A DNA stretch of 64,000 bases from Leifsonia psychrotolerans (lineage in GTDB: Bacteria > Actinomycetota > Actinomycetes > Actinomycetales > Microbacteriaceae), in NCBI RefSeq assembly GCF_013410665.1, contig NZ_JACCFM010000001.1, forward strand, positions 2,542,001 through 2,606,000, in the 5' to 3' direction. Below are positions 1 to 64,000 of the stretch, piece after piece. Each line of letters begins with the position of its first letter. Positions within the stretch are counted from its first letter, which is position 1. The position numbers were made by a program, and so were the translations under genes. Under the pieces are notes generated by a model. That model worked only from the letters and a program-made list of their open reading frames with translations. It was not told the origin of the DNA and ran no database searches.

Positions 1-815
1 TCACCCGAACGCTGAGCGGCAATCTCTTCGACCTCGTCGATGAACACGACCGCATGCTCGAGCTCCGAGATTTTGAGGAACGTTTCGCGCAGCGCACCCG
101 CGAGGCCGCGCGGGTCGGCGGCCAATCGAGACGGGAACACCTCAACGAATGACCATTCAAGGCGCGAGGCGATGGCCTTGGCGAACGTGGTCTTGCCCGT
201 GCCGGGCGGGCCGAACAGCACAACCGAACGCGGCGGGGCCACACCGAATTGCTCGGCGAGCTGGGCTTGGGCCAGCGGCATGACGAGGCGGCGCTCCAGC
301 AGTTCCTTCTCGGCGATCATGCCGCCCACGTTGTCCCAGAGATCACGCGGCAGAACACGTCCGCCGAGCTCGCCGAGCAGACGTAGTTCCTCGCGCTGCA
401 CCGGGATATGCCGCTCGAAATAGCGCAGGTTCTGCTTTACCTCGAAGCCCCGGCTGAGGAAGGCGTCGACGCGCGATTCGGTGTCGGGCATCAGTGCCGA
501 CAGCTTCGACAGCCCGTGCGGCGACATCTTCGCCTCGAGTGCCATGAGCAGTGACGAGCCGATGCCCCGGCTCTGCCAGGCCTCGAGCGTGGCGAGAAAG
601 ACGATCCAGCCCTGCGCGTGGGCGGCCCGCCCCACCGCCGCGCCGACGACCTTATCGCCGACCACGGCGACCACCGCGTCATCCTTCTCACACGACGCCA
701 GCACCTCGGAAAGTCCGTAGACGGGCTCGGTACCGTTGGCCTTCAGCTCTTCCCAGAGCGCAAGAATGCCATCGAGGTCGTCAGGGTGAAAGTCACGCAG
801 TCGCCAACCAGTCAT
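1..815 (-). CDS. GNAT acetyltransferase-AAA+ ATPase fusion, 3' end cut by window
   Basis: This gene runs off the left edge, and 271 codons are visible from an ATG at 815 with a GGAGGG ribosome site just upstream. Residues 1 to about 145 read as a GNAT acyltransferase, with a Q-S-R-G-I-G-S acetyl-CoA loop near residue 88. From about residue 165 an AAA+ ATPase follows. It has Walker A GPPGTGKTT near residue 210 and Walker B VVFIDEVEE near 260. The ATPase continues beyond the window, so its sensor and arginine-finger parts cannot be seen. The likely role is ATP-driven remodelling of a partner together with acetylation of a small molecule or protein; the substrate is unknown. It is transcribed alone, away from the VIT gene. 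The domain calls are clear; the function is not. Confidence 0.85.
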   Translation of the reverse strand, partial: MTGWRLRDFHPDDLDGILALWEELKANGTEPVYGLSEVLASCEKDDAVVAVVGDKVVGAAVGRAAHAQGWIVFLATLEAWQSRGIGSSLLMALEAKMSPHGLSKLSALMPDTESRVDAFLSRGFEVKQNLRYFERHIPVQREELRLLGELGGRVLPRDLWDNVGGMIAEKELLERRLVMPLAQAQLAEQFGVAPPRSVVLFGPPGTGKTTFAKAIASRLEWSFVEVFPSRLAADPRGLAGALRETFLKISELEHAVVFIDEVEEIAAQRSG

Positions 816-941
816 CGGGTTCCCTCCAAAGGTGCCGTTACTGGGAGCGTATCCGACGGTTTTCACGCGTTCCGACACCCGTGTGCGATTCGCAACAGAG
901 TGACACAGAGCGGAACATGATCGCGACGAAACGTCTGAGCG

Positions 942-1682
942 CTACACGATGCCCGTACTGCCCAGCAGCGAGCCGATCAGGAACGTGGCGATGAGCGCGA
1001 TCGCTCCTCCGATCACAACCCTCAGCGTGGCCCGAACAGTTGAACTTCCGCCGATGCGAGCCGCGACCGCACCGGTCAGGGCAAGCGCCAGTAGCACCGC
1101 GACGAACGTGACCGGAACACGAATCGAAGCGGGCGGCAGCAGAATTGCCAACAACGGCAGGATGCCGCCGATCGTGAACGCCGCGGCCGACGCGCCGGCG
1201 GCATGCCAGGGGCTCACCACATCGCCCGCATCAATATGAAGCTCGGCCGACAGATGCGCGGCCAGCGCATTGTGTGCGGTGAGTTCGATCGCGACCTGCT
1301 TGGCGGTTTCCGGGGCCAACCCCTTCGACATATAGATTCCGGCGAGTTCCTCGAGTTCTTGCTCGGGCATCTCCGCCAGTTCCCGCACCTCCTTGGCGAT
1401 CAAAGCCTTTTCGCTGTCGCTCTGGCTGCTCACCGAGACGTATTCGCCGAGCGCCATCGACACGGCACCGCCGACCAGGCCGGCGATACCCGCGGTCAGG
1501 ATCGGAGCCGTCGCAGCTGTGGCTCCCGCGACGCCGACAACGATGGCCGCGACCGACACGATCCCGTCGTTGGCGCCTAGAACGCCGGCGCGCAGCCAGT
1601 TCAGCCGTTGGGCGAGCCCTTCTTGGTGTGGTTCGTCGGCGTGCTGTCCGGCTGCTGGTTCACGAGGCTTGTCAGTGGTCAT
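942..1682 (-). CDS. VIT1/CCC1 family iron/manganese transporter
   Basis: The 246-residue membrane protein matches the VIT1/CCC1 family, which moves Fe2+ or Mn2+ across membranes. The family signature is visible in the first transmembrane segment (LGANDGIVSVAAIVVGV, residues about 37-53). A second segment carries GGAVSMALGEYVSVSSQ, with the conserved Glu in the helix. A charged cytoplasmic loop rich in Glu (EVRELAEMPEQELEELAG) follows and corresponds to the metal-binding domain. Three more hydrophobic helices close the protein. The ATG at 1682 was chosen because the longer open frame upstream is Arg/Ala-rich and unlike the family. It is divergent from the GT39 gene, with a shared upstream region of about 115 bases. 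Substrate iron versus manganese cannot be decided. Confidence 0.88.
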   Translation of the reverse strand: MTTDKPREPAAGQHADEPHQEGLAQRLNWLRAGVLGANDGIVSVAAIVVGVAGATAATAPILTAGIAGLVGGAVSMALGEYVSVSSQSDSEKALIAKEVRELAEMPEQELEELAGIYMSKGLAPETAKQVAIELTAHNALAAHLSAELHIDAGDVVSPWHAAGASAAAFTIGGILPLLAILLPPASIRVPVTFVAVLLALALTGAVAARIGGSSTVRATLRVVIGGAIALIATFLIGSLLGSTGIV

Positions 1683-1798
1683 CGCCCCAGCCAAGCAGTT
1701 TCCCACCGGATCCACCAGGACCGCACTGCGCATCCGCCCCTCTCCGGCTCCCCGGCGAGAGGAGTAGTGTGCGCTCAACCTCCCAGGGAACCGGTCAG

Positions 1799-3424
1799 AT
1801 GCCGCAGCACACGCACGTTCTTCCGCCGATATCGACAGGCGCCCGGTCGACAGGTCGGCATCGGGTGCTGCCGCGTTGGCTTCTGCCGCTGCTGCTCGGC
1901 GCCTTCGCCACACTCGTTGCGGCGCTCGGCTCGTGGATCCCGTCGCTCTGGGGCGATGAAGTCGCCAGCCTGCTGTCGGCCGAACGCCCGCTGCCGAGCC
2001 TGTTCATGATGCTCGGCCAGGTTGACGCGGTGCACGGCACCTACTATCTCGGCCTGCACGCCTGGATCGACCTGTTCGGCACCTCGCCGTTCGCGCTCCG
2101 GTTTCCGAGCGCTCTCGCCGCGGGGCTCTGCACGGCCGCGGTGGTGCTGATCGGGCTGAGACTTTCCACAGCGTCGGTGGCGACCGCCGCCGGTCTGCTC
2201 TGCGCGGTGCTCCCGCGCGTCACCTACATGGGTGAAGAGGCCCGCTCGTTCGCCTTCAGCGCCGCCATCGCGGCCTGGTTGACCCTGCTCTTCATCGATT
2301 TGCTGCTGAAGCAATCCCGCAAACGGATGCGCTGGGCCGCTTACGGCGCACTCCTGGCGGTCGGCAGCTACGTCTTTCTCTACCTCGCGCTGCTCATGCT
2401 CGCTCACGCGCTCCTGCTCGCCTGGTCGCGCCCCGGCCGCGCCTTCGCCCGACGCTGGATCATCACCGTGGCGCTCGCCGGCCTGGCCGCGGTGCCCCTG
2501 CTCTACTGGGCGGCCCGCGAAGGGCACCAGATCGCCTATCTTGCGACCGACGACGAGATCACGCCCCACTCGATCTTTGTGGGACTCTGGTTCGGCACGT
2601 TTGCGTTCGCCGTGCTGGCCTGGACACTCATCGTCGTGGCGATCATCGGAACCATCGTCTCGCTGCGGGAGGACCGGACCCAGTCGCCCGCAGCATTCGC
2701 TGCCGCTGCCGAATCCGCCGCATCCGCCGCATCCGGCGCATCCGGCGCGTCCCGCTGGCGGGCGCCCCGGTTCGACCTCGTCGCGGCATGCTGGTTATTC
2801 GTTCCCTCGACCGCACTGGTGGGCATCGGCCTGTTCGCGCCGGTTTTCACCGGCCGATATCTGTCCTTTTGTGCCCCGGCGGCCGCCATGCTCCTGGCCT
2901 GTGGACTCACCGTCCTGTTCGGCAGACGGCCCGCGGTCTTGTGGGTGTCGGTGGCCCTCGTCATGGCGCTGGCCGTGCCCGTCTATCTCAGCCAACGGGA
3001 GCCCTATTCGAAGAACAACAGTGATTGGGCCGAGATATCGGCCACCCTGGGAGCGCACGCCCGGCCCGGCGATGCGGTGGCCTTCGACGAGTCAGCGCGC
3101 CCCTCACGGCGCCCCCGCCTCGCGATGCACGCCTACCCGGCCGGCTTTGTCGGGCTGCGCGATATCACTCTCAACGTGCCGTTCAGCCGCAATACGACCT
3201 GGTACGACAGCGCGTACACCGTGGCTCAGGCGGCGACGCGCGGCCGCTTCGACGGGGTGCAGCGCGTCTGGCTCATTGAATACGCCGAGGGGCGAACGGT
3301 CGACAGCTCGGGGCTGATCTCGGCACTCGCCCAGGGCTTCGCAGTGACGACGTTCTATCGTCAGCACGCGAGCGTCATCTACGAGTTGGAACGGACCAGC
3401 GGCCCCCGAACAGACAGTCGCTAA
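1799..3424 (+). CDS. GT39-type integral membrane glycosyltransferase
   Basis: The protein of about 541 residues is a polytopic membrane glycosyltransferase of the GT39/PMT-like type, which takes sugar from a polyprenyl-phosphate donor on the outer face of the membrane. After a first transmembrane segment it has the typical acidic motif SLWGDEVASL in the first outer loop. At least nine hydrophobic stretches follow, then a soluble C-terminal part of about 130 residues. The ATG at 1799 has AGGGAA upstream; a GTG at 1769 behind GGAG is an alternative start. It converges on the next gene and the two stop regions overlap by 4 bases. A tract rich in Ala and Ser (about residues 300-325) looks like a low-complexity linker. 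The acceptor is unknown. Confidence 0.8.
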   Translation: MPQHTHVLPPISTGARSTGRHRVLPRWLLPLLLGAFATLVAALGSWIPSLWGDEVASLLSAERPLPSLFMMLGQVDAVHGTYYLGLHAWIDLFGTSPFALRFPSALAAGLCTAAVVLIGLRLSTASVATAAGLLCAVLPRVTYMGEEARSFAFSAAIAAWLTLLFIDLLLKQSRKRMRWAAYGALLAVGSYVFLYLALLMLAHALLLAWSRPGRAFARRWIITVALAGLAAVPLLYWAAREGHQIAYLATDDEITPHSIFVGLWFGTFAFAVLAWTLIVVAIIGTIVSLREDRTQSPAAFAAAAESAASAASGASGASRWRAPRFDLVAACWLFVPSTALVGIGLFAPVFTGRYLSFCAPAAAMLLACGLTVLFGRRPAVLWVSVALVMALAVPVYLSQREPYSKNNSDWAEISATLGAHARPGDAVAFDESARPSRRPRLAMHAYPAGFVGLRDITLNVPFSRNTTWYDSAYTVAQAATRGRFDGVQRVWLIEYAEGRTVDSSGLISALAQGFAVTTFYRQHASVIYELERTSGPRTDSR

Positions 3425-5928
3425 TGCTCCTGCACCCGGCGCTCAACGTCGAGCACTCGGTAGAACGCGTCGATCGCCTCGCGATTGTGAGCTTCATCGT
3501 CGAAGCGGGCCGCCGAGACCGCACCGGCCAGGTAGGCCGCCATCCCCTCGGCCAATGCCTCGACAGTCTGCGGCACGATCAGCGCGGTCCCGGGCGGCAG
3601 CGCGTCGGCGACCGTCTCGAAGTCGACCGAGATGATCGCAAGCCCGAGCACCGCAGCCTCGAGCAGCACCATCGGCTGCCCCTCGTAATCGCTCGACAGC
3701 ACGAAGCAGTGTGCCCGACTCATCGCGGCGTAGGGATTGCTCAGTTCGCCGGTCAACGTCACGGATGCCGTCAGCCCGAGCTCCTCGATCAGCGCTTCCA
3801 GGCTCGCCCGCAACGGTCCTGACCCGACGATCACCAGATGGCTCGCCGACTGGCGCGCGTGTACGAGCGCGAACGCCGAGATGAGCCGTGCCTGGTTCTT
3901 CTCGGTCGAGAGGCGACCGACGGTGATGAAAAGAGTGTCACCCGATTCGCGCAGCTGTTCGAAGCGTTCCTCGAGGTCCTGTTCCGGCTCGTCGGCGCAG
4001 CCGAATGAAGCCGAGGCCCCGAGCGCCCGAATTTGCTCGCCATCGACGCAGTTGGGGGCCGAGATGAATTTCTCGGCCGCAGCCCACTCGCCGAGATTCC
4101 TCCGGTTGATCGCGGCGAGCGCGGGCGAGACCGAGACGAGCGCATCGAAGTCGTTGTAGTGCGAGAACACGACCTTCAGGCTGCGGGCGTGCACGAGTTT
4201 GCCGTTGACCCTGCGCTGGGCGTCGGCCGCCATGTCGTTGTGTAGCCAGATCGTGCGGGATCCCGTCGGCGAGTGCAACAGCAGCCGGGCCCAGATCGGG
4301 CCGTAACCGCTGAAGTCGATCACATGATCGAACTCGCTATCGCCGAAGCACCGCGTCCACTCGTCGTCCCAGAGGGCGTATTCGGCGGGGTCAGAGAGAT
4401 CGAGACTCGTGCGACCCAAACGATCGGCCAGCCGGCGTTTGGCGTGCAACCACTTGCTGCCGTTCATCCCGCCGACCCGCGCAAAATGACGGATACCCGC
4501 GTCGAGGGGGCGGTCGGTCAGGATGTGCCGGGCAAGAGGCCCCGCGGGGTAGAGCACCGACACGTCGAATCGCATCTGATCGATGCTGTTCACAAGGTTG
4601 AAGGCGGCTGTGGTGATGCCGTTCGGACGCATCCCGCCCAGGTGCAGCAGCACCGTGGGCCGTGACGTGCTGTCGAACCGGCGCAGCCGATGGCCGGCGT
4701 TCGTCCCGCGAAAGACGATGTCGATCACCCGTTCGGCTGCGTGGCCGTCGTCCCACGGAACATAGGCCCGCCGGGCTTCCGCGTAACGGTCGTCGGCATC
4801 GGCGGTGGAGGTGTCGGCGGAAGTGGCGTCGGCGAAAGTGGCCACGGCAGCGGCGGCGTGGTCGATGGTGACACACACCGGCCCGGGCAGTCGGGACGGA
4901 TCTTGGTAGAGGCCACGGGCATCCGCATAGTCGTCGTGATCGGGTGTGAAGAAGACAATGGGACGCCCGGTGGCCAGAAAGTCGAAGAAAATGCTCGAGT
5001 AGTCGGTGACCAGAATCTCGGCGATGCCCAAAACCGTGTTCGTCGGAATCGCGTTGGGGATGAGAACGCCGCGGGCGTCGGCTCGGCCGGCGGCCTGCGC
5101 GTGCGCGGCCTGGTGCAGTTTGAGGGCGACGAACCAGCGCGTCGGGTCGAGCGACTGCTGCAGTGCGGAGCGGGCCTCGAGGATCTCGTCGAGGTTCTCG
5201 TCGGGGCGGTTGAACGATGCACCCCGCCAGGTCGGCGCGAACACGACAAGGCGGCGCCCGCCCAGGGTAATCCCGGCGTCGTCGAGCAGGTGGCGACCGG
5301 ATGCCGCGGCATCCGAATCAAGAAATTGGAGGTCCACGCGCGGGTAGCCGGCCTCGATAACCGTGCCCCGGTAGAGCCCGTCGAGTTTGTAGGCCGAGCC
5401 ATACATTGTCTCGGTCATGAACGGGTTCTGCGAGAGCAGATAGTCGGCGGCGACGAAGTTGCGCAGTGTGTTGGCCGCCTCCATCGGCCCATCGGGCATG
5501 TCGAATCCCATGTGTTTGAGCGGAGTGCCGTGCCAGGTGTTCAGGTAGATCTGACCGGGCCGTTTGGAGAATTCGGGAGGAAACGTGGCGTTGTTCACCA
5601 GGAAGCGGCTCGTGGCCAGGGCGCGGTAGTAGCCGGTCGTGCCGCGTCGCACGAAGCTCACGCGCGGGTTTCCCGCGAACTTCGCTATCGTGGCGTCGTG
5701 TTCTCGACCGCTCGACAGCGCCCAGATGTGCTTCAGCTGCTGCTGATCCGAGGCCTGAAGCAGCGACCGAAAGATCGCTTCGGGATTGCAGAGCATGCCA
5801 TTACCGCCGAATGACTCATAGAAAACGGTGCGGGGAGCAAGCGGCTGGGTTCGATAGTGCGCGTGAACCTGCGCCAGTGCGGCGCGCTTGACGCGCCTCA
5901 ACACCACGGCTGGTGACGTCACGTTCAC
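3421..5928 (-). CDS. CDP-glycerol glycerophosphotransferase-like/GT4 bifunctional protein
   Basis: The 835-residue protein joins two catalytic modules. Residues about 30-390 resemble the TagF/TagB family, with the hallmark LNTWHGTPLKHMG at 130-141 and a later TDYSSIFFDF stretch. Such enzymes transfer polyol-phosphate units from a CDP-activated donor during teichoic-acid synthesis. From about residue 425 a GT4-type glycosyltransferase follows (LHLGGMRPNGIT at the start, then GRLSTEKNQARL and SSDYEGQPMVLLEAA near the end). One polypeptide could therefore both extend and glycosylate a cell-wall polymer (inference). The start is a GTG at 5928. It is transcribed alone towards the GT39 gene. Family calls are strong; the donor, polyol and sugar are unknown. 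Confidence 0.87.
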   Translation of the reverse strand: MNVTSPAVVLRRVKRAALAQVHAHYRTQPLAPRTVFYESFGGNGMLCNPEAIFRSLLQASDQQQLKHIWALSSGREHDATIAKFAGNPRVSFVRRGTTGYYRALATSRFLVNNATFPPEFSKRPGQIYLNTWHGTPLKHMGFDMPDGPMEAANTLRNFVAADYLLSQNPFMTETMYGSAYKLDGLYRGTVIEAGYPRVDLQFLDSDAAASGRHLLDDAGITLGGRRLVVFAPTWRGASFNRPDENLDEILEARSALQQSLDPTRWFVALKLHQAAHAQAAGRADARGVLIPNAIPTNTVLGIAEILVTDYSSIFFDFLATGRPIVFFTPDHDDYADARGLYQDPSRLPGPVCVTIDHAAAAVATFADATSADTSTADADDRYAEARRAYVPWDDGHAAERVIDIVFRGTNAGHRLRRFDSTSRPTVLLHLGGMRPNGITTAAFNLVNSIDQMRFDVSVLYPAGPLARHILTDRPLDAGIRHFARVGGMNGSKWLHAKRRLADRLGRTSLDLSDPAEYALWDDEWTRCFGDSEFDHVIDFSGYGPIWARLLLHSPTGSRTIWLHNDMAADAQRRVNGKLVHARSLKVVFSHYNDFDALVSVSPALAAINRRNLGEWAAAEKFISAPNCVDGEQIRALGASASFGCADEPEQDLEERFEQLRESGDTLFITVGRLSTEKNQARLISAFALVHARQSASHLVIVGSGPLRASLEALIEELGLTASVTLTGELSNPYAAMSRAHCFVLSSDYEGQPMVLLEAAVLGLAIISVDFETVADALPPGTALIVPQTVEALAEGMAAYLAGAVSAARFDDEAHNREAIDAFYRVLDVERRVQEH

Positions 5929-6145
5929 GGCTCACTCATTTCGATGTTCGTTCGGATTTTCATCTTGACCTGAAGTCCGCATCACGCCAAGCAACTGTGG
6001 GAGTTCTCAGCCACGACCGACCAATGCTGGGAGATTTCCGAGCAAACGCGGAATGGGCACTGAATCGTCGGGACGACTCAGAAAGCTGGAAGAAAACTCG
6101 GGAATCGTTGGGTGTGAGTTGAACCTTCATCGAATCGAGACCGAG

Positions 6146-7558
6146 ATGACCCGCATTGCATCACCCGCCCGCAGCGGTGGCGCTCCGGTCTTGGCCCGCG
6201 CACGCCGGACTCAGCTCAGACGACGGCTGCGAGCCGCCGATCTGATCGTCATAGCCGGCTGGTCGTCGGTCGCTGCGGCTGTCGCTCTCTACCTGTCATC
6301 GGGCGGGCTCGCCAGCGTTGTCACCCTGTCGAGCGCTCTTTCCGCGCTCGGAATCGTGACCGGTCTCGTCGGCACCGACTTCATTCTGCTGATGCTGCTG
6401 CTCGCTGCCCGGCTGCCGTTCATCGACCGCGCCGTCGGGCAGGACGTCGCGATGCGGTGGCACCGCGCTCTCGGAAAACCAGCGTTGTATTTAATTCTCG
6501 CCCATCTGGTTCTGCTCACGATCGGCTACGCGGTTGCCGATCAGGTGAACGTGATCGCCGAGACGGTGCTGCTCTTCACCACCCCCGACATGGCCATCGC
6601 CTATCTGGGCTTCGGCCTTCTGCTCGTCGTCGTCGTCTCGTCAGTTGTCGCCGTACGACGCCGGTTCCCCTACGAGGTGTGGCACGCCATCCACCTGCTC
6701 AGCTACCTGGCCGTGCTCGTGGCCCTCCCCCACCAGTTGAGCACCGGCGCCGTGCTTTCCCACGGAACCGCCCAGCGCTGGTACTGGATCGCGCTGTATG
6801 TGCTCACGTTCGCCTCGGTCGCGTGGTTCCGTTTCACCGTCCCGCTGATCCGATCGATTCGGCACGGCTTGCGCGTCGAATCCGTGCAGCCCGTTGCCCC
6901 GGGGGTGGTATCGATTCATCTGCGCGGACGCGACCTCGATCGGCTGAACACCGCGGGCGGGCAGTACGCGATTTGGCGGTTCTGGAGCCACGGAGTCTGG
7001 TGGCACGCCCACCCCATCTCGTTCTCGGCCATTCCGACCGCGTCAACCGCGCGGGTGACCGTGCGCCAGCTCGGCCGTGGCAGCGGCCAATTGGCCCGGC
7101 TTAGCCCCGGCACCCGGGTCACGATCGAAGGTCCGTACGGTTTGTTCACGGATCGGGCACGCACCTCCCCTCGACTCGCGATCGTGGCGGCAGGAATTGG
7201 GATCACCCCGGTGCGCACCCTCCTGGAGCACTCGAGCCTCCGGGCCGGGGAAGCGACTGTTCTGCTGCGCGGCACCGATGAGTCCCAGGGGTATCTCTGG
7301 GATGAGGTCGTCGCCCTGGGTCAGTCTGCCCGGGCCACCGTCTATTCGATGATCGGTCGGCGTCCGGCCGGCGTCGACACCTGGATGTCGGCCGAGGCGA
7401 TCGCTCGGGGTGTCACGCTGGCAAGCATCTTCCCCGACCTCGCGAGTTCCGACCTCTACGTCTGCGGCCCTCCTGCCTGGACCGATCTGGTTGTGCGGGA
7501 TGCCCGCACTGCGGGCATCCCCGACCTTCAGATTCACGTAGAAAGGTTCGACTGGTGA
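6146..7558 (+). CDS. Ferric-reductase-like transmembrane flavocytochrome
   Basis: The 470-residue protein begins with about six transmembrane helices of the ferric-reductase type, with His residues in helices (LPFIDR...MRWHRALG; YEVWHAIHLLSYLA) that would bind haem. A cytosolic NAD(P)H:flavin reductase part follows. Its FAD-binding motif is WWHAHPISFSA, a GPYGLF motif follows, and the nucleotide-binding parts are AAGIGITPVRTLL and DLYVCGPPAWTDL. It would carry electrons from NAD(P)H across the membrane. It heads an operon: its TGA overlaps the GTG of the FMN-binding protein, which is the probable electron acceptor. ATG 6146 is preferred over an upstream ATG at 6053 whose extension has no family resemblance; its ribosome site is weak. 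Confidence 0.88.
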   Translation: MTRIASPARSGGAPVLARARRTQLRRRLRAADLIVIAGWSSVAAAVALYLSSGGLASVVTLSSALSALGIVTGLVGTDFILLMLLLAARLPFIDRAVGQDVAMRWHRALGKPALYLILAHLVLLTIGYAVADQVNVIAETVLLFTTPDMAIAYLGFGLLLVVVVSSVVAVRRRFPYEVWHAIHLLSYLAVLVALPHQLSTGAVLSHGTAQRWYWIALYVLTFASVAWFRFTVPLIRSIRHGLRVESVQPVAPGVVSIHLRGRDLDRLNTAGGQYAIWRFWSHGVWWHAHPISFSAIPTASTARVTVRQLGRGSGQLARLSPGTRVTIEGPYGLFTDRARTSPRLAIVAAGIGITPVRTLLEHSSLRAGEATVLLRGTDESQGYLWDEVVALGQSARATVYSMIGRRPAGVDTWMSAEAIARGVTLASIFPDLASSDLYVCGPPAWTDLVVRDARTAGIPDLQIHVERFDW

Positions 7559-8070
7559 GAAAACGAGCAGTAGCCGGAAGTATCCTCGGTACCACGGCGA
7601 TCCTACTTCTCGGCTGGGAACTCGGCACAACCGTGCATCCCGGCACCGGCGTCTCCGCATCCGCCGCGCACGCTGCGACACCCAGCCAACCGGCAGCGCC
7701 CGGCAGCGCTCCTGCGGCCGGGCCGGTGCCCGCCGCGATGCCTTCTCCGTCTGCCGCTTCTCCCGCTGCTCCCGCTGCCCCTGCCGCCCCGTCGGGTTCG
7801 TTCACCGGGAGCATGGTGAGCACCGAATATGGGAACGTGCAGGTTCAGATCACCGTGGCTGCCGGCACGATCACCGATGTCACCGCACTTCACCTCACCG
7901 ACAGTGACGGTCGCTCGGTGCAGATCAGCAACCGGGCGGCGCCGGTTCTGCGCACGGAGGTGTTGTCGGCGCAGTCCTCGTCAGTGCAGATGGTGTCGGG
8001 GGCGACCTACACGAGCGAGGGCTACCTCACGTCGTTGCAATCGGCACTCGACAAGGCGGGAATCAAATAG
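7555..8070 (+). CDS. Secreted/anchored FMN-binding domain protein
   Basis: The 171-residue protein has an N-terminal hydrophobic signal anchor (residues 7-25), a flexible Ala/Pro/Ser linker (about 40-80) and one FMN_bind domain (82-171). The flavinylation motif VSGATYTS is at residues 147-154; Thr151 is the expected site where ApbE attaches FMN through a phosphoester bond. The GTG start overlaps the stop of the flavocytochrome gene, and the stop overlaps the GTG of apbE. The three therefore form a translationally coupled electron-transfer unit. The protein would accept electrons outside the membrane; the final acceptor is not known. Confidence 0.9.
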   Translation: MRKRAVAGSILGTTAILLLGWELGTTVHPGTGVSASAAHAATPSQPAAPGSAPAAGPVPAAMPSPSAASPAAPAAPAAPSGSFTGSMVSTEYGNVQVQITVAAGTITDVTALHLTDSDGRSVQISNRAAPVLRTEVLSAQSSSVQMVSGATYTSEGYLTSLQSALDKAGIK

Positions 8071-8813
8071 TGTCTACCCACACGTTCCACACCATGGGCA
8101 CCGTCGCGAGTCTCATCTGTGCCGACGAGCTGCCCTCGGTGGGCTGCCTCGCCGCCGTGGCACGTGTGTTCACCGACCACGACGAACTCTTTTCGCTGTA
8201 CCGGCCCAACTCTGAACTCAGCCGGCTCGCCCGAGGCGAGATCACCCTTGCCCAAACGAGTGCGGATGTTCGCGACTGCTACGCGCAGGCCAACGACTGG
8301 CGGTTGCAGACCAACGGAGCGTTCACCGCTCATCGTCCGGATGGTCTCATCGACCTCTCGGGAATTGTGAAGGCCGCCTCGATCAGCCGGGCGGCCGACG
8401 TGTTGCACGGGTTCGGGGTCACCGATGCGCTGCTCGATGTGGGCGGAGACGCTCTCGCGCTCGGCACGCGGCATGGCAGACCCTGGCGCGCCGGAATCGT
8501 CGACCCGGCCGATGCGACAGCACTCCTCTGCTCTGTCGATTTCCACGGCGAGTGGGCTGCCGTCGCGACATCCGGAACAGCCGAACGCGGCGAACACGTC
8601 TGGCGTACCGGGCCGGATGTCTACCGTCAGGTCACCGTACTCGCCGCTGACATCGTGACCGCCGATGTGCTCGCCACTGCCGTTCTCTCGGGGGGGCCCG
8701 AGATGCGCGATGACGCGACCGACCGGTGGAACGTAGACGTGCTCACCGTCGATCGAGATGGTGAGCTGACACTGTCGGCGCGCCTGCGAGACCTGACGGC
8801 ACAGCCCCGGTGA
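8070..8813 (+). CDS. apbE: FAD:protein FMN transferase (ApbE)
   Basis: ApbE proteins move FMN from FAD onto a Thr of target proteins in the cell envelope. This 247-residue form is shorter than the usual 300-350. It starts directly with the family's THTFHTMGTVASL stretch. It contains GLIDLSGIVKAASISRAADVL, where canonical ApbE proteins have a Lys-Gly, and the DALLDVGGDALALG core. No signal peptide or lipobox is visible, so the enzyme is probably cytoplasmic, or exported by an unseen route. The GTG start overlaps the preceding TAG. Its target is almost certainly the FMN-binding protein directly upstream. Confidence 0.9.
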   Translation: MSTHTFHTMGTVASLICADELPSVGCLAAVARVFTDHDELFSLYRPNSELSRLARGEITLAQTSADVRDCYAQANDWRLQTNGAFTAHRPDGLIDLSGIVKAASISRAADVLHGFGVTDALLDVGGDALALGTRHGRPWRAGIVDPADATALLCSVDFHGEWAAVATSGTAERGEHVWRTGPDVYRQVTVLAADIVTADVLATAVLSGGPEMRDDATDRWNVDVLTVDRDGELTLSARLRDLTAQPR

Positions 8814-9508
8814 CCGATTCCGATCCCTATACTTCGAGCATGGAAGACGGCCCGCGCATCCTGCTTGTCGAAGACGACGTGCGCCTGGCCCAGATGCTGC
8901 AGGGGCTGCTTGAAAGCGAAGGCTACCGGGTGGTTGCAGCGCGTGACGGCCAGCGCGCTCTGCATGAGGGTCTGACCGGATCCTTCGACGTGTTGCTTCT
9001 CGACCGCGGACTCCCGATCATTGACGGTCTCGACGTGCTGACCAAGCTCCGGCAGAAGGGGGTTCTCGCCCCGGCGCTGATCTTGTCGGCGCTCGGCAAC
9101 CCCGCAGACCGTGTCGAAGGCCTCGATCGCGGGGCGGAGGACTACCTGTCGAAACCGTTCGACATCGACGAGTTGTTGGCCCGCCTGCGCGCGCTGCAAC
9201 GACGTCCGTCCTCCCTCGCCCAGGTGCTCCGTGTGCCCGGCGGATCGTTCGATCCAAGCAGCCGGACCGTGGTTCTCGACTCCGGCTCGACCGCGGTGCT
9301 CTCCGAGCGGGAGAACACGTTGCTCGAACAGTTCGCGCGGCGTCCCAGCCAGGTTTTTCAGCGCGCCGCCATTCTGCATTCTGTCTTTCCGGATGCCGAC
9401 GACATCGGCGTCGTCGACACCTATGTGCATTACGTGCGCAAAAAGCTCGGACATGATGTCGTCCTCACCGTGCGCGGTGTCGGCTATCGGCTGGGAGCTC
9501 CGCGATGA
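8810..9508 (+). CDS. OmpR/PhoB-family response regulator
   Basis: A receiver domain (residues about 15-125) has the acidic pair in LLVEDDV, the phosphorylated Asp in VLLLDRGLPI and the conserved Lys in YLSKPFD. A C-terminal winged-helix DNA-binding domain follows (ERENTLLEQFARRPSQVF; VDTYVHYVRKKLG; VRGVGYRLG). The frame opens at a GTG overlapping the apbE stop. The true start may be the ATG at 8840, since the receiver begins just after it. It is coupled to the histidine kinase by an ATGA overlap. Its place in the operon suggests that it controls the flavin electron-transfer genes in response to redox, metal or envelope signals (inference). Confidence 0.92.
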   Translation: MTDSDPYTSSMEDGPRILLVEDDVRLAQMLQGLLESEGYRVVAARDGQRALHEGLTGSFDVLLLDRGLPIIDGLDVLTKLRQKGVLAPALILSALGNPADRVEGLDRGAEDYLSKPFDIDELLARLRALQRRPSSLAQVLRVPGGSFDPSSRTVVLDSGSTAVLSERENTLLEQFARRPSQVFQRAAILHSVFPDADDIGVVDTYVHYVRKKLGHDVVLTVRGVGYRLGAPR

Positions 9509-10773
9509 CGGCGCAGCGCGACGGGGCCGAGATGCGCCATGCGGTGCGGCGTCTCACCGTGCAGTTCACCGCATTGATCGTCATCCTCCTCGTCTTGGTC
9601 GGCGGGCTCGTCTTCGCAATCGTCTCCACGAGTGCTGAAGAGTCCAATCTTCGGGCCCTCACCGATGCCGTGCACGTCGATTCCCCGCACGATGCGCCGC
9701 AGGCGGTGTGGGTTGCCATCCTCGATGGCGGTCACCTCGAGACATCCGCGGTGCGCCTACCCGGGCTTCCCGACGAAGCCGCCTTCGCCGAGGCTGCTCG
9801 GACCGGCCAGCCGGTCGAGTCGCAGCGTGACTCGGCCGGGCGCAGCTATTCAGTGCTCACCGTGGCCGACGGTGGTCGGATTGTGCAGGTTGCGCGCGAC
9901 CAGCACGAAACGCAGGAGGAGCGTGGCCGACTGTTGTGGGCATTGGTGGTCTCGGGTCTCGTCGCGGCGGTGGCCAGCGCATTCATCGCAGCCTGGATGG
10001 CCCGCCGAGCGATGCGTCCGCTCGCCCGGGCGCTCGCCCTGCAACGGCGTTTCATCGCCGATGCGAGCCATGAATTGCGCACGCCATTGACGCTCCTGAG
10101 CACTCGCGCTCAGTTGATCCGCCGACATCTGACGTCGGCCAGCGCGACGGATGCCGCGCCCGCGTTGGCGGGTGAGCTCGACGAGATTGTTCACGATTCA
10201 CAACTGCTCACCGAAATTCTCGAAGACCTGCTCATCGCGGCTGATCCTCGCGAGTCCGCGATCGCGGCCGACGTGGATCTCGTTGCCTGGGCCGACACCG
10301 CCGTGGCGGCGGCCGTAGCCCACGCGACGTCGGGCTCGGTGTCGATCACCCGTACCGGGGAGAACCGGGCGCTCGTCGTCTTGGCCTCACCCGCCGCCCT
10401 GCAGCGCCTGTTCTCGTCTCTCATCTCCAATGCAGTCGACCATGCCAGCGGAACGGTGCAGGTTGACGTCGCCGCCGAGGGCGCGGAGGCCGTCGTGCGC
10501 ATCAGCGACGACGGACCCGGATTCCCGGCGGAGATGGCCGAGCGCGCCTTCGAACGATTTTCGAGCTCACGCCGGGAGACGAACCTCTCGGAGGGGCCTC
10601 GACACTACGGCATTGGGTTGGCACTGGCAGCCGAGATCGCGGCACGGTTCGGCGGCAGCGTGCGGATCGAACCCGCACGTGTCACCCCCGGCACCCCACC
10701 GGGCGCCACCGTCACGGTGACCCTGCCGCTGCACCGGGGCCGGACGAAAACAGGCGGGAGTGCGCATCCGTAA
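9505..10773 (+). CDS. Sensor histidine kinase
   Basis: The 422-residue kinase has a transmembrane helix at 18-42, an extracytoplasmic sensor region of about 100 residues, a second helix at 143-165 and a short HAMP-like linker. The dimerisation/phosphoacceptor box RRFIADASHELRTPLTLL follows, with His189. The ATPase domain shows an N-box (SLISNAVDHASG), a G1 box (VRISDDGPGFPAEM) and a G2 region (HYGIGLALAAEIA). It ends a five-gene operon with the flavocytochrome, FMN-binding protein, ApbE and response regulator. The sensed signal is unknown; the outside loop has no recognised domain. Confidence 0.92.
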   Translation: MTAQRDGAEMRHAVRRLTVQFTALIVILLVLVGGLVFAIVSTSAEESNLRALTDAVHVDSPHDAPQAVWVAILDGGHLETSAVRLPGLPDEAAFAEAARTGQPVESQRDSAGRSYSVLTVADGGRIVQVARDQHETQEERGRLLWALVVSGLVAAVASAFIAAWMARRAMRPLARALALQRRFIADASHELRTPLTLLSTRAQLIRRHLTSASATDAAPALAGELDEIVHDSQLLTEILEDLLIAADPRESAIAADVDLVAWADTAVAAAVAHATSGSVSITRTGENRALVVLASPAALQRLFSSLISNAVDHASGTVQVDVAAEGAEAVVRISDDGPGFPAEMAERAFERFSSSRRETNLSEGPRHYGIGLALAAEIAARFGGSVRIEPARVTPGTPPGATVTVTLPLHRGRTKTGGSAHP

Positions 10774-10775
10774 CC

Positions 10776-10844
10776 AAAACAGGCTGGATTGCTAGTTTTT
10801 CGGCAGTCGTTCCTGTTTTCGCGGCACCGGTATGCGGCTACCGG
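10776..10844. terminator. Possible terminator region between convergent genes
   Basis: Between the kinase and the convergent small gene lie AAAACAGG (10776-10783) and CCTGTTTT (10812-10819), an 8-base inverted repeat with a run of T between the arms. CCGGTA/TACCGG (10827-10844) forms a second short stem. The loop of the first is long, so this is a weak call. Confidence 0.3.
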
Positions 10845-11128
10845 CCGAGAATGTGTGGGGGCGTGTGCTCGGCGACGAAGTCGTTGATCAGGGCGCGGGC
10901 GATACCGTCCCAATCGGAACCGAAGTGCAGAAAGTCGGTCTGCCCGGCGAGGTAGCCGTTGTAGACCGGGTCGTGATCGGCGCCGTCGCGCTCAATCATC
11001 ACGATGCTTCCGTAAACCACGCCCTCCAGATCGGTGATCACCCAGCGGTTCGAATCCCCGCGCTCGAGGGTGAACGCGTTCCCCCGGTGCTCGAGGTGTT
11101 CGTGTTTGTGCGGCTTTGCGAATGACAT
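10838..11128 (-). CDS. Small hypothetical protein, 96 aa
   Basis: I do not recognise this protein. The ATG at 11128 was chosen over the longer frame because AAGGGG lies just upstream and because the upstream extension overlaps the repeat region. The protein is rich in His near its start (PHKHEHLEHRGNAF) and then has a compact mixed pattern with Trp and aromatic residues (RWVITDLEGVVYGSIVMIER; DFLHFGSDWDGIARALI). There is no signal peptide or membrane segment, so it is probably a soluble cytosolic protein. It lies downstream of mtnN on the same strand but is separated from it by a 229-base gap with palindromic repeats, so it may be transcribed separately. Confidence 0.65.
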   Translation of the reverse strand: MSFAKPHKHEHLEHRGNAFTLERGDSNRWVITDLEGVVYGSIVMIERDGADHDPVYNGYLAGQTDFLHFGSDWDGIARALINDFVAEHTPPHILGR

Positions 11129-11254
11129 GGCCAGCCCCTTTTCGTCGCGTGGAATGCCACGGCGCGGGCATCCGTCGTTCCAGAATCCTCCGGGTCGAGC
11201 TGCCACGCAATGGCCGACCTCGCACGCGGGCACGCCGCTGCGCACACGCAGGCC

Positions 11255-11349
11255 CGGTCTCGACAGTGGCTCACGCGATCTCGACACGCTCGATCAACGA
11301 ACGGCTCACGCGATCTCGACACGCTCGATCAACGAGCGGGTCGAGACCG
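11255..11349. repeat. REP-like palindromic element with two 35-bp units
   Basis: Two 35-base direct repeats (11268-11302 and 11303-11337) differ only near the end. Each holds the core TCTCGACACGCTCGA. They are flanked by inverted arms CGGTCTCGA (11255-11263) and TCGAGACCG (11341-11349). The same core occurs between nrdE and nrdF and inside araB. This marks a dispersed repeat family, probably transcribed hairpins between genes. Confidence 0.8.
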
Positions 11350-11357
11350 CCTTCGAC

Positions 11358-12101
11358 TCACGCCGACGTGTCGGCTCTCGCCACACTCAGAAGAAGAGCA
11401 TCAATCGCCGAGAGGACCATCGTCGCCGACTGAGTCGCCGCATCGTCGACCTGGTCGAGGAAGTCGTCGTTGGCGGCCGGTCCGCACAGGTCTGAGATGC
11501 CACGGATGGACAGAAACGGAACCCCGTACACGTGGCAGGTTTGCGCGATTGCGGATGACTCCATGTCGGTCGCCAAGGCCCCCGGAAAGTCGCCGGTGAT
11601 GCGTGTCGCTCGCTCCTGGGTGACGAAGCCGTAGCTGGAGACGATCAGTCCCTGGTGCACGGCTCCGGTTCGGGGCCGCGGCGCGGAGAAAACAGCGTCA
11701 GTCAGATAGTGTGCCGCCGGGTAGCTCGCCGGCATGCGCGGAACTTGGCCGAGAACGTAGCCGAATGCGCGAGCATCGGCATCCACGTTGATGTAGTCGG
11801 TGCCCACCACCACGTCGCCGACACGCACCTCGGCGCCGAGCCCACCCGCGGTGCCCGCGCTGATGATGAGTGACACACCGCCGTCGCGCTGCGCTTTGAG
11901 AATAACGGCGGTGGCCGCTCCGGCAGCGTTGACGAGGCCGATGCCGGTTTGGACGAGCACGACGGGGCGACCGCCGAGAACGGCGTCGCGGTGAACCGCA
12001 TTTCCGACCTGCCGGGCCGGGCCGACGTTCTCGGCGCGTTCGATGAACGGCGCAAGCTCATCGTCCATCGCGGCAAGGATGGCCAGTTCGGGAGCACTCA
12101 C
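11358..12101 (-). CDS. mtnN: 5'-methylthioadenosine/S-adenosylhomocysteine nucleosidase
   Basis: The 247-residue enzyme splits MTA and SAH (and 5'-deoxyadenosine) into adenine and a thioribose sugar, a step of methionine salvage and methyl-cycle clean-up. It opens with the family's LAILAAMDDELAPF. It carries the phosphorylase-fold glycine motif (IISAGTAGGLG), the substrate-binding DMESSAIAQTCHVYGVPFL (Glu of MESS) and the catalytic Asp in RGISDLCG. The start used is a GTG. It lies alone between two repeat-bearing gaps and is read towards the small hypothetical gene. Confidence 0.92.
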   Translation of the reverse strand: MSAPELAILAAMDDELAPFIERAENVGPARQVGNAVHRDAVLGGRPVVLVQTGIGLVNAAGAATAVILKAQRDGGVSLIISAGTAGGLGAEVRVGDVVVGTDYINVDADARAFGYVLGQVPRMPASYPAAHYLTDAVFSAPRPRTGAVHQGLIVSSYGFVTQERATRITGDFPGALATDMESSAIAQTCHVYGVPFLSIRGISDLCGPAANDDFLDQVDDAATQSATMVLSAIDALLLSVARADTSA

Positions 12102-12227
12102 GCGACGACCACGTTCCAGATCTCGAGGTGGTCCACGTTGGGCCGAGTGAAGGGTTCGAGGTTTATGCGCTCTGGGTTCATTGTCAACATTCTGTTCGAG
12201 TTCGAGACCTTCACGAGGATACGCTGC

Positions 12228-12278
12228 CGCGACTCACCATCGGCTGTGCGCGACTCACCCTCGGCTGTGCGCGACTCG
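12228..12278. repeat. 21-bp tandem repeat, about 2.4 copies
   Basis: A 21-base unit, CGCGACTCACCATCGGCTGTG, occurs at 12228-12248 and, with one change, at 12249-12269. A third partial copy follows to 12278. It lies between the end of the uvrA-like gene and the start of mtnN. No function is evident. Confidence 0.75.
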
Positions 12279-12295
12279 AAGGGGTGACCAGCCGC

Positions 12296-14755
12296 TTATG
12301 CGCCCTGGTCGTGTCTCGCGAGCCACCCCGCGAGGTGCTCCGCCGTCGCGCCCCTGCCGCTCGCGATGGTGCGCGGGGTGCCGGATGCGACAACCTGGCC
12401 GCCCGCGTTTCCACCGCCCGGACCCAAATCGATCACCCAGTCGCAGTCGGTGATTGTGGCCAGGTCGTGCTCGATGAGAACCACCGTATTGCCGGCCTCC
12501 ACCAGTCGTTGCAGCTGATCGAGCAACAACCGGATGTCGGCCGGGTGCAGGCCCGCGGTTGGCTCATCGAGCAGGTAGAGCGTATGCCCGCGGTGGGCCC
12601 GCTGCAGCTCGGTGGCCAGCTTGATGCGCTGTGCCTCTCCGCCGCTGAGCTCGGTCGCCGGCTGGCCAAGACGGAGGTAGCCGAGCCCGACATCCCGGAG
12701 CGTCTCCAGGCTGCGAGACGCCGCGGGAACATCGGCGAAGAAGTCGGCGGCCGCGTCGACCGTCATCGCCAGCACATCGGCGATGGTCTTTCCGCGCGAG
12801 GTCACCTCGAGCGTCTCGGCGTTGTAGCGCGCTCCGTGACAGGTGCGACAGGGCGCGTAGGTGCCGGGCAGAAAGAGTAATTCGACCGACACGAAGCCTT
12901 CACCCTGACAGGTCTCGCAGCGCCCACCGGCGACGTTGAACGAAAATCGCCCTGCGGTGTAGCCACGGGCCTTCGCCAGATCGGTGGCCGCAAAGATTTT
13001 GCGCACACCGTCGAACATGCCGGTGTATGTGGCGAGGTTGGAGCGCGGGGTGCGGCCGATGGGACGTTGGTCGACCACCACCAGCCGATCAAACGTTTCC
13101 ACTCCCGACACCCCCGCCACGTCGACCTCGAGCACCGCGTCATCCGGCCCCTCGGCTGCCGTGCCGAGATGACCGCGCACCACATGCGCGAGCACCTGGG
13201 TCACGAGCGTCGACTTGCCCGATCCCGAGACGCCGGTGACAGCTGTCATCACACCGAGAGGAACCTCGACGGATGTCTCCCGGAGATTGTGCCGAGTGAC
13301 CCCGCGCAGACGCAACCAGCCCTGCGGGGTTCGCGGCTCGTGAACGGCCATCGCCGAGCGCGGAAAAAGGTAGCGGCCGGTGACCGAGTCTGCAACCTCC
13401 CGGAGCCCCTCGACCGGTCCGGAATAGAGCACCTGCCCGCCACCGTCGCCGGCCCCGGGTCCGATGTCCACGACCCAGTCGGCCCGGCGCACGACATCGA
13501 GGTCGTGTTCGACGACGAACAGAGAATTGCCCGACGCGATCAGGCGTTCCAGAACGTCGAGCAGCGGCCGCGCATCGGCCGGATGCAGCCCCGCGGATGG
13601 TTCGTCGAGCACATAGACAACGCCGAAGAGCCCGGAGCGCAGTTGCGTGGCGATGCGCAATCGCTGTGATTCACCGGGGGACAGCGTGGTGGAGTTGCGC
13701 CCCAGGCTCAGGTAGCCGAGGCCGAGATCGAGCAGCACCTCAACCCGCGCGATCACGTCGGCGGCGATTCGACTGGCGGCCTCGCTGCCCTCCGCTGCGG
13801 ATGCCACGGCTCCCGCCTCGACACCGGTTCGCAACTCCCCCGCGAGTTCGGCCAGCGGCACCGCGTTCATGTCGGCGATCGTGCGCCCGGCGAACGTGAC
13901 GGCCAGTGCCTCCGCACGCAGGCCGCTGCCGTCGCAATCGGGACAGGCGATGCTCTGAACGAAGCGAAGTGCGCGCTCGCGCATCCGCTCACTCTGGGAC
14001 TCTGAAAGCACATGCATGACGTGCTTGCGTGCGCTCCAAAACTTTCCGTAGTAGCCGTGATCGATGCGGCCGGCCTCGGGTTCGATCAGCACGGAGGGCT
14101 GCTCCTCGGTGTACAGCAACCAGTCCCGGTCGGCGCGCGGCAACGACGTCCACGGTGTGTCGATGTCGATCCCGAGGCCGCGCACGATACTGCGCAGGTT
14201 CGCTCCCTGCCACGCTCCCGGCCAGGCGGCAATCGCCCCGTCGCGAATGCTCAACGCCGTGTTGGGAACCAGCAGCTCCTCGGTGACGTCGTGCACTACT
14301 CCGAGCCCCTGGCAGCGCGCGCAGGCCCCGGCCGCGGTGTTCGGCGAGAATGCCTCGGCGGCGAGGTGCGTCGCGCCCGGCTGATACGTTCCGGCCCGGG
14401 AATAGAGCATGCGGAGCAGATTGGACAGCGTTGTGAGTGTGCCGACGGTCGAGCGCGAACTCGGCGCTCCGCGGCGCTGCTGCAGTGCAACGGCCGGGGG
14501 CAGCCCGGTGATTTCCCCCACCTCCGGAGCGCCGACCTGATTCAGCAGTCGTCGTGCGTAGGGCGCGACCGATTCAAAATAGCGTCGTTGTGCCTCGGCA
14601 TACAGGGTGCCGAACGCCAGCGAGGACTTGCCCGACCCTGACACACCGGTGAAGGCCACCATGCAGTCGCGGGGAATATCGATGTCGACATTCTTGAGGT
14701 TGTGCTCTCGAGCGCCGCGAACGCGCACCCAACCGTCCACGTCGCCGCGGGTCAC
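12296..14755 (-). CDS. Short UvrA-family ABC ATPase (UvrA2-like)
   Basis: The 819-residue protein has two ABC ATPase units like UvrA, the damage-binding subunit of nucleotide excision repair. Walker A motifs are [13 protein letters not shown] (about 35-47) and [13 protein letters not shown]. Signature motifs are [12 protein letters not shown] and [12 protein letters not shown]. Zinc-module pairs are visible as [24 protein letters not shown] and [10 protein letters not shown]. Canonical UvrA is about 940-970 residues; the missing length matches the UvrB-binding part, as in UvrA2/DrrC-type proteins linked to drug tolerance. Its GTG start overlaps the stop of the upstream DUF2236 gene (GTGA), so the two are coupled. 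The specific substrate is unknown. Confidence 0.9.
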
Positions 14756-15723
14756 GGTTCAACCGTTCTCTCCGCCGCGGGAGACGACGAGCTGTCGTCG
14801 GAACTGCCTGTTGATTCCTGCGGGCCCGCGTGCAGGCCCGACTTCAGGCGGGCGATCCGGGCCCGAGCGTTCTGCTCGCTCGGCGACATCCGTCCGAGCA
14901 CGCGCGATCCACCCACGAGCAAGACCCGCGTCAGCGTCACGGCCGGCCACCACGGGCGCCGCAGGCCGAGCAACTCACGATGGCGCCGATCGAGCGAAGC
15001 CACCGCACCGCCGAAGAGGATCGGGTACAGCCGACCGGTCACGCCCGGCAGCCCGGGCTTGCGCAGAAAACGCACCGCCTCGGCGACCCGCTCGTCGGGT
15101 TTGGCCTCGGTGAGAAAGGCGTCCATCTCAGCGTGCAGTTCCGCGACCGTCGTGGGAGGGCGACTCACTCCCATCAGCGACCCGGCCTGCGCCCATTCGC
15201 GCACGTAGGCATCCGGCCCACCCGGGATCGGACCGCCCCAGATTGCATGCGCACCCAGAAAGGCTTCGGTGAAGGCGTCGTGCACCCACCGCAACAGCTC
15301 TTCGTCGTTGGCCGTATAGGGGCGTTCGGTGCCACGAGCATCGACGTAGGTTCCCGTCACATGCTCGTGCAACCGCGAGACGAAAGCGGATGCCGCCGTG
15401 GCGCCGGCCCGATCGCCGAACGTTGTCGTGGACACCCACCGCACGGTGCCGTCGAGTCGCCCCAGCGGATCCTCGTGGTAGCGCGACCAGTCGTGCACGC
15501 CCGCCATCGCGCCGGGGTGCAGGGTCTGCAGCAGCAACGCACGGATGCCGGCGACCAGCGTCGGCAGCGCTCCGTTGACCGCCCAGACGGCGCTGCCGGG
15601 TCCGAAGAATCCGGCGTCGGTGCCGTCGGCGAGCGCGAGAGTCCACGCCGGCGGCTCGCGGCGTCCCGTTCGTCCAGGCCGCCAGCGTGCGGCACGGGGG
15701 TGGGCCGTGCGGTGTTCGCTCAT
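14752..15723 (-). CDS. Oxygenase MpaB/DUF2236 family protein
   Basis: The 323-residue soluble protein belongs to the DUF2236 family, which includes the MpaB oxygenase and the rubber oxygenase Lcp, haem b enzymes. Conserved parts are visible: FFGPGSAVWAVNG near the start, LLLQTLHPGAMAGVHDWSRY with candidate haem and catalytic His residues, WVSTTTFGD, and ANDEELLRWVHDAFTEAFL. The C-terminal 25 residues are Ser/Glu-rich and probably disordered. It is translationally coupled to the short UvrA gene, an arrangement that hints at a shared chemical-stress role (inference). The real substrate is unknown. Confidence 0.85.
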   Translation of the reverse strand: MSEHRTAHPRAARWRPGRTGRREPPAWTLALADGTDAGFFGPGSAVWAVNGALPTLVAGIRALLLQTLHPGAMAGVHDWSRYHEDPLGRLDGTVRWVSTTTFGDRAGATAASAFVSRLHEHVTGTYVDARGTERPYTANDEELLRWVHDAFTEAFLGAHAIWGGPIPGGPDAYVREWAQAGSLMGVSRPPTTVAELHAEMDAFLTEAKPDERVAEAVRFLRKPGLPGVTGRLYPILFGGAVASLDRRHRELLGLRRPWWPAVTLTRVLLVGGSRVLGRMSPSEQNARARIARLKSGLHAGPQESTGSSDDSSSSPAAERTVEP

Positions 15724-15800
15724 GATTCGACGCTAACCCAGTCGACCCGCGCGCGGCTGCGGATCCGCTGCGAAGTTGCGCTGGCGACTTCGAGGGGCGG

Positions 15801-17348
15801 TTACGCCACGCTCACGTGCACCGTGTGCCAGCCTTCCGCCCCGTTGGGAACCGTCGGAATGTTGACGTCGCGTTGGGTGGCACCGGTGGCATCCGTGGCC
15901 CGCACCTGGATGGTGTGGCCGCCGCTTGTCGCCTCCCACTCGTACACCCATTGCACCCAGGTGTCGACGGAGATCGCGGTGGCGAGGCGGGCCTTCTCCC
16001 AGGCACCGTTGTCGACGCGCACCTCGACACGGTCGATGCCGGTGTGCTGCGCCCAGGCCACCCCGGCGATGGCGACCCTCCCGGCCGCAACCTGCGACCC
16101 GTCCGAGGGCACATCGATGCGCGACTCGGTCTTGATCGGTCCCTTCGGCGACCAACCGCGATCGGTCCAGTAGGCGCTGGCGTCAGCGAATCGGGTGACC
16201 CGCATCTCGACCAGCCATTTGGTGGCGGAGACGTAGCCGTAGAGACCGGGAACCACCATCCGCACCGGAAAGCCGTGCTCGAGCGGTAGCGGGGTGCCGT
16301 TCATCCCGACGGCGAGCAGGCTGTCGCGATCCGGTTCGAGCAGAACGGCAAGCGGCGTACCGGCGGTGAACCCGTCGACGCTGGTCGAGAGCACCATGTC
16401 GGCGTCGGCGTGCGGTTTGGCTCGGGCCAGCAGCTCTCGGATCGGGTAACCGAGCCACACGGCGTTGCCGGCGAGGTCACCACCGACGTCATTCGAGACA
16501 CACATCAGCGTGACCGTCGATTCAATCAGGGGCAGGGCGAGGAGTTCCTCGAAGCTGATCTCGACCTCGTTCTCGACCATTCCAGTGACCTTGAGCCGCC
16601 AGGTCGACGAGTCGACACTCGGCACCTGCAACGCCGTGTCGATGCGGTAAAACACGTCGTTGGGGGTGACGAGGGGTGTGATCCCGGGGATGTCGAGTTC
16701 CGCGCCGACTGGGATCGGCGGTGCGGCTACAGCCGGTTTCGGGAGCCTGATGGCGTCGCGCACGGTCGTCACCGCCACCGTTCCAGCGTTCAGCGCTCGC
16801 GCGCCGATTCCGATGATGAGAGCTGCGATTCCGGTCCCTCCGACGAAGACGAGGAACCGCCGGCGCGAGACGGCAACGCCCGGCGCTGGGGCTGCCTGCT
16901 CGATGCCGGCCCAGGCCCGGAGTCGAATGGTGCCCAGGCGCAGCACCAGCACGCCGCCGATCATCCCGAGCACAGTGGGAAGCGCCCAGATTCCGGTCGC
17001 CTGGGCTCGGGTCGTGACTGCGAGGGTGGCGATCCCACCGATCAGCACCAGGCCCACGATCCCCCATGGCGGTCGCCGGTATTCAAGCAGGCCCAGCACG
17101 CCCGCGAGCACCGCCACCAGCACGCCGAGGCAGATGATGAGCACCAGCTTGTCGTTGGTGCCGAACAGCGCGATCACCAGGTCTTTGGTCCAGCCGGGAA
17201 CCAGGTCGATCACCAGCGAGCCGACCGCGAGCAGCGGGCTGGCCGCCGGAGCGACGATCAGAGCGACCACTTCGGCGATTCCGAGCGTGACAACGGCGCT
17301 GGCGAGGCCCGCCAGCGCAGCCCATGCTCTCTGACGCGCTCTGCTCAT
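15801..17348 (-). CDS. Membrane-anchored sulfite-oxidase-like molybdopterin enzyme
   Basis: The 515-residue protein has about four transmembrane helices in its first 140 residues and one more at 165-185 after a twin-arginine-like VSRRRFLVF. A periplasmic-side sulfite-oxidase-type catalytic domain follows. The molybdenum ligand Cys283 sits in VTLMCVSNDVGG. Other family parts are GYPIRELLARAKP, LEHGFPVRMVVPGLYGY and TKWLVEMRV. A C-terminal dimerisation-like beta domain ends it (GVAWAQHTGIDRVEVRVD). The enzyme family oxidises sulfite or reduces S/N-oxides with a Mo cofactor; no haem domain is present. It is transcribed alone. Confidence 0.9.
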   Translation of the reverse strand: MSRARQRAWAALAGLASAVVTLGIAEVVALIVAPAASPLLAVGSLVIDLVPGWTKDLVIALFGTNDKLVLIICLGVLVAVLAGVLGLLEYRRPPWGIVGLVLIGGIATLAVTTRAQATGIWALPTVLGMIGGVLVLRLGTIRLRAWAGIEQAAPAPGVAVSRRRFLVFVGGTGIAALIIGIGARALNAGTVAVTTVRDAIRLPKPAVAAPPIPVGAELDIPGITPLVTPNDVFYRIDTALQVPSVDSSTWRLKVTGMVENEVEISFEELLALPLIESTVTLMCVSNDVGGDLAGNAVWLGYPIRELLARAKPHADADMVLSTSVDGFTAGTPLAVLLEPDRDSLLAVGMNGTPLPLEHGFPVRMVVPGLYGYVSATKWLVEMRVTRFADASAYWTDRGWSPKGPIKTESRIDVPSDGSQVAAGRVAIAGVAWAQHTGIDRVEVRVDNGAWEKARLATAISVDTWVQWVYEWEATSGGHTIQVRATDATGATQRDVNIPTVPNGAEGWHTVHVSVA

Positions 17349-17453
17349 GGGTCATGTTAACTCGCGACCGCCCGCTTTCGGTAGGTCTGAGTGTCGGGAG
17401 TATCGTCGCAGCAGGGTAGAGCTCAGGCCTGCCGGGCCAGCGGAGGGACACCA

Positions 17454-18740
17454 ATGACCGACCACCTTGAACCGCCTGGGGGCGAACCCTCGTCACCTCC
17501 GGACGGCGACGACGACGACGAACGCTGGCTGACCGCCGGGGTGGGAAGCGTTGCCGCGGCGAGCTTCTTCTCGGACTCGGGCCATGAAATCGCGACCGCT
17601 GTGCTGCCGAGCTTTCTCACGAGTGTTCTCCATGGGTCGGCTGCGGCGTTGGGCCTGATCGAGGGGGTGAGCGATGCCCTCGCCGGCGTCGCAAAACTGA
17701 TCGGGGGCCCGCTGGCCAACGATCCGAAACGGCGTCAGGCCATCGCGACCGGGGGCTATCTGGGCACCGCAGTTGCAACGGCGGCGATCGGATTGGCCGC
17801 GGCCGTGTGGCAGGTGGGGGTGCTTCGCGCCATCGCGTGGGTGTCGCGCGGCCTTCGGTCCCCCGCGCGTGACACACTTCTTTCATCCCTTGCCCAGACT
17901 CGCGCGTATGGCCGCGCATTCGGCCTCGAGCGCGCAGGTGACAACCTCGGCGCCGTGGTGGGGCCGTTGGCCGCCGCGGGCCTGGTGGCCTGGCTGGGTA
18001 TTCGCCCGGCGATCTGGTTCGCCCTGATCCCTGGCGCGCTGGCGGCCGTGGCGATCACCGTTGCGGCCAGGGAGGCTCGCCGTCACCACCTGCCAGGGGC
18101 CCGGCAACGCATCCGGCTGGACTTCGCCGGATTGCGCTCGGCCGGACTACTCCGCCCGCTGATTCCGGTGATCCTGTTTGAATGCGGCAACATCGCCACC
18201 ACCATGCTGATCCTCCGTTCGACGCAGTTGCTCCAGGTCGATGGCCGGAGCGCCGCGACGGCGGCGTCGTTGGCAATCCTGATCTACGCCGCGCACAATG
18301 CCGCTGGCGCGATCGTGGCCTATTTTGGCGGTCGCTGGATCGACCGGTCAGGGCCGCGGATCGTTTTCGCGGCCGGCGCCGTGCTGTACGTGGTCGCCTA
18401 CGTCGGATTCGCGTGGGCGCCGTCTGAGTGGTGGTTTCTCGTGATCGTGTTCAGCTTGGCCGGTGCCGGCATCGGATTGGCGGAAACGGCGGAATCCACC
18501 CTGGTGGCCCAGATCCTCCCTGACCGGCTGCGCGGGAGCGGATTCGGCGTCATCGGAGCAGTTCAAGCCGGCGGCAATTTGGTCGGAACCGTCGTCGTAG
18601 GGGTGCTCTACACGGTGGTGTCGCCCACCGCAGGCTTCATCTACGCGGCAGCCTGGATGGCATTGTCGGTAGTGACCGCGGCGTGGCTTCGAGGCCATCG
18701 CCCGCAGCCGGCTGTCGAGCCGGACGCTCAGCTCTCGTAG
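17454..18740 (+). CDS. MFS transporter
   Basis: The 428-residue protein has an acidic cytosolic N-terminus (a run of Asp at about 20-24) and then about twelve transmembrane helices in two halves. It is a major facilitator. Loop motifs include a [19 protein letters not shown] stretch between helices 2 and 3 and [14 protein letters not shown] in the second half. The ATG at 17454 follows a strong GGAGGG site; the longer frame from 17391 is not favoured. Its 3' end overlaps the stop region of the convergent ppa gene by 13 bases. Substrate unknown; an efflux role is possible. Confidence 0.85.
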
Positions 18741-19228
18741 CTGTCGTTCGCACGGTACGCGTGCACAGCCGCCGTCACCGTGCGTTCCGCTTCATCACGC
18801 GAACCGAAGCCGTGCACCGTCACGAACTTTCCGGGCTCCAGATCCTTGTAATGCTGAAAGAAATGTTGGATCTCGTGGCGCAGATTGACGGAGACATCGT
18901 CCAATTCACGGATGTCGGCCCAGCGGGGATCCGATGCGGGCACCGTGATGATCTTGGCGTCGGGGCCCTTTTCGTCGGTCATCCGAAAGACCCCCACCAC
19001 TCGTACCGCCACGACCACACCAGGAAACGTCGGCTCGTCCAGGAGCACGAGGGCATCCAACGGGTCGCTGTCTTCACTGAGGGTGTGCTCGATGAAGCCG
19101 TAGTCGGCTGGGTAGGTCATCGCGGTGAACAGTGTGCGGTCCAAGCGCATGCGTCCAGTCGCATGGTCGACCTCATACTTGTTGCGGCCTCCACGCGGAA
19201 TCTCAATCGTGACGTCGAGTGTGGTCAT
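18728..19228 (-). CDS. ppa: Inorganic pyrophosphatase
   Basis: The 166-residue family I enzyme hydrolyses pyrophosphate to two phosphates, pulling biosynthetic reactions forward. The metal-binding signature [11 protein letters not shown] is present, as are the [14 protein letters not shown] start and [12 protein letters not shown]. The ATG at 19228 has AGGAG upstream; the longer frame to 19270 is rejected because the family starts here. Its upstream region shares a 17-base block and a GCT(A/G)ATGG block with the enolase gene 4.8 kb away, both at almost the same distance from the start. It is divergent from the MutS-like pair. Soluble, probably hexameric as is usual for the bacterial family. 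Confidence 0.94.
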
Positions 19229-19260
19229 CGCCTTCTCCTGTCTCATCACCGAGCAAGGAA

Positions 19261-19315
19261 CCATCAGCACTCAGTGCGGTTCGGGTGACACGTACCCGGG
19301 CGGGATCCATCGCCA
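19261..19315 (-). promoter_or_regulatory. ppa upstream element shared with eno
   Basis: Read on the minus strand, TGGCGATGGATCCCGCC (19299-19315) is identical to a block upstream of the enolase gene. GCTGATGG (19261-19268) lies 33 bases before the ppa ATG, exactly as GCTAATGG does for eno. This is probably a promoter region with a common control site; the sigma factor or regulator is unknown. Confidence 0.55.
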
Positions 19316-19339
19316 GCGCCCACGATACCGCGCACTCAT

Positions 19340-19355
19340 GAGATGTGCTCATCTC
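19340..19355. promoter_or_regulatory. Palindrome GAGATG-N4-CATCTC between divergent genes
   Basis: A perfect 6-base inverted repeat with a 4-base spacer lies in the 313-base divergent gap between ppa and the MutS-like operon. Further ATGAG/CTCAT half-sites flank it (19335-19366). It could be an operator for either direction. The rest of this gap shows no gene beyond a short frame discussed under the findings. Confidence 0.4.
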
Positions 19356-19446
19356 CAAATGAGAGTGACTGTTCGAAGCCCAAGCCCCTGCCCGCACCGA
19401 CGGTCGCGAGGGTTGTAGTTGGCTCCGAGCCGGAACATACTGAGGG

Positions 19447-19489
19447 TGGCGATGAGGCTCGCCACAACCGCGGATATTGCCGCTAATGG
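19447..19489 (+). promoter_or_regulatory. Upstream element of the MutS-like operon, related to that of ppa/eno
   Basis: TGGCGATGAGGCTCGCC (19447-19463) matches the ppa/eno block at 13 of 17 bases, and GCTAATGG (19482-19489) matches exactly the enolase version. The distance from the first block to the start codon (about 79 bases) is close to those of eno (77) and ppa (71). Confidence 0.4.
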
Positions 19490-19541
19490 CCTCTACCTGA
19501 GAGCACTCGACGTGACGTCGAGGCTCAGGTGGAGGAGGTAG

Positions 19542-21116
19542 ATGATGAGCCAGACGGCCACACGGCCCACCGTTTCCGCGGTGACATCGCCCAGCATCCT
19601 TTTCGTCAACGGCGAGAACGAAATGCCCAGACTCACGCTCGTCGCACCGGCCTGTTTCGCGGACCTGAACCTCGACCAGATCGTCGAGGCGATCACGGCG
19701 GGCCGAGAGGAATACGATCTCAAACCATTCTTTTACACTCCACTGACCACGGTCGATGCGCTTCAATATCGGCATGAGGTTCTGCGCGATCTCGAAAGTG
19801 ACGAACTGCTCGGGAGCGTCGGACGCTTCGCACACCTGATGCGGGAGATCCGAAAATACGCGCTCCAGGCCGACAAGCTTCGCGTCGCGCATCAGAAGGA
19901 ACGCTGGATTCTTGATGCAGTGCAGCTTTATGACCGCGCGGTGCGCAGCCTGGCCGAGGACCTCGACGCCGCGAATGTTCAGTCGCGAGGTCTTTCGGAG
20001 TTCCGGGACTACCTCGTCGCATACCTGCAGTCGTCGAGTTACGTTTCGATGGTTGAGGAGGCCGCTCGCCTCATTCGCGAACTCTCCGCCATCCGCTATT
20101 GCGTGCAGATTCGTGGAAACCGTGTGCAGGTCACACCGTACGAATCGGAAATCGACTACGGCGCAGAGGTCGAGTCGACGTTTGAGAAGTTCAAGCAGGG
20201 CGGGGTCGCGGGTCACCTCGTCGCGTTTCCCAACTGGGTAGAAATGAATCATGTTGAGGCAGACATTCTGAGCTTCGTGGCCTCGTTGAACCCTGACACC
20301 TTCCACGCCGTCGCGAGTTTTTGCGCCCAGCACTCCTCCTATGTCGACCGGGCCATCGCCAGTTTCGACCGGGAGATCCAGTTCTACGTCGCCTACCGCG
20401 CCTACACCGACATCTTCGTATCGGCCGGATTGCCTGTGTGCTATCCCGAGGTCGTAGACCGATCGACTGCACTCTCCGCACACGCGGTGTTCGACCTGGC
20501 GTTGGCCACGAAGCTCATCCCCACGCGTCGCGAGGTCGTGTGCAACGATTTCGCGCTCGTCGGGGCGGAACGCATTCTCGTGGTCTCCGGCGCGAACCAG
20601 GGTGGCAAAACGACCTTCGCCCGAGCATTCGGACAGGTTCACTACCTGGCAGCCCTGGGTTGCACCGTTCCCGGCCGCGACGCACACCTCACCTTGTTCG
20701 ATGACCTCCTCACCCACTTCGAGAAGGAGGAAGACCTGCACGGTCTCAGCGGAAAGCTTGAAGATGATCTTCTGCGCATCCGCGACATTCTCGACCGGGC
20801 CACCGAGCGCAGTATCGTCATCATGAACGAAATCTTCACCTCGACGACGCTCGACGACGCCGTCTTCCTCGGCACCGAGATCATGAAACGGATCATCCAC
20901 CGCGGTGCGGTCTGCGTGTGCGTCACCTTCGTCGACGAGCTGTCATCGCTCGACCCATCAGTCGTGAGCATGGTTGCGCAAGTCGACCCGAACGACCCGG
21001 TCGCTCGAACCTTCTCGATCGTCAGGAAACCGGCCGATGGGCTTGCCTATGCCGCAGCAATCGCCCGAAAGTACGGGCTCACCTACGACAGCCTGATGGA
21101 ACGGATCTCCTCATGA
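19542..21116 (+). CDS. MutS-like ATPase A of a tandem pair
   Basis: The 524-residue protein contains the core/lever (MutS III) and ATPase (MutS V) regions of the MutS superfamily but not the N-terminal mismatch-reading domain. Helical lever regions fill about 40-330. Walker A GANQGGKT is at 350-357, and the Walker B region is IVIMNEIFTSTTLDD, with Asn429-Glu430 where canonical MutS has Asp-Glu. A possible switch segment VCVCVTFVDEL follows. A strong GGAGGAGG site precedes two adjacent ATGs (19542, 19545). Its stop overlaps the start of the second MutS-like gene (ATGA). The likely role is nucleotide-driven clamp or translocase action on DNA or RNA, not classic mismatch repair (inference). Confidence 0.85.
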   Translation: MMSQTATRPTVSAVTSPSILFVNGENEMPRLTLVAPACFADLNLDQIVEAITAGREEYDLKPFFYTPLTTVDALQYRHEVLRDLESDELLGSVGRFAHLMREIRKYALQADKLRVAHQKERWILDAVQLYDRAVRSLAEDLDAANVQSRGLSEFRDYLVAYLQSSSYVSMVEEAARLIRELSAIRYCVQIRGNRVQVTPYESEIDYGAEVESTFEKFKQGGVAGHLVAFPNWVEMNHVEADILSFVASLNPDTFHAVASFCAQHSSYVDRAIASFDREIQFYVAYRAYTDIFVSAGLPVCYPEVVDRSTALSAHAVFDLALATKLIPTRREVVCNDFALVGAERILVVSGANQGGKTTFARAFGQVHYLAALGCTVPGRDAHLTLFDDLLTHFEKEEDLHGLSGKLEDDLLRIRDILDRATERSIVIMNEIFTSTTLDDAVFLGTEIMKRIIHRGAVCVCVTFVDELSSLDPSVVSMVAQVDPNDPVARTFSIVRKPADGLAYAAAIARKYGLTYDSLMERISS

Positions 21117-22633
21117 AGGCATACCTGATGTACCGGGATGCGGATTTCGACCTCCACGCGGCCGTTCCCTCACAGGCCGAATCGCTCGTACAGGACCTGA
21201 ACCTCAACACTCTGGTCGCCGCTATGGCCGCCGGTGACGCGTTCCTCTTCGACGTGGCTCGCGAAGCGCTTCTCACGAGTTGCCACGACGTCGAATCCAT
21301 CACGTTCCGTCAGGATGTACTCCGTGACGCTTTCGCACAGGAGTCGGTCGTCAGAGAAATTTATGACCTCGCCGTGGAGGCTCTAGCTCGCGAGAAGAAG
21401 ATCTACAGCTGGGCGTTCACGTCGCCCGACAGCATCCTTCGCCGCTCGGTTGAGGTGTTGGAGATGTTCGTGAGCCTGCTGCGACGGTTGAGGAGAATCG
21501 CCGGCGAGCACCGCGACGCTTTCCATTCCGCGGGCTTCACCCGTTTCTTCAGCATGTTAGAGGAGGAGCTGAGTGACGACTATTTCGAGGAAATCGAAAC
21601 CCATCTCAAAACCCTGACCTTTCGAAATGGTGTGCTTCTCAGTTCCGGACTCGGCCAGGGGAACAAAGCAAAAGCGTACGTGTTGCGCCTGCCCCTGAAT
21701 CCGAATCCGAGCTGGCTGCAACGGCTCAGGATGCTCACGCACTCTCCACTCACCCTCACGATCGCCGACCGCGACGAGGCCGGTCACGACGCGCTGCGGG
21801 AACTGCGGGGCCGCGGTATCAACCTCGCTGCGGATGCACTGGCGAAATCGACGGATCACATCCTCAGCTTCTTCAGCATGCTGCGCTGTGATCTCGCGTT
21901 CTACATCGGCTGCCTCAACCTCAACCAGCGACTCACGTCGCTCGGGGAGCCTCTCTGCTTTCCTGTTCCGCTCCCGGCGGAGGCCGGCCCGTTCACGCTG
22001 AACTGTGACGAACTCTACGACGTGTGCCTCGCCCTGTACGCCGGAGCACACGCCGTCGGCAATGACATCACGGCCGACAGCACTCCACTGGTTGTGATCA
22101 CGGGCGCCAACCAAGGAGGCAAATCGACGTTCCTGCGCAGCGTTGGTTTAGCCCAGTTGATGCTGCAGTGTGGCATGGTGGTCCCCGCTGCGCGGTTCAC
22201 CGCGAGTGTTCGCTCCGGGATCTTCACGCACTTCAAACGCGAGGAGGATGCCGGCATGGAAAGCGGGAAGCTCGACGAGGAGCTCAGCCGGATGAGCGAC
22301 ATCGCCGGCGCGGTCTCCGCAGACGGGCTGGTGCTGTTCAACGAGTCGTTTGCGTCTACCAGCGCACGAGAAGGCTCGGAGATCGCGACCAACATCGTTC
22401 ACGCACTGGTGAACTCTGGTGTCGCCGTGTTCTTCGTCACACATCTCTACGACTTCGCACACGCCCTCTTCACCGAGGATGAAAACGCGTCTCTCTTCCT
22501 CCGTGCAGATCGTGAGTCCGACCGCCGACGAACCTTCAAGCTTGTCAAGGGTGAACCGCTCCCGACCAGCTTTGGCCAGGACGTGTACCAGCGGATCTTC
22601 GCAGCCGCGCCAGGTATCGACGTGGCGAACTGA
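21113..22633 (+). CDS. MutS-like ATPase B of a tandem pair
   Basis: The 506-residue protein is a paralogue of its upstream neighbour: the N-terminal parts align (QDLNLNTLVAAMAAGDAFLF against ADLNLDQIVEAITAGREEYD). It carries Walker A GANQGGKST at 331-339 and a Walker B region LVLFNESFASTSAREGSE, again with Asn-Glu (410-411). VAVFFVTHLYDFAHA holds the conserved TH of MutS ATPases, which protein A lacks at that place (VTFVDEL). It has no mismatch-binding domain. The ATG at 21113 overlaps the stop of the first gene. Coupled paralogues suggest an obligate heterodimer, like MSH4-MSH5. It converges on the enolase gene across a 33-base gap. Confidence 0.85.
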   Translation: MKAYLMYRDADFDLHAAVPSQAESLVQDLNLNTLVAAMAAGDAFLFDVAREALLTSCHDVESITFRQDVLRDAFAQESVVREIYDLAVEALAREKKIYSWAFTSPDSILRRSVEVLEMFVSLLRRLRRIAGEHRDAFHSAGFTRFFSMLEEELSDDYFEEIETHLKTLTFRNGVLLSSGLGQGNKAKAYVLRLPLNPNPSWLQRLRMLTHSPLTLTIADRDEAGHDALRELRGRGINLAADALAKSTDHILSFFSMLRCDLAFYIGCLNLNQRLTSLGEPLCFPVPLPAEAGPFTLNCDELYDVCLALYAGAHAVGNDITADSTPLVVITGANQGGKSTFLRSVGLAQLMLQCGMVVPAARFTASVRSGIFTHFKREEDAGMESGKLDEELSRMSDIAGAVSADGLVLFNESFASTSAREGSEIATNIVHALVNSGVAVFFVTHLYDFAHALFTEDENASLFLRADRESDRRRTFKLVKGEPLPTSFGQDVYQRIFAAAPGIDVAN

Positions 22634-22666
22634 CCAGGGTGGGGTCGACGGTTGGCTGTGCCGCCG

Positions 22667-23998
22667 TCAATACAGGCCGTACGGGACCTCCGCCTGGGAG
22701 CGGGCGATCTCGGCGAGCCGGTTGTATTTGCCGACGCGTTCACCCCGTGCGGGCGCCCCGGATTTGATCTGGCCCACCCCGGCGCCAACCGCCAGGTCAG
22801 CAATGAAGGTGTCGAGGGTCTCCCCCGAGCGATGGGAGATCATGCATGTCATACCGTTCTCTCGGGCCACCCGAATCGCCTCAAACGTTTGGGTGACAGT
22901 GCCAATCTGGTTCGGTTTGATCAGAACGGAGTTCGAGAGGTGATCCGCTGCGCCGGCCGCGATTCGCATCGGGTCGGTGACATAGAGGTCATCACCCACG
23001 AGCTGAATCCGATCACCCAAACGTGAATACTGCGCAACCCAACCGGGGATGTCGTCCTCGGCGAATCCGTCTTCGATGCTCCAAATGGGGTACGTGTCGA
23101 CGAGCCGCACGTAGTAGTCGAGCAACTCGTCCGTGGACACGGCCCCCCTCGGCAATTCATACCCGGGGTCGGCTCGGAAGCCGTTGGCGGCTGGGTCGAG
23201 GGCGATCGCCACCTGGTCGGTCGACGCTGTATAACCGGCGTCGGAGATCGCGGCAATGAGCAGATCTAAGGCCTGCTCCGGCTGCGCGATCGGTGGGGCA
23301 AACCCGCCCTCATCACCCAGCCCCGCAGTACCGAACTGGCGCTTCACCCGGAAGGCGAGCGCGTGATAGATCTCGGCCCCCCATTCCAGCGCATTCTCAA
23401 ACGTGCCGGCGCCGATGGGGGCAATCATGAACTCCTGAAAAACGAGGTCGTTCGAGGCATGGGCGCCACCGTTGAGCACATTGAAATGCGGCACCGGGAG
23501 GCGTTCCAGGCTGTGGGTCTGGGAGGCGATCCAGGTGTGCAACGGAATTCGGTCCAGCGCGGCGAACCCACGAGCGGCCGCCATCGACAGCCCAACGATG
23601 GTGTTGCCGCCCAAACGAGACAGGGTCTCCGTGCCGTCCAACTCGCGCATCGCCGCATCCAGATCGGCCAGCGACGGCCACGAACGGCCGGTGAGCAACG
23701 TGGCGAGCTCCCCCTCCGCGGCGGCGACCGCCTGACGCACACCCCGCCCTCCGAAAGGGCCCCCGCCATCACGCAACTCGACGGCTTCATGGGCACCGGT
23801 CGATGCGCCGGCCGGAGTTGCAGCTTCAACGCTGCCACCGCCCTCGAGGTGCAGGGTCACCTGGATTGTGGGATACCCGCGGGAGTCCAAAATCTGCCGC
23901 GCCTGCACCTGCGAAATGTTCAGCTGTATCACGTCAGCGGGCGTGACGACGTCGTCACTCGGCGGCCGCTGGGGATCGTGGTTGACGTGGGCGTTCAT
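22667..23998 (-). CDS. eno: Enolase, divergent paralogue
   Basis: The 443-residue enzyme interconverts 2-phosphoglycerate and phosphoenolpyruvate. Visible parts are ARQILDSRGYPTIQVTL, the loop PAGASTGAHEAVELRD, HFNVLNGGAHASNDL, GDEGGFAPP, SIEDGF with Glu and Asp metal ligands, the signature VLIKPNQIGTVTQT with the catalytic Lys, and SHRSGE. Compared with typical enolases it has a 25-residue His/Pro/Asp-rich N-terminal extension and AATPAGAS in place of the usual VPSGAS. The ATG at 23998 follows AAGGAG. The divergence suggests a second enolase besides the housekeeping copy elsewhere (inference). Its promoter shares elements with ppa. Confidence 0.9.
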   Translation of the reverse strand: MNAHVNHDPQRPPSDDVVTPADVIQLNISQVQARQILDSRGYPTIQVTLHLEGGGSVEAATPAGASTGAHEAVELRDGGGPFGGRGVRQAVAAAEGELATLLTGRSWPSLADLDAAMRELDGTETLSRLGGNTIVGLSMAAARGFAALDRIPLHTWIASQTHSLERLPVPHFNVLNGGAHASNDLVFQEFMIAPIGAGTFENALEWGAEIYHALAFRVKRQFGTAGLGDEGGFAPPIAQPEQALDLLIAAISDAGYTASTDQVAIALDPAANGFRADPGYELPRGAVSTDELLDYYVRLVDTYPIWSIEDGFAEDDIPGWVAQYSRLGDRIQLVGDDLYVTDPMRIAAGAADHLSNSVLIKPNQIGTVTQTFEAIRVARENGMTCMISHRSGETLDTFIADLAVGAGVGQIKSGAPARGERVGKYNRLAEIARSQAEVPYGLY

Positions 23999-24030
23999 GA
24001 TTCTCCTTGTTGTGCAATCAAGGTAGGAAA

Positions 24031-24091
24031 CCATTAGCGTGCGGTGCAGTGCGAACATCACGAGTTGACGTTCAGGCGGGATCCATCGCCA
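24031..24091 (-). promoter_or_regulatory. eno upstream element shared with ppa
   Basis: On the minus strand, TGGCGATGGATCCCGCC (24075-24091) and GCTAATGG (24031-24038, 33 bases before the ATG) match the ppa upstream region in sequence and layout. The 17-base block is identical. A common regulator or a duplicated promoter is likely. Confidence 0.55.
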
Positions 24092-24167
24092 ATTTAAGAA
24101 TACTCAGTCGCGCCTGTTCCACAACGGATCCGTAGAGACCGGGCGCCACTATCGGCACCGGCAAGCC

Positions 24168-24302
24168 GTGGTCCTCCTCTTTGTCGGCGGCTTCGTTCAG
24201 GCCGTCCAGTGGCTGCTGTGGGTCGGCATCGTCGTGTTGGCTATCGCGGTGATCGCCTGGCTGATGCGCTCTAGTGCCGGACGCAAGAAGACATCCATCT
24301 GA
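24168..24302 (+). CDS. Possible small membrane protein or truncated remnant, 44 aa
   Basis: In the 367-base stretch between the eno upstream block and dps, a GTG-started frame of 44 codons encodes a hydrophobic peptide with two short membrane segments (VVLLFVGGFVQAVQWLLW, then VGIVVLAIAVIAWLM) and a basic tail RSSAGRKKTSI. No clear ribosome site is seen, and the frame is open upstream as well, so it could equally be the 3' remnant of a longer gene. Hydrophobic character and the positive tail argue for a real membrane topology. The remainder of the stretch holds nothing I can name. Confidence 0.3.
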   Translation: MVLLFVGGFVQAVQWLLWVGIVVLAIAVIAWLMRSSAGRKKTSI

Positions 24303-24443
24303 CGCGCCGCGATGCGATCGCTCAGGTCACTCGAGAGCCTTTCGGACTAGCCGGATCGCTCGTCGAGTAGTAACTCTCATTAATGCGAATGTCCAGAAAA
24401 TAAGTCGAATCCGCAGGCTTCGTCGAAAGTGAAGGAGTCCATT

Positions 24444-24838
24444 ATGAAAGCATCTGCCGAACTCAGCAGCAATCTCCAGGCCGTCCTGGTCGACATGATC
24501 GAGCTGCACCTGCAAGGAAAACAAGCCCACTGGAACGTGGTCGGGAAGAATTTCCGTGATCTGCACCTTCAACCGCTTTCCCGGCCGGAGAAGTTGAAAC
24601 GAGCGCAGTGGTAGATCTCATCACCGAACGACTCGAAGCAGTCTCTGCAACAATCCGGGCTGTGCATGACCAGGTAGACGACGAAGATCCGGCCACGGCC
24701 GACCTCTTGCACGCATTTATCCTGAAACTTGAGCACTATGCGTGGATGGTGAGCGCCGAAAACCGCACTCCCACCGCCTCCGAGACCCGGACCACGACGA
24801 GCAAGGCCTCGACGAAGGTTTCGACGACCAAAAAGTAG
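24444..24838 (+). pseudogene. dps: dps-like ferritin gene broken by internal deletion
   Basis: Dps proteins store iron and shield DNA under stress. The start is typical (ATG 24444 behind [26 protein letters not shown], then [22 protein letters not shown]). Directly after that, at about 24570, the sequence jumps in another frame to [22 protein letters not shown] and continues through the normal C-terminal helix (YAWMVSAENRTP) and a Thr/Lys-rich tail. About 40-50 residues are missing, including the helix that supplies the acidic ferroxidase ligands. The first frame stops at 24614. The gene is therefore non-functional as a Dps, although both ends are well preserved, so the deletion looks recent. 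Confidence 0.85.
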
Positions 24839-24869
24839 CGCACGGCGAGGTGAAGAGAGAGGGTTAAGT

Positions 24870-25949
24870 GTGCGCGGAGTTCAGAATGATGGTGGGCCTG
24901 TCAGTCTTTCGCTGAGCCACCCGGCCAGCGTGTGGAACACCCGGCTTCATGACGTTGGACAGTGCGCGCTCGGCTTTCATGGTGATGTGGAAGCCGCGCT
25001 CGCGTGGTCCGTCGAGGTGGGCCACTGGGCGCCCAAGCCCGGCACCGGAAGCACGGCACGATTGTGGGAACTCCTCGCGACCACCGCCGCAGCGGATGTC
25101 GGCGTCGCCCGCATCCTCGAGCCCCACCTTGACGCACTCGCCATTCTGGATCAGGTGCCGACCGGTGTTGCGCTCGACGAGATCGGGATCGATGAGGCGA
25201 GCACCTGGGGGGTTTATGCAGCTGAGGGGCCGGAGTGCACGCTGACCGCCGCCGAGGAGGACGGGTCGTGGATTCTCAGTGGGATCAAACCGTGGTGTTC
25301 TCTCGCACAGGTTGTTTCCCACGCCGTGGTCACCGCACGCACGAGCGACGGTGCACTTCGGCTGTTTGCGGTCGATATGAAGGGTGCGGGAGTGGAAGCC
25401 GAACCAGGCCCGTGGCATTCCCGGGGGCTTCGGCACGTCGTCAGCGCGCCGGTGTCATTCAGTCGGGCTCCCGCCATTCCTCTCGGACCCGAGGGGTGGT
25501 ATTTGACCAGGACCGGCTTCGATTGGGGTGGTATCGGCGTGGCTGCGTGCTGGTGGGGCGGTGCCATCGGGATCGCCCGCGCCCTGTACGGCAGTGCTCT
25601 CAAGCGCGAACCCGACCAGCTTGCGCTTGCTCACCTCGGAGCGGTCGACACGCTTCTGAGTGCCGCCCGCGCAACCCTCGCCGAGGCCAGCAGCGCCATC
25701 GATGACCCCACAACTTCGGCTGAGACAGTCACGCTCCTCACCCGGCGCACCAGAAACCTGGTGGCAGAGACTGTGGAGTCCACCCTCACTCGTGTCGGGC
25801 ACGCCCTCGGACCGGGACCACTGACTCAGGATGAGGAACACGCCCGCCGCGTCGCCGACCTGCACCTCTACGTGCGGCAGCACCATGCCGAACGCGACGA
25901 AGCGTCTCTGGGACGGAAACTCCTGGCTCGAAAGAGCACGCCGTGGTGA
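24870..25949 (+). CDS. Acyl-CoA dehydrogenase-like flavoprotein
   Basis: The 359-residue protein has the layout of the acyl-CoA dehydrogenase superfamily: an all-helical N-terminal domain (to about 120), a beta domain (GSWILSGIKPWCSLAQVVSHAVV; GLRHVVSAPVSF) and a C-terminal helical bundle with RRVADLHLYVRQHHAERDE. Such enzymes use FAD to dehydrogenate or oxidise acyl or amine substrates. I cannot identify the catalytic Glu with confidence. The GTG start lies behind GAGAGAGGG. Its stop overlaps the next start, making a three-gene coupled operon with a deacetylase-methyltransferase and a glycosyltransferase. A role in fatty-acid breakdown is therefore less likely than tailoring of a glycoconjugate (inference). 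Confidence 0.75.
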   Translation: MRGVQNDGGPVSLSLSHPASVWNTRLHDVGQCALGFHGDVEAALAWSVEVGHWAPKPGTGSTARLWELLATTAAADVGVARILEPHLDALAILDQVPTGVALDEIGIDEASTWGVYAAEGPECTLTAAEEDGSWILSGIKPWCSLAQVVSHAVVTARTSDGALRLFAVDMKGAGVEAEPGPWHSRGLRHVVSAPVSFSRAPAIPLGPEGWYLTRTGFDWGGIGVAACWWGGAIGIARALYGSALKREPDQLALAHLGAVDTLLSAARATLAEASSAIDDPTTSAETVTLLTRRTRNLVAETVESTLTRVGHALGPGPLTQDEEHARRVADLHLYVRQHHAERDEASLGRKLLARKSTPW

Positions 25950-27322
25950 GCTTCGACCATCAAGACACCGGAACCCTGGAAGCCGAATGGGTGCGGTCAC
26001 CTCGGTTGTCCGAGTTGCAGAGCCTGGATCTCGACGGCCTCACGCACCTCGTCGTTCTGTCCGCGCACCCTGACGACGAAACCCTCGGGGCGGCCGGCCT
26101 CATCGCACGCGCCGCCGGATGCACTGCGCAGGTGAGCATCGTTGTAGCGACGGATGGCGAGAACTCGCATCCCCGCTCACCCACCTGTACCGCCGCACAG
26201 CTCAGCGCCCTGCGTCGCAGCGAATTGCGAGAAGCGATCGGCAATCTCGCCCCGGCCGCCCGCATCGAGTTTCTCGGTATCCCTGATGGGCAACTGCGCG
26301 AATATGCCGACACCGTCAGGCACCACCTGACGCAGCTCGTCGGACGGCACGGCCCGGAGGGGCTTGTGCTGGTCGCACCCTGGGTAGAGGACGGGCACCG
26401 CGACCATCGCGCGGCAGGCATGATCGCCCGAGCAGCGGCACACTCCACCGGAGCGCGCCTTGTGGAATATCCGATTTGGATGTGGCACTGGGCAGACCCC
26501 GACAACGCAGCGGTGCCCTGGAACGATATGGTGCGCCTCGAGCTGACCGAGGTCGAGCACGCCGTGAAATCGAAGGCGCTGTCCGCTCATCGCAGCCAGA
26601 TCTTCCCGCTGTCTGATGCTCTCGGCGATGAGGTGCTTCTCAACCCAGAGGTCCAACGTCACTTCTCGCGACCGTTCGAGGTGTTCATCGTTCCGCCTGG
26701 CGCATCCCATCAAACACTCGAGAGTTTGCCCGAGGCCTTTTTTGATCACTTCTACACGGGCAAAGCCGATCCGTGGGGTGTTGAAACCCGCTGGTATGAG
26801 GAGCGCAAGCGCGCCATAACGCTTGCGTCCTTGCCTCGGAAACAGTTCAGGTCTGGCCTCGAAATTGGCTGCTCCATCGGAGTTCTCACCGGCGAGCTGG
26901 CCACCCGCTGCGACGCCGTCCTCGCGATCGACATCTCCGAAGCGCCGCTCGCCCTCGCCCGAAAGCGGCTGGGGGCCGTGGAGAACATCGCCTTTGTCCG
27001 ACTGACGACTCCAGATCAATGGCCGGACGACACCTTCGACCTCATTGTTCTCTCGGAAGTCGGCTACTACTGGGACGAAGCGGCCTTGGGCCGCGCACTC
27101 GACAAGGCCCTCGCTTCTCTCACCCCCGACGGAATACTCCTCGCCTGTCATTGGCGACATCCCGTTGCCGAGTATCCGCTCGGTGGGGACGAGGTGCATG
27201 CCGCACTCCGAGAGCGGTCTGATCTTGCCCTCCTCGTGCACCACAGTGAGGACGATTTTCTCCTGGACGTCTTCTCCCGCCCACCCGGTCGGTCGGTCGC
27301 CACAGTGACAGGGCTCGTCTAA
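25946..27322 (+). CDS. PIG-L deacetylase fused to a SAM-dependent methyltransferase
   Basis: The 458-residue protein carries a PIG-L (LmbE) N-deacetylase domain (about 30-250) with the zinc motif AHPDDETLG and the second metal-binding motif DGHRDHRAAG. Its relatives deacetylate GlcNAc conjugates, as in mycothiol or GPI synthesis. From about residue 265 a NodS-like class I methyltransferase follows, with FFDHFYTGKADPWGVETRWYE, the SAM-binding LEIGCSIGVLTGELA and LAIDISEAPLALAR. The fusion suggests that one protein exposes an amino group and then N-methylates it (inference). The GTG at 25946 overlaps the upstream TGA, and the stop touches the next ATG (TAATG). Confidence 0.87.
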   Translation: MSFDHQDTGTLEAEWVRSPRLSELQSLDLDGLTHLVVLSAHPDDETLGAAGLIARAAGCTAQVSIVVATDGENSHPRSPTCTAAQLSALRRSELREAIGNLAPAARIEFLGIPDGQLREYADTVRHHLTQLVGRHGPEGLVLVAPWVEDGHRDHRAAGMIARAAAHSTGARLVEYPIWMWHWADPDNAAVPWNDMVRLELTEVEHAVKSKALSAHRSQIFPLSDALGDEVLLNPEVQRHFSRPFEVFIVPPGASHQTLESLPEAFFDHFYTGKADPWGVETRWYEERKRAITLASLPRKQFRSGLEIGCSIGVLTGELATRCDAVLAIDISEAPLALARKRLGAVENIAFVRLTTPDQWPDDTFDLIVLSEVGYYWDEAALGRALDKALASLTPDGILLACHWRHPVAEYPLGGDEVHAALRERSDLALLVHHSEDDFLLDVFSRPPGRSVATVTGLV

Positions 27323-28050
27323 TGGGTCGCCAACCAATCGACGCCATCCTGGTGGTTGTTCCGGTCCAGAATGAGGAACAGCTGCTGCGCCGCTGCCTGG
27401 AGGCGCTCGGCGTCGCGGTGACTCGGGTCTCCACCCTCCCGTCAGGCACTCTCGAGGTCGACGTCGTGCTCGTCCTGGATTCCTGCGACGATGGCTCGGC
27501 TGAGATCGCCCGCCTTTCCCCGTTTCACGTCATCACCATCGGGGCCAGAAGTGTGGGCGCAGCACGGTCTGCAGGAATCGACGCTGGCCTCCGTCGGCTT
27601 TCGCAGAGCGACTCCCGTCGGGTCTGGTTGGCCAACACCGATGCCGATTCAGCAGTGCCTCCGCACTGGCTGAGCCATCAGCTGGCGCTGGCAGAATCCG
27701 GTGTCCAGCTCATGATCGGCACCGTGCGGCCCGATCCGCTCGATCTCACGTCCGCCCAGCGGGCAGCATGGGAGTCCACGCATGTTCTCGGAGAAGCAAA
27801 CGGTCATGTGCACGGTGCGAACCTCGGCGTCCGCGCCGACGTGTATCTCGCGGCCGGAGGGTTCGCAGCCATCACCGAACATGAAGATGTGGGCCTCGTC
27901 GAACGGATCCGCGCCACCAGCGCCCCAGAAGCGGCCACCGACGAATGCTGGGTTCTGACCTCGGGGCGCCCCGTCGGACGAACGCCCGGCGGTTACGCCC
28001 GTCACATTCGCGAAGACCTCTCCGCCTCGATCTCGGAACCGACGTTCTGA
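27322..28050 (+). CDS. GT2-family glycosyltransferase
   Basis: The 242-residue enzyme has the GT-A fold of family 2: VVVPVQNEEQLLRRCLEAL at the start, VVLVLDSCDDGSAEIA for nucleotide binding, and a DxD-type motif in LANTDADSAVPPHWL. GGFAAITEHEDVGLVERI is the acceptor-side ED motif. It is short, with no membrane segments. It is the last gene of the coupled trio and would add the sugar on which the deacetylase acts, or transfer it to a lipid or small acceptor. The donor is unknown. No terminator is obvious directly after it. Confidence 0.85.
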   Translation: MGRQPIDAILVVVPVQNEEQLLRRCLEALGVAVTRVSTLPSGTLEVDVVLVLDSCDDGSAEIARLSPFHVITIGARSVGAARSAGIDAGLRRLSQSDSRRVWLANTDADSAVPPHWLSHQLALAESGVQLMIGTVRPDPLDLTSAQRAAWESTHVLGEANGHVHGANLGVRADVYLAAGGFAAITEHEDVGLVERIRATSAPEAATDECWVLTSGRPVGRTPGGYARHIREDLSASISEPTF

Positions 28051-28211
28051 GAACCCTCCCCCAACCCTGACGTGTAGGGGCCCGCTGCTCCCTGCTTCCA
28101 CAGAAGCGCGCTTGGCTTCGTCACCGAAACGATGACTCGCGCTGTCATCGATGGGCGCGTCTGGAGCGCGAGCAACTGCCATCGATTGAGTCAAACCACA
28201 CACAACGGACA

Positions 28212-28237
28212 AGGGCGGATGCCGAAGCATCCGCCCT
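28212..28237 (-). terminator. Strong hairpin after nrdF
   Basis: A perfect 11-base stem, AGGGCGGATGC/GCATCCGCCCT, closes a cgaa tetraloop. It lies 23 bases after the nrdF stop and would end the nrdHIEF transcript; there is no long T run. The 209-base gap between the GT2 and nrdF stop codons holds nothing else that I can identify. Confidence 0.75.
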
Positions 28238-28259
28238 CGATGAAGCTATGAAACAGTGG

Positions 28260-29342
<1,083 letters not shown>

Positions 29343-31481
29343 CTAGAGCATGCAGCTGACGCAGCCGTCAACCTCGGTGCCCTCGAGGGCGAGCTGGCGC
29401 AGACGGATGTAGTAGATCGTCTTGATGCCCTTGCGCCAGGCGTAGATCTGCGCCTTGTTGATGTCGCGCGTGGTGGCGGTGTCCTTGAAGAACAGCGTCA
29501 GCGACAGTCCCTGGTCGACGTGCTGGGTCGCCGCCGCATAGGTGTCGATGATCTTCTCGGCACCGATTTCGTAAGCGTCCTGGTAGTACTCCAGGTTGTC
29601 GTTCGTCATGAACGGCGCCGGGTAGTAGACGCGGCCCAGCTTGCCTTCCTTACGGATCTCGATCTTCGAGGCGATCGGGTGAATCGACGAGGTCGAGTTG
29701 TTGATGTACGAGATCGAACCGGTCGGCGGCACGGCCTGCAGGTTCTGGTTGTAGATGCCGTGCTCCATGACGGATGCCTTGAGCTCGGCCCAGTCGGCCT
29801 GGGTCGGAATGGCGACACCCGACGTCTCGAACAGCTCGGCGACGCGCGCCGTGGCCGGCAGCCAGGCCTGGTCGGTGTACTTGTCGAAGAACTCACCCGA
29901 GGCGTACGCGGAGTCTTCGAAGCCGGCGAAGGCGCGGCCACGCTCGATGGCGAGCTTGTTCGAGGCCCGCAGCGCGTGGAACACCACCGTGTAGAAGTAG
30001 ATGTTCGTAAAGTCGATTCCCTCGTCGCTGCCGTAGAAGATGTGCTCACGCGACAGGTAACCGTGCAGGTTCATCTGGCCCAGGCCGATGGCGTGCGAGA
30101 GGTCGTTACCGTCTTCGATCGAACGCACGGAGCTGATGTGGCTCTGTTCCGACACCGAGTTGAGGCCGCGAATGGCGGTCTCGACGGTCTGACCGAAGTC
30201 GGGCGAATCCATCGACAGCGCGATGTTCATCGAGCCGAGGTTGCACGAGATGTCCTTGCCGATGGTGTCGTAGGAGAGGTCTTCGTTGTACGTCGTCGGG
30301 GTGTTGACCTGCAAAATCTCGGAGCACAGGTTCGACATGTTGATGCGACCCTTGATCGGGTTCGCCGCGTTGACGGTGTCTTCGAACATGATGTACGGGT
30401 AACCGGACTCGAACTGAATCTCGGCGAGCGTCTGGAAGAAGTCACGCGCCTTCATCTTCGACTTCTTGATGCGCGGGTCGTCGACCATCTCCTGGTACTT
30501 CTCAGAAACCGAGATGTCAGCGAACGGCACGCCGTAGACGCGCTCGACGTCGTACGGCGAGAACAGGTACATGTCCTCACCCTTCTTCGCCAGCTCGAAG
30601 GTGATGTCGGGGATAACAACGCCGAGCGAGAGGGTCTTGATGCGCACCTTCTCGTCGGCGTTCTCGCGCTTGGTGTCGAGAAAACGCATGATGTCGGGGT
30701 GGTGCGCGTGCAGGTACACCGCGCCGGCACCCTGACGGGCTCCGAGCTGGTTGGCGTAGCTGAAGGAGTCTTCGAGCAACTTCATCACGGGGATGATTCC
30801 GCTGGACTGGTTCTCGATCTGCTTGATCGGCGCACCGGCTTCACGGATGTTGGAGAGCAACAGTGCCACGCCGCCGCCACGCTTCGACAGCTGCAGCGAC
30901 GAGTTGATGCCGCGCGAGATCGACTCCATGTTGTCTTCGATGCGCAGCAGGAAGCAGGAGACGAGTTCGCCGCGCTGGGCCTTGCCCGAGTTGAGGAAGG
31001 TGGGGGTGGCCGGCTGGAAACGACCCGCGATGATCTCTTCGACCAGCGCGGTGGCGAGGGCTTCATCACCCTGGGCCAGTCCGAGGGCGGTCATCACGAC
31101 GCGGTCCTCGAAGCGCTCGAGGTAACGTTTTCCGTCGAACGTCTTCAGCGTGTACGAGGTGTAGTACTTGAACGCACCGAGGAAGGTCTGGAAGCGGAAC
31201 TTCTTCGAGTAGGCCAAGTCGTTCAGGCTGGTGATGAACTCGAACGAGTAGGCGTCGAGCACGGCCTGTTCGTAGTATTCCTTCTCGACCAGATAGTCGA
31301 GGCGCTCACGCAGACTGTGGAAGAACACCGTGTTCTGGTTGACATGCTGCAGGAAGAACTCCCGCGCAGCCCTCTTGTCCATGTCGAACTGGATCTCGCC
31401 GTTCGGTCCATAGAGATTGAGCATTGCGTTGAGGGAGTGGTAGTCCATTCCCGCCGTCGCATCGAGCTGGCTGGCTGTCAC
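29343..31481 (-). CDS. nrdE: Class Ib ribonucleotide reductase, alpha subunit
   Basis: NrdE is the catalytic subunit that turns ribonucleoside diphosphates into deoxyribonucleotides. The protein (712 residues from the chosen start) has [13 protein letters not shown] near its start and [24 protein letters not shown] with an active-site Cys. It also has [12 protein letters not shown] with the radical Cys, [17 protein letters not shown], and the C-terminal CVSCML thiol pair that NrdH re-reduces. The frame is open to a TTG at 31496, but the GTG at 31481 overlaps the nrdI TGA and has GGAAG upstream, so it is preferred. No ATP-cone is present, as usual for class Ib. Confidence 0.95.
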
Positions 31482-31882
31482 GGCTGTTGCTTCCAAAATG
31501 TGTCCAATCCTTCATTGACGATGCACACATCGTCTGGTGTTCCGAAAACTTCAAATCGATAGAGGTGGGGAACCGTGCATTTCGCAGCAATGATGTCCCC
31601 GGCGAGGCAGAATGCCTCACCGAAATTGGTGTTGCCGGCGCCGATGACGCCGCGAATCAGCGAGCGATTGCTCGGGTCGTTGAGGAACTTGATGACTTGC
31701 TTTGGAACAGCCCCGCCGCCATGGCCTCCCCCATAGGTGGGAAGGCACAGCACATAGGGTTCGTTCACGTGGAGAGGCTCGTCGCGCGCATAGAGCGGAA
31801 TGCGTGTGGCCGGTCGGCCCAGCTTCTCGACAAAGCGGTGCGTGTTACCCGACGTGCTCGAAAAATAGACGAGCTCGGTCAT
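31478..31882 (-). CDS. nrdI: Flavodoxin-like NrdI
   Basis: NrdI is a small flavodoxin that supplies the oxidant for assembling the Mn-tyrosyl cofactor of NrdF. The 134-residue protein starts [19 protein letters not shown], an FMN phosphate-binding loop. It continues with [21 protein letters not shown] and [19 protein letters not shown], both family hallmarks. It lies between nrdH and nrdE and its stop overlaps the GTG of nrdE. Substrate-free role; cytosolic. Confidence 0.95.
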
Positions 31883-31921
31883 CAGACACCCCCTTCTTTC
31901 ACGGGACGTAGCTCAGCGGCT

Positions 31922-31939
31922 TCCCGGCGTGCGCCGGGA
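31922..31939 (-). other. Hairpin between nrdH and nrdI
   Basis: TCCCGGCG (31922-31929) and CGCCGGGA (31932-31939) form an 8-base stem with a 2-base loop in the 83-base gap between nrdH and nrdI. It has no T tail, so it is more likely an mRNA-processing or attenuation structure than a full terminator. Confidence 0.45.
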
Positions 31940-31965
31940 GCAGCTGCTGAATGGAGCGGAACAAC

Positions 31966-32199
31966 TCAGGCGATGCGGTCGGCGAGTTCCTGGATCTTGT
32001 CGGGGCGGAAGCCGGACCAGTGATCTTCGTCGGTGATCACGACGGGTGCCTGCAGGTAGCCCAAAGCCTTGACGGCCTCGAGCGCGTTCTCGTCGACAGA
32101 CAGGTCGAGCACGTTGTACTCGATACCTTTGCTGTCGAGGGCGCGGTACGTGGCGGTGCACTGAACGCAGGAAGGCTTGGTGTAGACCGTAATTGCCAT
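31966..32199 (-). CDS. nrdH: Glutaredoxin-like NrdH-redoxin
   Basis: NrdH is the hydrogen donor that re-reduces NrdE. The 77-residue protein has the active site KPSCVQCTATYRAL at residues 8-21 (CVQC) and the conserved APVVITDEDHWSGFRPDKI near the end, the family's WSGFRP motif. It is the first gene of the nrdHIEF operon, and its start has GAGAGG upstream. Two NrdR-like boxes lie about 90-130 bases upstream. Confidence 0.96.
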   Translation of the reverse strand: MAITVYTKPSCVQCTATYRALDSKGIEYNVLDLSVDENALEAVKALGYLQAPVVITDEDHWSGFRPDKIQELADRIA

Positions 32200-32284
32200 G
32201 TCGTGAGACCTCTCTGGTCAGTCGAAAAAATGGAGAGAAAGAGTGGGACCAGGCGGCGTCTCCCCCGTGCCGAACCGATACCAC

Positions 32285-32333
32285 AATACTACATCTAGTG
32301 ATTTGAAATAGGAACGGCCACTAGATGCAGTAG
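32285..32333 (-). promoter_or_regulatory. Pair of NrdR-like boxes upstream of nrdH
   Basis: Two imperfect palindromes, centred on ACTACATCTAGTG (32285-32301) and CACTAGATGCAGTAG (32318-32333), are spaced about 32 bases centre to centre, three helix turns. This is the arrangement known for NrdR repressor sites before ribonucleotide reductase genes. The repressor gene is not in the window. Confidence 0.75.
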
Positions 32334-32347
32334 TTACAATTATGTAG

Positions 32348-32493
32348 TTATCCACCGACATTCCACCGGTTGCCCCCAGGACGCGAACTCCACTTGCCCT
32401 GTATTACGCGGGAGTCACGAGAGTTATCCACAGCCTTCGCGTTCGCTTATTTTCTGCCTGTGGATAGTCGCCGGGCGTGTCGCGTTGATAACC
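32348..32493. promoter_or_regulatory. Cluster of DnaA-box-like sites upstream of nrdHIEF
   Basis: Within 146 bases lie TTATCCACC (32348-32356), a perfect TTATCCACA (32424-32432), TGTGGATAG (32459-32467, one change from consensus on the opposite strand) and a weaker GTTGATAACC (32484-32493). No AT-rich unwinding region or dnaA/dnaN gene is next to them. A DnaA-titrating or nrd-regulating site is more likely than an origin. This accounts for the 389-base gap without a gene. Confidence 0.55.
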
Positions 32494-32588
32494 CGATGTC
32501 GTGTTTGGCAGTGCAAAGTTGCACAAGACTCTTGAGCACGATGCAGGCCCGCAGGTGCCACCGACACGAGTCTGTCCCCGCACGAGGG

Positions 32589-34337
32589 TCAGGCGGATAC
32601 GCCGTCCCGCAAGACCAGAGATTCGCCACTGAGATCACCATCGGGCATCGGGGTGAACCCGTGACGTGCACTGAATTCCGCGACCGGCATCGCTCCGGTG
32701 GCGTATATGCTGGCCGGCCGGCCACCAGCGATGACACGGGCCGCCTCGCGCGCCGAGCCGATCCAATCAGCCACCGCGAGCACCCCCGACTCGCCAATCA
32801 CGATCACGTCGCCGGTGGATTCAGCGAATGCGAGATTGAGCGCGGTGGGTCGACGCACATCCGTTGCAGTGCGCTGGATGCGCACCCGCCTGTCGCCCAG
32901 GAAAGCCGCTGTCAGAATGGCCGTCTCGGCACGGGGCGAGGCTGTGTCCATCACGACGATTTCCACGTCGGCGTCGCCGCCCAGCTGCAGCAGCGACTCG
33001 ATGGTCGCTAGCGTCTGGGCCCACTGCCGGCGGGTGCGGATGAGCACTGACGTACGGCCAGTGACGCGGGAACCAAGCTCGCGATCAATTTTAACCCAAT
33101 CAAGCAGATTCTTCTCGAGAACCACCAACCGCCAGAGTGGGCTTTCGCTCGTCGTGATGCGGTCGCCGGCGCTGGCACGGTGGTCATAGAGAACGCCGAT
33201 CATCGGCACGTAGACCAATTCGTGGTCGCGCAGCAAGCGCAGCACCAGGTCGTAGTCGACCCAGCGACGGAGTCCGGTGTCGAAGCCACCCTCCGCGACA
33301 AGAATCTCGCGAAGAACGATGAGTGCGTTGAGGTCGACGAGGTTGCGTCCATCGAGCAGGTCCTGCCGCTCGGCCGGTGCCCCCAGGTATTCGCGTTCTC
33401 CTCCGTCGAGCTGAATCTCGACGGCCGAGTAACTGCCCGACGCTTCCTGGGCCTGCAGTTCGGCGAGCGAGGCGCGCAGGAAGTCGGGCGTCCAGACGTT
33501 GTCAGAGTCGAGAAATGCAATGTAGCGCCCCGCGGCATGCGCGATTCCGTTGTTGCGGGCCGCCGAGACGCCCGCATTGGCCTGGCTGACGAGGCGGATA
33601 CGGGCATCCTCACCCTGCAGCCCGGCCAGAAGTGCTGCAGTGTCATCGGTCGAGCCGTCGTCGACAATGATGAGTTCCCACGATCTGACGGTCTGCTGCC
33701 GCACCGACTTGATGGCGGCGCCGATCAGGCTCGCCCTGTTGAAGGTGGGCATGATCACCGAGACGAGGGGGGTTCCCGTCGAGACCGGCTCGACGGCGGG
33801 GTCGAGCGTTGCGAGAAATCGTTGCTCCCCGGCCACATCCCAGTCAGTCGGGTTACGCCGACGCGAGCGGGCATCCTGTTCCCAAAATGTCTCGGCGACG
33901 CGGGTCAACTCGTCGCGGGCTTGTTCCAGCGCGCCATCGGTTTCTTGCCCCTGGCAGGATCGGAGCGCCGAGACTGAAGATGAATCTGACTTCAGAAATT
34001 GATTCAGCTCGGCAGCCAGTGACCGACGTCCGCGCACCGCCCTAAACAATGGTCCGCTCGATGAAAGCGCGCGATCTCTGAAAAGCGCGACAAACCAATC
34101 CGAGTTCACCGACTGGTAGGCGATCCAGGACGGCTCGATAAGTGGATGCACCGTGCTCGTCGTTTGCACGGCTCCCGCGAGACAGTGACGGATGGCATCG
34201 CGGTCGGATCGCAAGTTCAGACCAGTTTGAGCCGCAAAGTAAGCGGAGTCGAACAAACCGGCGCGCTGAATGCGCCACGTCCAGTACCTGAGGCGAAGCT
34301 TGTCACGAATGGTCATTTCGCCCGACTTCGTCATCAC
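32589..34337 (-). CDS. GT2-family glycosyltransferase with two GT-A-like regions
   Basis: The protein has about 580 residues. An N-terminal region of about 185 residues of unknown fold is followed by a good GT2 domain (VSVIMPTFNRASLIGAAI; ELIIVDDGSTDD; GRYIAFLDSDNVWTPDFL; ending with the WVDYDLVLRLL acceptor motif). A weaker second GT2-like region starts near residue 435 (RTSVLIRTRRQWAQTLATI; VEIVVMDTASP). The second lacks a clear DxD and may be structural. The first residues are ambiguous: GTG 34337, ATG 34334 or ATG 34316. It opens the polysaccharide locus next to nrd and is probably involved in surface glycan assembly. Confidence 0.8.
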   Translation of the reverse strand: MMTKSGEMTIRDKLRLRYWTWRIQRAGLFDSAYFAAQTGLNLRSDRDAIRHCLAGAVQTTSTVHPLIEPSWIAYQSVNSDWFVALFRDRALSSSGPLFRAVRGRRSLAAELNQFLKSDSSSVSALRSCQGQETDGALEQARDELTRVAETFWEQDARSRRRNPTDWDVAGEQRFLATLDPAVEPVSTGTPLVSVIMPTFNRASLIGAAIKSVRQQTVRSWELIIVDDGSTDDTAALLAGLQGEDARIRLVSQANAGVSAARNNGIAHAAGRYIAFLDSDNVWTPDFLRASLAELQAQEASGSYSAVEIQLDGGEREYLGAPAERQDLLDGRNLVDLNALIVLREILVAEGGFDTGLRRWVDYDLVLRLLRDHELVYVPMIGVLYDHRASAGDRITTSESPLWRLVVLEKNLLDWVKIDRELGSRVTGRTSVLIRTRRQWAQTLATIESLLQLGGDADVEIVVMDTASPRAETAILTAAFLGDRRVRIQRTATDVRRPTALNLAFAESTGDVIVIGESGVLAVADWIGSAREAARVIAGGRPASIYATGAMPVAEFSARHGFTPMPDGDLSGESLVLRDGVSA

Positions 34338-34403
34338 TATTGCCTATTCCCGCTAACAACGCCCCAATGCGGTCGCGCCGCGCTCTACCAGGAATTCGTT
34401 CAA

Positions 34404-36674
34404 TCATGCCGCGAACTCAGTCGACATCATGAATGGCGTGAAACTTCGCGCAAAATCAAACGCACTCCGTGACTCCTCTCCAGCGGAATCGTCGCAGTCA
34501 GCCAAAACCTGCGCGACCGATTTGGCCGGATCGGTCCGGTCGAAAAAGTGCACCCACGGCTGATAACTGAACTGATCCACCAGGTGCGGCTCGTCGGGGA
34601 TGACACAAGAAATGCCGTACGTTGCCGCCAAATGCACGTTGCCCGAGTTACGGGTGCGGCCATACGGGAAAACGGCGATGTCCGCAGCAGAGAACCAGTC
34701 GCCGACGGAATCGTCGTCGATGAAGTTGTGGTCGCGGATCAGTCTCACCGAAGTAGGCGGCTGAACGTCCAGGTCCTCCCGATCCTCCTCGCGCGCGTAT
34801 CCGGCCAGCATCAGCACGATTTCCTTCTGTTGCACGTCGACGAGATCGACAGCCCGGAACAAATTGGTGAGCCCCTTGTATGGTTTCATTTGCCCGAAGA
34901 ACAACCCCGCAGATTCCTGATCAGAAATTCCGAACTCTGTTCGTGCCTCGAGACGAGGAACCTGAGCGCCATACATTCCCTGATAGCCCGGGTGCGCAAT
35001 GTGAATGGTCTTCTCAGCGGGGATTGCATACAGCCCCGCAACGACCTCACGCGTACCCGGTGCAAAGATATGAATCAGATCGGCCGAGTGAGAAAGAACC
35101 CGGCGAAGTTCGATCTCCAGATCCGCATAGGCAGCGTCGTGTGGGAGGGCATTGTGAACCGTCCACACGACGACGACACCGGCTGACTTCGCCTCGACCA
35201 CTGACTCTTCGAATTGGGCGGGCCTCTCCGCCGCCTCGGCTTCGGATTCGGCGCCCTGGCAGATCGGACGCGTCCAATGCATGTGGAAAACGTCAAGCGA
35301 ACGGAGTGTGGCAACTTGGCTCAACATGTCTTTAAAGCGAGAAACGCGAAGGATCTTGGCGCCATGGGCTTGAGATGCCAGGTAGAGATTGTTGAGAAAT
35401 GGGTTTTGGTTCCAATGGGGGAACTCCAGAATGCGACTCGCTGCCACACCTTGCTCCACCGTAGCCAGTTCCGTGCCGTCGGCTTCCGGCAATGTGTCCA
35501 AACCCTCCGCGGGCGAGGCCTTCAGATAGGTCACAAAAATGAGGTGTGGGGTTCCGTAGGGGAACACCACGGCGCCAGAGCCTCTGACCACGAATGTCGG
35601 GGGGCCCTCGAGTTTTGAGCCCCGGCACACCCGAGACTCGACAACTGTGCCCGAGGAATGAACGATACGTGCCGAAACGCTCCAGGCCTCTTCGAGGAAT
35701 TCCTCGGAAACAGGCATCACTGCCCGCCAGCGGAGTTCTTCGGAGGCAGGTGCGTGCCACACCCCCACACGCAGACTGCGAACCGTAGGAGAGTTCCCTG
35801 AGCGACGTACAAGCTCCAGCTTGTCGCCGGTGCTCATTTTTTTCCCGATGGTCGCGCGGCCGGACAGAAGGATCCCCGCGCCAAAGGAATCAAATCCTTC
35901 GACCGCCAACTCGAATGGAGCAACGGCCAGCGCCTGCAATTCGGCCGCCCCTTCGATATCCCCAGCGAGAAGTGCGGTCAAAAGCACTCGCTCCAGCGGC
36001 TTCATTGCGGCCTCATGTGCAGCCTTCTCGGCTTCAGGCCGGAACGACTGAAGCAGCGTCGCCACGAGTTGAATGTGGCCATCGCGCATCTGATCCACGC
36101 GAAGCAGGGAAACCAGAACGCAGTCCTTCAGGAGCACGGCCGACAGGTCAGCCTCATCATGATTGGTCACATCGAGCCGACGGATTGCAGCCAACGCAGT
36201 GTGGTCGAGCACAAGCCTGGGCTCGTTGACATGGTTGACCCCGGTTCGCTTCTGATCGAACAGATCAGACTCTTGAGCCCAATGAGTTGCCCGGCGGCCA
36301 TCCGCATAGAAGTCTTCGCCAACTCCTGTAGCGATATCGGATTCGCTTCCGATAAGGCTGCCGACGAGAATCTCGTAGGCGTTGCCGGTGAGCACGTCAT
36401 CAGAATCGGGAAAGGTTACGTCGGTGCCACGTGCCAATCGGAGCCCACGATTTCGGGCTCGTCCGAGCCCTCCGTTCTCGAAGGAATGTACCTGCAGTCG
36501 GCTGTCTCGCTGGGCATGAGCAATCAAGCTGTCGAGAAAGGCGGGTAGCCACTTCTCCACTCCATAAATTGGCACAATCACTGAAAGGGTCGGATTCGCA
36601 CTCGCGGGCAACAGGCTTCCTTCGGGTGAATTATGATTGCATTTTATCGATCGTGCTGCCGGGGACTCGGGCAT
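34404..36674 (-). CDS. GT2-GT4 fusion with an in-frame-deleted GT2 core
   Basis: From the ATG at 36674 (756 residues) a GT2 domain is followed by a GT4 domain. The GT2 start, LSVIVPIYGVEKWLPAFLDS, runs straight into IAHAQRDSRLQVHSFENGGLGRARN. Compared with the paralogues on the other strand, about 25 residues are missing, including the nucleotide-binding DDxSTD. A second loss is likely around LVLDHTALAAIRRLDVTNHD. DSDD is retained. The C-terminal GT4 part (from about 430: RILEFPHWNQNPFLNNLYLA; LFFGQMKPYKGLTNLF; FPYGRTRNSGNVHLAATYG) is intact and closely related to the separate gene at 47712-48782. The longer frame to 36812 would overlap the divergent gene and is rejected. Confidence 0.8.
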   Translation of the reverse strand: MPESPAARSIKCNHNSPEGSLLPASANPTLSVIVPIYGVEKWLPAFLDSLIAHAQRDSRLQVHSFENGGLGRARNRGLRLARGTDVTFPDSDDVLTGNAYEILVGSLIGSESDIATGVGEDFYADGRRATHWAQESDLFDQKRTGVNHVNEPRLVLDHTALAAIRRLDVTNHDEADLSAVLLKDCVLVSLLRVDQMRDGHIQLVATLLQSFRPEAEKAAHEAAMKPLERVLLTALLAGDIEGAAELQALAVAPFELAVEGFDSFGAGILLSGRATIGKKMSTGDKLELVRRSGNSPTVRSLRVGVWHAPASEELRWRAVMPVSEEFLEEAWSVSARIVHSSGTVVESRVCRGSKLEGPPTFVVRGSGAVVFPYGTPHLIFVTYLKASPAEGLDTLPEADGTELATVEQGVAASRILEFPHWNQNPFLNNLYLASQAHGAKILRVSRFKDMLSQVATLRSLDVFHMHWTRPICQGAESEAEAAERPAQFEESVVEAKSAGVVVVWTVHNALPHDAAYADLEIELRRVLSHSADLIHIFAPGTREVVAGLYAIPAEKTIHIAHPGYQGMYGAQVPRLEARTEFGISDQESAGLFFGQMKPYKGLTNLFRAVDLVDVQQKEIVLMLAGYAREEDREDLDVQPPTSVRLIRDHNFIDDDSVGDWFSAADIAVFPYGRTRNSGNVHLAATYGISCVIPDEPHLVDQFSYQPWVHFFDRTDPAKSVAQVLADCDDSAGEESRSAFDFARSFTPFMMSTEFAA

Positions 36675-36723
36675 TGACGAACAAGATACTGTGTAGGGAT
36701 GAGCCTGTGCCACTGGTCGCTCC

Positions 36724-38499
36724 GTGAAACCCCCATTCAAGCACACCCTCCTCAGCGTGATCGTTCCGGTCCACAACGTTGAATCTTGGATTTTCGACTG
36801 CATCCGCAGCATTCAAATCCAGGCAATCGAGTCAATGGAGATTCCGGTCATCGACGACAATTTGACCGATCGAACCGCGGAGTTTGCTCAATCGTTGGCC
36901 GAATCGGACCCCCGGATTCAGGTGCTTCGAAGCCCGAAACCAGGGGGAGCGTCAGCTCGGAATTTTGGAACCTCTCGAGCCCAAGGGCGCTATCTGGCGT
37001 TCGCCGACGGCGACGTTCTCGTGCCGCCCGGCGCCTACTCCGCGCTTCTCAGGTCGCTGGGGGCCAGCGGATCAGATGTCGCCATGGGCGAGTATCTGAC
37101 ATTCACCCCCGATCAAGCCTGGAGCCGCCACAACAACCTTCCCATTTATGGGGCGAAGCGGCAGGGACTCACCCTCGAGGACGAGACGCGTCTGCTTCGC
37201 GACCGGGTGTGCTCGAACAAGATCTACGACGCCGACTGGTGGTCGTGGAACTCAATTGAGTTTGCCGATTCTCTTCGTTCCAACGACATCTTCGCGATGA
37301 CCAGAACCTATATCTCTGCAACTGTCGACATCGTCCCTGACATCATCTACCTCTACCGTAAGCGCGTTGGACGAACCTCGATGACGGCACAACGCAATTC
37401 TCTTGCGTCGCTGCATGCCTATTTTGCACAAGAGATCGCGTGCTGGCGGGCGTTGTCAACAACCGTCTCCGATTATGTTCTCGAAGCCTACATTCTGGGA
37501 ATTCTGAGCTTCGATGTATGGAATCATGCGCAGACGCTCGTCGACAGGCCGAGTGCACCCGTTTCTGACGCAGAAAACGCTGTCTGCGCGCAGATCTCTG
37601 AACTCATCGCTGCTGCCCCCGACACTGCATCGGCTGAGCTCCGTCACACGCAGCGTTGGGCGTATCGCATCATCGAGTCGGGTAAACTCGAGCCAATGGG
37701 CCTCCTACCCGGGCATCAGGAATTCGACCTCATGTTCGTCGATCTCTCCCACACTGATGAGCACTTCTCGCAGCTTGAGCTGTTAAAGGTCTTGCTCGGT
37801 GATGCCTCCGCCCACCTCTTCGTTACAACTCTCCTATACCGCCTCCTCAACGACCTTTCGGCCGCTTGGGAGGTGCTCGATGACGTTTCCCTGCTCAGGA
37901 AGTCGGAGACTCTTCTTGAGTTCCAGCGACGGTTCGTTGCACGCACCCGACTCACCCCGTTTGAACGGGAGGCAATCAATGCCGCGCACGACCACAATCC
38001 TGACACGCTTCGACTCGCGCTCGGTCTGTTGTCCAGCGACATCAATCCAGTGGGCGTGCGAGTCAAAGCCATAGGCGTGATGAGCGCGGAACCAGACCTG
38101 GTGGTTTCAGATTTCCTAGCCTCCCGGCACGATTTCAGCTGTTCGTCGATGCTCAAGGGCCCTCGCGCGGCAGAGCACGAACTCTCGCGCCGGAGGACTG
38201 CGGGATCGGTGCCCGCAGAACACAGAATCCGCACGCGTGGCCATCTGTTCACGGGGTGCTGGAGTCTCGTTCATTCGTGCAAGCGGGGTAGCGCCCAGAT
38301 TCAATTGCCAGCCGTAGCTGAACCCAGTTTCGGGCCAGCAACCCGGCCGAGTGACTGGGCACTGTGGAAGGCTGAGCCAACCAGCGGGAACCTCGTGCTG
38401 CACGTGAAGCCCACCGCGTGGGTTCGGGTTCGGCCTCGCCTCGGTTCAATCAAGCGACGCGTCGGCAGTCTCGTCTCCACGCCTACTAACGAACGCTAA
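36724..38499 (+). CDS. GT2-family glycosyltransferase
   Basis: The 591-residue protein has a GT2 domain (LSVIVPVHNVESWIFDCI; IPVIDDNLTDRTAEFA; GRYLAFADGDVLVPPGAY) with Asn in place of the usual Ser in the DDxS motif, and a middle part IEFADSLRSNDIFAMTRTY. A 300-residue C-terminal region of unknown role follows; its last 130 residues are rich in Arg and Ser and look poorly conserved. The start is a GTG, divergent from the preceding gene across about 49 bases. It is a clear paralogue of the gene at 45884-47719. Donor and acceptor sugars unknown; likely builds the exported polysaccharide. Confidence 0.8.
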   Translation: MKPPFKHTLLSVIVPVHNVESWIFDCIRSIQIQAIESMEIPVIDDNLTDRTAEFAQSLAESDPRIQVLRSPKPGGASARNFGTSRAQGRYLAFADGDVLVPPGAYSALLRSLGASGSDVAMGEYLTFTPDQAWSRHNNLPIYGAKRQGLTLEDETRLLRDRVCSNKIYDADWWSWNSIEFADSLRSNDIFAMTRTYISATVDIVPDIIYLYRKRVGRTSMTAQRNSLASLHAYFAQEIACWRALSTTVSDYVLEAYILGILSFDVWNHAQTLVDRPSAPVSDAENAVCAQISELIAAAPDTASAELRHTQRWAYRIIESGKLEPMGLLPGHQEFDLMFVDLSHTDEHFSQLELLKVLLGDASAHLFVTTLLYRLLNDLSAAWEVLDDVSLLRKSETLLEFQRRFVARTRLTPFEREAINAAHDHNPDTLRLALGLLSSDINPVGVRVKAIGVMSAEPDLVVSDFLASRHDFSCSSMLKGPRAAEHELSRRRTAGSVPAEHRIRTRGHLFTGCWSLVHSCKRGSAQIQLPAVAEPSFGPATRPSDWALWKAEPTSGNLVLHVKPTAWVRVRPRLGSIKRRVGSLVSTPTNER

Positions 38500-38506
38500 G
38501 GGAATT

Positions 38507-39820
38507 ATGTTCACACGAGTGCTGACCGCATTACGAGACGTAGCGACATACAACGCACTTCTCGTGCGCTCCGGGTCGTTTCGCGCCGATGCGATGAAGG
38601 CCTACTCGGAATGGCTGCTTGCTCAGCGCCCGACCGTCCAGGTTCGACGGGAAATCGCGCGCGTCACCCCTGCAGCCGTCCCCCACACCGGTTTGAGTGG
38701 AGCCGCACTGGCGCTGGCCGCCACCTCGCAATCGGATCACACGCCCCGGCGCATCAACATCGTCTTAACTGATTTCATCCCCAATCGTGCGTTTGCCGGA
38801 ATCCACACCGCGTTGGATGTAGCCGACAAGTTGGGAGCACGAACGGGCCTTCCCGTGCAGCTTGTCACGTTGAGTGAACGCTTCGGCGCCAACGAGGCAG
38901 CTGAGGCGCGGACCGTGCTTACTCAGCGCTTCGCACGGCCGGTTAATGTCGTCTACCGCGACGCTCTGCTCGACACGACTTTCAATCCGGACGACATCTG
39001 GGTCGTCACTCATTGGACCACGGCACATCCCGCTGCCGTCGCTGCCCGGGCAGGCGTGATTCGCTCTGAAAACGTCGTTTATCTCATCCAGGACTACGAA
39101 CCCGGATTCCATGCGTGGTCGACCGCGCATACGGTGGCACGGTCAACGTACGACGCTGGATTCCACCACCTGGTTAATTCCGCCCCCCTGGCGAAGTATC
39201 TTCGAGACACTGCAGGGGTGGAAATCGACGATGAGTGTGTGTTCGCGCCAGCCCTCAATATCGCGCGCATGCAGGAGGTCGCGCGTTTGCGTGAGCGAGG
39301 ACCCGTCCGCGTTCTGTTCTACGGTCGCCCGAGCAAGCCGCGCAATCTCTTCTCCCTCGGTGTCGCAGCGATGATGGACGCAGTGCAGCGTCTGGGGGAT
39401 CGCGCGGTCAGCGTTGAGTTCATTTCTGCCGGCGAAGCCCATGACTCAATCGATCTCGGCGCGGGCGTCCAGCTGAAAAGCGTCGGGGCACTTCCATGGG
39501 ACGCCTACTTCGCGCTCCTGCCGACCGCAAGCGTTGTTCTGTCACTCCAGGCAAGCCCCCATCCGAGCCACCCTCCACTGGAAGCCGCAGTGTCGGGCGC
39601 GATCGCTGTGACCAATGAGTTTGCACAGACCCGCAACGACCTCCATCCGCGACTGTCCGCGGTGTCGGCCGACCCGGAGTCGCTCGGTGCTGCGCTCACC
39701 GATGCCATCAATCGCATTTCCGACGAAGGCCCCGGAAGTTATTCGGGTCTCGCAGATGGGATTCTGGGCAGCGAAATCGACGGGGTCATCGATACTCTTG
39801 CCGGGCGGATCGGATTCTGA
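38507..39820 (+). CDS. WsaF-like rhamnosyltransferase (GT4-type)
   Basis: The 437-residue enzyme resembles the WsaF group of rhamnosyltransferases that add rhamnose to surface glycans from dTDP-L-rhamnose. Typical parts are INIVLTDFIPNRAFAGIHTALDVADKL, VVYLIQDYEPGFHAWSTAHT, VRVLFYGRPSKPRNLF and LSLQASPHPSHPPLEAAVSGAIAVTN with the acidic residue of the C-terminal donor lobe. There are no membrane segments. It lies 7 bases after the GT2 gene, in the same operon, and points at the ABC exporter genes, convergent across 123 empty bases. Confidence 0.83.
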   Translation: MFTRVLTALRDVATYNALLVRSGSFRADAMKAYSEWLLAQRPTVQVRREIARVTPAAVPHTGLSGAALALAATSQSDHTPRRINIVLTDFIPNRAFAGIHTALDVADKLGARTGLPVQLVTLSERFGANEAAEARTVLTQRFARPVNVVYRDALLDTTFNPDDIWVVTHWTTAHPAAVAARAGVIRSENVVYLIQDYEPGFHAWSTAHTVARSTYDAGFHHLVNSAPLAKYLRDTAGVEIDDECVFAPALNIARMQEVARLRERGPVRVLFYGRPSKPRNLFSLGVAAMMDAVQRLGDRAVSVEFISAGEAHDSIDLGAGVQLKSVGALPWDAYFALLPTASVVLSLQASPHPSHPPLEAAVSGAIAVTNEFAQTRNDLHPRLSAVSADPESLGAALTDAINRISDEGPGSYSGLADGILGSEIDGVIDTLAGRIGF

Positions 39821-39943
39821 TCGGACTCGTTGCACGAACCCAACGACCCCGACCCGTCTCACCGCACGCTTCACCACCCGTTTTGGGCGAGGAACATCGA
39901 CCGATCAATCAGCGGATGTCTCGACCGGGTTAGTTGCTGAGCG

Positions 39944-40690
39944 TCAGCGTTTGTCACCCTCTGCGATGTCAGCGGCATAGGCCGCAAGCACGGACTTGGA
40001 GTCCCCATAGGCACTCAGAGTGCCATTGTTCAGCCATGCGGCGTTATCGCACATGTTCTTGACCTCTGACATCGAGTGCGTCACAAGAATGACTGTGCGC
40101 CCTGATTCAGTGAACTCGAGAAACTTCTGTTTGGACTTCGCTTTGAATGCTGCGTCACCGACCGAGAGAACCTCATCCACGACAAGGATGTCCGGCTTCA
40201 CGTGGATGGCAACCGAGAAACCCAGGCGCACGTACATGCCGGAGGAATAGTTCTTCACCGGCTGGTCGATGAACTTTTCAACACCCGAGAAATCGATGAT
40301 CTCGTCCAGCCGGCCGGCGATATCCTTCTTCGACATTCCTAGAATTGAGCCGTTGAGAAAGATATTCTCGCGCCCAGAAAGCTCAGGATGAAATCCGGAT
40401 CCAACCTCAAGCATCGACGCGGCCTTGCCGTTCATCGTAATCGAGCCGCCATCGGGATAGAGAATCTTGGCAAGACATTTCAGGAGGGTCGACTTGCCAG
40501 ATCCGTTGCGACCTATAAGCCCAAATGTCGACCCTGCCGGAACTTCAAACGACACGTCACGGAGCGCCCAAAAGTCCTCGGCGACCTCCTTGCGGCCACG
40601 CATGACCGCTGCCTTCAGCGAGTTGTTGCGCTCCTTGTACAGTCGAAACTTCTTCGACAGGTTCTCGACAACTACAGCAGGCTCACTCAC
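39944..40690 (-). CDS. Polysaccharide ABC exporter, ATP-binding subunit (Wzt-like)
   Basis: The 248-residue ATPase powers export of undecaprenyl-linked polysaccharide. It has Walker A GRNGSGKST (60-68), the family-typical ABC signature YSSGMYVRLGFSVAIH and Walker B ILVVDEVLSVGD, followed by TILVTHSMSEV. It lacks the C-terminal carbohydrate-recognition domain found in some Wzt proteins, so termination by that route is unlikely. It overlaps the permease gene by 4 bases (40687-40690). It works at the inner face of the membrane. Confidence 0.93.
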   Translation of the reverse strand: MSEPAVVVENLSKKFRLYKERNNSLKAAVMRGRKEVAEDFWALRDVSFEVPAGSTFGLIGRNGSGKSTLLKCLAKILYPDGGSITMNGKAASMLEVGSGFHPELSGRENIFLNGSILGMSKKDIAGRLDEIIDFSGVEKFIDQPVKNYSSGMYVRLGFSVAIHVKPDILVVDEVLSVGDAAFKAKSKQKFLEFTESGRTVILVTHSMSEVKNMCDNAAWLNNGTLSAYGDSKSVLAAYAADIAEGDKR

Positions 40691-41505
40691 AGCATTTCCG
40701 CCAGTCTCTTTTCATTGCGGGAGAACACGAGGTAGCCAACGATGAACATCCCTACTCCCCAGCCCAAACAGACAAGAGAATCGTTGAGGTCCGGCCATCG
40801 GTTGTCGTACATCATGCTGCGAAAAACGGTGACGAATCGTTCAAGGGGGTTGAGCTTGTAAACCTGGAGCACCCATTCGCCATGGGTTTTCGCTGCCGAC
40901 TCAACGAGCGCAATCGGGTAGATGATCGGCGTCAGGTACATCCACATCTGAAGGCCGATCGCAGTGAAGTGTTGCATGTCCCTGAAATGTACGTTCGCGA
41001 TCGCGAGCAACATGGCGAGACCGACGGCGAACAGCGCCAGTAGGACCATAAAGACAGCCACCAACGGCACCCATGGCAGAACAAAACTTCCCGCAATGCT
41101 CAAAACGACTGCGAGCAGAGCCATCTCGGTGAGCCAGGTGAATCCCGTCGAACCCGCAATTGCGAGCGGCAAATGCATCCGTGGAAAGTAGACCTTCTTG
41201 ATGAGTCCCGCGTTTGCAACAATTGAGGACATCCCCCCGGTTACGACCCGGGTAAAGAAAAGCCAGGGAAGCAGCCCACACATCAGCCAGAGCGGATAGA
41301 TGTTGAGTCCGCTTGGATCACCGACGCTTGGTCGTGCCTGAAAGATGAAGGAAAATACGATGGTGTACACCAACATCGTTGCGAGCGGGTTAATGAGCGA
41401 CCATAACTGGCCGAAAACAGTGCGTCGGTATTTGCCCTTCACTTCCCGCATGGTGAGGTTGGCGAGCAATTCGCGAGTTGCGAACAGTTCGCTTTGATAA
41501 CTCAT
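40687..41505 (-). CDS. Polysaccharide ABC exporter, permease (Wzm-like)
   Basis: The 272-residue permease belongs to the ABC-2 family. It has a cytosolic N-terminus with VKGKYRRTVFGQLWSLINPLATMLVYTIVFSFIF, the family-typical first helix region, and about six transmembrane helices. Conserved parts include GLLPWLFFTRVVTGGMSSIV and NVHFRDMQHFTAIGLQMWMYLTPIIYP. With the ATPase it exports the glycan made by the surrounding glycosyltransferases. It is divergent from the next GT4 gene across 131 bases, which probably hold both promoters. Confidence 0.94.
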   Translation of the reverse strand: MSYQSELFATRELLANLTMREVKGKYRRTVFGQLWSLINPLATMLVYTIVFSFIFQARPSVGDPSGLNIYPLWLMCGLLPWLFFTRVVTGGMSSIVANAGLIKKVYFPRMHLPLAIAGSTGFTWLTEMALLAVVLSIAGSFVLPWVPLVAVFMVLLALFAVGLAMLLAIANVHFRDMQHFTAIGLQMWMYLTPIIYPIALVESAAKTHGEWVLQVYKLNPLERFVTVFRSMMYDNRWPDLNDSLVCLGWGVGMFIVGYLVFSRNEKRLAEML

Positions 41506-41636
41506 TTAGCGGCTCTCGATCGTGGCGCGGCAAGGAAATGCCCGGGACACCCGGGCTGCCCGACCAGTATAGACAGCCACTCCGGGTGTTGATTGCACCG
41601 TGGCGACGCGTTGGACCAGATATGGTGGAATGCAAC

Positions 41637-42995
41637 ATGCTCGTTTACTTCATCAACCACAGCGTCGCACCTGCGAATTTAGGCGGAGCCGAGCGGTCGA
41701 TGATAAAGCTCGTCGAGGACTGGTATGCGAGCGACCCTGATTTTGAAGCGTTCTTCATCACTAAGGCCCCTCGGGGCCTCTTCATCAAGGCAATCGAAGA
41801 ACGCGGATGGAAATATAAGGCGTTTGCGTATCGCGGGTGGACTATCCCCAAACACGACGCCCCTGTCAGCGAGATCACCTACTTCGCTCGTTACGACTAT
41901 GCCTCAACCCTCGACATCATCAAGCTCATGGAAGAGCGACGCCCCGATCTCGTCGTCACCAACACCATCGTGGCACCGTGGGGCGCCTTCGCGGCGAAGA
42001 CTTTGGGCATTCCTCATGCTTGGTTCGTCCGTGAATACGGCGACCTCGACCACGGGCTTGCCTTCCAGATAGGCCGCGCCGACACTTTCACCGACATCGG
42101 GATGCTATCCGAGGCGGTCTTCGCCAATTCTCACGCCGTGAAGTCCCACATTGGGCAGTACCTCGACGAGTCGAAGGTGTCGGTTATTTATCCCGGCCTT
42201 GATGTCCCGCGGATTCAAGAACTGGCAAAGGAGCCGCCAGCCCGTGCGCCGTTCCCTGCGAACGACAAGAGTCTCAAGATCACGGTCGTCGGCCGGCTTG
42301 CCAAGTCCAAGGGCCAGTGGAGGGTCATCGACGCGCTCGGAGAACTGACTGCACGCGGTGTCGATGCCCGACTCTGTCTCGTCGGATCATGGATTGATCC
42401 CGGCTACGACATGCAGATGATGAAGCGGGCAGCGGGACACGGAGTGGCCGATCGCCTCACTATCGTCGGTGAACAGTCGAATCCATTCCCCTATTTGGCA
42501 GCTGCTGATGTCTGTGTCACGCCGTCGAGCATCGAGGCCTTTGGGCGCACCACTCTCGAAGCGATGATCCTCGGAAAGCCGGTCGTCGCAGCCGCGCGAG
42601 GCGGCAGCGCCGAGCTCATTGCGCATGACGAAACCGGGTATCTCTTCGATCTGCAATCGCCCGCGGAGCTGGTGGATCACCTTGAGCGCTACGCCAACGA
42701 TCGAGCCCTTGTCGCACAGCACGGTGCTGCTGCGAAGAGTCGGTCCGGTGTATTCCAGTCCCACGAGTTCAGCAATGCTGCGGCGATCGAGCGGTTGAAA
42801 CATACGTCGACGATGCCTGCCTATCGACTCCCAAGCATCGCGAGATACTGGTTCAGCCTTCCGGAGCACTACTTTGATATCCGGCGCGCTCCAAGGATCA
42901 CAATTTCGTTCATCATGACTCGGTTGGGCGGGAGAACGCGCGCCTTGTTCGTGCGCCCGTTCAGCGCCCTGCGCCGGCGAGCGCAGCGCTCCTAG
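41637..42995 (+). CDS. GT4-family glycosyltransferase
   Basis: The 452-residue enzyme starts with LVYFINHSVAPANLGGAERSMIKLVED, the usual donor-loop region of GT4, and has DLVVTNTIVAPWGAFAAK. The C-terminal nucleotide-binding half has KITVVGRLAKSKGQWRVIDAL, VCVTPSSIEAFGRTTLEAMI (the E-x7-E motif) and GTxxL-like PVVAAARGGSAEL. The ATG at 41637 is used instead of 41478, which would overlap the permease start. A basic C-terminal tail may bind the membrane. The donor is unknown. Confidence 0.88.
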   Translation: MLVYFINHSVAPANLGGAERSMIKLVEDWYASDPDFEAFFITKAPRGLFIKAIEERGWKYKAFAYRGWTIPKHDAPVSEITYFARYDYASTLDIIKLMEERRPDLVVTNTIVAPWGAFAAKTLGIPHAWFVREYGDLDHGLAFQIGRADTFTDIGMLSEAVFANSHAVKSHIGQYLDESKVSVIYPGLDVPRIQELAKEPPARAPFPANDKSLKITVVGRLAKSKGQWRVIDALGELTARGVDARLCLVGSWIDPGYDMQMMKRAAGHGVADRLTIVGEQSNPFPYLAAADVCVTPSSIEAFGRTTLEAMILGKPVVAAARGGSAELIAHDETGYLFDLQSPAELVDHLERYANDRALVAQHGAAAKSRSGVFQSHEFSNAAAIERLKHTSTMPAYRLPSIARYWFSLPEHYFDIRRAPRITISFIMTRLGGRTRALFVRPFSALRRRAQRS

Positions 42996-43003
42996 GCCCT
43001 GAG

Positions 43004-44398
43004 GTGACCAAGACCAATCCGGTGACCGTCGTGATACCCATATATGGGGATCTTCCCGGCCTCCTCGCCTGCATCGCCGCAGTCACGTCTTCAGTTGACC
43101 TCACGCATCACTCGCTGCTTCTCGTCAACGATTGCGGCCCAGATGCCGAGAATATCGAGCGGGCAGTGCTATCCGCGGTCAGCGGCACGCCTGGCGTGAG
43201 GTATGAGCGCAATTCGCGCAATCTCGGCTTTGTCGGCAATTGCAATCGCGCCGCGCTCGAGCTTGACGACTCGACGAATGACATTCTGCTGCTCAACAGT
43301 GACACGATCGTCACGCCGGGCTTTCTCGACGAAATGACCGCGGTACTCCACGCGGCACCTGAGCACGGCATCGTGTGTGCCCGCAGTAACAACGCGACAA
43401 TTGCCAGCCTTCCCTATCGTCTCAGGCGGCCAGGGGCTAAACGAACTGCTGAGCGCACGACCGAAGTTTACGCCGGTGTAGTGAACGAGCTTCCTGCCTT
43501 CAGCGTTGCTCCGGTCGCGATGGGTTTCTGTTTTCTCATTCGCCGCGAGTTGATCGTACGGTTCGGCCTCTTCGACGAGATTTTCTCGCCCGGCTATGGC
43601 GAAGAGAACGATTTCTGCCTGAGAATGCGCGAGCACGGCTACCTCTCCCTCATTTCGCATCGCGCACTTGTGTTTCACGCAGTCGGGCAGAGTTTCCCCT
43701 CCGAACAGCGGATGCAGCTGCGCGCTGCCCACGAGAGAATCCTGGTGGGTCGGCATCCGACCTATACACAGTCTGTCCAGTCTTATCTGAAACGAACGGC
43801 CGATCCTGTCGATGTTTTTGCCGATGCAATTGTTCCGTCAGATGACGTCGTCCGGCTGCTCATAGACTGTGAGGGCGCACCTGTCGGGCTGGCGGCAAAT
43901 CTGTTACGCGCCGCAAACGACGCGAGTCACCTTAATGCACAGGTGACGGTGAGTGTGCCGCCCCGGCTCGGCGGGCTCATTCGCAGTGCATATCCCAATC
44001 TCAGTGTCGTGGATCCGGATCATCTGAGCGGCATCTGGGATGTTGCCGTGACTGTGACCGCTGATCCAGCGCCGCTCCAACGCGATCGTCTGACCCGAGC
44101 CAGCCCACGGGTCGTTGTCATTGGCGGGGAGGAACAGTACGAGCAGTGGTCCGTCGCCGTGTTGCCTTCTGATGGCTGGGACGGTACGTCACTTCTGCAG
44201 ACGCTGTGCCATGACTACGGCCGCGCAGCTATCGATTTTGGACTGCTTCGAAAGCGGTGGTCAGACAACGCTGACGATGCAATGCGCCTCGCAATCCCAT
44301 TAGTCGCGCCGACCCGCTTGCGTTCACGAGTGGTTCAAGCCCTGGAGCGCAATACGCCGGCGCTCGCGACAATCATGCGAAAAGTGCTGCGACACTGA
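43004..44398 (+). CDS. GT2-family glycosyltransferase
   Basis: The 464-residue enzyme has a full GT2 domain: TVVIPIYGDLPGLLACIAAV, LLLVNDCGPDAENI, ERNSRNLGFVGNCNRAA, ILLLNSDTIVTPGFL and GYGEENDFCLRMREHGY with the catalytic ED. A C-terminal region of about 200 residues (from 265) looks like a Rossmann-type or incomplete GT4-like domain without obvious motifs. The GTG start at 43004 lies 9 bases after the stop of the preceding gene, so they form one operon. Confidence 0.88.
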   Translation: MTKTNPVTVVIPIYGDLPGLLACIAAVTSSVDLTHHSLLLVNDCGPDAENIERAVLSAVSGTPGVRYERNSRNLGFVGNCNRAALELDDSTNDILLLNSDTIVTPGFLDEMTAVLHAAPEHGIVCARSNNATIASLPYRLRRPGAKRTAERTTEVYAGVVNELPAFSVAPVAMGFCFLIRRELIVRFGLFDEIFSPGYGEENDFCLRMREHGYLSLISHRALVFHAVGQSFPSEQRMQLRAAHERILVGRHPTYTQSVQSYLKRTADPVDVFADAIVPSDDVVRLLIDCEGAPVGLAANLLRAANDASHLNAQVTVSVPPRLGGLIRSAYPNLSVVDPDHLSGIWDVAVTVTADPAPLQRDRLTRASPRVVVIGGEEQYEQWSVAVLPSDGWDGTSLLQTLCHDYGRAAIDFGLLRKRWSDNADDAMRLAIPLVAPTRLRSRVVQALERNTPALATIMRKVLRH

Positions 44399-44494
44399 AT
44401 CAAATGCGCCGACCATGTCCGAGAGTCTGCGACCATGTTAGGGGGGCGTGTCCCCTCACGGTCGGCTTGATAGCCACAGCAAAGGGGAAATTCA

Positions 44495-45754
44495 GTGCGC
44501 TCATCCGGATTCACAGCTCTTGGATGTCTCGTCGCGGTCGCGGCCCTGCTCATTGGCACCTTCGGCCCGGCAGATGCAAGCTTCGCCGCTCGCGCCCCGT
44601 CCGGCGCCCCGATCGCAGCTGCGTCAGCAGGCGCGCGGACGATCTATGTCGCCCCAAACGGAACGGATGTGCAGAAGGAGTACAAGGTCTGGTCCACCTT
44701 TACGGGTTGGAAAGAGTACAGTCGCCTCACATGCCTTGATACACCGGGCTGGAAACCCTCATCGAGTTCAGCCCAACTGGCCTGTCCTGAGCCAACCCCC
44801 AGCGCACCGTTGAGGAATATCCAAGTTGCAATTCGAATTGCGAAGGCTGGGGATGTGATCGTCGTTCGAGGCGGCACCTACAAGGAAGCCCTCGGCTGGA
44901 ATGCCCGCCCAGCGACGCAATCCCAGCCCATCGTTCTTCAGGCCTACCCCGGTGAGCAGCCGGTTGTTTCTGGAACCATCGCGTTGCGGGGAGCCGACTT
45001 CTGGCGAGTGAACGGATTCCGTTTCGTCTACGACTCGACGATTCAGTCGGGACAAGCGATTGCGACCTTCGCTGGCGGAACTGGCTGGACGTTTGAGAAC
45101 AATGAGGTCACGGGCACCACCGGCGTTGCAAACTTGATCATCGAGGCGACCAAGCCTTCGTCGACAACAAACGCCGCGCTCATCAAGGCGGCCCCCAACG
45201 ACTACACCGTAAGTGGCAATTGCATCACGCAGAACAGGGGTTATGGCGAGCACGGCACGATGCATAACATTTACCTCATGTCGAGTATCTACTCAACCGG
45301 CGGACTCATCGAACGCAATTTTCTCGCCGGCGCACCGCGCGGAGCGAACATCAAGGCAGCTGCCAGTACTCCCGCCACCGCAAATGCAAGCCCGCGAAAC
45401 GTACTCATCCGCAACAACACCATGCTCTACGCCGCCTCTGGTGTGACCATCGGCCTGAAATCCGAGGGGATCTCAGTTGAGAAGAATCTCATCGCCCTCC
45501 CTTCCGGTTCCCAGCAGTACGACGGCGGCGTAAAGACCTACCAGCTGGCCCGCGCGAATAAGAATGCCGTCAAGGACTCCCTCATCTCCGGATACACAAA
45601 CGCCTTGAAACCCGATTTTGGTGCGACGACCACGATCTTCACGGCTCGCAATAGCAACGAATCGGTTGCATTCACCGGATCTGTCGCCAATTGCAATGTG
45701 GTGCCAACATCCGCCGTTTTGAAGGCCAAGTATGGAGCTCTGGCAACCGGGTAG
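44495..45754 (+). CDS. Secreted right-handed parallel beta-helix protein
   Basis: The 419-residue protein has a signal peptide (residues 1-30; hydrophobic core GCLVAVAALLIGTFG), then a repeat-rich body with short hydrophobic strands separated by Asn, Gly and Thr, and NNTML, NGFRF and ENNEVTG-like turns typical of a beta-helix. The region RNIQVAIRIAKAGDVIVVRGGTYKEALGW is the entry cap often seen in polysaccharide lyases and DUF1565-type proteins. It may cut or modify the exported glycan outside the cell, or bind it. Catalytic residues cannot be named. GTG start with AAGGGG upstream. Confidence 0.75.
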   Translation: MRSSGFTALGCLVAVAALLIGTFGPADASFAARAPSGAPIAAASAGARTIYVAPNGTDVQKEYKVWSTFTGWKEYSRLTCLDTPGWKPSSSSAQLACPEPTPSAPLRNIQVAIRIAKAGDVIVVRGGTYKEALGWNARPATQSQPIVLQAYPGEQPVVSGTIALRGADFWRVNGFRFVYDSTIQSGQAIATFAGGTGWTFENNEVTGTTGVANLIIEATKPSSTTNAALIKAAPNDYTVSGNCITQNRGYGEHGTMHNIYLMSSIYSTGGLIERNFLAGAPRGANIKAAASTPATANASPRNVLIRNNTMLYAASGVTIGLKSEGISVEKNLIALPSGSQQYDGGVKTYQLARANKNAVKDSLISGYTNALKPDFGATTTIFTARNSNESVAFTGSVANCNVVPTSAVLKAKYGALATG

Positions 45755-45883
45755 GCAATCGCCCGGCCGAAGCAACTAGGATTTCATGAGCACCATTCAC
45801 ACCTCAGAGAACAGCCCACTCACGGGCGGCTGTTGTGCACTCGCACAACGTCATCGGCTTGGGGTACGAAATACCCGAACTAG

Positions 45884-47719
45884 ATGAGGCTCGAGACTGT
45901 GACCGGCACTTTTGAAATCGATCGCGTTTCTCTGTCAGTAGTTGTGCCCACGCATGAAGTCGGCCCGTGGGTTTCGGACTGCATCCGAAGCATTCTCCGG
46001 CAAGATGTCGTGGGAATGGAAGTCCTCGTCGTCGACGATCATTCCACAGACTCGACCAAGGCCATCGTGAGCGCATTCGCCGCGACCGATACTCGCATCA
46101 AGCTGGTGTCTGCCGAGCAATTCGGCGGAGCGCATGCTCGTAACCAGGGCGCCGCGCTCGCGCAAGGGCGCTATCTGATCTTTGCCGATGGTGACGATAT
46201 CATTCCCAATGGCGCCTATTCGGCGCTGATTGCGTCGCTTGAGCGGTCAGGGTCCGATATGGCAATCGGCAATTTCCTCAAGTTCTCCACCAAGGAAACG
46301 TGGGAGCCCGGCCGAGCGTGGAGAGTGTTCGATCAGCCATCTGTTGGAATCTCACTCAGGGAAGCGCCATCGCTCATTCGTGGACGTGCATGCTGGAACA
46401 AGATGTTCCGACGCACGTTCTGGGAGTCCACCGGAATCGAGTTCCCGGAAGTCACCCGCTCCAACGACATCGTGCCGATGACAAGAGCTCTCGTATCAGC
46501 CCGATCACTGGATATCATTCCTGAGATCGTCTACCTTTATCGTGCTCGACCCGGAAATCAATCGATGACTGCACGAGCCGATAAAGCAAGCGCTTTGATC
46601 AGCTATCTCTCACAGGAGGCGGAATGCGCGCGGCTTCTCCTTGAATACGGTGATGAAGAACTGCAGAGTCAGTACTACTCGATGTTCCTTAAAGCGGACG
46701 GTTGGGTCCACCTCACCAGGTTCCTCCAGACGCGCTCCGGCAATGAAGACCCTGCAGTCATGGAGCATGCTGCACTCATTGTAAAAGCTCTACTTCGTGC
46801 AGCTCCTGAACACACGCGGCACAGCCTTACTACAGCGCAGGTGCGCGTCTTCACCCTGTTCGCCGACGGGCGGAGTGATGTTCTGGCGCTTCTGAATAGT
46901 GAGGGCCAAATTGGCGCTGGCGAGCCAGAGGCGACCATCGAGGCCTTCGAGGCCCTAATCATTGCCACCGCCGCAGTTGTCGAAGCGCTACCCGATGAGC
47001 CCAATCTCGCGGCAGATGCATTGCGCTATCGCATGGTCCGCCCGCTTCTTGCCATCGCACACCTGCTCGACGAGGGCACGCTGGCCTCGCTTATGCACGC
47101 TGTCGCGCAGTATCGGGCTACCTGGCTTTCTGGCGAGCGACTACCGTTCTTCCACAATGAACGTGAAGCCGTTGCGATTTGTGAGCGTGGGTCAACGCCT
47201 GAACTCCTCGTTCTCAGCGGCGTTATTCGTCATGCCGGAGCGACAAGCACCGCCGTTCAAGCAAACGGTCGACGCCTGACGGTAGAGATCGAATTGAATG
47301 GAGTTGCCGCAGGAAGCCGTGCCGCTCTGCGTATGAAACATCGTCGCTCAGGTGCTGAATTCACCTCTGACTCAGTGGAGCTTCAGCCCAACAGTGCTAT
47401 TTCTACACTGGGGTTTATTGTCGATCGATCACAGCTCAGCGGCAAGGGGATCTGGGATGCCCACCTGCTCATCACAGTGGATTTCGTACAGGCAGAGGTA
47501 CGTGTTCTCTCCGATCGACGGCTCCCTCAGATCCCTGCCGGAAAGTCACCCCAGTTCATCGTTCTTCCGATTCGACGCGTCGGCCACGCACTGGTTACCG
47601 ATCTGCGTCACCCGGCCGCTATCCGCGCACTCTATTTGCCTTTCAAGATGCTGAAGAAGTCACGCCGCGATAGACGTTCGCGACAACGAAGGCTGGATCC
47701 AAAAATCTCGGCTAGCTGA
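45884..47719 (+). CDS. GT2-family glycosyltransferase, paralogue of the one at 36724
   Basis: The 611-residue protein has a good GT2 domain (LSVVVPTHEVGPWVSDCIRS; MEVLVVDDHSTDSTKAIV; GRYLIFADGDDIIPNGAY; ITGIEFPEVTRSND-like SND in the middle), followed by a C-terminal region of about 370 residues of unknown role, with a conserved beta-rich part near the end (AGSRAALRMKHRRSGAEFTS). It keeps the DDxSTD and DGDD motifs that its paralogues have altered. It is preceded by a 129-base gap without features. Its 3' end overlaps the convergent GT4 gene by 8 bases. Confidence 0.83.
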   Translation: MRLETVTGTFEIDRVSLSVVVPTHEVGPWVSDCIRSILRQDVVGMEVLVVDDHSTDSTKAIVSAFAATDTRIKLVSAEQFGGAHARNQGAALAQGRYLIFADGDDIIPNGAYSALIASLERSGSDMAIGNFLKFSTKETWEPGRAWRVFDQPSVGISLREAPSLIRGRACWNKMFRRTFWESTGIEFPEVTRSNDIVPMTRALVSARSLDIIPEIVYLYRARPGNQSMTARADKASALISYLSQEAECARLLLEYGDEELQSQYYSMFLKADGWVHLTRFLQTRSGNEDPAVMEHAALIVKALLRAAPEHTRHSLTTAQVRVFTLFADGRSDVLALLNSEGQIGAGEPEATIEAFEALIIATAAVVEALPDEPNLAADALRYRMVRPLLAIAHLLDEGTLASLMHAVAQYRATWLSGERLPFFHNEREAVAICERGSTPELLVLSGVIRHAGATSTAVQANGRRLTVEIELNGVAAGSRAALRMKHRRSGAEFTSDSVELQPNSAISTLGFIVDRSQLSGKGIWDAHLLITVDFVQAEVRVLSDRRLPQIPAGKSPQFIVLPIRRVGHALVTDLRHPAAIRALYLPFKMLKKSRRDRRSRQRRLDPKISAS

Positions 47720-48782
47720 GCGCTGCCTCCAGGCGTTTCAGAAATTCTCTCGACATGTCATAGGGCGTATAGCCTTCTGCAAACGCAGTTGCTTCCTCGC
47801 GAAGGCTCACGTCGGTCATGTCAAAATCAGCGATCAACGTCCCGAGGCTGTCGACCTCGTTCGCCGTGTCATAGAACTGGATCCATTTCTGTGCACGAAA
47901 TTGTCGAAGCATATGGTCCTGATTCGGCAAGATTGTCGGTAGACCATACGTGGCCGCGAGGAAGACGCTGCCAGAATTCAGTACATTCTTGTACGGGAAT
48001 ACTGCAAGGTCTGCGGCGGCGAACCAATCCTGCGTTGAATCATCAGGAATGTAGCTGTGGTCACGAATGATTCTGACATTGCGCGGAAGGACCGCTTCGA
48101 TCGCCAGCAGGTCTTCTTCCTTCGTCTTACCTGCGAGCAAGAGCACTATGGTCTCCCCCAATGCGGCAGCGCGCTCGACCGCACCGAAGAGCACATCCAG
48201 CCCTTTGTATGCCCGCATCTGGCCGAAGAAGAGCAGCGCTTTTTCGTCATCAGCTAGCCCGAGCCGATTCCGTGCGTCAGCCCGGGACAAAGACTGGTCA
48301 TAGACCCCCGAATAACTCGCGTGCGGCACATGCACGATTTTCGCAATTGGAATCGTGTAGTAATCCGAGGCTTCAATCTCGGTTCCCTTTGAAAGCACAT
48401 GAACCGCTGCGGCGCGATCGACGAGAAAATTAACGAGCTCCAACTCTAGTTCTGGGTAGAGGCACTCATGCGGCCTCACATTGTGCACTGTCCATACCAG
48501 GACGGCCCCATTGGCCAACGCCGTGTCAAGGCCTTGCTGAAAGGCACGGAGCTGCTCGGCAGCTTCTTCACGGGTGTCGGCTTTCTGCACAATCGGCGAC
48601 GTCCAATGAATGTGGACGACGTCCCCTGCGCCGACCTCGTCGAGCTGAATCAGGAGCGAGGTGAGCAAAGTCGAAGTCTTGAGTTTCCAGCCAGCCGCCC
48701 GAGGCGCCAAATACAGCATGTTCAGGTACGGGTTGTCGGACCAATAAGGAAACGCAACGATCTGGCCGGAATTCTTACTCAA
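47712..48782 (-). CDS. GT4-family glycosyltransferase, free-standing paralogue
   Basis: The 356-residue enzyme aligns along its length with the C-terminal half of the gene at 34404-36674 (VAFPYWSDNPYLNMLYLA; FHIHWTSP-like VHIHWTSPIV; VLVWTVHNVRPHECLYPE; LFFGQMRAYKGLDVLFGA; FPYKNVLNSGSVFLAATYG). The only plausible start is a TTG at 48782. It would add a sugar to the growing glycan in the cytosol. It is read towards the GT2 gene at 45884. Confidence 0.83.
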   Translation of the reverse strand: MSKNSGQIVAFPYWSDNPYLNMLYLAPRAAGWKLKTSTLLTSLLIQLDEVGAGDVVHIHWTSPIVQKADTREEAAEQLRAFQQGLDTALANGAVLVWTVHNVRPHECLYPELELELVNFLVDRAAAVHVLSKGTEIEASDYYTIPIAKIVHVPHASYSGVYDQSLSRADARNRLGLADDEKALLFFGQMRAYKGLDVLFGAVERAAALGETIVLLLAGKTKEEDLLAIEAVLPRNVRIIRDHSYIPDDSTQDWFAAADLAVFPYKNVLNSGSVFLAATYGLPTILPNQDHMLRQFRAQKWIQFYDTANEVDSLGTLIADFDMTDVSLREEATAFAEGYTPYDMSREFLKRLEAALS

Positions 48783-48862
48783 TTGACTACTCTCTTACCG
48801 ATACGGCCTGTTCGCCCGTGAGATTATACCAAGAGACGACCTGATAATCAGCCGCCGCCGAT

Positions 48863-50974
48863 TTACTCGCTTGCACTGAGAATGCGGTCGGTCAGTGGCT
48901 TACCGAGGGTCTTGCTGTAGGTGGCGGTTAGATGACCGGCGGTGTCGCGATACACAATCACATTTCCGATGACGGCCGGGCAGGTGCTCCTAATACAAAA
49001 AAAGTCGGTCATGTCGACAAGCTTTGAACCCTTCACCCTCTCCACAGTCTGCACCAACGGGTCAGGTACGGCCGTTGCTTCGTCTCGAGGTGTCGAGCAG
49101 TTAGAAGTGGCGGGGTTGAAACCCACGCGCGCGATACAGCTCATCGCGTCCTCGGAGACCCCGGGGTTGTCGGCCACAGCGACGACCTTTGTGCCCAATC
49201 CCGTTGCCTCCGCCCAATAGCGGGCGGCTCCATCCACTGCGGGACGAAGGTCATTTCCATTGGCCCAACGCGCGGAAGTCGTAATGATCAGGTCGTACGG
49301 TTTGGCCTTCTCAGTTAATCGAGCTTGGGTTTCTGCCATTACGGTGCCACAATCCGAGCCGATCGGACTTTCGCGCCACTGACAGCCGTAACCCAAGTAG
49401 GTGTCAAGGGACCAGTTCAGTCTCTCGAGCTGAGGCAACAGGGCAGGCACGAGCATCGCGGCGTGACTGTCTCCCACGAGGGCCACCCGAAGGGCACTGG
49501 GGCCTTGTGCCCCGTAGTTGCACGAGCGAAGCTCACCGCCCTGTTTGCGCCAGCAGGAAAATGCCCCGCCGGTATCGTCTTCGACGTCACTCACCGCCGG
49601 CCAAACGGTATCGCCGTTCGCTGAGCTGTCGCAGGCAGCCCCGGCAGAGTCCAATGCGGCCGCCCCGACACAAGCCTGAGACTGCAGGTCTGATGGCGGG
49701 CTCGCAGCTGCTTCGGCTCTCTTCACGACCGCGACTGCGCCACCGACCACGGTAACGGCAGCAATGATGGCGATCACGACGATTAGTCGGGCTTTCCCGG
49801 AGTGTTCGTGCGGTGAGTCGGGTTTCGCCGGGCGCAACCAGTTCGATTTGCGGATTGGGTTTTCGACCCAGTGGTACGACGCGATCGACAGTGCTGTGAT
49901 GAGCACGAGACAGGTGAGGTAGTACTTCTTCGAGTCGGCTGGGAAGATCGCGACGAGAAGCACGATCACCGGTAAGTGCCACAAGTACAACGAGTATGAG
50001 ATATTCCCTACATATCCCATCAGTCGATTCGTAATCGGCCACAGCATTCGGTCGTAACCGAGTCCGGGAGTCCCAATGCCAGCCGCCAACACCAACGTTG
50101 TTGCTAAGACGGGCAGAATCGCCCCCGGCATGGGGAAAGGAGTCGACGAGTCAAGCAGGAAGGCCCCGAGGCCAATTCCGACGAGTCCGATCCAGGCCAT
50201 CAATCCACGTACAGAAGCGGGAACCCGCATGAATAGCGGCGCAGCAAGCGCCAGAATGGCGCCGACGCCCAACTCCCACACGCGTGTCAACGACGAGAAA
50301 TAGGCGACGGTGGGGTTGCTGGAGGTCTCAGCCAGCCCCCACACCATTGAGCCGAGTGTCAGGGCGACCAGCACCGAAAAGACAGCGACACGAGGCGCTT
50401 TCCGAGAGCGGAACAGGTGGGCGGCCAGGAAAAGCACGATGACCATCACCACGGGCCAAACGAAGTAGAACTGCTCCTCGACAGAGAGCGACCAGTAATG
50501 CTGAAACGGTGACGGCGGCAGACCTTTCTGAAAGTAGTCGGTGCCGACCGATGCCATCCGCCAGTTTGCCGCAAAGAGGGCAGCCCAGACAGAGTCGACC
50601 ATGGCTTCCAACGCGCGCCCCCGGGGGAGCAACCACGCCGCAGCGGCAACTGTTGCAACGAGTACCAACATCGCGGCAGGGAGAATTCGCCGAATCCGGC
50701 GCGCGTAGAAGTCGCGGAAGGAAATGTGGCCGGACTTTTCGTATTCCCGCATGAGGATTCCGGTGATTAGAAAACCGCTCAATACGAAGAAGATGTCCAC
50801 GCCGACGAAACCGCCTGTTGGCCAGCCGAACAGATGGTCGGCAATAACGGCGAGAACAGCGATTGCGCGGAGCCCTTGCACGTCTGCACGAATCCGAGAA
50901 GGCCTGATTACTGCACGTGGGCTCAGATCCTCGGCTCCGCTCGGTGCAGCAATATTCTGGGCCGTGATCGTCAC
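48863..50974 (-). CDS. OafA/YrhL-type acyltransferase with SGNH domain
   Basis: The 703-residue membrane protein has an acyltransferase-3 domain (about ten helices; RADVQGLRAIAVLAVIADHLFGWPTGGFVGVDIFFVLSGFLI near residues 28-70, RRIRRILPAAML and a catalytic-type HYWSLSVEEQFYF) and an extracytoplasmic SGNH hydrolase-like domain after a last helix at about 400-420. The nucleophile motif is GDSHAAML near residue 508. It would O-acetylate the exported polysaccharide on the outer side. GTG start with AAGGAA upstream. It is the last full gene of the polysaccharide locus. Confidence 0.92.
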   Translation of the reverse strand: MTITAQNIAAPSGAEDLSPRAVIRPSRIRADVQGLRAIAVLAVIADHLFGWPTGGFVGVDIFFVLSGFLITGILMREYEKSGHISFRDFYARRIRRILPAAMLVLVATVAAAAWLLPRGRALEAMVDSVWAALFAANWRMASVGTDYFQKGLPPSPFQHYWSLSVEEQFYFVWPVVMVIVLFLAAHLFRSRKAPRVAVFSVLVALTLGSMVWGLAETSSNPTVAYFSSLTRVWELGVGAILALAAPLFMRVPASVRGLMAWIGLVGIGLGAFLLDSSTPFPMPGAILPVLATTLVLAAGIGTPGLGYDRMLWPITNRLMGYVGNISYSLYLWHLPVIVLLVAIFPADSKKYYLTCLVLITALSIASYHWVENPIRKSNWLRPAKPDSPHEHSGKARLIVVIAIIAAVTVVGGAVAVVKRAEAAASPPSDLQSQACVGAAALDSAGAACDSSANGDTVWPAVSDVEDDTGGAFSCWRKQGGELRSCNYGAQGPSALRVALVGDSHAAMLVPALLPQLERLNWSLDTYLGYGCQWRESPIGSDCGTVMAETQARLTEKAKPYDLIITTSARWANGNDLRPAVDGAARYWAEATGLGTKVVAVADNPGVSEDAMSCIARVGFNPATSNCSTPRDEATAVPDPLVQTVERVKGSKLVDMTDFFCIRSTCPAVIGNVIVYRDTAGHLTATYSKTLGKPLTDRILSASE

Positions 50975-51123
50975 TTGATTCCTTTATCAATCGACAGAAA
51001 CGTCCCGATAACGCAGCTGTAGCGCGTCTCGCACCATGAGAAAGCTTAACCGAACCGGGCTGCTGCCGCGGAGCAGACGAGTATCCGCCAAATGCGCTCA
51101 GTCGCTTCTGCTGCAGCGCCAAC

Positions 51124-51560
51124 TCAGGCCGCAGGAGACGCGACCGACGTACGACCTCTCGTCACGACCGCGAACAGTCCGATCGCTGCGGCGAGGGCGA
51201 AGCATCCAACGAACTGCCACACCCCGCCAAACGGTGCCAACCCCACGAAAACGATCGCCGTCAGCGCGATCGACACCGCCGAACCGATTCCATCAGAAAT
51301 CAAGATTGCCGATCTGAAGCAATCCGCCTCCGCGGGCGCTGCGGACTGCAAGGCCATCACCAATGGTGCTCGGGTAAATGAACCCATGCCCGCAACGGTC
51401 CGATCGGCAGTAGCCGGTGCAACGCGTGGGCTGAGATACCGATGGCGGCCACCGGAGGAACTCACCGGGCCAGGCCCTCCACCGCCGCGAACAAGTTGAG
51501 GGAGAGTCCGGCGATCGCGGCCAACACCGACCAGGCGATCCTCGGCATGCTCCAGGGGGG
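51124..51560 (-). pseudogene. MFS transporter remnant
   Basis: Frame-shifted fragments of a major facilitator can be followed on the minus strand. The last 88 residues (VAGMGSFTRAPLVMALQSAAP; SIALTAIVFVGLAPFGGVWQF) match the 3' end of the transporter at the right edge of the window (CIALTGIVFVSLAALGGVWPF), while the part upstream continues in another frame (AAIGISAHALHRLLPIGPL). No start or complete N-terminal half exists. The flanking sequence holds an IS481 remnant. The 149 bases before the remnant, towards the acyltransferase start at 50974, show nothing else. Confidence 0.65.
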
Positions 51561-51638
51561 CGACATCCGAACTCGAGCGCTGGCTTTGGTGTTCTTCCTA
51601 CACAGGTTGTGATCAGCGGCCATGACGGCTTAAAGCAA

Positions 51639-51692
51639 GAACCTCCGGTATCGATATGGGTTACCACACTCATTCCGATCCACGGAGGTTCT
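51639..51692. repeat. 10-bp inverted repeat before the IS481 remnant
   Basis: AGAACCTCCG (51639-51648) and CGGAGGTTCT (51683-51692) are perfectly inverted across 34 bases, directly before the transposase start. They may be part of the old element's end or a structure near its start; they do not resemble the usual IS481 terminal repeats. Confidence 0.4.
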
Positions 51693-51693
51693 C

Positions 51694-52080
51694 GTGTCCC
51701 ACGTTACCCATGCCAACGCCAAGCTCACCCCGGCTGGCCGCCTGCAGCTCATTTTGCTCGTCGTTGAGGGCGGCTGGGCGCAGTCCCGCGTCTCGGAACC
51801 CTTCCAGTACCGCTGGGGGCCGGACCTGATCGGTAAACCGATCCGCTCCGAACGCACGGCTCCCGTCGATCTGGTGCACGTGGACGTGAAGAAACTCGGC
51901 CGCATCCCCGACGGCGGCGGGCACCGCCCCCTCGCCGCCGAGGGGGCCTCCGCCCTCAACTACAACTCAGACCAAGCCCGCGCCGACACCTACCCGGGCC
52001 TGCGGACCACAGCTACTTGCCACAGACCCCATACCGGCATCGGAGGCAAGTCACCCTCGAACGTATTCATAACGTCAGTG
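51694..52080 (+). pseudogene. IS481-family transposase remnant
   Basis: The frame starts with a GTG and MSHVTHANAKLTPAGRLQLI, the usual beginning of IS481 transposases, but jumps after about 37 residues to QYRWGPDLIGKPIRSERT and the catalytic-domain motif DLVHVDVKKLGRIPDGGGHR. The helix-turn-helix and much of the catalytic domain are gone, and the end reads into unrelated sequence. It is a dead insertion-sequence relic left in the decayed patch between the polysaccharide locus and the next gene. Confidence 0.75.
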
Positions 52081-52103
52081 GGAAGAACATCTAGGCTGGA
52101 GGC

Positions 52104-52811
52104 ATGGCCGACTTTGCCAAAGACCTGCCCTTGAGCAACCGCCCCTCCGTCGACGAAGCCGGCGCCAACTCGAACTGGGGCGGACACCTCTCCGTCACCC
52201 TCACGGCCATTGCCGACGTGCTGGCCACGCTCACTCCTCCGCAATGGGAGACGCAGAGCAGGTGTGCTGGCTGGCGGGTGCGCGATGTGGCCGGCCACCT
52301 CGTCTGGCGCATCGGCAGTTCGAACCGCGAGCTTCTCGGCTCGATCGTGCGCGCCTCGTGGGGGCGGCGTTCGCTCAACCCGAACACGGCCATCGATCAG
52401 CTCAGTCGGGCCGCGGCTGCCGCTGAACCCGCTGAACTCGTGCGACGCATCCGGGACATCGCCACCGACGCAGCAGCCGGGCACGGCCGCCGGGGCATCA
52501 CCGAACTGACCGAGGCTGTCGTGCATGGCTACGACCTGGCACAGCCGCTCGGCATCGCGCTGCCGGTCGCACCGGCTGCGTCCGGCGCCGTCGCCCTGCG
52601 CCGGAGCCTCATCGTTCCCACCGAGATCAAGGCCGTGCTGCGCTCGCGCACGCTCGTGGCAGCGGATGCGAACTGGCAAGTGGGTCGGGGGCGACCGCTC
52701 CCCGGAACGGCCGAGACGCTCATCCTGTTTCTGTTCGGACGTGGCGGGCTGCCAGCCGAGCCGACACCGGATCCGACACCGGATCCTTCAGCGGCGCCGA
52801 ACGGCCCCTGA
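52104..52811 (+). CDS. Mycothiol-dependent maleylpyruvate isomerase family protein
   Basis: The 235-residue protein belongs to the DinB-like/maleylpyruvate isomerase group that uses mycothiol in actinobacteria. Visible parts are WETQSRCAGWRVRDVAGHLVWRIGSS (metal-binding His) and GITELTEAVVHGYDLAQPLGI (second His). The C-terminal tail is Pro/Asp-rich with TPDPTPDPS repeats. It is read alone and ends before a strong terminator. The real substrate is unknown; family members detoxify or isomerise small acids. The start ATG follows a weak site. Confidence 0.8.
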   Translation: MADFAKDLPLSNRPSVDEAGANSNWGGHLSVTLTAIADVLATLTPPQWETQSRCAGWRVRDVAGHLVWRIGSSNRELLGSIVRASWGRRSLNPNTAIDQLSRAAAAAEPAELVRRIRDIATDAAAGHGRRGITELTEAVVHGYDLAQPLGIALPVAPAASGAVALRRSLIVPTEIKAVLRSRTLVAADANWQVGRGRPLPGTAETLILFLFGRGGLPAEPTPDPTPDPSAAPNGP

Positions 52812-52821
52812 ACGCAGGCGA

Positions 52822-52853
52822 AAGGCCCCGTCATCCGATGATAACGGGGCCTT
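52822..52853 (+). terminator. Rho-independent terminator
   Basis: Stem AAGGCCCCGT (52822-52831)/ACGGGGCCTT (52844-52853) with a 12-base loop is followed by TTGTTT. It ends the preceding gene and, read from the other side, lies after the sugar permease stop, so it can serve both directions. Confidence 0.88.
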
Positions 52854-52917
52854 TTGTTTCCCATTTATCGACGCCTGAGGCTTCCTCCCCCACCCCCGGC
52901 ATCGGCAGGTGTGATGC

Positions 52918-54159
52918 TTAGCGACCGCCCGCGCGTCGCTTATTGTAGACGTCGAAGGCGACGGCCAGCAGCAGCACGAGGCCCTTGACGGCCTGCTGCC
53001 ACTCGATCCCGATACCCATGATGGACATACCGTTGTTCAGAACGCCGATGATCAGACCACCGATGATGGCGCCACCGATGGTGCCGATACCGCCGGTCAC
53101 AGCCGCGCCACCGATGAATGCCGCCGAGATGGCCTCGAGCTCGAAACCGTCACCGGCCTTCGGGCCGGCCAGGTTGAGGCGAGCCGTGAAGATCAAACCG
53201 GCCAGAGCGGCCAGGATGCCCATGTTCACGAACAGCCAGAAGGTCACGTTGCGGGTCTTCACACCCGAGAGCTCGGCGGCGTGCAGGTTGCCACCGATCG
53301 CGTAGATGTGGCGACCGAACACGCTGCGGTTCATGATGATGCCGTAGACGAGCACGAGCACGGCCAGCACGATCAACGTGACCGGGATGCCCTTGTAGCT
53401 GGCCAGTGCCCAGGCGAACGCGCCGATGGCGAGCGAGATCAACACGAGCTTGCCCACAAACCAGACGAGGGGCTCCACCGCCTGGCCGTACTTGGCCCGA
53501 CCGGTGCGCGTGCGCACCTGCTGCACGATGAGCGCGAGGATCGCAATCGCGGCGATGCCGAGGGTGAGCGGGTCCAGTGTGAACTCACCGAAGACGTTGT
53601 TCAGGAATCCGTTGCCCAGCGCCCGGTACTGCTCCGGGAAGGAGCCGATGTTGGCGTTGCCCAGCACCGCAAGCGCGAGCCCGCGAAAGATCAGCATGCC
53701 CGCCAGGGTCACGATGAAGGCCGGAATGCCGACGAACGCGATCCAGAATCCCTGCCAGACACCCACGAGGGCGCCGACGAGCAGCGAGAGGATGATCGAG
53801 AGCCACCAGGGCAGACCCCAGCTCACCGCGAACACACCCGAGACGGCGCCGACGAATGCGGCGACCGAGCCGACAGACAGGTCGATGTGCCCCGCGATGA
53901 TGACCATCACCATGCCGATTGCCAGAACGAGGATGTACCCGTTCTGCACGATCAGGTTCGAGATGTTCTGCGGGCGCAGCAGGATGCCATCGGTCAGGAA
54001 GGTGAAGAGCACCACCACCACGATCAGGGCGATGAAGATGCCGTTTTTGCCCAGGTCGCTGGCGACGTGTGCCAGCCAGGCGCCGGCCTTCGACGAGCTT
54101 GGATTGATTTGTGCACCCGCTGCAGTTGCGAGCGTCGGCTTGTTATCGAGGTCACTCAT
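52918..54159 (-). CDS. Sugar ABC transporter permease (GguB/MmsB-like)
   Basis: The 413-residue permease of the ribose/arabinose type carries pentose across the membrane with its ATPase and binding-protein partners. It has about ten hydrophobic segments and the family motif AGHIDLSVGSVAAFVGAVSG (about 110-130). Others are GVFAVSWGLPWW, GIPAFIVTLAGMLIFRGLAL and GAAVTGGIGTIGGAIIGGLIIGVLNNGMSIMG. The ATG at 54159 has AAGGAG upstream; the longer frame to 54180 is rejected. It is the last gene of the arabinose operon, 30 bases after the ATPase stop. Confidence 0.93.
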   Translation of the reverse strand: MSDLDNKPTLATAAGAQINPSSSKAGAWLAHVASDLGKNGIFIALIVVVVLFTFLTDGILLRPQNISNLIVQNGYILVLAIGMVMVIIAGHIDLSVGSVAAFVGAVSGVFAVSWGLPWWLSIILSLLVGALVGVWQGFWIAFVGIPAFIVTLAGMLIFRGLALAVLGNANIGSFPEQYRALGNGFLNNVFGEFTLDPLTLGIAAIAILALIVQQVRTRTGRAKYGQAVEPLVWFVGKLVLISLAIGAFAWALASYKGIPVTLIVLAVLVLVYGIIMNRSVFGRHIYAIGGNLHAAELSGVKTRNVTFWLFVNMGILAALAGLIFTARLNLAGPKAGDGFELEAISAAFIGGAAVTGGIGTIGGAIIGGLIIGVLNNGMSIMGIGIEWQQAVKGLVLLLAVAFDVYNKRRAGGR

Positions 54160-54189
54160 TGACGTTCTCCTTTTCCGCAAGCGCCGACG

Positions 54190-55719
54190 CTAGCGGGCCT
54201 TTTCCATGGTCATGTGCTTGATGAGGGTCTCCGGCGTCGCATCCTTGATCGGAAACTCGCCCGTGATGCAGCCTTCGGAGAGCGTGTACACGCGATCGCT
54301 GATGCCGAGCAGCTCGGGCAGTTCAGAGGAGATCACGATGATGCCCTTGCCCTGCGCCGCGAGCTCGTTGATGATCGCGTAGATCTCGTATTTGGCGCCC
54401 ACGTCGATGCCGCGGGTCGGCTCATCCAGGATGAGCACATCCGGGTTGGAGTAGATCCACTTGGACAGCACGACCTTCTGCTGGTTTCCGCCCGACAGCT
54501 TGCCGGTCTTGGCCAACACCGACGGTGCCTTGATGTTCATGCTGGTGCGATATTCGTTGGCAACCTTGAACTCTTCATTGCCGTCGACGAGACCCAGCTT
54601 GCTCAGTTTGCCCAGCGACGCCATCGAGATGTTGCGCTGAATGTCTTCGATCAGGTTGAGACCATACTGTTTGCGGTCCTCGGTGGCATACGCCAAGCCG
54701 TTCTCGATCGCCTCGGTCACGGTACGCGTCTTGATCTCGACGCCTTCCTTGAACACGCGGCCCGAGATGCGGCTGCCGTAGCTGCGCCCGAACAAGCTCA
54801 TCGCGAACTCGGTGCGTCCGGCACCCATCAGGCCGGCGATGCCGACGATTTCGCCTTTTCGAACGTTGATGTTCACGTTGTCGACCATGACGCGGCTCGC
54901 GTCTTGCGGATGGTGGGCTGTCCAGTTCTCGACCCGCAGAATCTCCTCGCCGATGTGCGGCGTGTGATCCGGATAGCGGTGCTCGAGATCGCGACCGACC
55001 ATGTCCTTGATGATGCGATCTTCGGTGACGTCGTCACGGGCAATCGTCTCAATGGCCTTGCCGTCGCGAATAACGGTGACCGAGTCCGCGACCTTCTTAA
55101 TCTCGTTGAGCTTGTGGCTGATGATGATCGACGTGATGCCCTGCTCTTTGAGGTGGCGCATCAGGTCGAGCAGGTGAGCGGAGTCCTCGTCGTTGAGGGC
55201 GGCTGTCGGCTCGTCGAGAATAAGAAGTTTCACGCGCTTGGAGAGCGCCTTGGCGATTTCGACAAGCTGCTGCTTGCCGACACCGATGTCCAGGATGCGG
55301 GTGGTCGGGTTCTCGCGCAGGCCGACGCGGGCCAGCAACTTGGCGGCCTCGTGGTTGGTCTTGTTCCAGTCGATCAGGCCGAACGCGCCGCGCAACTCGT
55401 TATTGAGAAAGATATTCTCCGCAATCGAGAGGTAGGGGCTGAGCGCCAGCTCCTGATGAATGATGACGATGCCTTTGGCTTCGCTATCGGTGATGTCGCG
55501 AAAGCCGACAACCTCGTCTTCGAAGACGATGTCGCCGCTATAGCTGCCATGCGGGTACACGCCGGAGAGCACCTTCATCAAGGTGGACTTGCCGGCACCG
55601 TTTTCACCGCAGATGGCGTGGATCTCGCCGCGTGCAACGTTCAGAGTGACCTCTTGCAACGCCTTGACGCCGGGGAAGGTCTTGGTAATGCCGCGCATCT
55701 CGAGAATGTTGGTAGTCAC
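54190..55719 (-). CDS. Sugar ABC transporter ATP-binding protein (GguA/MmsA-like)
   Basis: The 509-residue protein holds two fused ABC units, as usual for sugar importers of the ribose/arabinose group. The first has Walker [10 protein letters not shown] (about 38-46), [17 protein letters not shown] and Walker [11 protein letters not shown]. The second starts near 265 and has GLMGAGRTE as a degenerate Walker [15 protein letters not shown] and [17 protein letters not shown]. It powers uptake through the permease downstream. The start is a GTG with GAAAGG upstream. Confidence 0.94.
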
Positions 55720-55755
55720 AGACGTGCCTTTCTCAGTAGTGCTGGGGAATGAGGT

Positions 55756-55795
55756 GACGAACCGGCGGGAAACCGAAGTTCCCCGCCGGTTCGTC
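55756..55795 (-). terminator. Intergenic hairpin between the sugar-binding protein and the ATPase
   Basis: A perfect 14-base stem, GACGAACCGGCGGG (55756-55769)/CCCGCCGGTTCGTC (55782-55795), closes a 12-base loop. No T run follows. Such structures commonly lower read-through and raise mRNA stability, so that the binding protein is made in excess over the ATPase (inference). Confidence 0.7.
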
Positions 55796-55803
55796 GTGAC
55801 GGA

Positions 55804-56922
55804 CTAGCCGTCGATGTCTGCCTGAGTCCAGTAACCGGAGTCAACCAGTTCCTTGGTGATGTTGTCCTTGACCACAACGGTCGAGTCCAGCAGGTACGAG
55901 TCAACAACCTTCTTGCCGTTGTCGTAGTCCGTGGTGTTGTTGATTTCGGGCTTCTCGCCGTTCAACACGGCGACGGTCATCTCAACGGCGACTGCAGCGA
56001 GCTTACGCGTGTCCTTGAAGATCGTCGCGTACTGCTCGCCGGCGATGATGGCCTTGACCGAGTCGATCTCGGAGTCCTGGCCCGAGATGATCGGCCATTC
56101 AGCGCCGACCGAGTAGCCGGCGTCCGTCAGAGCCGAGATGATTCCACGCGAGATTCCGTCATACGGCGAGAGGATCGCGTTGACTTTCGAGCCGTCGGAG
56201 TAGGTCGACGTGAGGATGTTCTCCATGCGCTTCTGAGCGGTTTCGCCGTCCCAACGCGGGGTGGCGACCGTGTTGAAGTCGGTCTGGCCGCTCTTGATGA
56301 CGAGCGTCTTCTTGTCGATCAGCGGCTGGAGCACGTCCATGGCACCGTTGAAGAAGAACGTGGCGTTGTTGTCGTCGGCGGAACCACCGAACAGCTCAAC
56401 ACTGAACGGGCCGGCCGGAGCGTCAGCCTTGGCCGTTCCGTCAAGCTCGGTCAGGCCGAGGCCGTTGAGCAGCGACCAGGCCTGCTGCTGCCCGACCTTG
56501 AAGTTGTCGAATGTCGCGTAGTAGTCGACGTTCTTCGTGTCGCGGATGAGGCGGTCGTATGCGATGACCGGAATCTTGTTGTCGGCCGCTTCCTGCAGAA
56601 CGCTGGTGAGCGTCGTGCCGTCGATCGAGGCGACGATCAGGGCTTTGGCGCCCTTGGTGATCATGTTCTCGATCTGCGAGACCTGGGTGGGGATGTCGTC
56701 TTCTGCATACTGCAGGTCAACCTTGAAGCCCTGGTCTTCGAGCTGCTTCTTGACGGCATTGCCGTCCTGGATCCAACGCTCGGAGGACTTGGTCGGCATT
56801 GCAACGCCCACGAGCCCGCCGGCGCCGGCGCCGGCGTCAGCCGTGTCGGAAGCGGAGCATGCGGCCAATGACGCAACCATGGCGCCAGCGGCCAGGATCG
56901 CGAGGAATGACTTCTTCTTCAC
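55804..56922 (-). CDS. Sugar-binding lipoprotein (ChvE-like)
   Basis: The 372-residue protein has a lipoprotein signal peptide (KKKSFLAILAAGAMVASLAAC, lipobox LAAC at about 18-21) and a type I periplasmic-binding fold. It has LVGVAMPTKSSERWIQDG, IVASIDGTTLTSVLQEA, PVIAYDRLIRDTKNVDYY and the hinge part ILSPYDGISRGIISAL. The ligand is probably arabinose or a related pentose, because it sits in the ara operon, but the family also binds galactose, xylose and glucose. GTG start with GAAAGG upstream. It lies 69 bases after araA. Confidence 0.92.
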   Translation of the reverse strand: MKKKSFLAILAAGAMVASLAACSASDTADAGAGAGGLVGVAMPTKSSERWIQDGNAVKKQLEDQGFKVDLQYAEDDIPTQVSQIENMITKGAKALIVASIDGTTLTSVLQEAADNKIPVIAYDRLIRDTKNVDYYATFDNFKVGQQQAWSLLNGLGLTELDGTAKADAPAGPFSVELFGGSADDNNATFFFNGAMDVLQPLIDKKTLVIKSGQTDFNTVATPRWDGETAQKRMENILTSTYSDGSKVNAILSPYDGISRGIISALTDAGYSVGAEWPIISGQDSEIDSVKAIIAGEQYATIFKDTRKLAAVAVEMTVAVLNGEKPEINNTTDYDNGKKVVDSYLLDSTVVVKDNITKELVDSGYWTQADIDG

Positions 56923-56991
56923 TGTGTTACCTTTCGTTTTTCTTCGATCGACATTGATGTCAAAGGATTTTCGGAGGGGTTAAGCGTGTGA

Positions 56992-58509
56992 TTACAGGCC
57001 CTGTGCCAAGCGGTAATAGGCCTGATTCCAGCGCACCTCGCGTGTGAAATCGCGCAGGGTGGTGGCTTTATCGATCACGAGAAGCTCGGTGCGAGACATC
57101 TCGGCGAAATCGTGGAACACCTCGATGCCGACGGCGGTCGACATGACGGTGTGGTGGGCGGCACCGGCCGTGAGCCAGGCTGCGGCGGATGTGGCGAAAT
57201 CGGGTTCCGGAGACCAGACCGCTCGTCCGACGGGCAAGTTGGGCAGCGCCTGCGTGGGCTCGACGACCTCGACGACGTTGGCGACCAGGCGGAACCGGTC
57301 GCGCATGTCCGACATCGCGACCACGACGGCGGGACCGGGGTCAGCGTTGAAGACGAGACGCACGGGGTCTTCCTTGCCGCCGATGCCGAGCGGGTGGATC
57401 TCAAGGGTCGGCTTGGCGCTGGTCAGTGCGGGGCTGACCTCAAGCATGTGAGCGCCGAGGATCAGTTCCTTGCCCGGCGTGAGGTCGTAGGTGTAGTCCT
57501 CCATCAGGCTGGCGCCACCGGGCAGGCCCGCCCCCATCACACTGGCGACGCGCACGAGGATGGCTGTCTTCCAGTCGCCCTCGGCTCCGAACCCGTACCC
57601 CTGGGCCATGAGCCGCTGCACGGCCAGTCCGGGCAGCTGGCGAAGAGCCCCGAGGTCTTCGAAGCTGGTGGTGAAGGCCCCGAAGCCGCCCGCTTCAAGG
57701 AATCCCTTGAGCCCGAGCTCGATTGCGGCGCCGTAGCGCAGCGAGTCGTGACGTTCGCCGCCCTGTCGCAGCTCGGGAACGACCGTGTAAAGCTCGTCGT
57801 ATTCGGCGACGAGAGCATCGATGGCGGTCTCGGACATCGCGTGCACGGCATCCGCCAGCTCGTTGACACCCCAGGTGTTCACCTGCACACCGAAGCGCAG
57901 TTCGGCCTCGGTTTTGTCGCCCTCTGTGACAGCGACGTAGCGCATGTTGTCACCGAAGCGGGCGAGTTTGAGGCTGCGTGAGGCGGCCCAGCCGGCGGCG
58001 GCGCGCATCCAGGTACCGACCTGGGCGGTGACGGCCGGGTTCGAGACGTGGCCGACGACGGTCTTTCGGGCGACGCCGAGGCGAGTCTGAATGTAGCCGA
58101 ACTCCCGGTCGCCGTGGGCGGCCTGGTTGAGGTTCATGAAGTCGAAGTCGATCTCGGCCCAGGGCAGTTCGACGTTGGCCTGCGTGTGCAGGTGCAGCAG
58201 CGGCTTGGTCAGCGCGTCGAGGCCGGCGATCCACATCTTTGCCGGAGAGAAGGTATGCATCCAGGCGATCAGCCCGATCACATTGTCGGCGGCGTTGGCA
58301 TCGAGTGCCGCGCGGCGGATCGACTCCGAGCTCGTGAGAACCGGCTTCCAGACGACGGTGACCGGCACGTCGTGGGCGGCACCGAGAGCGCGGGCGATCT
58401 CCTGCGACTGCTCGGCCACCTGGCGGAGGGTCTCCTCGCCGTACAGGTTCTGGCTTCCGGTGAGAAACCAGACCTCGTAGTGGTCGAGCGTCGTTGAAAG
58501 GGCGGTCAT
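56992..58509 (-). CDS. araA: L-arabinose isomerase
   Basis: The 505-residue enzyme converts L-arabinose to L-ribulose, the first cytosolic step. It has [27 protein letters not shown] at its start, [20 protein letters not shown] and [20 protein letters not shown]. The active-site Mn-binding area has [16 protein letters not shown] and MEDYTYDL with Glu/Asp/His ligands ([10 protein letters not shown]). The ATG at 58509 overlaps the araD stop (ATGA). The much longer frame upstream overlaps araD and is a shadow. Its length is typical for the family (about 500). Confidence 0.96.
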
Positions 58510-59219
58510 TTCTGCAGTTCTCCCTGTGGGGTCTGTCCGTAGACGTTCTGGTAACGCATATAGAGGGAGTCGATTGCCTCTTGCGGGATCGGCACAAGCG
58601 CGCCGCCTGATCGGGCGAACTGCACGGTGCGGGCGACGTCCTCGACCATGACGGCGGCCTTGACCGCGTCGCGGGCGGTGCTGCCGATTGTGAACGGGCC
58701 ATGATTCTGCATCAAAACGGCACGCGACCGGTGGCCGGTGAGGGTTTCGACAATGCCGCGGCCGATCGAATCGTCGCCGATGATGGCGAACGGGCCAATC
58801 GGGATGTCGCCTCCGAACTCGTCGGCCATCGCCGTGATCACGCACGGAATGGCCTCGGCCCGGGCTGCCCACGCGGTGGCATAGGTCGAGTGTGTGTGCA
58901 CGACCCCGCCGACCTCCGGCATATTCCGGTAGACGTATGCGTGGGCGGCGGTGTCGCTCGAGGGTGCTCGTTCGGCACCGGGAGTTTCGGGAATCACCGT
59001 GCCGTCGAGGTCGCAGAGAATCATGTTTTCCGGGGCCAGGTCGGCGTAGTCGACGCCGCTGGGCTTAATCACGAACAGGTCGGCGCCGGGAACTCGTCCC
59101 GACACGTTGCCGCCGGTCCAGACCACCAGGTTGTTGGCGGTCAGCTCGGCATGGAGGTGGGCAATCTCGGTGCGTATCCGGGCGATGGCAACCTCGATCT
59201 GCGGGCCAAAGGTGCTCAT
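58506..59219 (-). CDS. araD: L-ribulose-5-phosphate 4-epimerase
   Basis: The 237-residue class II aldolase-type enzyme turns L-ribulose 5-phosphate into D-xylulose 5-phosphate. Visible are the phosphate-binding GGNVSGR near 36-42 and PSGVDYADL, the acid residue region, and the zinc His pair in VVHTHSTYA, with the third His in [10 protein letters not shown]. It is coupled to both neighbours: its ATG overlaps the araB stop and its stop overlaps the araA start. Length is usual for the family. Confidence 0.95.
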
Positions 59220-61171
59220 GCGGGCACCTCGCAGGCGTCATCGCTGATCGAGCCGCCCCCGCTGATCGAGCCGCCCCCGCTGATCGAGCCGCCCCCGCTG
59301 ATCGAGCCGCCCCCGCTGATCGAGCCGCCCCCGCTGATCGAGCCGCCCCCGCTGATCGAGCCGCCTCCGCTGATCGAGCCGCCTCCGCTGATCGAGCCGC
59401 CTCCGCTGATCGAGCCGCCTCCGTTGATCGAGCTTGTCGAGATCCCCGTCGCCGAAGGCGCCGACGCAACCGATGCCGCACCGACCGAACGCTTCACGGC
59501 CTTCAACCGGTGCATCACCTCGTTTACGCCGCGGCCGAAGTAGTCGTGAAGCAGTGAGTACTCCTCGAACAAGAGGTCATACGCCGCAGCGGACTGCGGG
59601 TTCGGCGAATAGACGTTGCGGTTCAGCTTGCCCATCGCCTGGCCGGCCTCGCGCACGTCGACGTAGGCTCCGGCAGCGACCGCGGCGTGGATGGCCGAAC
59701 CCAACGCCGGGCCCTGCTCGCTCGCGATCGTCGAGATCGGCAGGCGCAGGATGTCACTGTAGGTCTGCATCAGGAACGCATTCTTCAGCAGCCCGCCGGC
59801 GACGATGAACTCAGTGACCGGCACCCCGCTCGCGTTGAAGGTTTCAACGATGGTGCGCGCGCCGAACGCGGTAGCTTCGAGCAGAGCCCGGTAGATCTCT
59901 TCGGTGCGCGTGGTGAGGGTGGTTCCCACGACGAGTCCCGACAGCTCGTGATCGACCAGCACCGAGCGGTTGCCGCTGTGCCAGTCGAGGGCGATCAGAC
60001 CGTGAGCACCCACGGGTTCGAGGGCGGCGAGATCGGTCAGGTATTGATGGATCGACTGGTCGGCGGCATCCGCTGCCTCAAAATAGCGCTGCGGAACCTG
60101 GGTGTTCACGTACCAGGCAAAAATGTCGCCGACCCCGGACTGGCCGGCTTCGTAGCCGTAAAGTCCGGAGACGATGCCGCCGTCGACGACGCCGCACATG
60201 CCCGGCACTTCGGCGAGCACGTCGGAGTTCATCACATGGCAGGTCGAGGTGCCCATGATGGCGACCATTTGGCCGGGCGCGACGGCCTGTGCGGCCGGGG
60301 CCGTCACGTGGGCGTCGACGTTGCCGACGGCCACGGCGATGCCCTCGGGCAGGCCTGTCCACGCGGCGGCCTGAGCCGAGAGAGTGCCGGCGGACGCACC
60401 GAGCTGGCCGATCTCGTGGTCTACCTTGTCGGCGGCGAAGCGTGCGAACTCGGGGTTCAGCGCACCGAGGAATGACTCGCTCGGATACGACCCATCCTGC
60501 AGGATCCCCTTGTAGCCGGCGGTGCAGGCGTTACGCACGTACCGACCGGTGAGCTGCCAGACGATCCAGTCGGCCGCCTCCACCCAACGATCCATGCGGT
60601 GGTACAACTCGGGGTCCTCTTCGAGCAGTTGCAGGCCCTTGGCAAATTCCCACTCACTTGAGATCAGTCCGCCGTAGCGCGGCAGCCAGCTCTCGCCGCG
60701 TTCGGAGGCAAGGTCGTTGATCCGGTCGGCGTGGGGCTGAGCGGAGTGGTGCTTCCACAGCTTCACGTAGGCATGCGGGCGATCGGCGTACTCGGTCAAC
60801 TCGTTCAACGGTGTGCCATCGGCCAGGGTGGGGATCATGGTGCAGGCGGTGAAGTCGGTGCCGACACCGATCACGTGGGCCGGGTCGATGCCCGCTGCGG
60901 CAACGGCAGCCGGGACCGCGCTCTTCAAGACGTCAACGTAATCCTGCGGAACCTGCAAAGCCCACTCGGGTGGGAGTTTCGCCCCGGTTGCGGCGAGCGT
61001 GGTGTCCATCACCGCGTGCGGGTAGTCGAGCGTTGCGCTCCCCAGCTCGGCACCGTCGGAGACGCGCACCACGACGGCACGACCCGACAGAGTGCCGTAG
61101 TCGACTCCGATGACGTACGACTCGCCGTCGACTGACGATCGTTCGTCATGCTGGCGTGCGGTCGAGCTCAC
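59216..61171 (-). CDS. araB: Ribulokinase with repeat-extended C-terminus
   Basis: The enzyme phosphorylates L-ribulose. The kinase body (about residues 18-565) has VIGVDYGTLSGRAVVV, GTDFTACTMIPT, GIAVAVGNVDAHV and IVAGGLLKNAFLMQTYSDIL, all typical of FGGY kinases. The first methionine-equivalent is a GTG with AAGGAG upstream. After the usual end near LHDYFGRGVNEVMHRLKAV, about 85 extra residues follow. They are a short link, then eleven Ser-Ile-(Ser or Asn)-Gly-Gly-Gly units, then SDDACEVPA. The stop overlaps araD's ATG, so coupling is kept in spite of the insertion. The tail is probably flexible; whether it harms activity is unknown. Confidence 0.93.
   Translation of the reverse strand: MSSTARQHDERSSVDGESYVIGVDYGTLSGRAVVVRVSDGAELGSATLDYPHAVMDTTLAATGAKLPPEWALQVPQDYVDVLKSAVPAAVAAAGIDPAHVIGVGTDFTACTMIPTLADGTPLNELTEYADRPHAYVKLWKHHSAQPHADRINDLASERGESWLPRYGGLISSEWEFAKGLQLLEEDPELYHRMDRWVEAADWIVWQLTGRYVRNACTAGYKGILQDGSYPSESFLGALNPEFARFAADKVDHEIGQLGASAGTLSAQAAAWTGLPEGIAVAVGNVDAHVTAPAAQAVAPGQMVAIMGTSTCHVMNSDVLAEVPGMCGVVDGGIVSGLYGYEAGQSGVGDIFAWYVNTQVPQRYFEAADAADQSIHQYLTDLAALEPVGAHGLIALDWHSGNRSVLVDHELSGLVVGTTLTTRTEEIYRALLEATAFGARTIVETFNASGVPVTEFIVAGGLLKNAFLMQTYSDILRLPISTIASEQGPALGSAIHAAVAAGAYVDVREAGQAMGKLNRNVYSPNPQSAAAYDLLFEEYSLLHDYFGRGVNEVMHRLKAVKRSVGAASVASAPSATGISTSSINGGGSISGGGSISGGGSISGGGSISGGGSISGGGSISGGGSISGGGSISGGGSISGGGSISDDACEVPA
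59244..59442. repeat. 18-bp tandem repeat in araB, ending in a REP core
   Basis: Ten perfect-length 18-base units run from 59244 to 59423. Six are CTGATCGAGCCGCCCCCG and the last four have CCTCCG instead of CCCCCG. An eleventh, TTGATCGAG, at 59424 continues into TCGAGCTTGTCGAGA (59428-59442), the same core as the REP elements near 11.3 kb and 29.3 kb. The two blocks of identical units point to recent expansion. The unit length keeps the reading frame. Confidence 0.92.
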
Positions 61172-61223
61172 GGCGGGACTCCTTTGTCGGATACAGCTGG
61201 TGCGTTTTGTGCGAACAGATCAA

Positions 61224-61283
61224 AATGTGAACGGTCACATTGAGTTCTGCCCATGTTAGCCGCAAGCGTGATTCCTGTGTCAA
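61224..61283 (-). promoter_or_regulatory. araB promoter with LacI-type operator
   Basis: On the minus strand TTGACA (61278-61283) and TAACAT (61253-61258) form -35 and -10 boxes with a 19-base spacer. Just downstream lies the palindrome AATGTGAACGGTCACATT (61224-61241). Binding there would block transcription start. The operator matches two sites at the regulator gene's own start. The rest of the 258-base gap holds only a weak GGATGCG/CGCATCC inverted repeat (about 61340-61386). Confidence 0.75.
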
Positions 61284-61429
61284 TCCATCAATGTCTCGAA
61301 TTGACAACGGTCTGAAAATACGTCGAGAGACGCGATGACGGATGCGGTTCTGCACGAGAATTCGGTCGCCACGTCACACGCATCCGCCCCAACCGACCGG
61401 CGCCCGTCGCCGATATTCAGCGGGACCTC

Positions 61430-62452
61430 TTACGCCGCCGGGCGCCCCGTCGAGGATCGAACGATGAGTTCGGGCACGATTGTGCCGTGGTAGCCCTCGG
61501 TCTCTTGGCCGCCGATTTCGGCCAACAGAATCGCGATCGCGCGGCGCCCGAGTTCAGCGAAGTCCTGCCGCACGGTCGTGAGCGGCGGCCAAAAATGGGC
61601 GGCCTCGGGGATATCGTCAAACCCGATGACGCTCACATCGCCGGGAATATTGAGGCCGGCATCGTGGATGGCGTGCATCAGCCCGAGTGCCATCTGGTCA
61701 TTTGACGAGAAGATGGCGGTGAAGTCACGTACTCTCAGCAGCTCCCGGCCGGCGTAGTAGCCGAAATTTGCCGTCCAGTCGCCGAGGATGGGGGCCGTTG
61801 TCGGCACATCCATTGCCCCCATCTCGTCAAGAAATCCGCGCATTCGCGCTTCTGCTTCGATCCAGTCCTGGGGCCCGGCGAGGTGATAGATATCGCGGTG
61901 ACCAAGCTCGATCAGATGCCGTGTTGCCAGTCGAGCGCCCGCGATCTGGTCCACCGAGAGCGCTTTTTCGCCGGGCCGCCTGGTGGATTGAAGCGTGACG
62001 AACGGCACGTCGATTGCCAGGTGGTCCAGCGTGTCGAACACCCGCACCTGCGGCGCGATCACGACCAGTCCTTCGACCGCTTGGCCCATCAGGTGGCCCA
62101 CGGCAGCCTCGATCGCTTCGGGGTCGGTCGCGGTCAGGTTCGCCGTGTTGACGTAGTACCCGACCTCTCGTGCCGCATCTTGGATCGCCTCGATGCTGCG
62201 AGCCGGGCCGTACTCGGAACTCGACGCCGACAGTACGCCGATGGTGCGCGAGCGACCTTTGACCAGAGCCCGAGCCGCCCTGTTCGGCCGGTACTGCAGC
62301 TCCTCCATCACCTGGAGCACACGCGCCTTCGTGGTGTCACGAATACTCGGGTGGTTGTTCAGAACCCGGGAAACCGTTTGGTGGGATACCCCAGCGAGGC
62401 GTGCGACATCGCGAATACTCGGCGCGCGCCCTGACGGTAATTCCGGTGTCAT
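61430..62452 (-). CDS. LacI-family transcriptional regulator
   Basis: The 340-residue regulator has an N-terminal helix-turn-helix (SIRDVARLAGVSHQTVSRVLNNHPSIRDTTKARVL) and hinge (YRPNRAARALVKGRSRTIGVL), then a sugar-binding-protein-like ligand domain (VGYYVNTANLTATDPE; RPGEKALSVDQIAGARLATRHLIELGHR; FTAIFSSNDQMALGLM; VIGFDDIPEAAHFWPPLTT). It lies upstream of araBDA and the transporter on the same strand and most likely represses them until arabinose or a derivative binds. Matching palindromes before araB and before its own gene support this. ATG start. Confidence 0.92.
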   Translation of the reverse strand: MTPELPSGRAPSIRDVARLAGVSHQTVSRVLNNHPSIRDTTKARVLQVMEELQYRPNRAARALVKGRSRTIGVLSASSSEYGPARSIEAIQDAAREVGYYVNTANLTATDPEAIEAAVGHLMGQAVEGLVVIAPQVRVFDTLDHLAIDVPFVTLQSTRRPGEKALSVDQIAGARLATRHLIELGHRDIYHLAGPQDWIEAEARMRGFLDEMGAMDVPTTAPILGDWTANFGYYAGRELLRVRDFTAIFSSNDQMALGLMHAIHDAGLNIPGDVSVIGFDDIPEAAHFWPPLTTVRQDFAELGRRAIAILLAEIGGQETEGYHGTIVPELIVRSSTGRPAA

Positions 62453-62467
62453 GAAGATGTCTCTGCG

Positions 62468-62550
62468 AAATGTGCACGGTCACAATTGTGAACGCGTGTC
62501 AATTATGCCTGTTTCAACGTCATCAGACCGAGAAATGTGACAGTCACATT
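62468..62550. promoter_or_regulatory. Two LacI-type operators before the regulator gene
   Basis: AATGTGCACGGTCACAAT (62468-62485) and AATGTGACAGTCACATT (62534-62550) resemble the operator before araB. They flank a likely promoter (minus strand CATAAT near 62508) and suggest autoregulation. The spacing between them could allow looping. Confidence 0.65.
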
Positions 62551-62583
62551 CGGGCCGGGCTGGGCCGCAGCCTCACGGCGGCG

Positions 62584-63627
62584 TCAGCCTCGCGGTACCT
62601 CATGCTCTGCAAGAAGCCGAGCAAACGTGCGTGGCGAGAGCGCTTCATTCCAGTCCCAGCGCCAGAAGCTGCTCACCTGCTTACGCAGCGTGTCCTCACG
62701 CTTCTTCTCCGCTCGAACGACCTCGGCCGGATCACGATCGCCGAGAATGATGCCACGGGTGTATTTGTGCCAGCCATCGAACTCACCGATCTTCCGAACC
62801 CCACGCCAGAAGAAGTCGACCCAATAGTCGCGACCATCACCGCCCCGGAAGTGCACCTGCACCTCAGGCACTTCAAACCCCAGTTCGAAAATACGCACTC
62901 GGCTCAGTGATTCCCCGACATTTGCAGCTCCAGAGTTGGCGAAGTTGATAACCCGCTCGACTTTGCGGACCCCCACCCTGGGGTTCACCCGAGCAAGCTC
63001 TTCGCGCAGCCCGTCTTTCGTGAGGGTCGGCAGCCCACGCACACCGCGCTGCCGCTCCTGTTCTGCGCGTTCTGCTTCACGCCGCAGCGCCTGGTCGGCT
63101 ACCCCCACCCCGGTGAGAAAGCTACTGTGCGCTGCCACATCGATGACCGTCCGGGCCAACGACGTGGCCAGCATCCCGTCGACGCGCACCGGCTCAGCCA
63201 CAAGCCCACCACGATGGCTGGTGACGTACCTCGAGGAATTCCCGCCGGCGGCATCCGGCTCGTGCGTGTGCACGGTCGTCGGCCACGGCCCGACGATCGG
63301 GAGCCCATGGATCACCGCCGCCGACAAATGAGACAGCACCGTGGGCCGCTCAGTCAGGGCCACGCATGCCCGGACGAACATCCGGTAGCGCAGTTCGGGC
63401 CTCGCCTGCTCCCACCCGCTTGCTCCCACATAAGCACCCCGACGGATGCGCACCAACTGTCCCCGTTGGATCATCCGCTCAATTTCATGCGAGTTCACCC
63501 CGTTCTCGTTCAGTGCCGTCCCCAGAACGAGGCCCTGATTTCGAGCACTCAGAATCTGCACGATGTCGGCGAGTGCCGCATCGCTCGGCTCGCGCCCGAA
63601 GGATGCCGCGGTTTCACAGGTGACCAC
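62584..63627 (-). CDS. AbiEi-type protein with PD-(D/E)xK-like C-terminus
   Basis: The 347-residue protein begins with a winged-helix region like the AbiEi antitoxin (HEIERMIQRGQLVRIRRGAYVG), then ERPTVLSHLSAAVIHGLP. The C-terminal 120 residues look like a DUF559/Vsr-type nuclease fold: GESLSRVRIFELGF, YWVDFFWRGVRKIGEFDGWHKYT, with acidic residues and Lys in a PD-(D/E)xK-like order. No AbiEii toxin partner is next to it. The function is therefore unclear: orphan defence or regulatory protein. GTG start at 63627. Confidence 0.75.
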   Translation of the reverse strand: MVTCETAASFGREPSDAALADIVQILSARNQGLVLGTALNENGVNSHEIERMIQRGQLVRIRRGAYVGASGWEQARPELRYRMFVRACVALTERPTVLSHLSAAVIHGLPIVGPWPTTVHTHEPDAAGGNSSRYVTSHRGGLVAEPVRVDGMLATSLARTVIDVAAHSSFLTGVGVADQALRREAERAEQERQRGVRGLPTLTKDGLREELARVNPRVGVRKVERVINFANSGAANVGESLSRVRIFELGFEVPEVQVHFRGGDGRDYWVDFFWRGVRKIGEFDGWHKYTRGIILGDRDPAEVVRAEKKREDTLRKQVSSFWRWDWNEALSPRTFARLLAEHEVPRG

Positions 63628-63743
63628 ACCTCACTCTGTCGCCCGCGGCGGCGGCGCGGCACGCATCCGCGCCGATCCAGTGCATAACTCGCGCAGCGTG
63701 CGATCGGGGAGGACCCCTCTCGCCCCCGCGCCCGCGCGTGTAG

Positions 63744-63815
63744 CGCCGCGGACCACGTCCAGGAAGCGGGCCCACGGTTAGTCGTGGGCCCGCTTCCCGA
63801 ACGTGGTCCGCGGCG
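63744..63815. repeat. 72-base near-perfect palindrome
   Basis: Two 15-base arms pair on each side: CGCCGCGGACCACGT (63744-63758) with ACGTGGTCCGCGGCG (63801-63815), and GGAAGCGGGCCCACG (63762-63776) with CGTGGGCCCGCTTCC (63783-63797). The inner loop is 6 bases, and a 3-by-3-base bulge lies between the stems. It sits between the AbiEi-like gene and the MFS end (223-base gap). It could be a very stable terminator or the remnant of a mobile palindrome. Confidence 0.85.
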
Positions 63816-63850
63816 GTCGGGCGCCGGAGCGAAGCGCCCTGCAGTCAGAG

Positions 63851-64000
63851 TCAGCGAGTGGCGGGCCGCCCGACCGCACGCCAGCCGGCGCCCAGGCCGG
63901 CTGCCCAGATCAGCGCGGCGAGGGTGAAGCAGCCAACGAACGGCCACACTCCGCCCAATGCCGCCAACGAGACGAACACGATTCCCGTGAGGGCGATACA
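63851..64000 (-). CDS. MFS transporter, C-terminal end (cut by window)
   Basis: Fifty codons of the 3' end are visible: one hydrophobic helix (ALTGIVFVSLAALGGVWPF), then VGCFTLAALIWAAGLGAG and the basic tail WRAVGRPATR. It matches the remnant at 51124-51560 closely (FVGCF motif in both). The start lies outside the window to the right. It would be a drug or metabolite efflux protein by family; substrate unknown. Confidence 0.75.
   Translation of the reverse strand, partial: CIALTGIVFVSLAALGGVWPFVGCFTLAALIWAAGLGAGWRAVGRPATR

Follow-up and report, generated by a model that had tools for sequence, protein, structure and literature searches.

A MutS4A/MutS4B-like gene pair behind a fluoride riboswitch in Leifsonia psychrotolerans with a probable role in the fluoride response

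Two adjacent genes for MutS-type ATPases in Leifsonia psychrotolerans, here called A and B, form an operon whose leader holds a fluoride riboswitch; on either side lie spare copies of ppa and eno with weaker riboswitch matches, and pairs of this kind keep the same company in many phyla. The pair very probably has a role in the fluoride response. A leader fluoride riboswitch and adjoining spare copies of fluoride-poisoned enzymes make a part in fluoride defence, and not in a mismatch-repair clamp, the most likely explanation. By gene arrangement and domains, A and B appear to fit the published MutS4A/MutS4B pair, a named subfamily according to the consulted sections of PMC5742357, which summarise Lin et al. 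2007.

Results

Gene pair and flanking genes

The window is the whole 64,000-nucleotide stretch of DNA that was analysed (contig NZ_JACCFM010000001.1, positions 2,542,001 to 2,606,000). The genes considered here are:

17391..18740, + strand: MFS transporter (Pfam MFS_1); relatives in 28 of 90 loci
18728..19228, - strand: inorganic pyrophosphatase (ppa), second copy (Pfam PF00719; start codon by homology)
19542..21116, + strand: A, candidate MutS4A (524 aa; Walker A intact; Phe463 at the position of B's His)
21113..22633, + strand: B, candidate MutS4B (506 aa; Walker A intact; His444; 4-nt overlap with A)
22667..23998, - strand: enolase (eno), second copy (Pfam Enolase_N and Enolase_C; start codon by homology)

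The sequence-only reading had described two paralogous MutS-type frames joined by an ATGA overlap, and both lie where it had placed them. An alignment spanning 436 columns (E 1.1e-42) shows the two proteins to be paralogues. Both exceed the Pfam MutS_V cut-off of 30.2 bits (A 60.9, B 76.2), and the 3.82-Mb genome, which also encodes NucS (152 bits), has no other MutS_V match. For comparison we used 55 of 74 A rows and 55 of 88 B rows; sequences with a stop or an unknown residue (B of L035 and L056; A of L044, L057 and L084) were omitted. The predicted absence of a mismatch-recognition domain was borne out, with MutS_I to MutS_IV matching 0/55 A and 0/55 B homologues at E 0.01. Pfam found no SMR or KOW domain in the 110 members, and the N-terminal ~240 residues of A and B gave no match to MutS1 or MutS2/KamC profiles in sequence and profile searches. 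The helical lever regions of the sequence-only reading were not recognisable in these searches. The pair thus has the features of MutS4A/MutS4B: adjacent MutS-type paralogues, a stop/start overlap and an ATPase without a mismatch-recognition domain. Phe in A and His in B were invariant (55/55 each), and the overlap was exactly 4 nt at 82 of the 88 A-B junctions examined, window included, which is beyond chance. Judged from sequence, overlapping genes together with this one-sided catalytic change make an A-B heterodimer plausible.

Other assignments were rejected. Both proteins fall far short of the MutS1 mismatch-repair model (TIGR01070, 65.8 and 60.1 bits, cut-off 641.7), besides lacking MutS_I-IV, and of the MutS2 model (TIGR01069, 51.9 and 66.8 bits, cut-off 400), besides lacking SMR and KOW by Pfam. 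PADLOC matches to anti-phage defence were weak and confined to the ATPase region (best E 0.003). Charge was uninformative as a sign of DNA binding because MutS1 is equally acidic. Searches for consensus promoters and terminators gave 0 and 2, fewer than in shuffled sequence.

Fluoride riboswitches in the window

Only three RF01734 matches were reported in the 3.82-Mb genome, and these lie 5' of A, ppa and eno. They are listed here with a predicted hairpin:

19256..19314, - strand: weaker fluoride riboswitch 5' of ppa (RF01734 28.1 bits, below gathering, E 1.5e-4)
19439..19502, + strand: fluoride riboswitch aptamer, leader of the MutS4 operon (RF01734 41.7 bits, gathering 34; pseudoknot strands 19454-19459 and 19488-19493)
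19490..19535, + strand: predicted hairpin over GGAGG 5' of the A start codon (arms 19490-19500 and 19525-19535)
24017..24099, - strand: possible fluoride riboswitch 5' of eno (RF01734 18.6 bits, below gathering, E 0.18)

The aptamer directly 5' of A exceeds the gathering threshold, as a member of the fluoride riboswitch regulon should, and its alignment shows covariation in the pseudoknot. The A leader folds better than shuffled sequence (z -4.66; 0/200 shuffles), whereas shuffling makes no such difference for the ppa and eno leaders (z 0.76 and -0.16). Four bases of a pseudoknot strand are taken up by the predicted hairpin, and we infer hairpin/pseudoknot switching in this leader. Related loci carry stronger counterparts of the two weaker matches: RF01734 is over gathering 5' of A, ppa and hycD in a Microbacterium locus (L107) and over the cut-off 5' of A, ppa and eno in a Humibacter locus (L114), the ppa riboswitch lying at the equivalent place in both.

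The company of the pair also agrees with the regulon, with ppa on one side and eno on the other. A further copy of each is encoded elsewhere in the genome, so both window copies are second copies. The MFS transporter probably belongs to the module; we found no separate riboswitch for it.

Conservation of the pair and of its riboswitch

We assembled 90 loci with B. Confirmed candidates numbered 557, and the named loci are the best 80 of these. Pairing is conserved: A adjoins B in 88 of the 90 loci examined, and a fluoride riboswitch is present in 72. Placement between ppa and a second enolase had been proposed as a conserved feature; the enolase proved recurrent (26/90), and ppa of the window type was an uncommon neighbour (7/90).

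Of the 83 loci that could be tested, 41 have a riboswitch at most 300 nt 5' of A, and in 33 of these it scores at least 30 bits; five loci with too little upstream sequence and two without A were set aside. Distances were measured to the extrapolated equivalent of the window's start codon, and the mapping of riboswitches to loci omitted 12 of 158 matches, those weaker than E 0.0015. Leader riboswitches directly 5' of A span at least nine named phyla. A first control, 18 other MutS loci with one 12.6-bit partial match, was weak because the frame ran off the stretch and left the leader uncovered in 11 of them. It was replaced by 21 MutS1, MutS2 and KamC loci, two of which had under 150 nt upstream and were set aside; none of the remaining 19 (each with at least 150 nt upstream) had a riboswitch 5' of the gene.

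Twelve of the 90 loci had neither a riboswitch nor a fluoride-linked gene, five of these lying on contigs shorter than 6 kb. Neither was seen near seven deep actinobacterial pairs (L040, L041 and L172-L176); besides the pair and antisense frames this branch shares few neighbours, none recognised as fluoride-linked. Plasmid copies of the pair (48 of 72,556 records) are accompanied by crcB, eno, MFS or antiporter genes.

The association extended to whole genomes. Riboswitches occurred in 9/10 MutS4 genomes versus 41/188 others in a phylum sample, and in 5/11 carriers versus 20/383 others in a class sample, where the other six carriers had no RF01734 match. Across 15 carrier genomes chosen by hand, 56 of 80 RF01734 matches lay no more than 20 kb from the pair, where 0.7 would be expected.

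Discussion

Proposed mechanism

By analogy with known riboswitch action, binding of Mg-fluoride would form the aptamer pseudoknot, which would prevent the hairpin from hiding the ribosome-binding site and so turn translation on. A and B, to judge from their gene pairing, would assemble as a heterodimer acting as an ATP-driven remodeller, with B, which keeps the His, as the regular ATPase and A, with Phe there, as an altered site. By closing and opening in cycles, the dimer could separate enzyme complexes that fluoride, Mg and phosphate keep shut. The trapped enzymes would be enolase, pyrophosphatase or other Mg-dependent phosphotransfer enzymes, and spare enzyme copies and exporters would carry the rest of the defence. 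That A-B releases fluoride-trapped enzyme complexes is our leading but tentative proposal. More speculative still is a general form of it, in which MutS4AB may be a new kind of fluoride-resistance factor in many bacterial phyla and some archaea: a riboswitch-induced, catalytically asymmetric 'fluoride reactivase' that frees enzymes or nucleotide-bound machines locked by fluoride-magnesium-phosphate transition-state mimics.

Alternative explanations

The sequence-only reading had favoured a heterodimeric clamp analogous to MSH4-MSH5. A fluoride-induced DNA clamp of this kind, with A-B binding recombination or replication intermediates and protecting or recombining DNA when fluoride disturbs metabolism, is rather doubtful. 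It would suit the history of the MutS family, and the accessible part of the 2010 motif paper proposed DNA-damaging stress (PMC2864571). One published assay also favours recombination, the M. yongonense MutS4 operon having raised it in M. smegmatis (27/36 sequenced colonies versus 5/16; PMC5742357). However, that assay scored a gain of function in a different species, and the consulted sections of the paper do not mention fluoride. MutS_I to MutS_IV were not detected, inspection by eye of the 45 listed ORF clusters that recur most often revealed no MutL or recombination gene, and the context of fluoride riboswitches and fluoride-resistance neighbours does not support an MSH4-MSH5-like role.

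It is unlikely that A-B instead works like MutS2 and frees ribosomes or translational GTPases caught in fluoride-mimic states. Fluoride-metal complexes do trap GTPases. Ribosome splitting by the MutS2 ATPase is moreover a precedent for a non-DNA target of a MutS-type ATPase, but the consulted part of that study has MutS2 recruited by its SMR and KOW domains (PMC10897456), found in 0/110 A/B members. Plasmid copies and the deep branches lacking a fluoride link would suit a passenger of unrelated function carried on mobile fluoride islands; this is improbable, as a riboswitch directly 5' of A in about half of the testable loci, across phyla, argues for regulation of the pair as a fluoride gene, beyond simple carriage. 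It is hardly credible that the pair reactivates a B12-dependent aminomutase in the way of KamB/KamC, even though among NCBIfam models KamC comes just after MutS2 for B (E 1.3e-18 versus 1.2e-18) and MutS-family genes are drawn in lysine-fermentation clusters in the accessible part of PMC3149608. A and B score 37.6 and 67.1 bits against the KamC model (NF052383, cut-off 300), on which MutS2 and MutS1 proteins reach 181-245 bits and MutS4 proteins, scored in the 15 hand-chosen genomes, at most about 80, over the ATPase region only.

Relation to earlier work

A module of unknown purpose had been suggested; these genes instead follow fluoride riboswitches and keep company with fluoride-resistance genes, and fluoride accounts for the position of the pair between ppa and a spare enolase. 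Function had been assigned to this clade only in part, through the subfamily name, one mycobacterial recombination study (PMC5742357) and the listing of 'mutS' behind the crcB motif in 2010, seen in the accessible part of PMC2864571. Our literature search found no paper joining the fluoride riboswitch with mismatch repair; among papers naming the fluoride riboswitch, enolase and CrcB none named MutS, and a further search found two with MutS, one of them PMC2864571. What is added here is the MutS4 identity, the breadth and a testable framing. A named MutS subfamily of unsettled function is thereby tied to the older puzzle of a fluoride riboswitch controlling a 'mutS', and the puzzle becomes a simple tolerance test. 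For the mycobacterial MutS4 island, which was published as driving recombination, the data suggest an identity as a fluoride-resistance island; they also suggest that mismatch-repair MutS is a misleading name for these proteins.

Comparison with known systems

MutS4A/MutS4B are, like A and B, adjacent paralogues with a MutS ATPase domain in which the stop of A overlaps the start of B, and the M. yongonense pair also occurs with an enolase gene; the published reading is recombination, with the fluoride link absent from the consulted sections (PMC5742357). MSH4-MSH5 likewise joins two unlike MutS paralogues in a heterodimer, as proposed for A/B. Its clamp is formed by domains III and IV, which are undetectable in A or B. 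MutS2 shares with the pair a MutS-type ATPase without a mismatch domain, and has a target other than DNA; it differs in being a single gene of ~790 aa with SMR and KOW, and MutS2 controls had no riboswitch. KamC, on which we found little literature, is also a short MutS-ATPase protein and is named an enzyme reactivase by NCBIfam, but its model ranks MutS2 and MutS1 far over MutS4. Exporters, antiporters and spare enzymes make up the known parts of the fluoride (crcB) riboswitch regulon (RF01734), and in the literature we found no test of what its MutS member does. With this regulon the pair shares both the leader aptamer and the companions eno, ppa, CrcB, antiporter and formate-hydrogenlyase-like genes.

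MutS4 genes in the window

Two paralogous MutS-type ATPases coupled by an ATGA overlap had been proposed from the sequence alone, and the reading frames bear this out:

19542-21116 (+), MutS4A (A), 524 aa
21113-22633 (+), MutS4B (B), 506 aa

Both proteins passed Pfam MutS_V, with no further match to this model reported in the 3.82-Mb genome, and their paralogy was upheld by profile alignment (436 columns aligned, E 1.1e-42). The claimed lack of a mismatch-recognition domain also held, with MutS_I to MutS_IV unmatched in 55/55 A and 55/55 B homologues. No known domain was detected in A or B outside the ATPase region, and alignments to MutS2/KamC and MutS1 profiles started only at column 253 of A and columns 242 and 302 of B. 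NucS, expected of an actinobacterium, was found in the genome. According to PMC5742357, Mycobacterium yongonense type I carries MutS4A and MutS4B, and overlapping stop and start codons are a signature of this subfamily, the MutS4 of Lin 2007. To judge by its sequence, the window pair has the published features of MutS4A and MutS4B.

The pair is flanked by second genomic copies of the pyrophosphatase (ppa) and enolase (eno) genes, together called the module. G+C is lower in ppa, A and B (0.60-0.61; window 18728-22633) than in the other nearby genes measured (0.64-0.68; eno, 0.647), in keeping with acquisition. A UvrA-like double ABC ATPase with a UvrA DNA-binding domain (819 aa, window 12296-14755, -) lies near the module and is at most a possible member of it.

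Conservation and spread of the pair

We scanned species genomes with a B alignment and kept the best 80 of at least 557 confirmed candidates, which together with nine phylum-sample genomes and the window gave 90 loci. The sequence-only reading had asked whether the two genes always co-occur, and they nearly do: A adjoins B in 88/90 loci, the A match spans more than 450 residues in 77 of these, and the overlap is exactly 4 nt at 82/88 junctions. The two loci lacking an adjoining A are L060, whose contig ends 231 nt from the start of B, and L113, where B (9170-10663, +) occurs without A and adjoins a HAD-like gene. At L036 A was matched in two frames, and at L114 over residues 294-513 only; the Humibacter genome of L114 carries a second pair.

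Loci of phylum-named origin cover 16 phyla (among them Chloroflexota 20, Bacillota 14, Pseudomonadota 14, Actinomycetota 9, two archaeal phyla 3 loci), single assignments being unsure because many records are metagenome bins. B relatives also occur on 48 of 72,556 plasmid records. Identity to the window B is 44-59% over the loci; counted by blast segment, 86/90 values fall in the 50 to 60 range, suggesting horizontal spread. The closest kin of the window B in a quick tree are Humibacter L114 and Microbacterium L107 (SH-aLRT 96).

Fluoride riboswitches accompany the pair

Matches to the Rfam fluoride riboswitch RF01734 precede three genes of the module:

19439-19502 (+), fluoride riboswitch ahead of A, 41.7 bits (gathering 34), 39 nt before the A start codon
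19256-19314 (-), weaker match ahead of ppa, 28.1 bits, E 1.5e-4, permissive settings, under gathering
24017-24099 (-), weak match ahead of eno, 18.6 bits, E 0.18, permissive settings, under gathering

Searching the entire genome with E values up to 1, in which 150 of 512 first-look candidates were scored, gave exactly these three. The genome's two CrcB genes are adjacent and lie far from the module (G000:C1:586481-587241, -), and that search reported no fluoride riboswitch there. The weak sites at ppa and eno are backed by relatives, since riboswitches over the cut-off precede A, ppa and eno in Humibacter L114, and riboswitches over gathering precede A, ppa and hycD in Microbacterium L107. Enolase and pyrophosphatase are inhibited by fluoride and are often under riboswitch control (PMC11139923, excerpt), and the fluoride operon of Enterobacter cloacae FRM holds such enzyme copies (PMC5533749, excerpt).

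For the wider set we trained model R1 on 8 Rfam hits, which came from three sources, and then R2 on 99 hits of R1; 146/158 R2 matches over the 90 loci were used for mapping. With R2, a same-strand riboswitch lies at most 300 nt ahead of A in 41/83 testable loci (33 of them scoring at least 30 bits; nine named phyla among the 41), 300-2500 nt ahead in 20/83, and is not so placed in 22/83. One occurs somewhere in the locus in 72/90, and the pseudoknot shows two-sided changes in 4/6 pairs. Because R2 refinds its own training set, Rfam itself was taken as the check. RF01734 exceeded gathering in 3/4 sources (none in L080), in 6/6 loci checked (directly ahead of A only in L048 and L107) and in 3/3 plasmid stretches (directly ahead of A only in L181). 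As a control, R2 matched 0/21 MutS1, MutS2 or KamC loci from MutS4-carrying genomes; at least 150 nt of upstream sequence was present in 19 of these, and 10 were typed by NCBIfam (5 MutS2, 4 MutS1, 1 KamC), the rest by length and motif only.

Among 198 phylum genomes, RF01734 (E up to 0.001) was found in 9/10 MutS4 carriers versus 41/188 others (Fisher 1.9e-5; 6.7e-5 when the window genome is left out), and among 394 class genomes in 5/11 versus 20/383 (2.4e-4; 1.8e-3), values that serve as guides because the species are related. In 8 of the 10 phylum-sample carriers the match is on the same contig as the pair; G151 has a weak match away from the pair and G129 none. All 15 carrier genomes that we chose had a match over the cut-off, with 56/80 matches at most 20 kb from a pair (expected 0.7).

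Neighbouring genes

Genes near the pair: how many of the 90 loci tblastn matched (1e-10); riboswitch directly ahead, counted per ORF cluster
MFS: 33/90; 6/33
HyfB-like: 18/90
DUF190: 17/90; 1/24
ABC ATPase: 16/90; 0/18
HycE-like: 14/90; 0/14 (hycE)
hycD: riboswitch 10/14
CrcB: 13/90; 3/14
Na/H antiporter: 13/90; 8/13
Phosphatase of phosphoglycerate-mutase type: 8/90; 1/9
P-type ATPase: 8/90; 1/8
HAD-like: 7/90; 0/7
CLC: 3/90
Histidine kinase: riboswitch 0/6

The idea that the pair regularly sits next to ppa and eno stood in part: enolase is recurrent (26/90; riboswitch directly ahead in 8/25 of its ORF cluster), but window-type ppa occurs in 7/90 only. At 78/90 loci there is a riboswitch or at least one gene from the set eno, ppa, CrcB, DUF190, antiporter, CLC and Hyc/Hyf; antiporter and Hyf genes alone are not fluoride-specific.

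A dynamin-type GTPase (L055:12198-14045, -, and relatives) lies beside the pair in 21/90 loci, with a riboswitch directly ahead in 14/25 of its ORF cluster. These placements mark it as a second uncharacterised member of the fluoride regulon.

No riboswitch or fluoride-linked gene was found near the actinobacterial pairs L040, L041 and L172-L176, whose B proteins (41-45% identity) branch deeply in a tree rooted on A. These pairs may have lost the fluoride link or predate it, and perhaps have an older or different role. Neither feature was found in 12/90 loci, 5 of them under 6 kb. Both groups count against a purely fluoride-related role.

Proposed switch and protein mechanism

In the predicted fold of the A leader, a hairpin of 19490-19500 with 19525-19535 conceals GGAGG; the leader's stability exceeds that of 200/200 shuffles (z -4.66). 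The pseudoknot joins 19454-19459 to 19488-19493. Because bases 19490-19493 are common to both, hairpin and pseudoknot should be mutually exclusive, and fluoride would be predicted to expose the ribosome-binding site of A.

The Walker A lysine is invariant in A and B (55 + 55 homologues), and Walker B is Asn-Glu (A 55/55, B 54/55) versus Asp-Glu in MutS. The histidine conserved after Walker B in MutS acts in the ATP switch; this residue is His in B (55/55) and Phe in A (55/55). Such unlike sites, with the constant pairing, suggest that A and B form a heterodimer whose two sites differ, one being regular and the other altered.

Enzyme release is the candidate action of the MutS4AB ATPase that we favour, given the neighbouring gene company and the precedent of MutS2, which is likewise a MutS-type ATPase and acts by splitting ribosomes (PMC10897456, excerpt). 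DNA is a rival candidate target to which the history of the MutS family and an M. smegmatis assay point, although the available text reporting that assay does not mention fluoride (PMC5742357).

Comparison with known systems

The 2010 crcB-motif paper listed 'DNA repair (mutS)' genes (PMC2864571, excerpt), and fluoride was afterwards identified as the ligand of the motif (PMC7266159, excerpt). No paper testing MutS4 in fluoride tolerance was found in a literature search without most subscription journals. Our analysis adds that the riboswitch-linked mutS at this locus and across phyla is, as its sequence indicates, the MutS4 pair. It also adds the ppa-MutS4-eno arrangement, the A/B asymmetry, the deep branch without a fluoride link and a probable ribosome-binding-site switch in the MutS4 leader.

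Three of the plasmids with B relatives were examined. MutS4AB is accompanied by MFS, eno, two CrcB genes, Usp and phosphatases in Rhodococcus, and by an antiporter, Usp, a P-type ATPase, crcB, phosphoglycerate mutase and eno in Enterobacter. The Mycobacterium branderi plasmid holds Hyc-like genes, Usp, a histidine phosphatase and MutS4AB, and a 46.7-bit riboswitch immediately precedes its MutS4A. Inside this fluoride island another riboswitch (L181:8570-8630, +; 53.6 bits) precedes PE/PPE and WXG100 genes by about 300 nt. In M. yongonense, the MutS4 genes belong to an island of 13 genes, among which are genes for enolase, NADH-dehydrogenase and hydrogenase (PMC5742357, excerpt). Because the M. 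branderi island is like that of M. yongonense, we suspect that the latter is a fluoride island as well.
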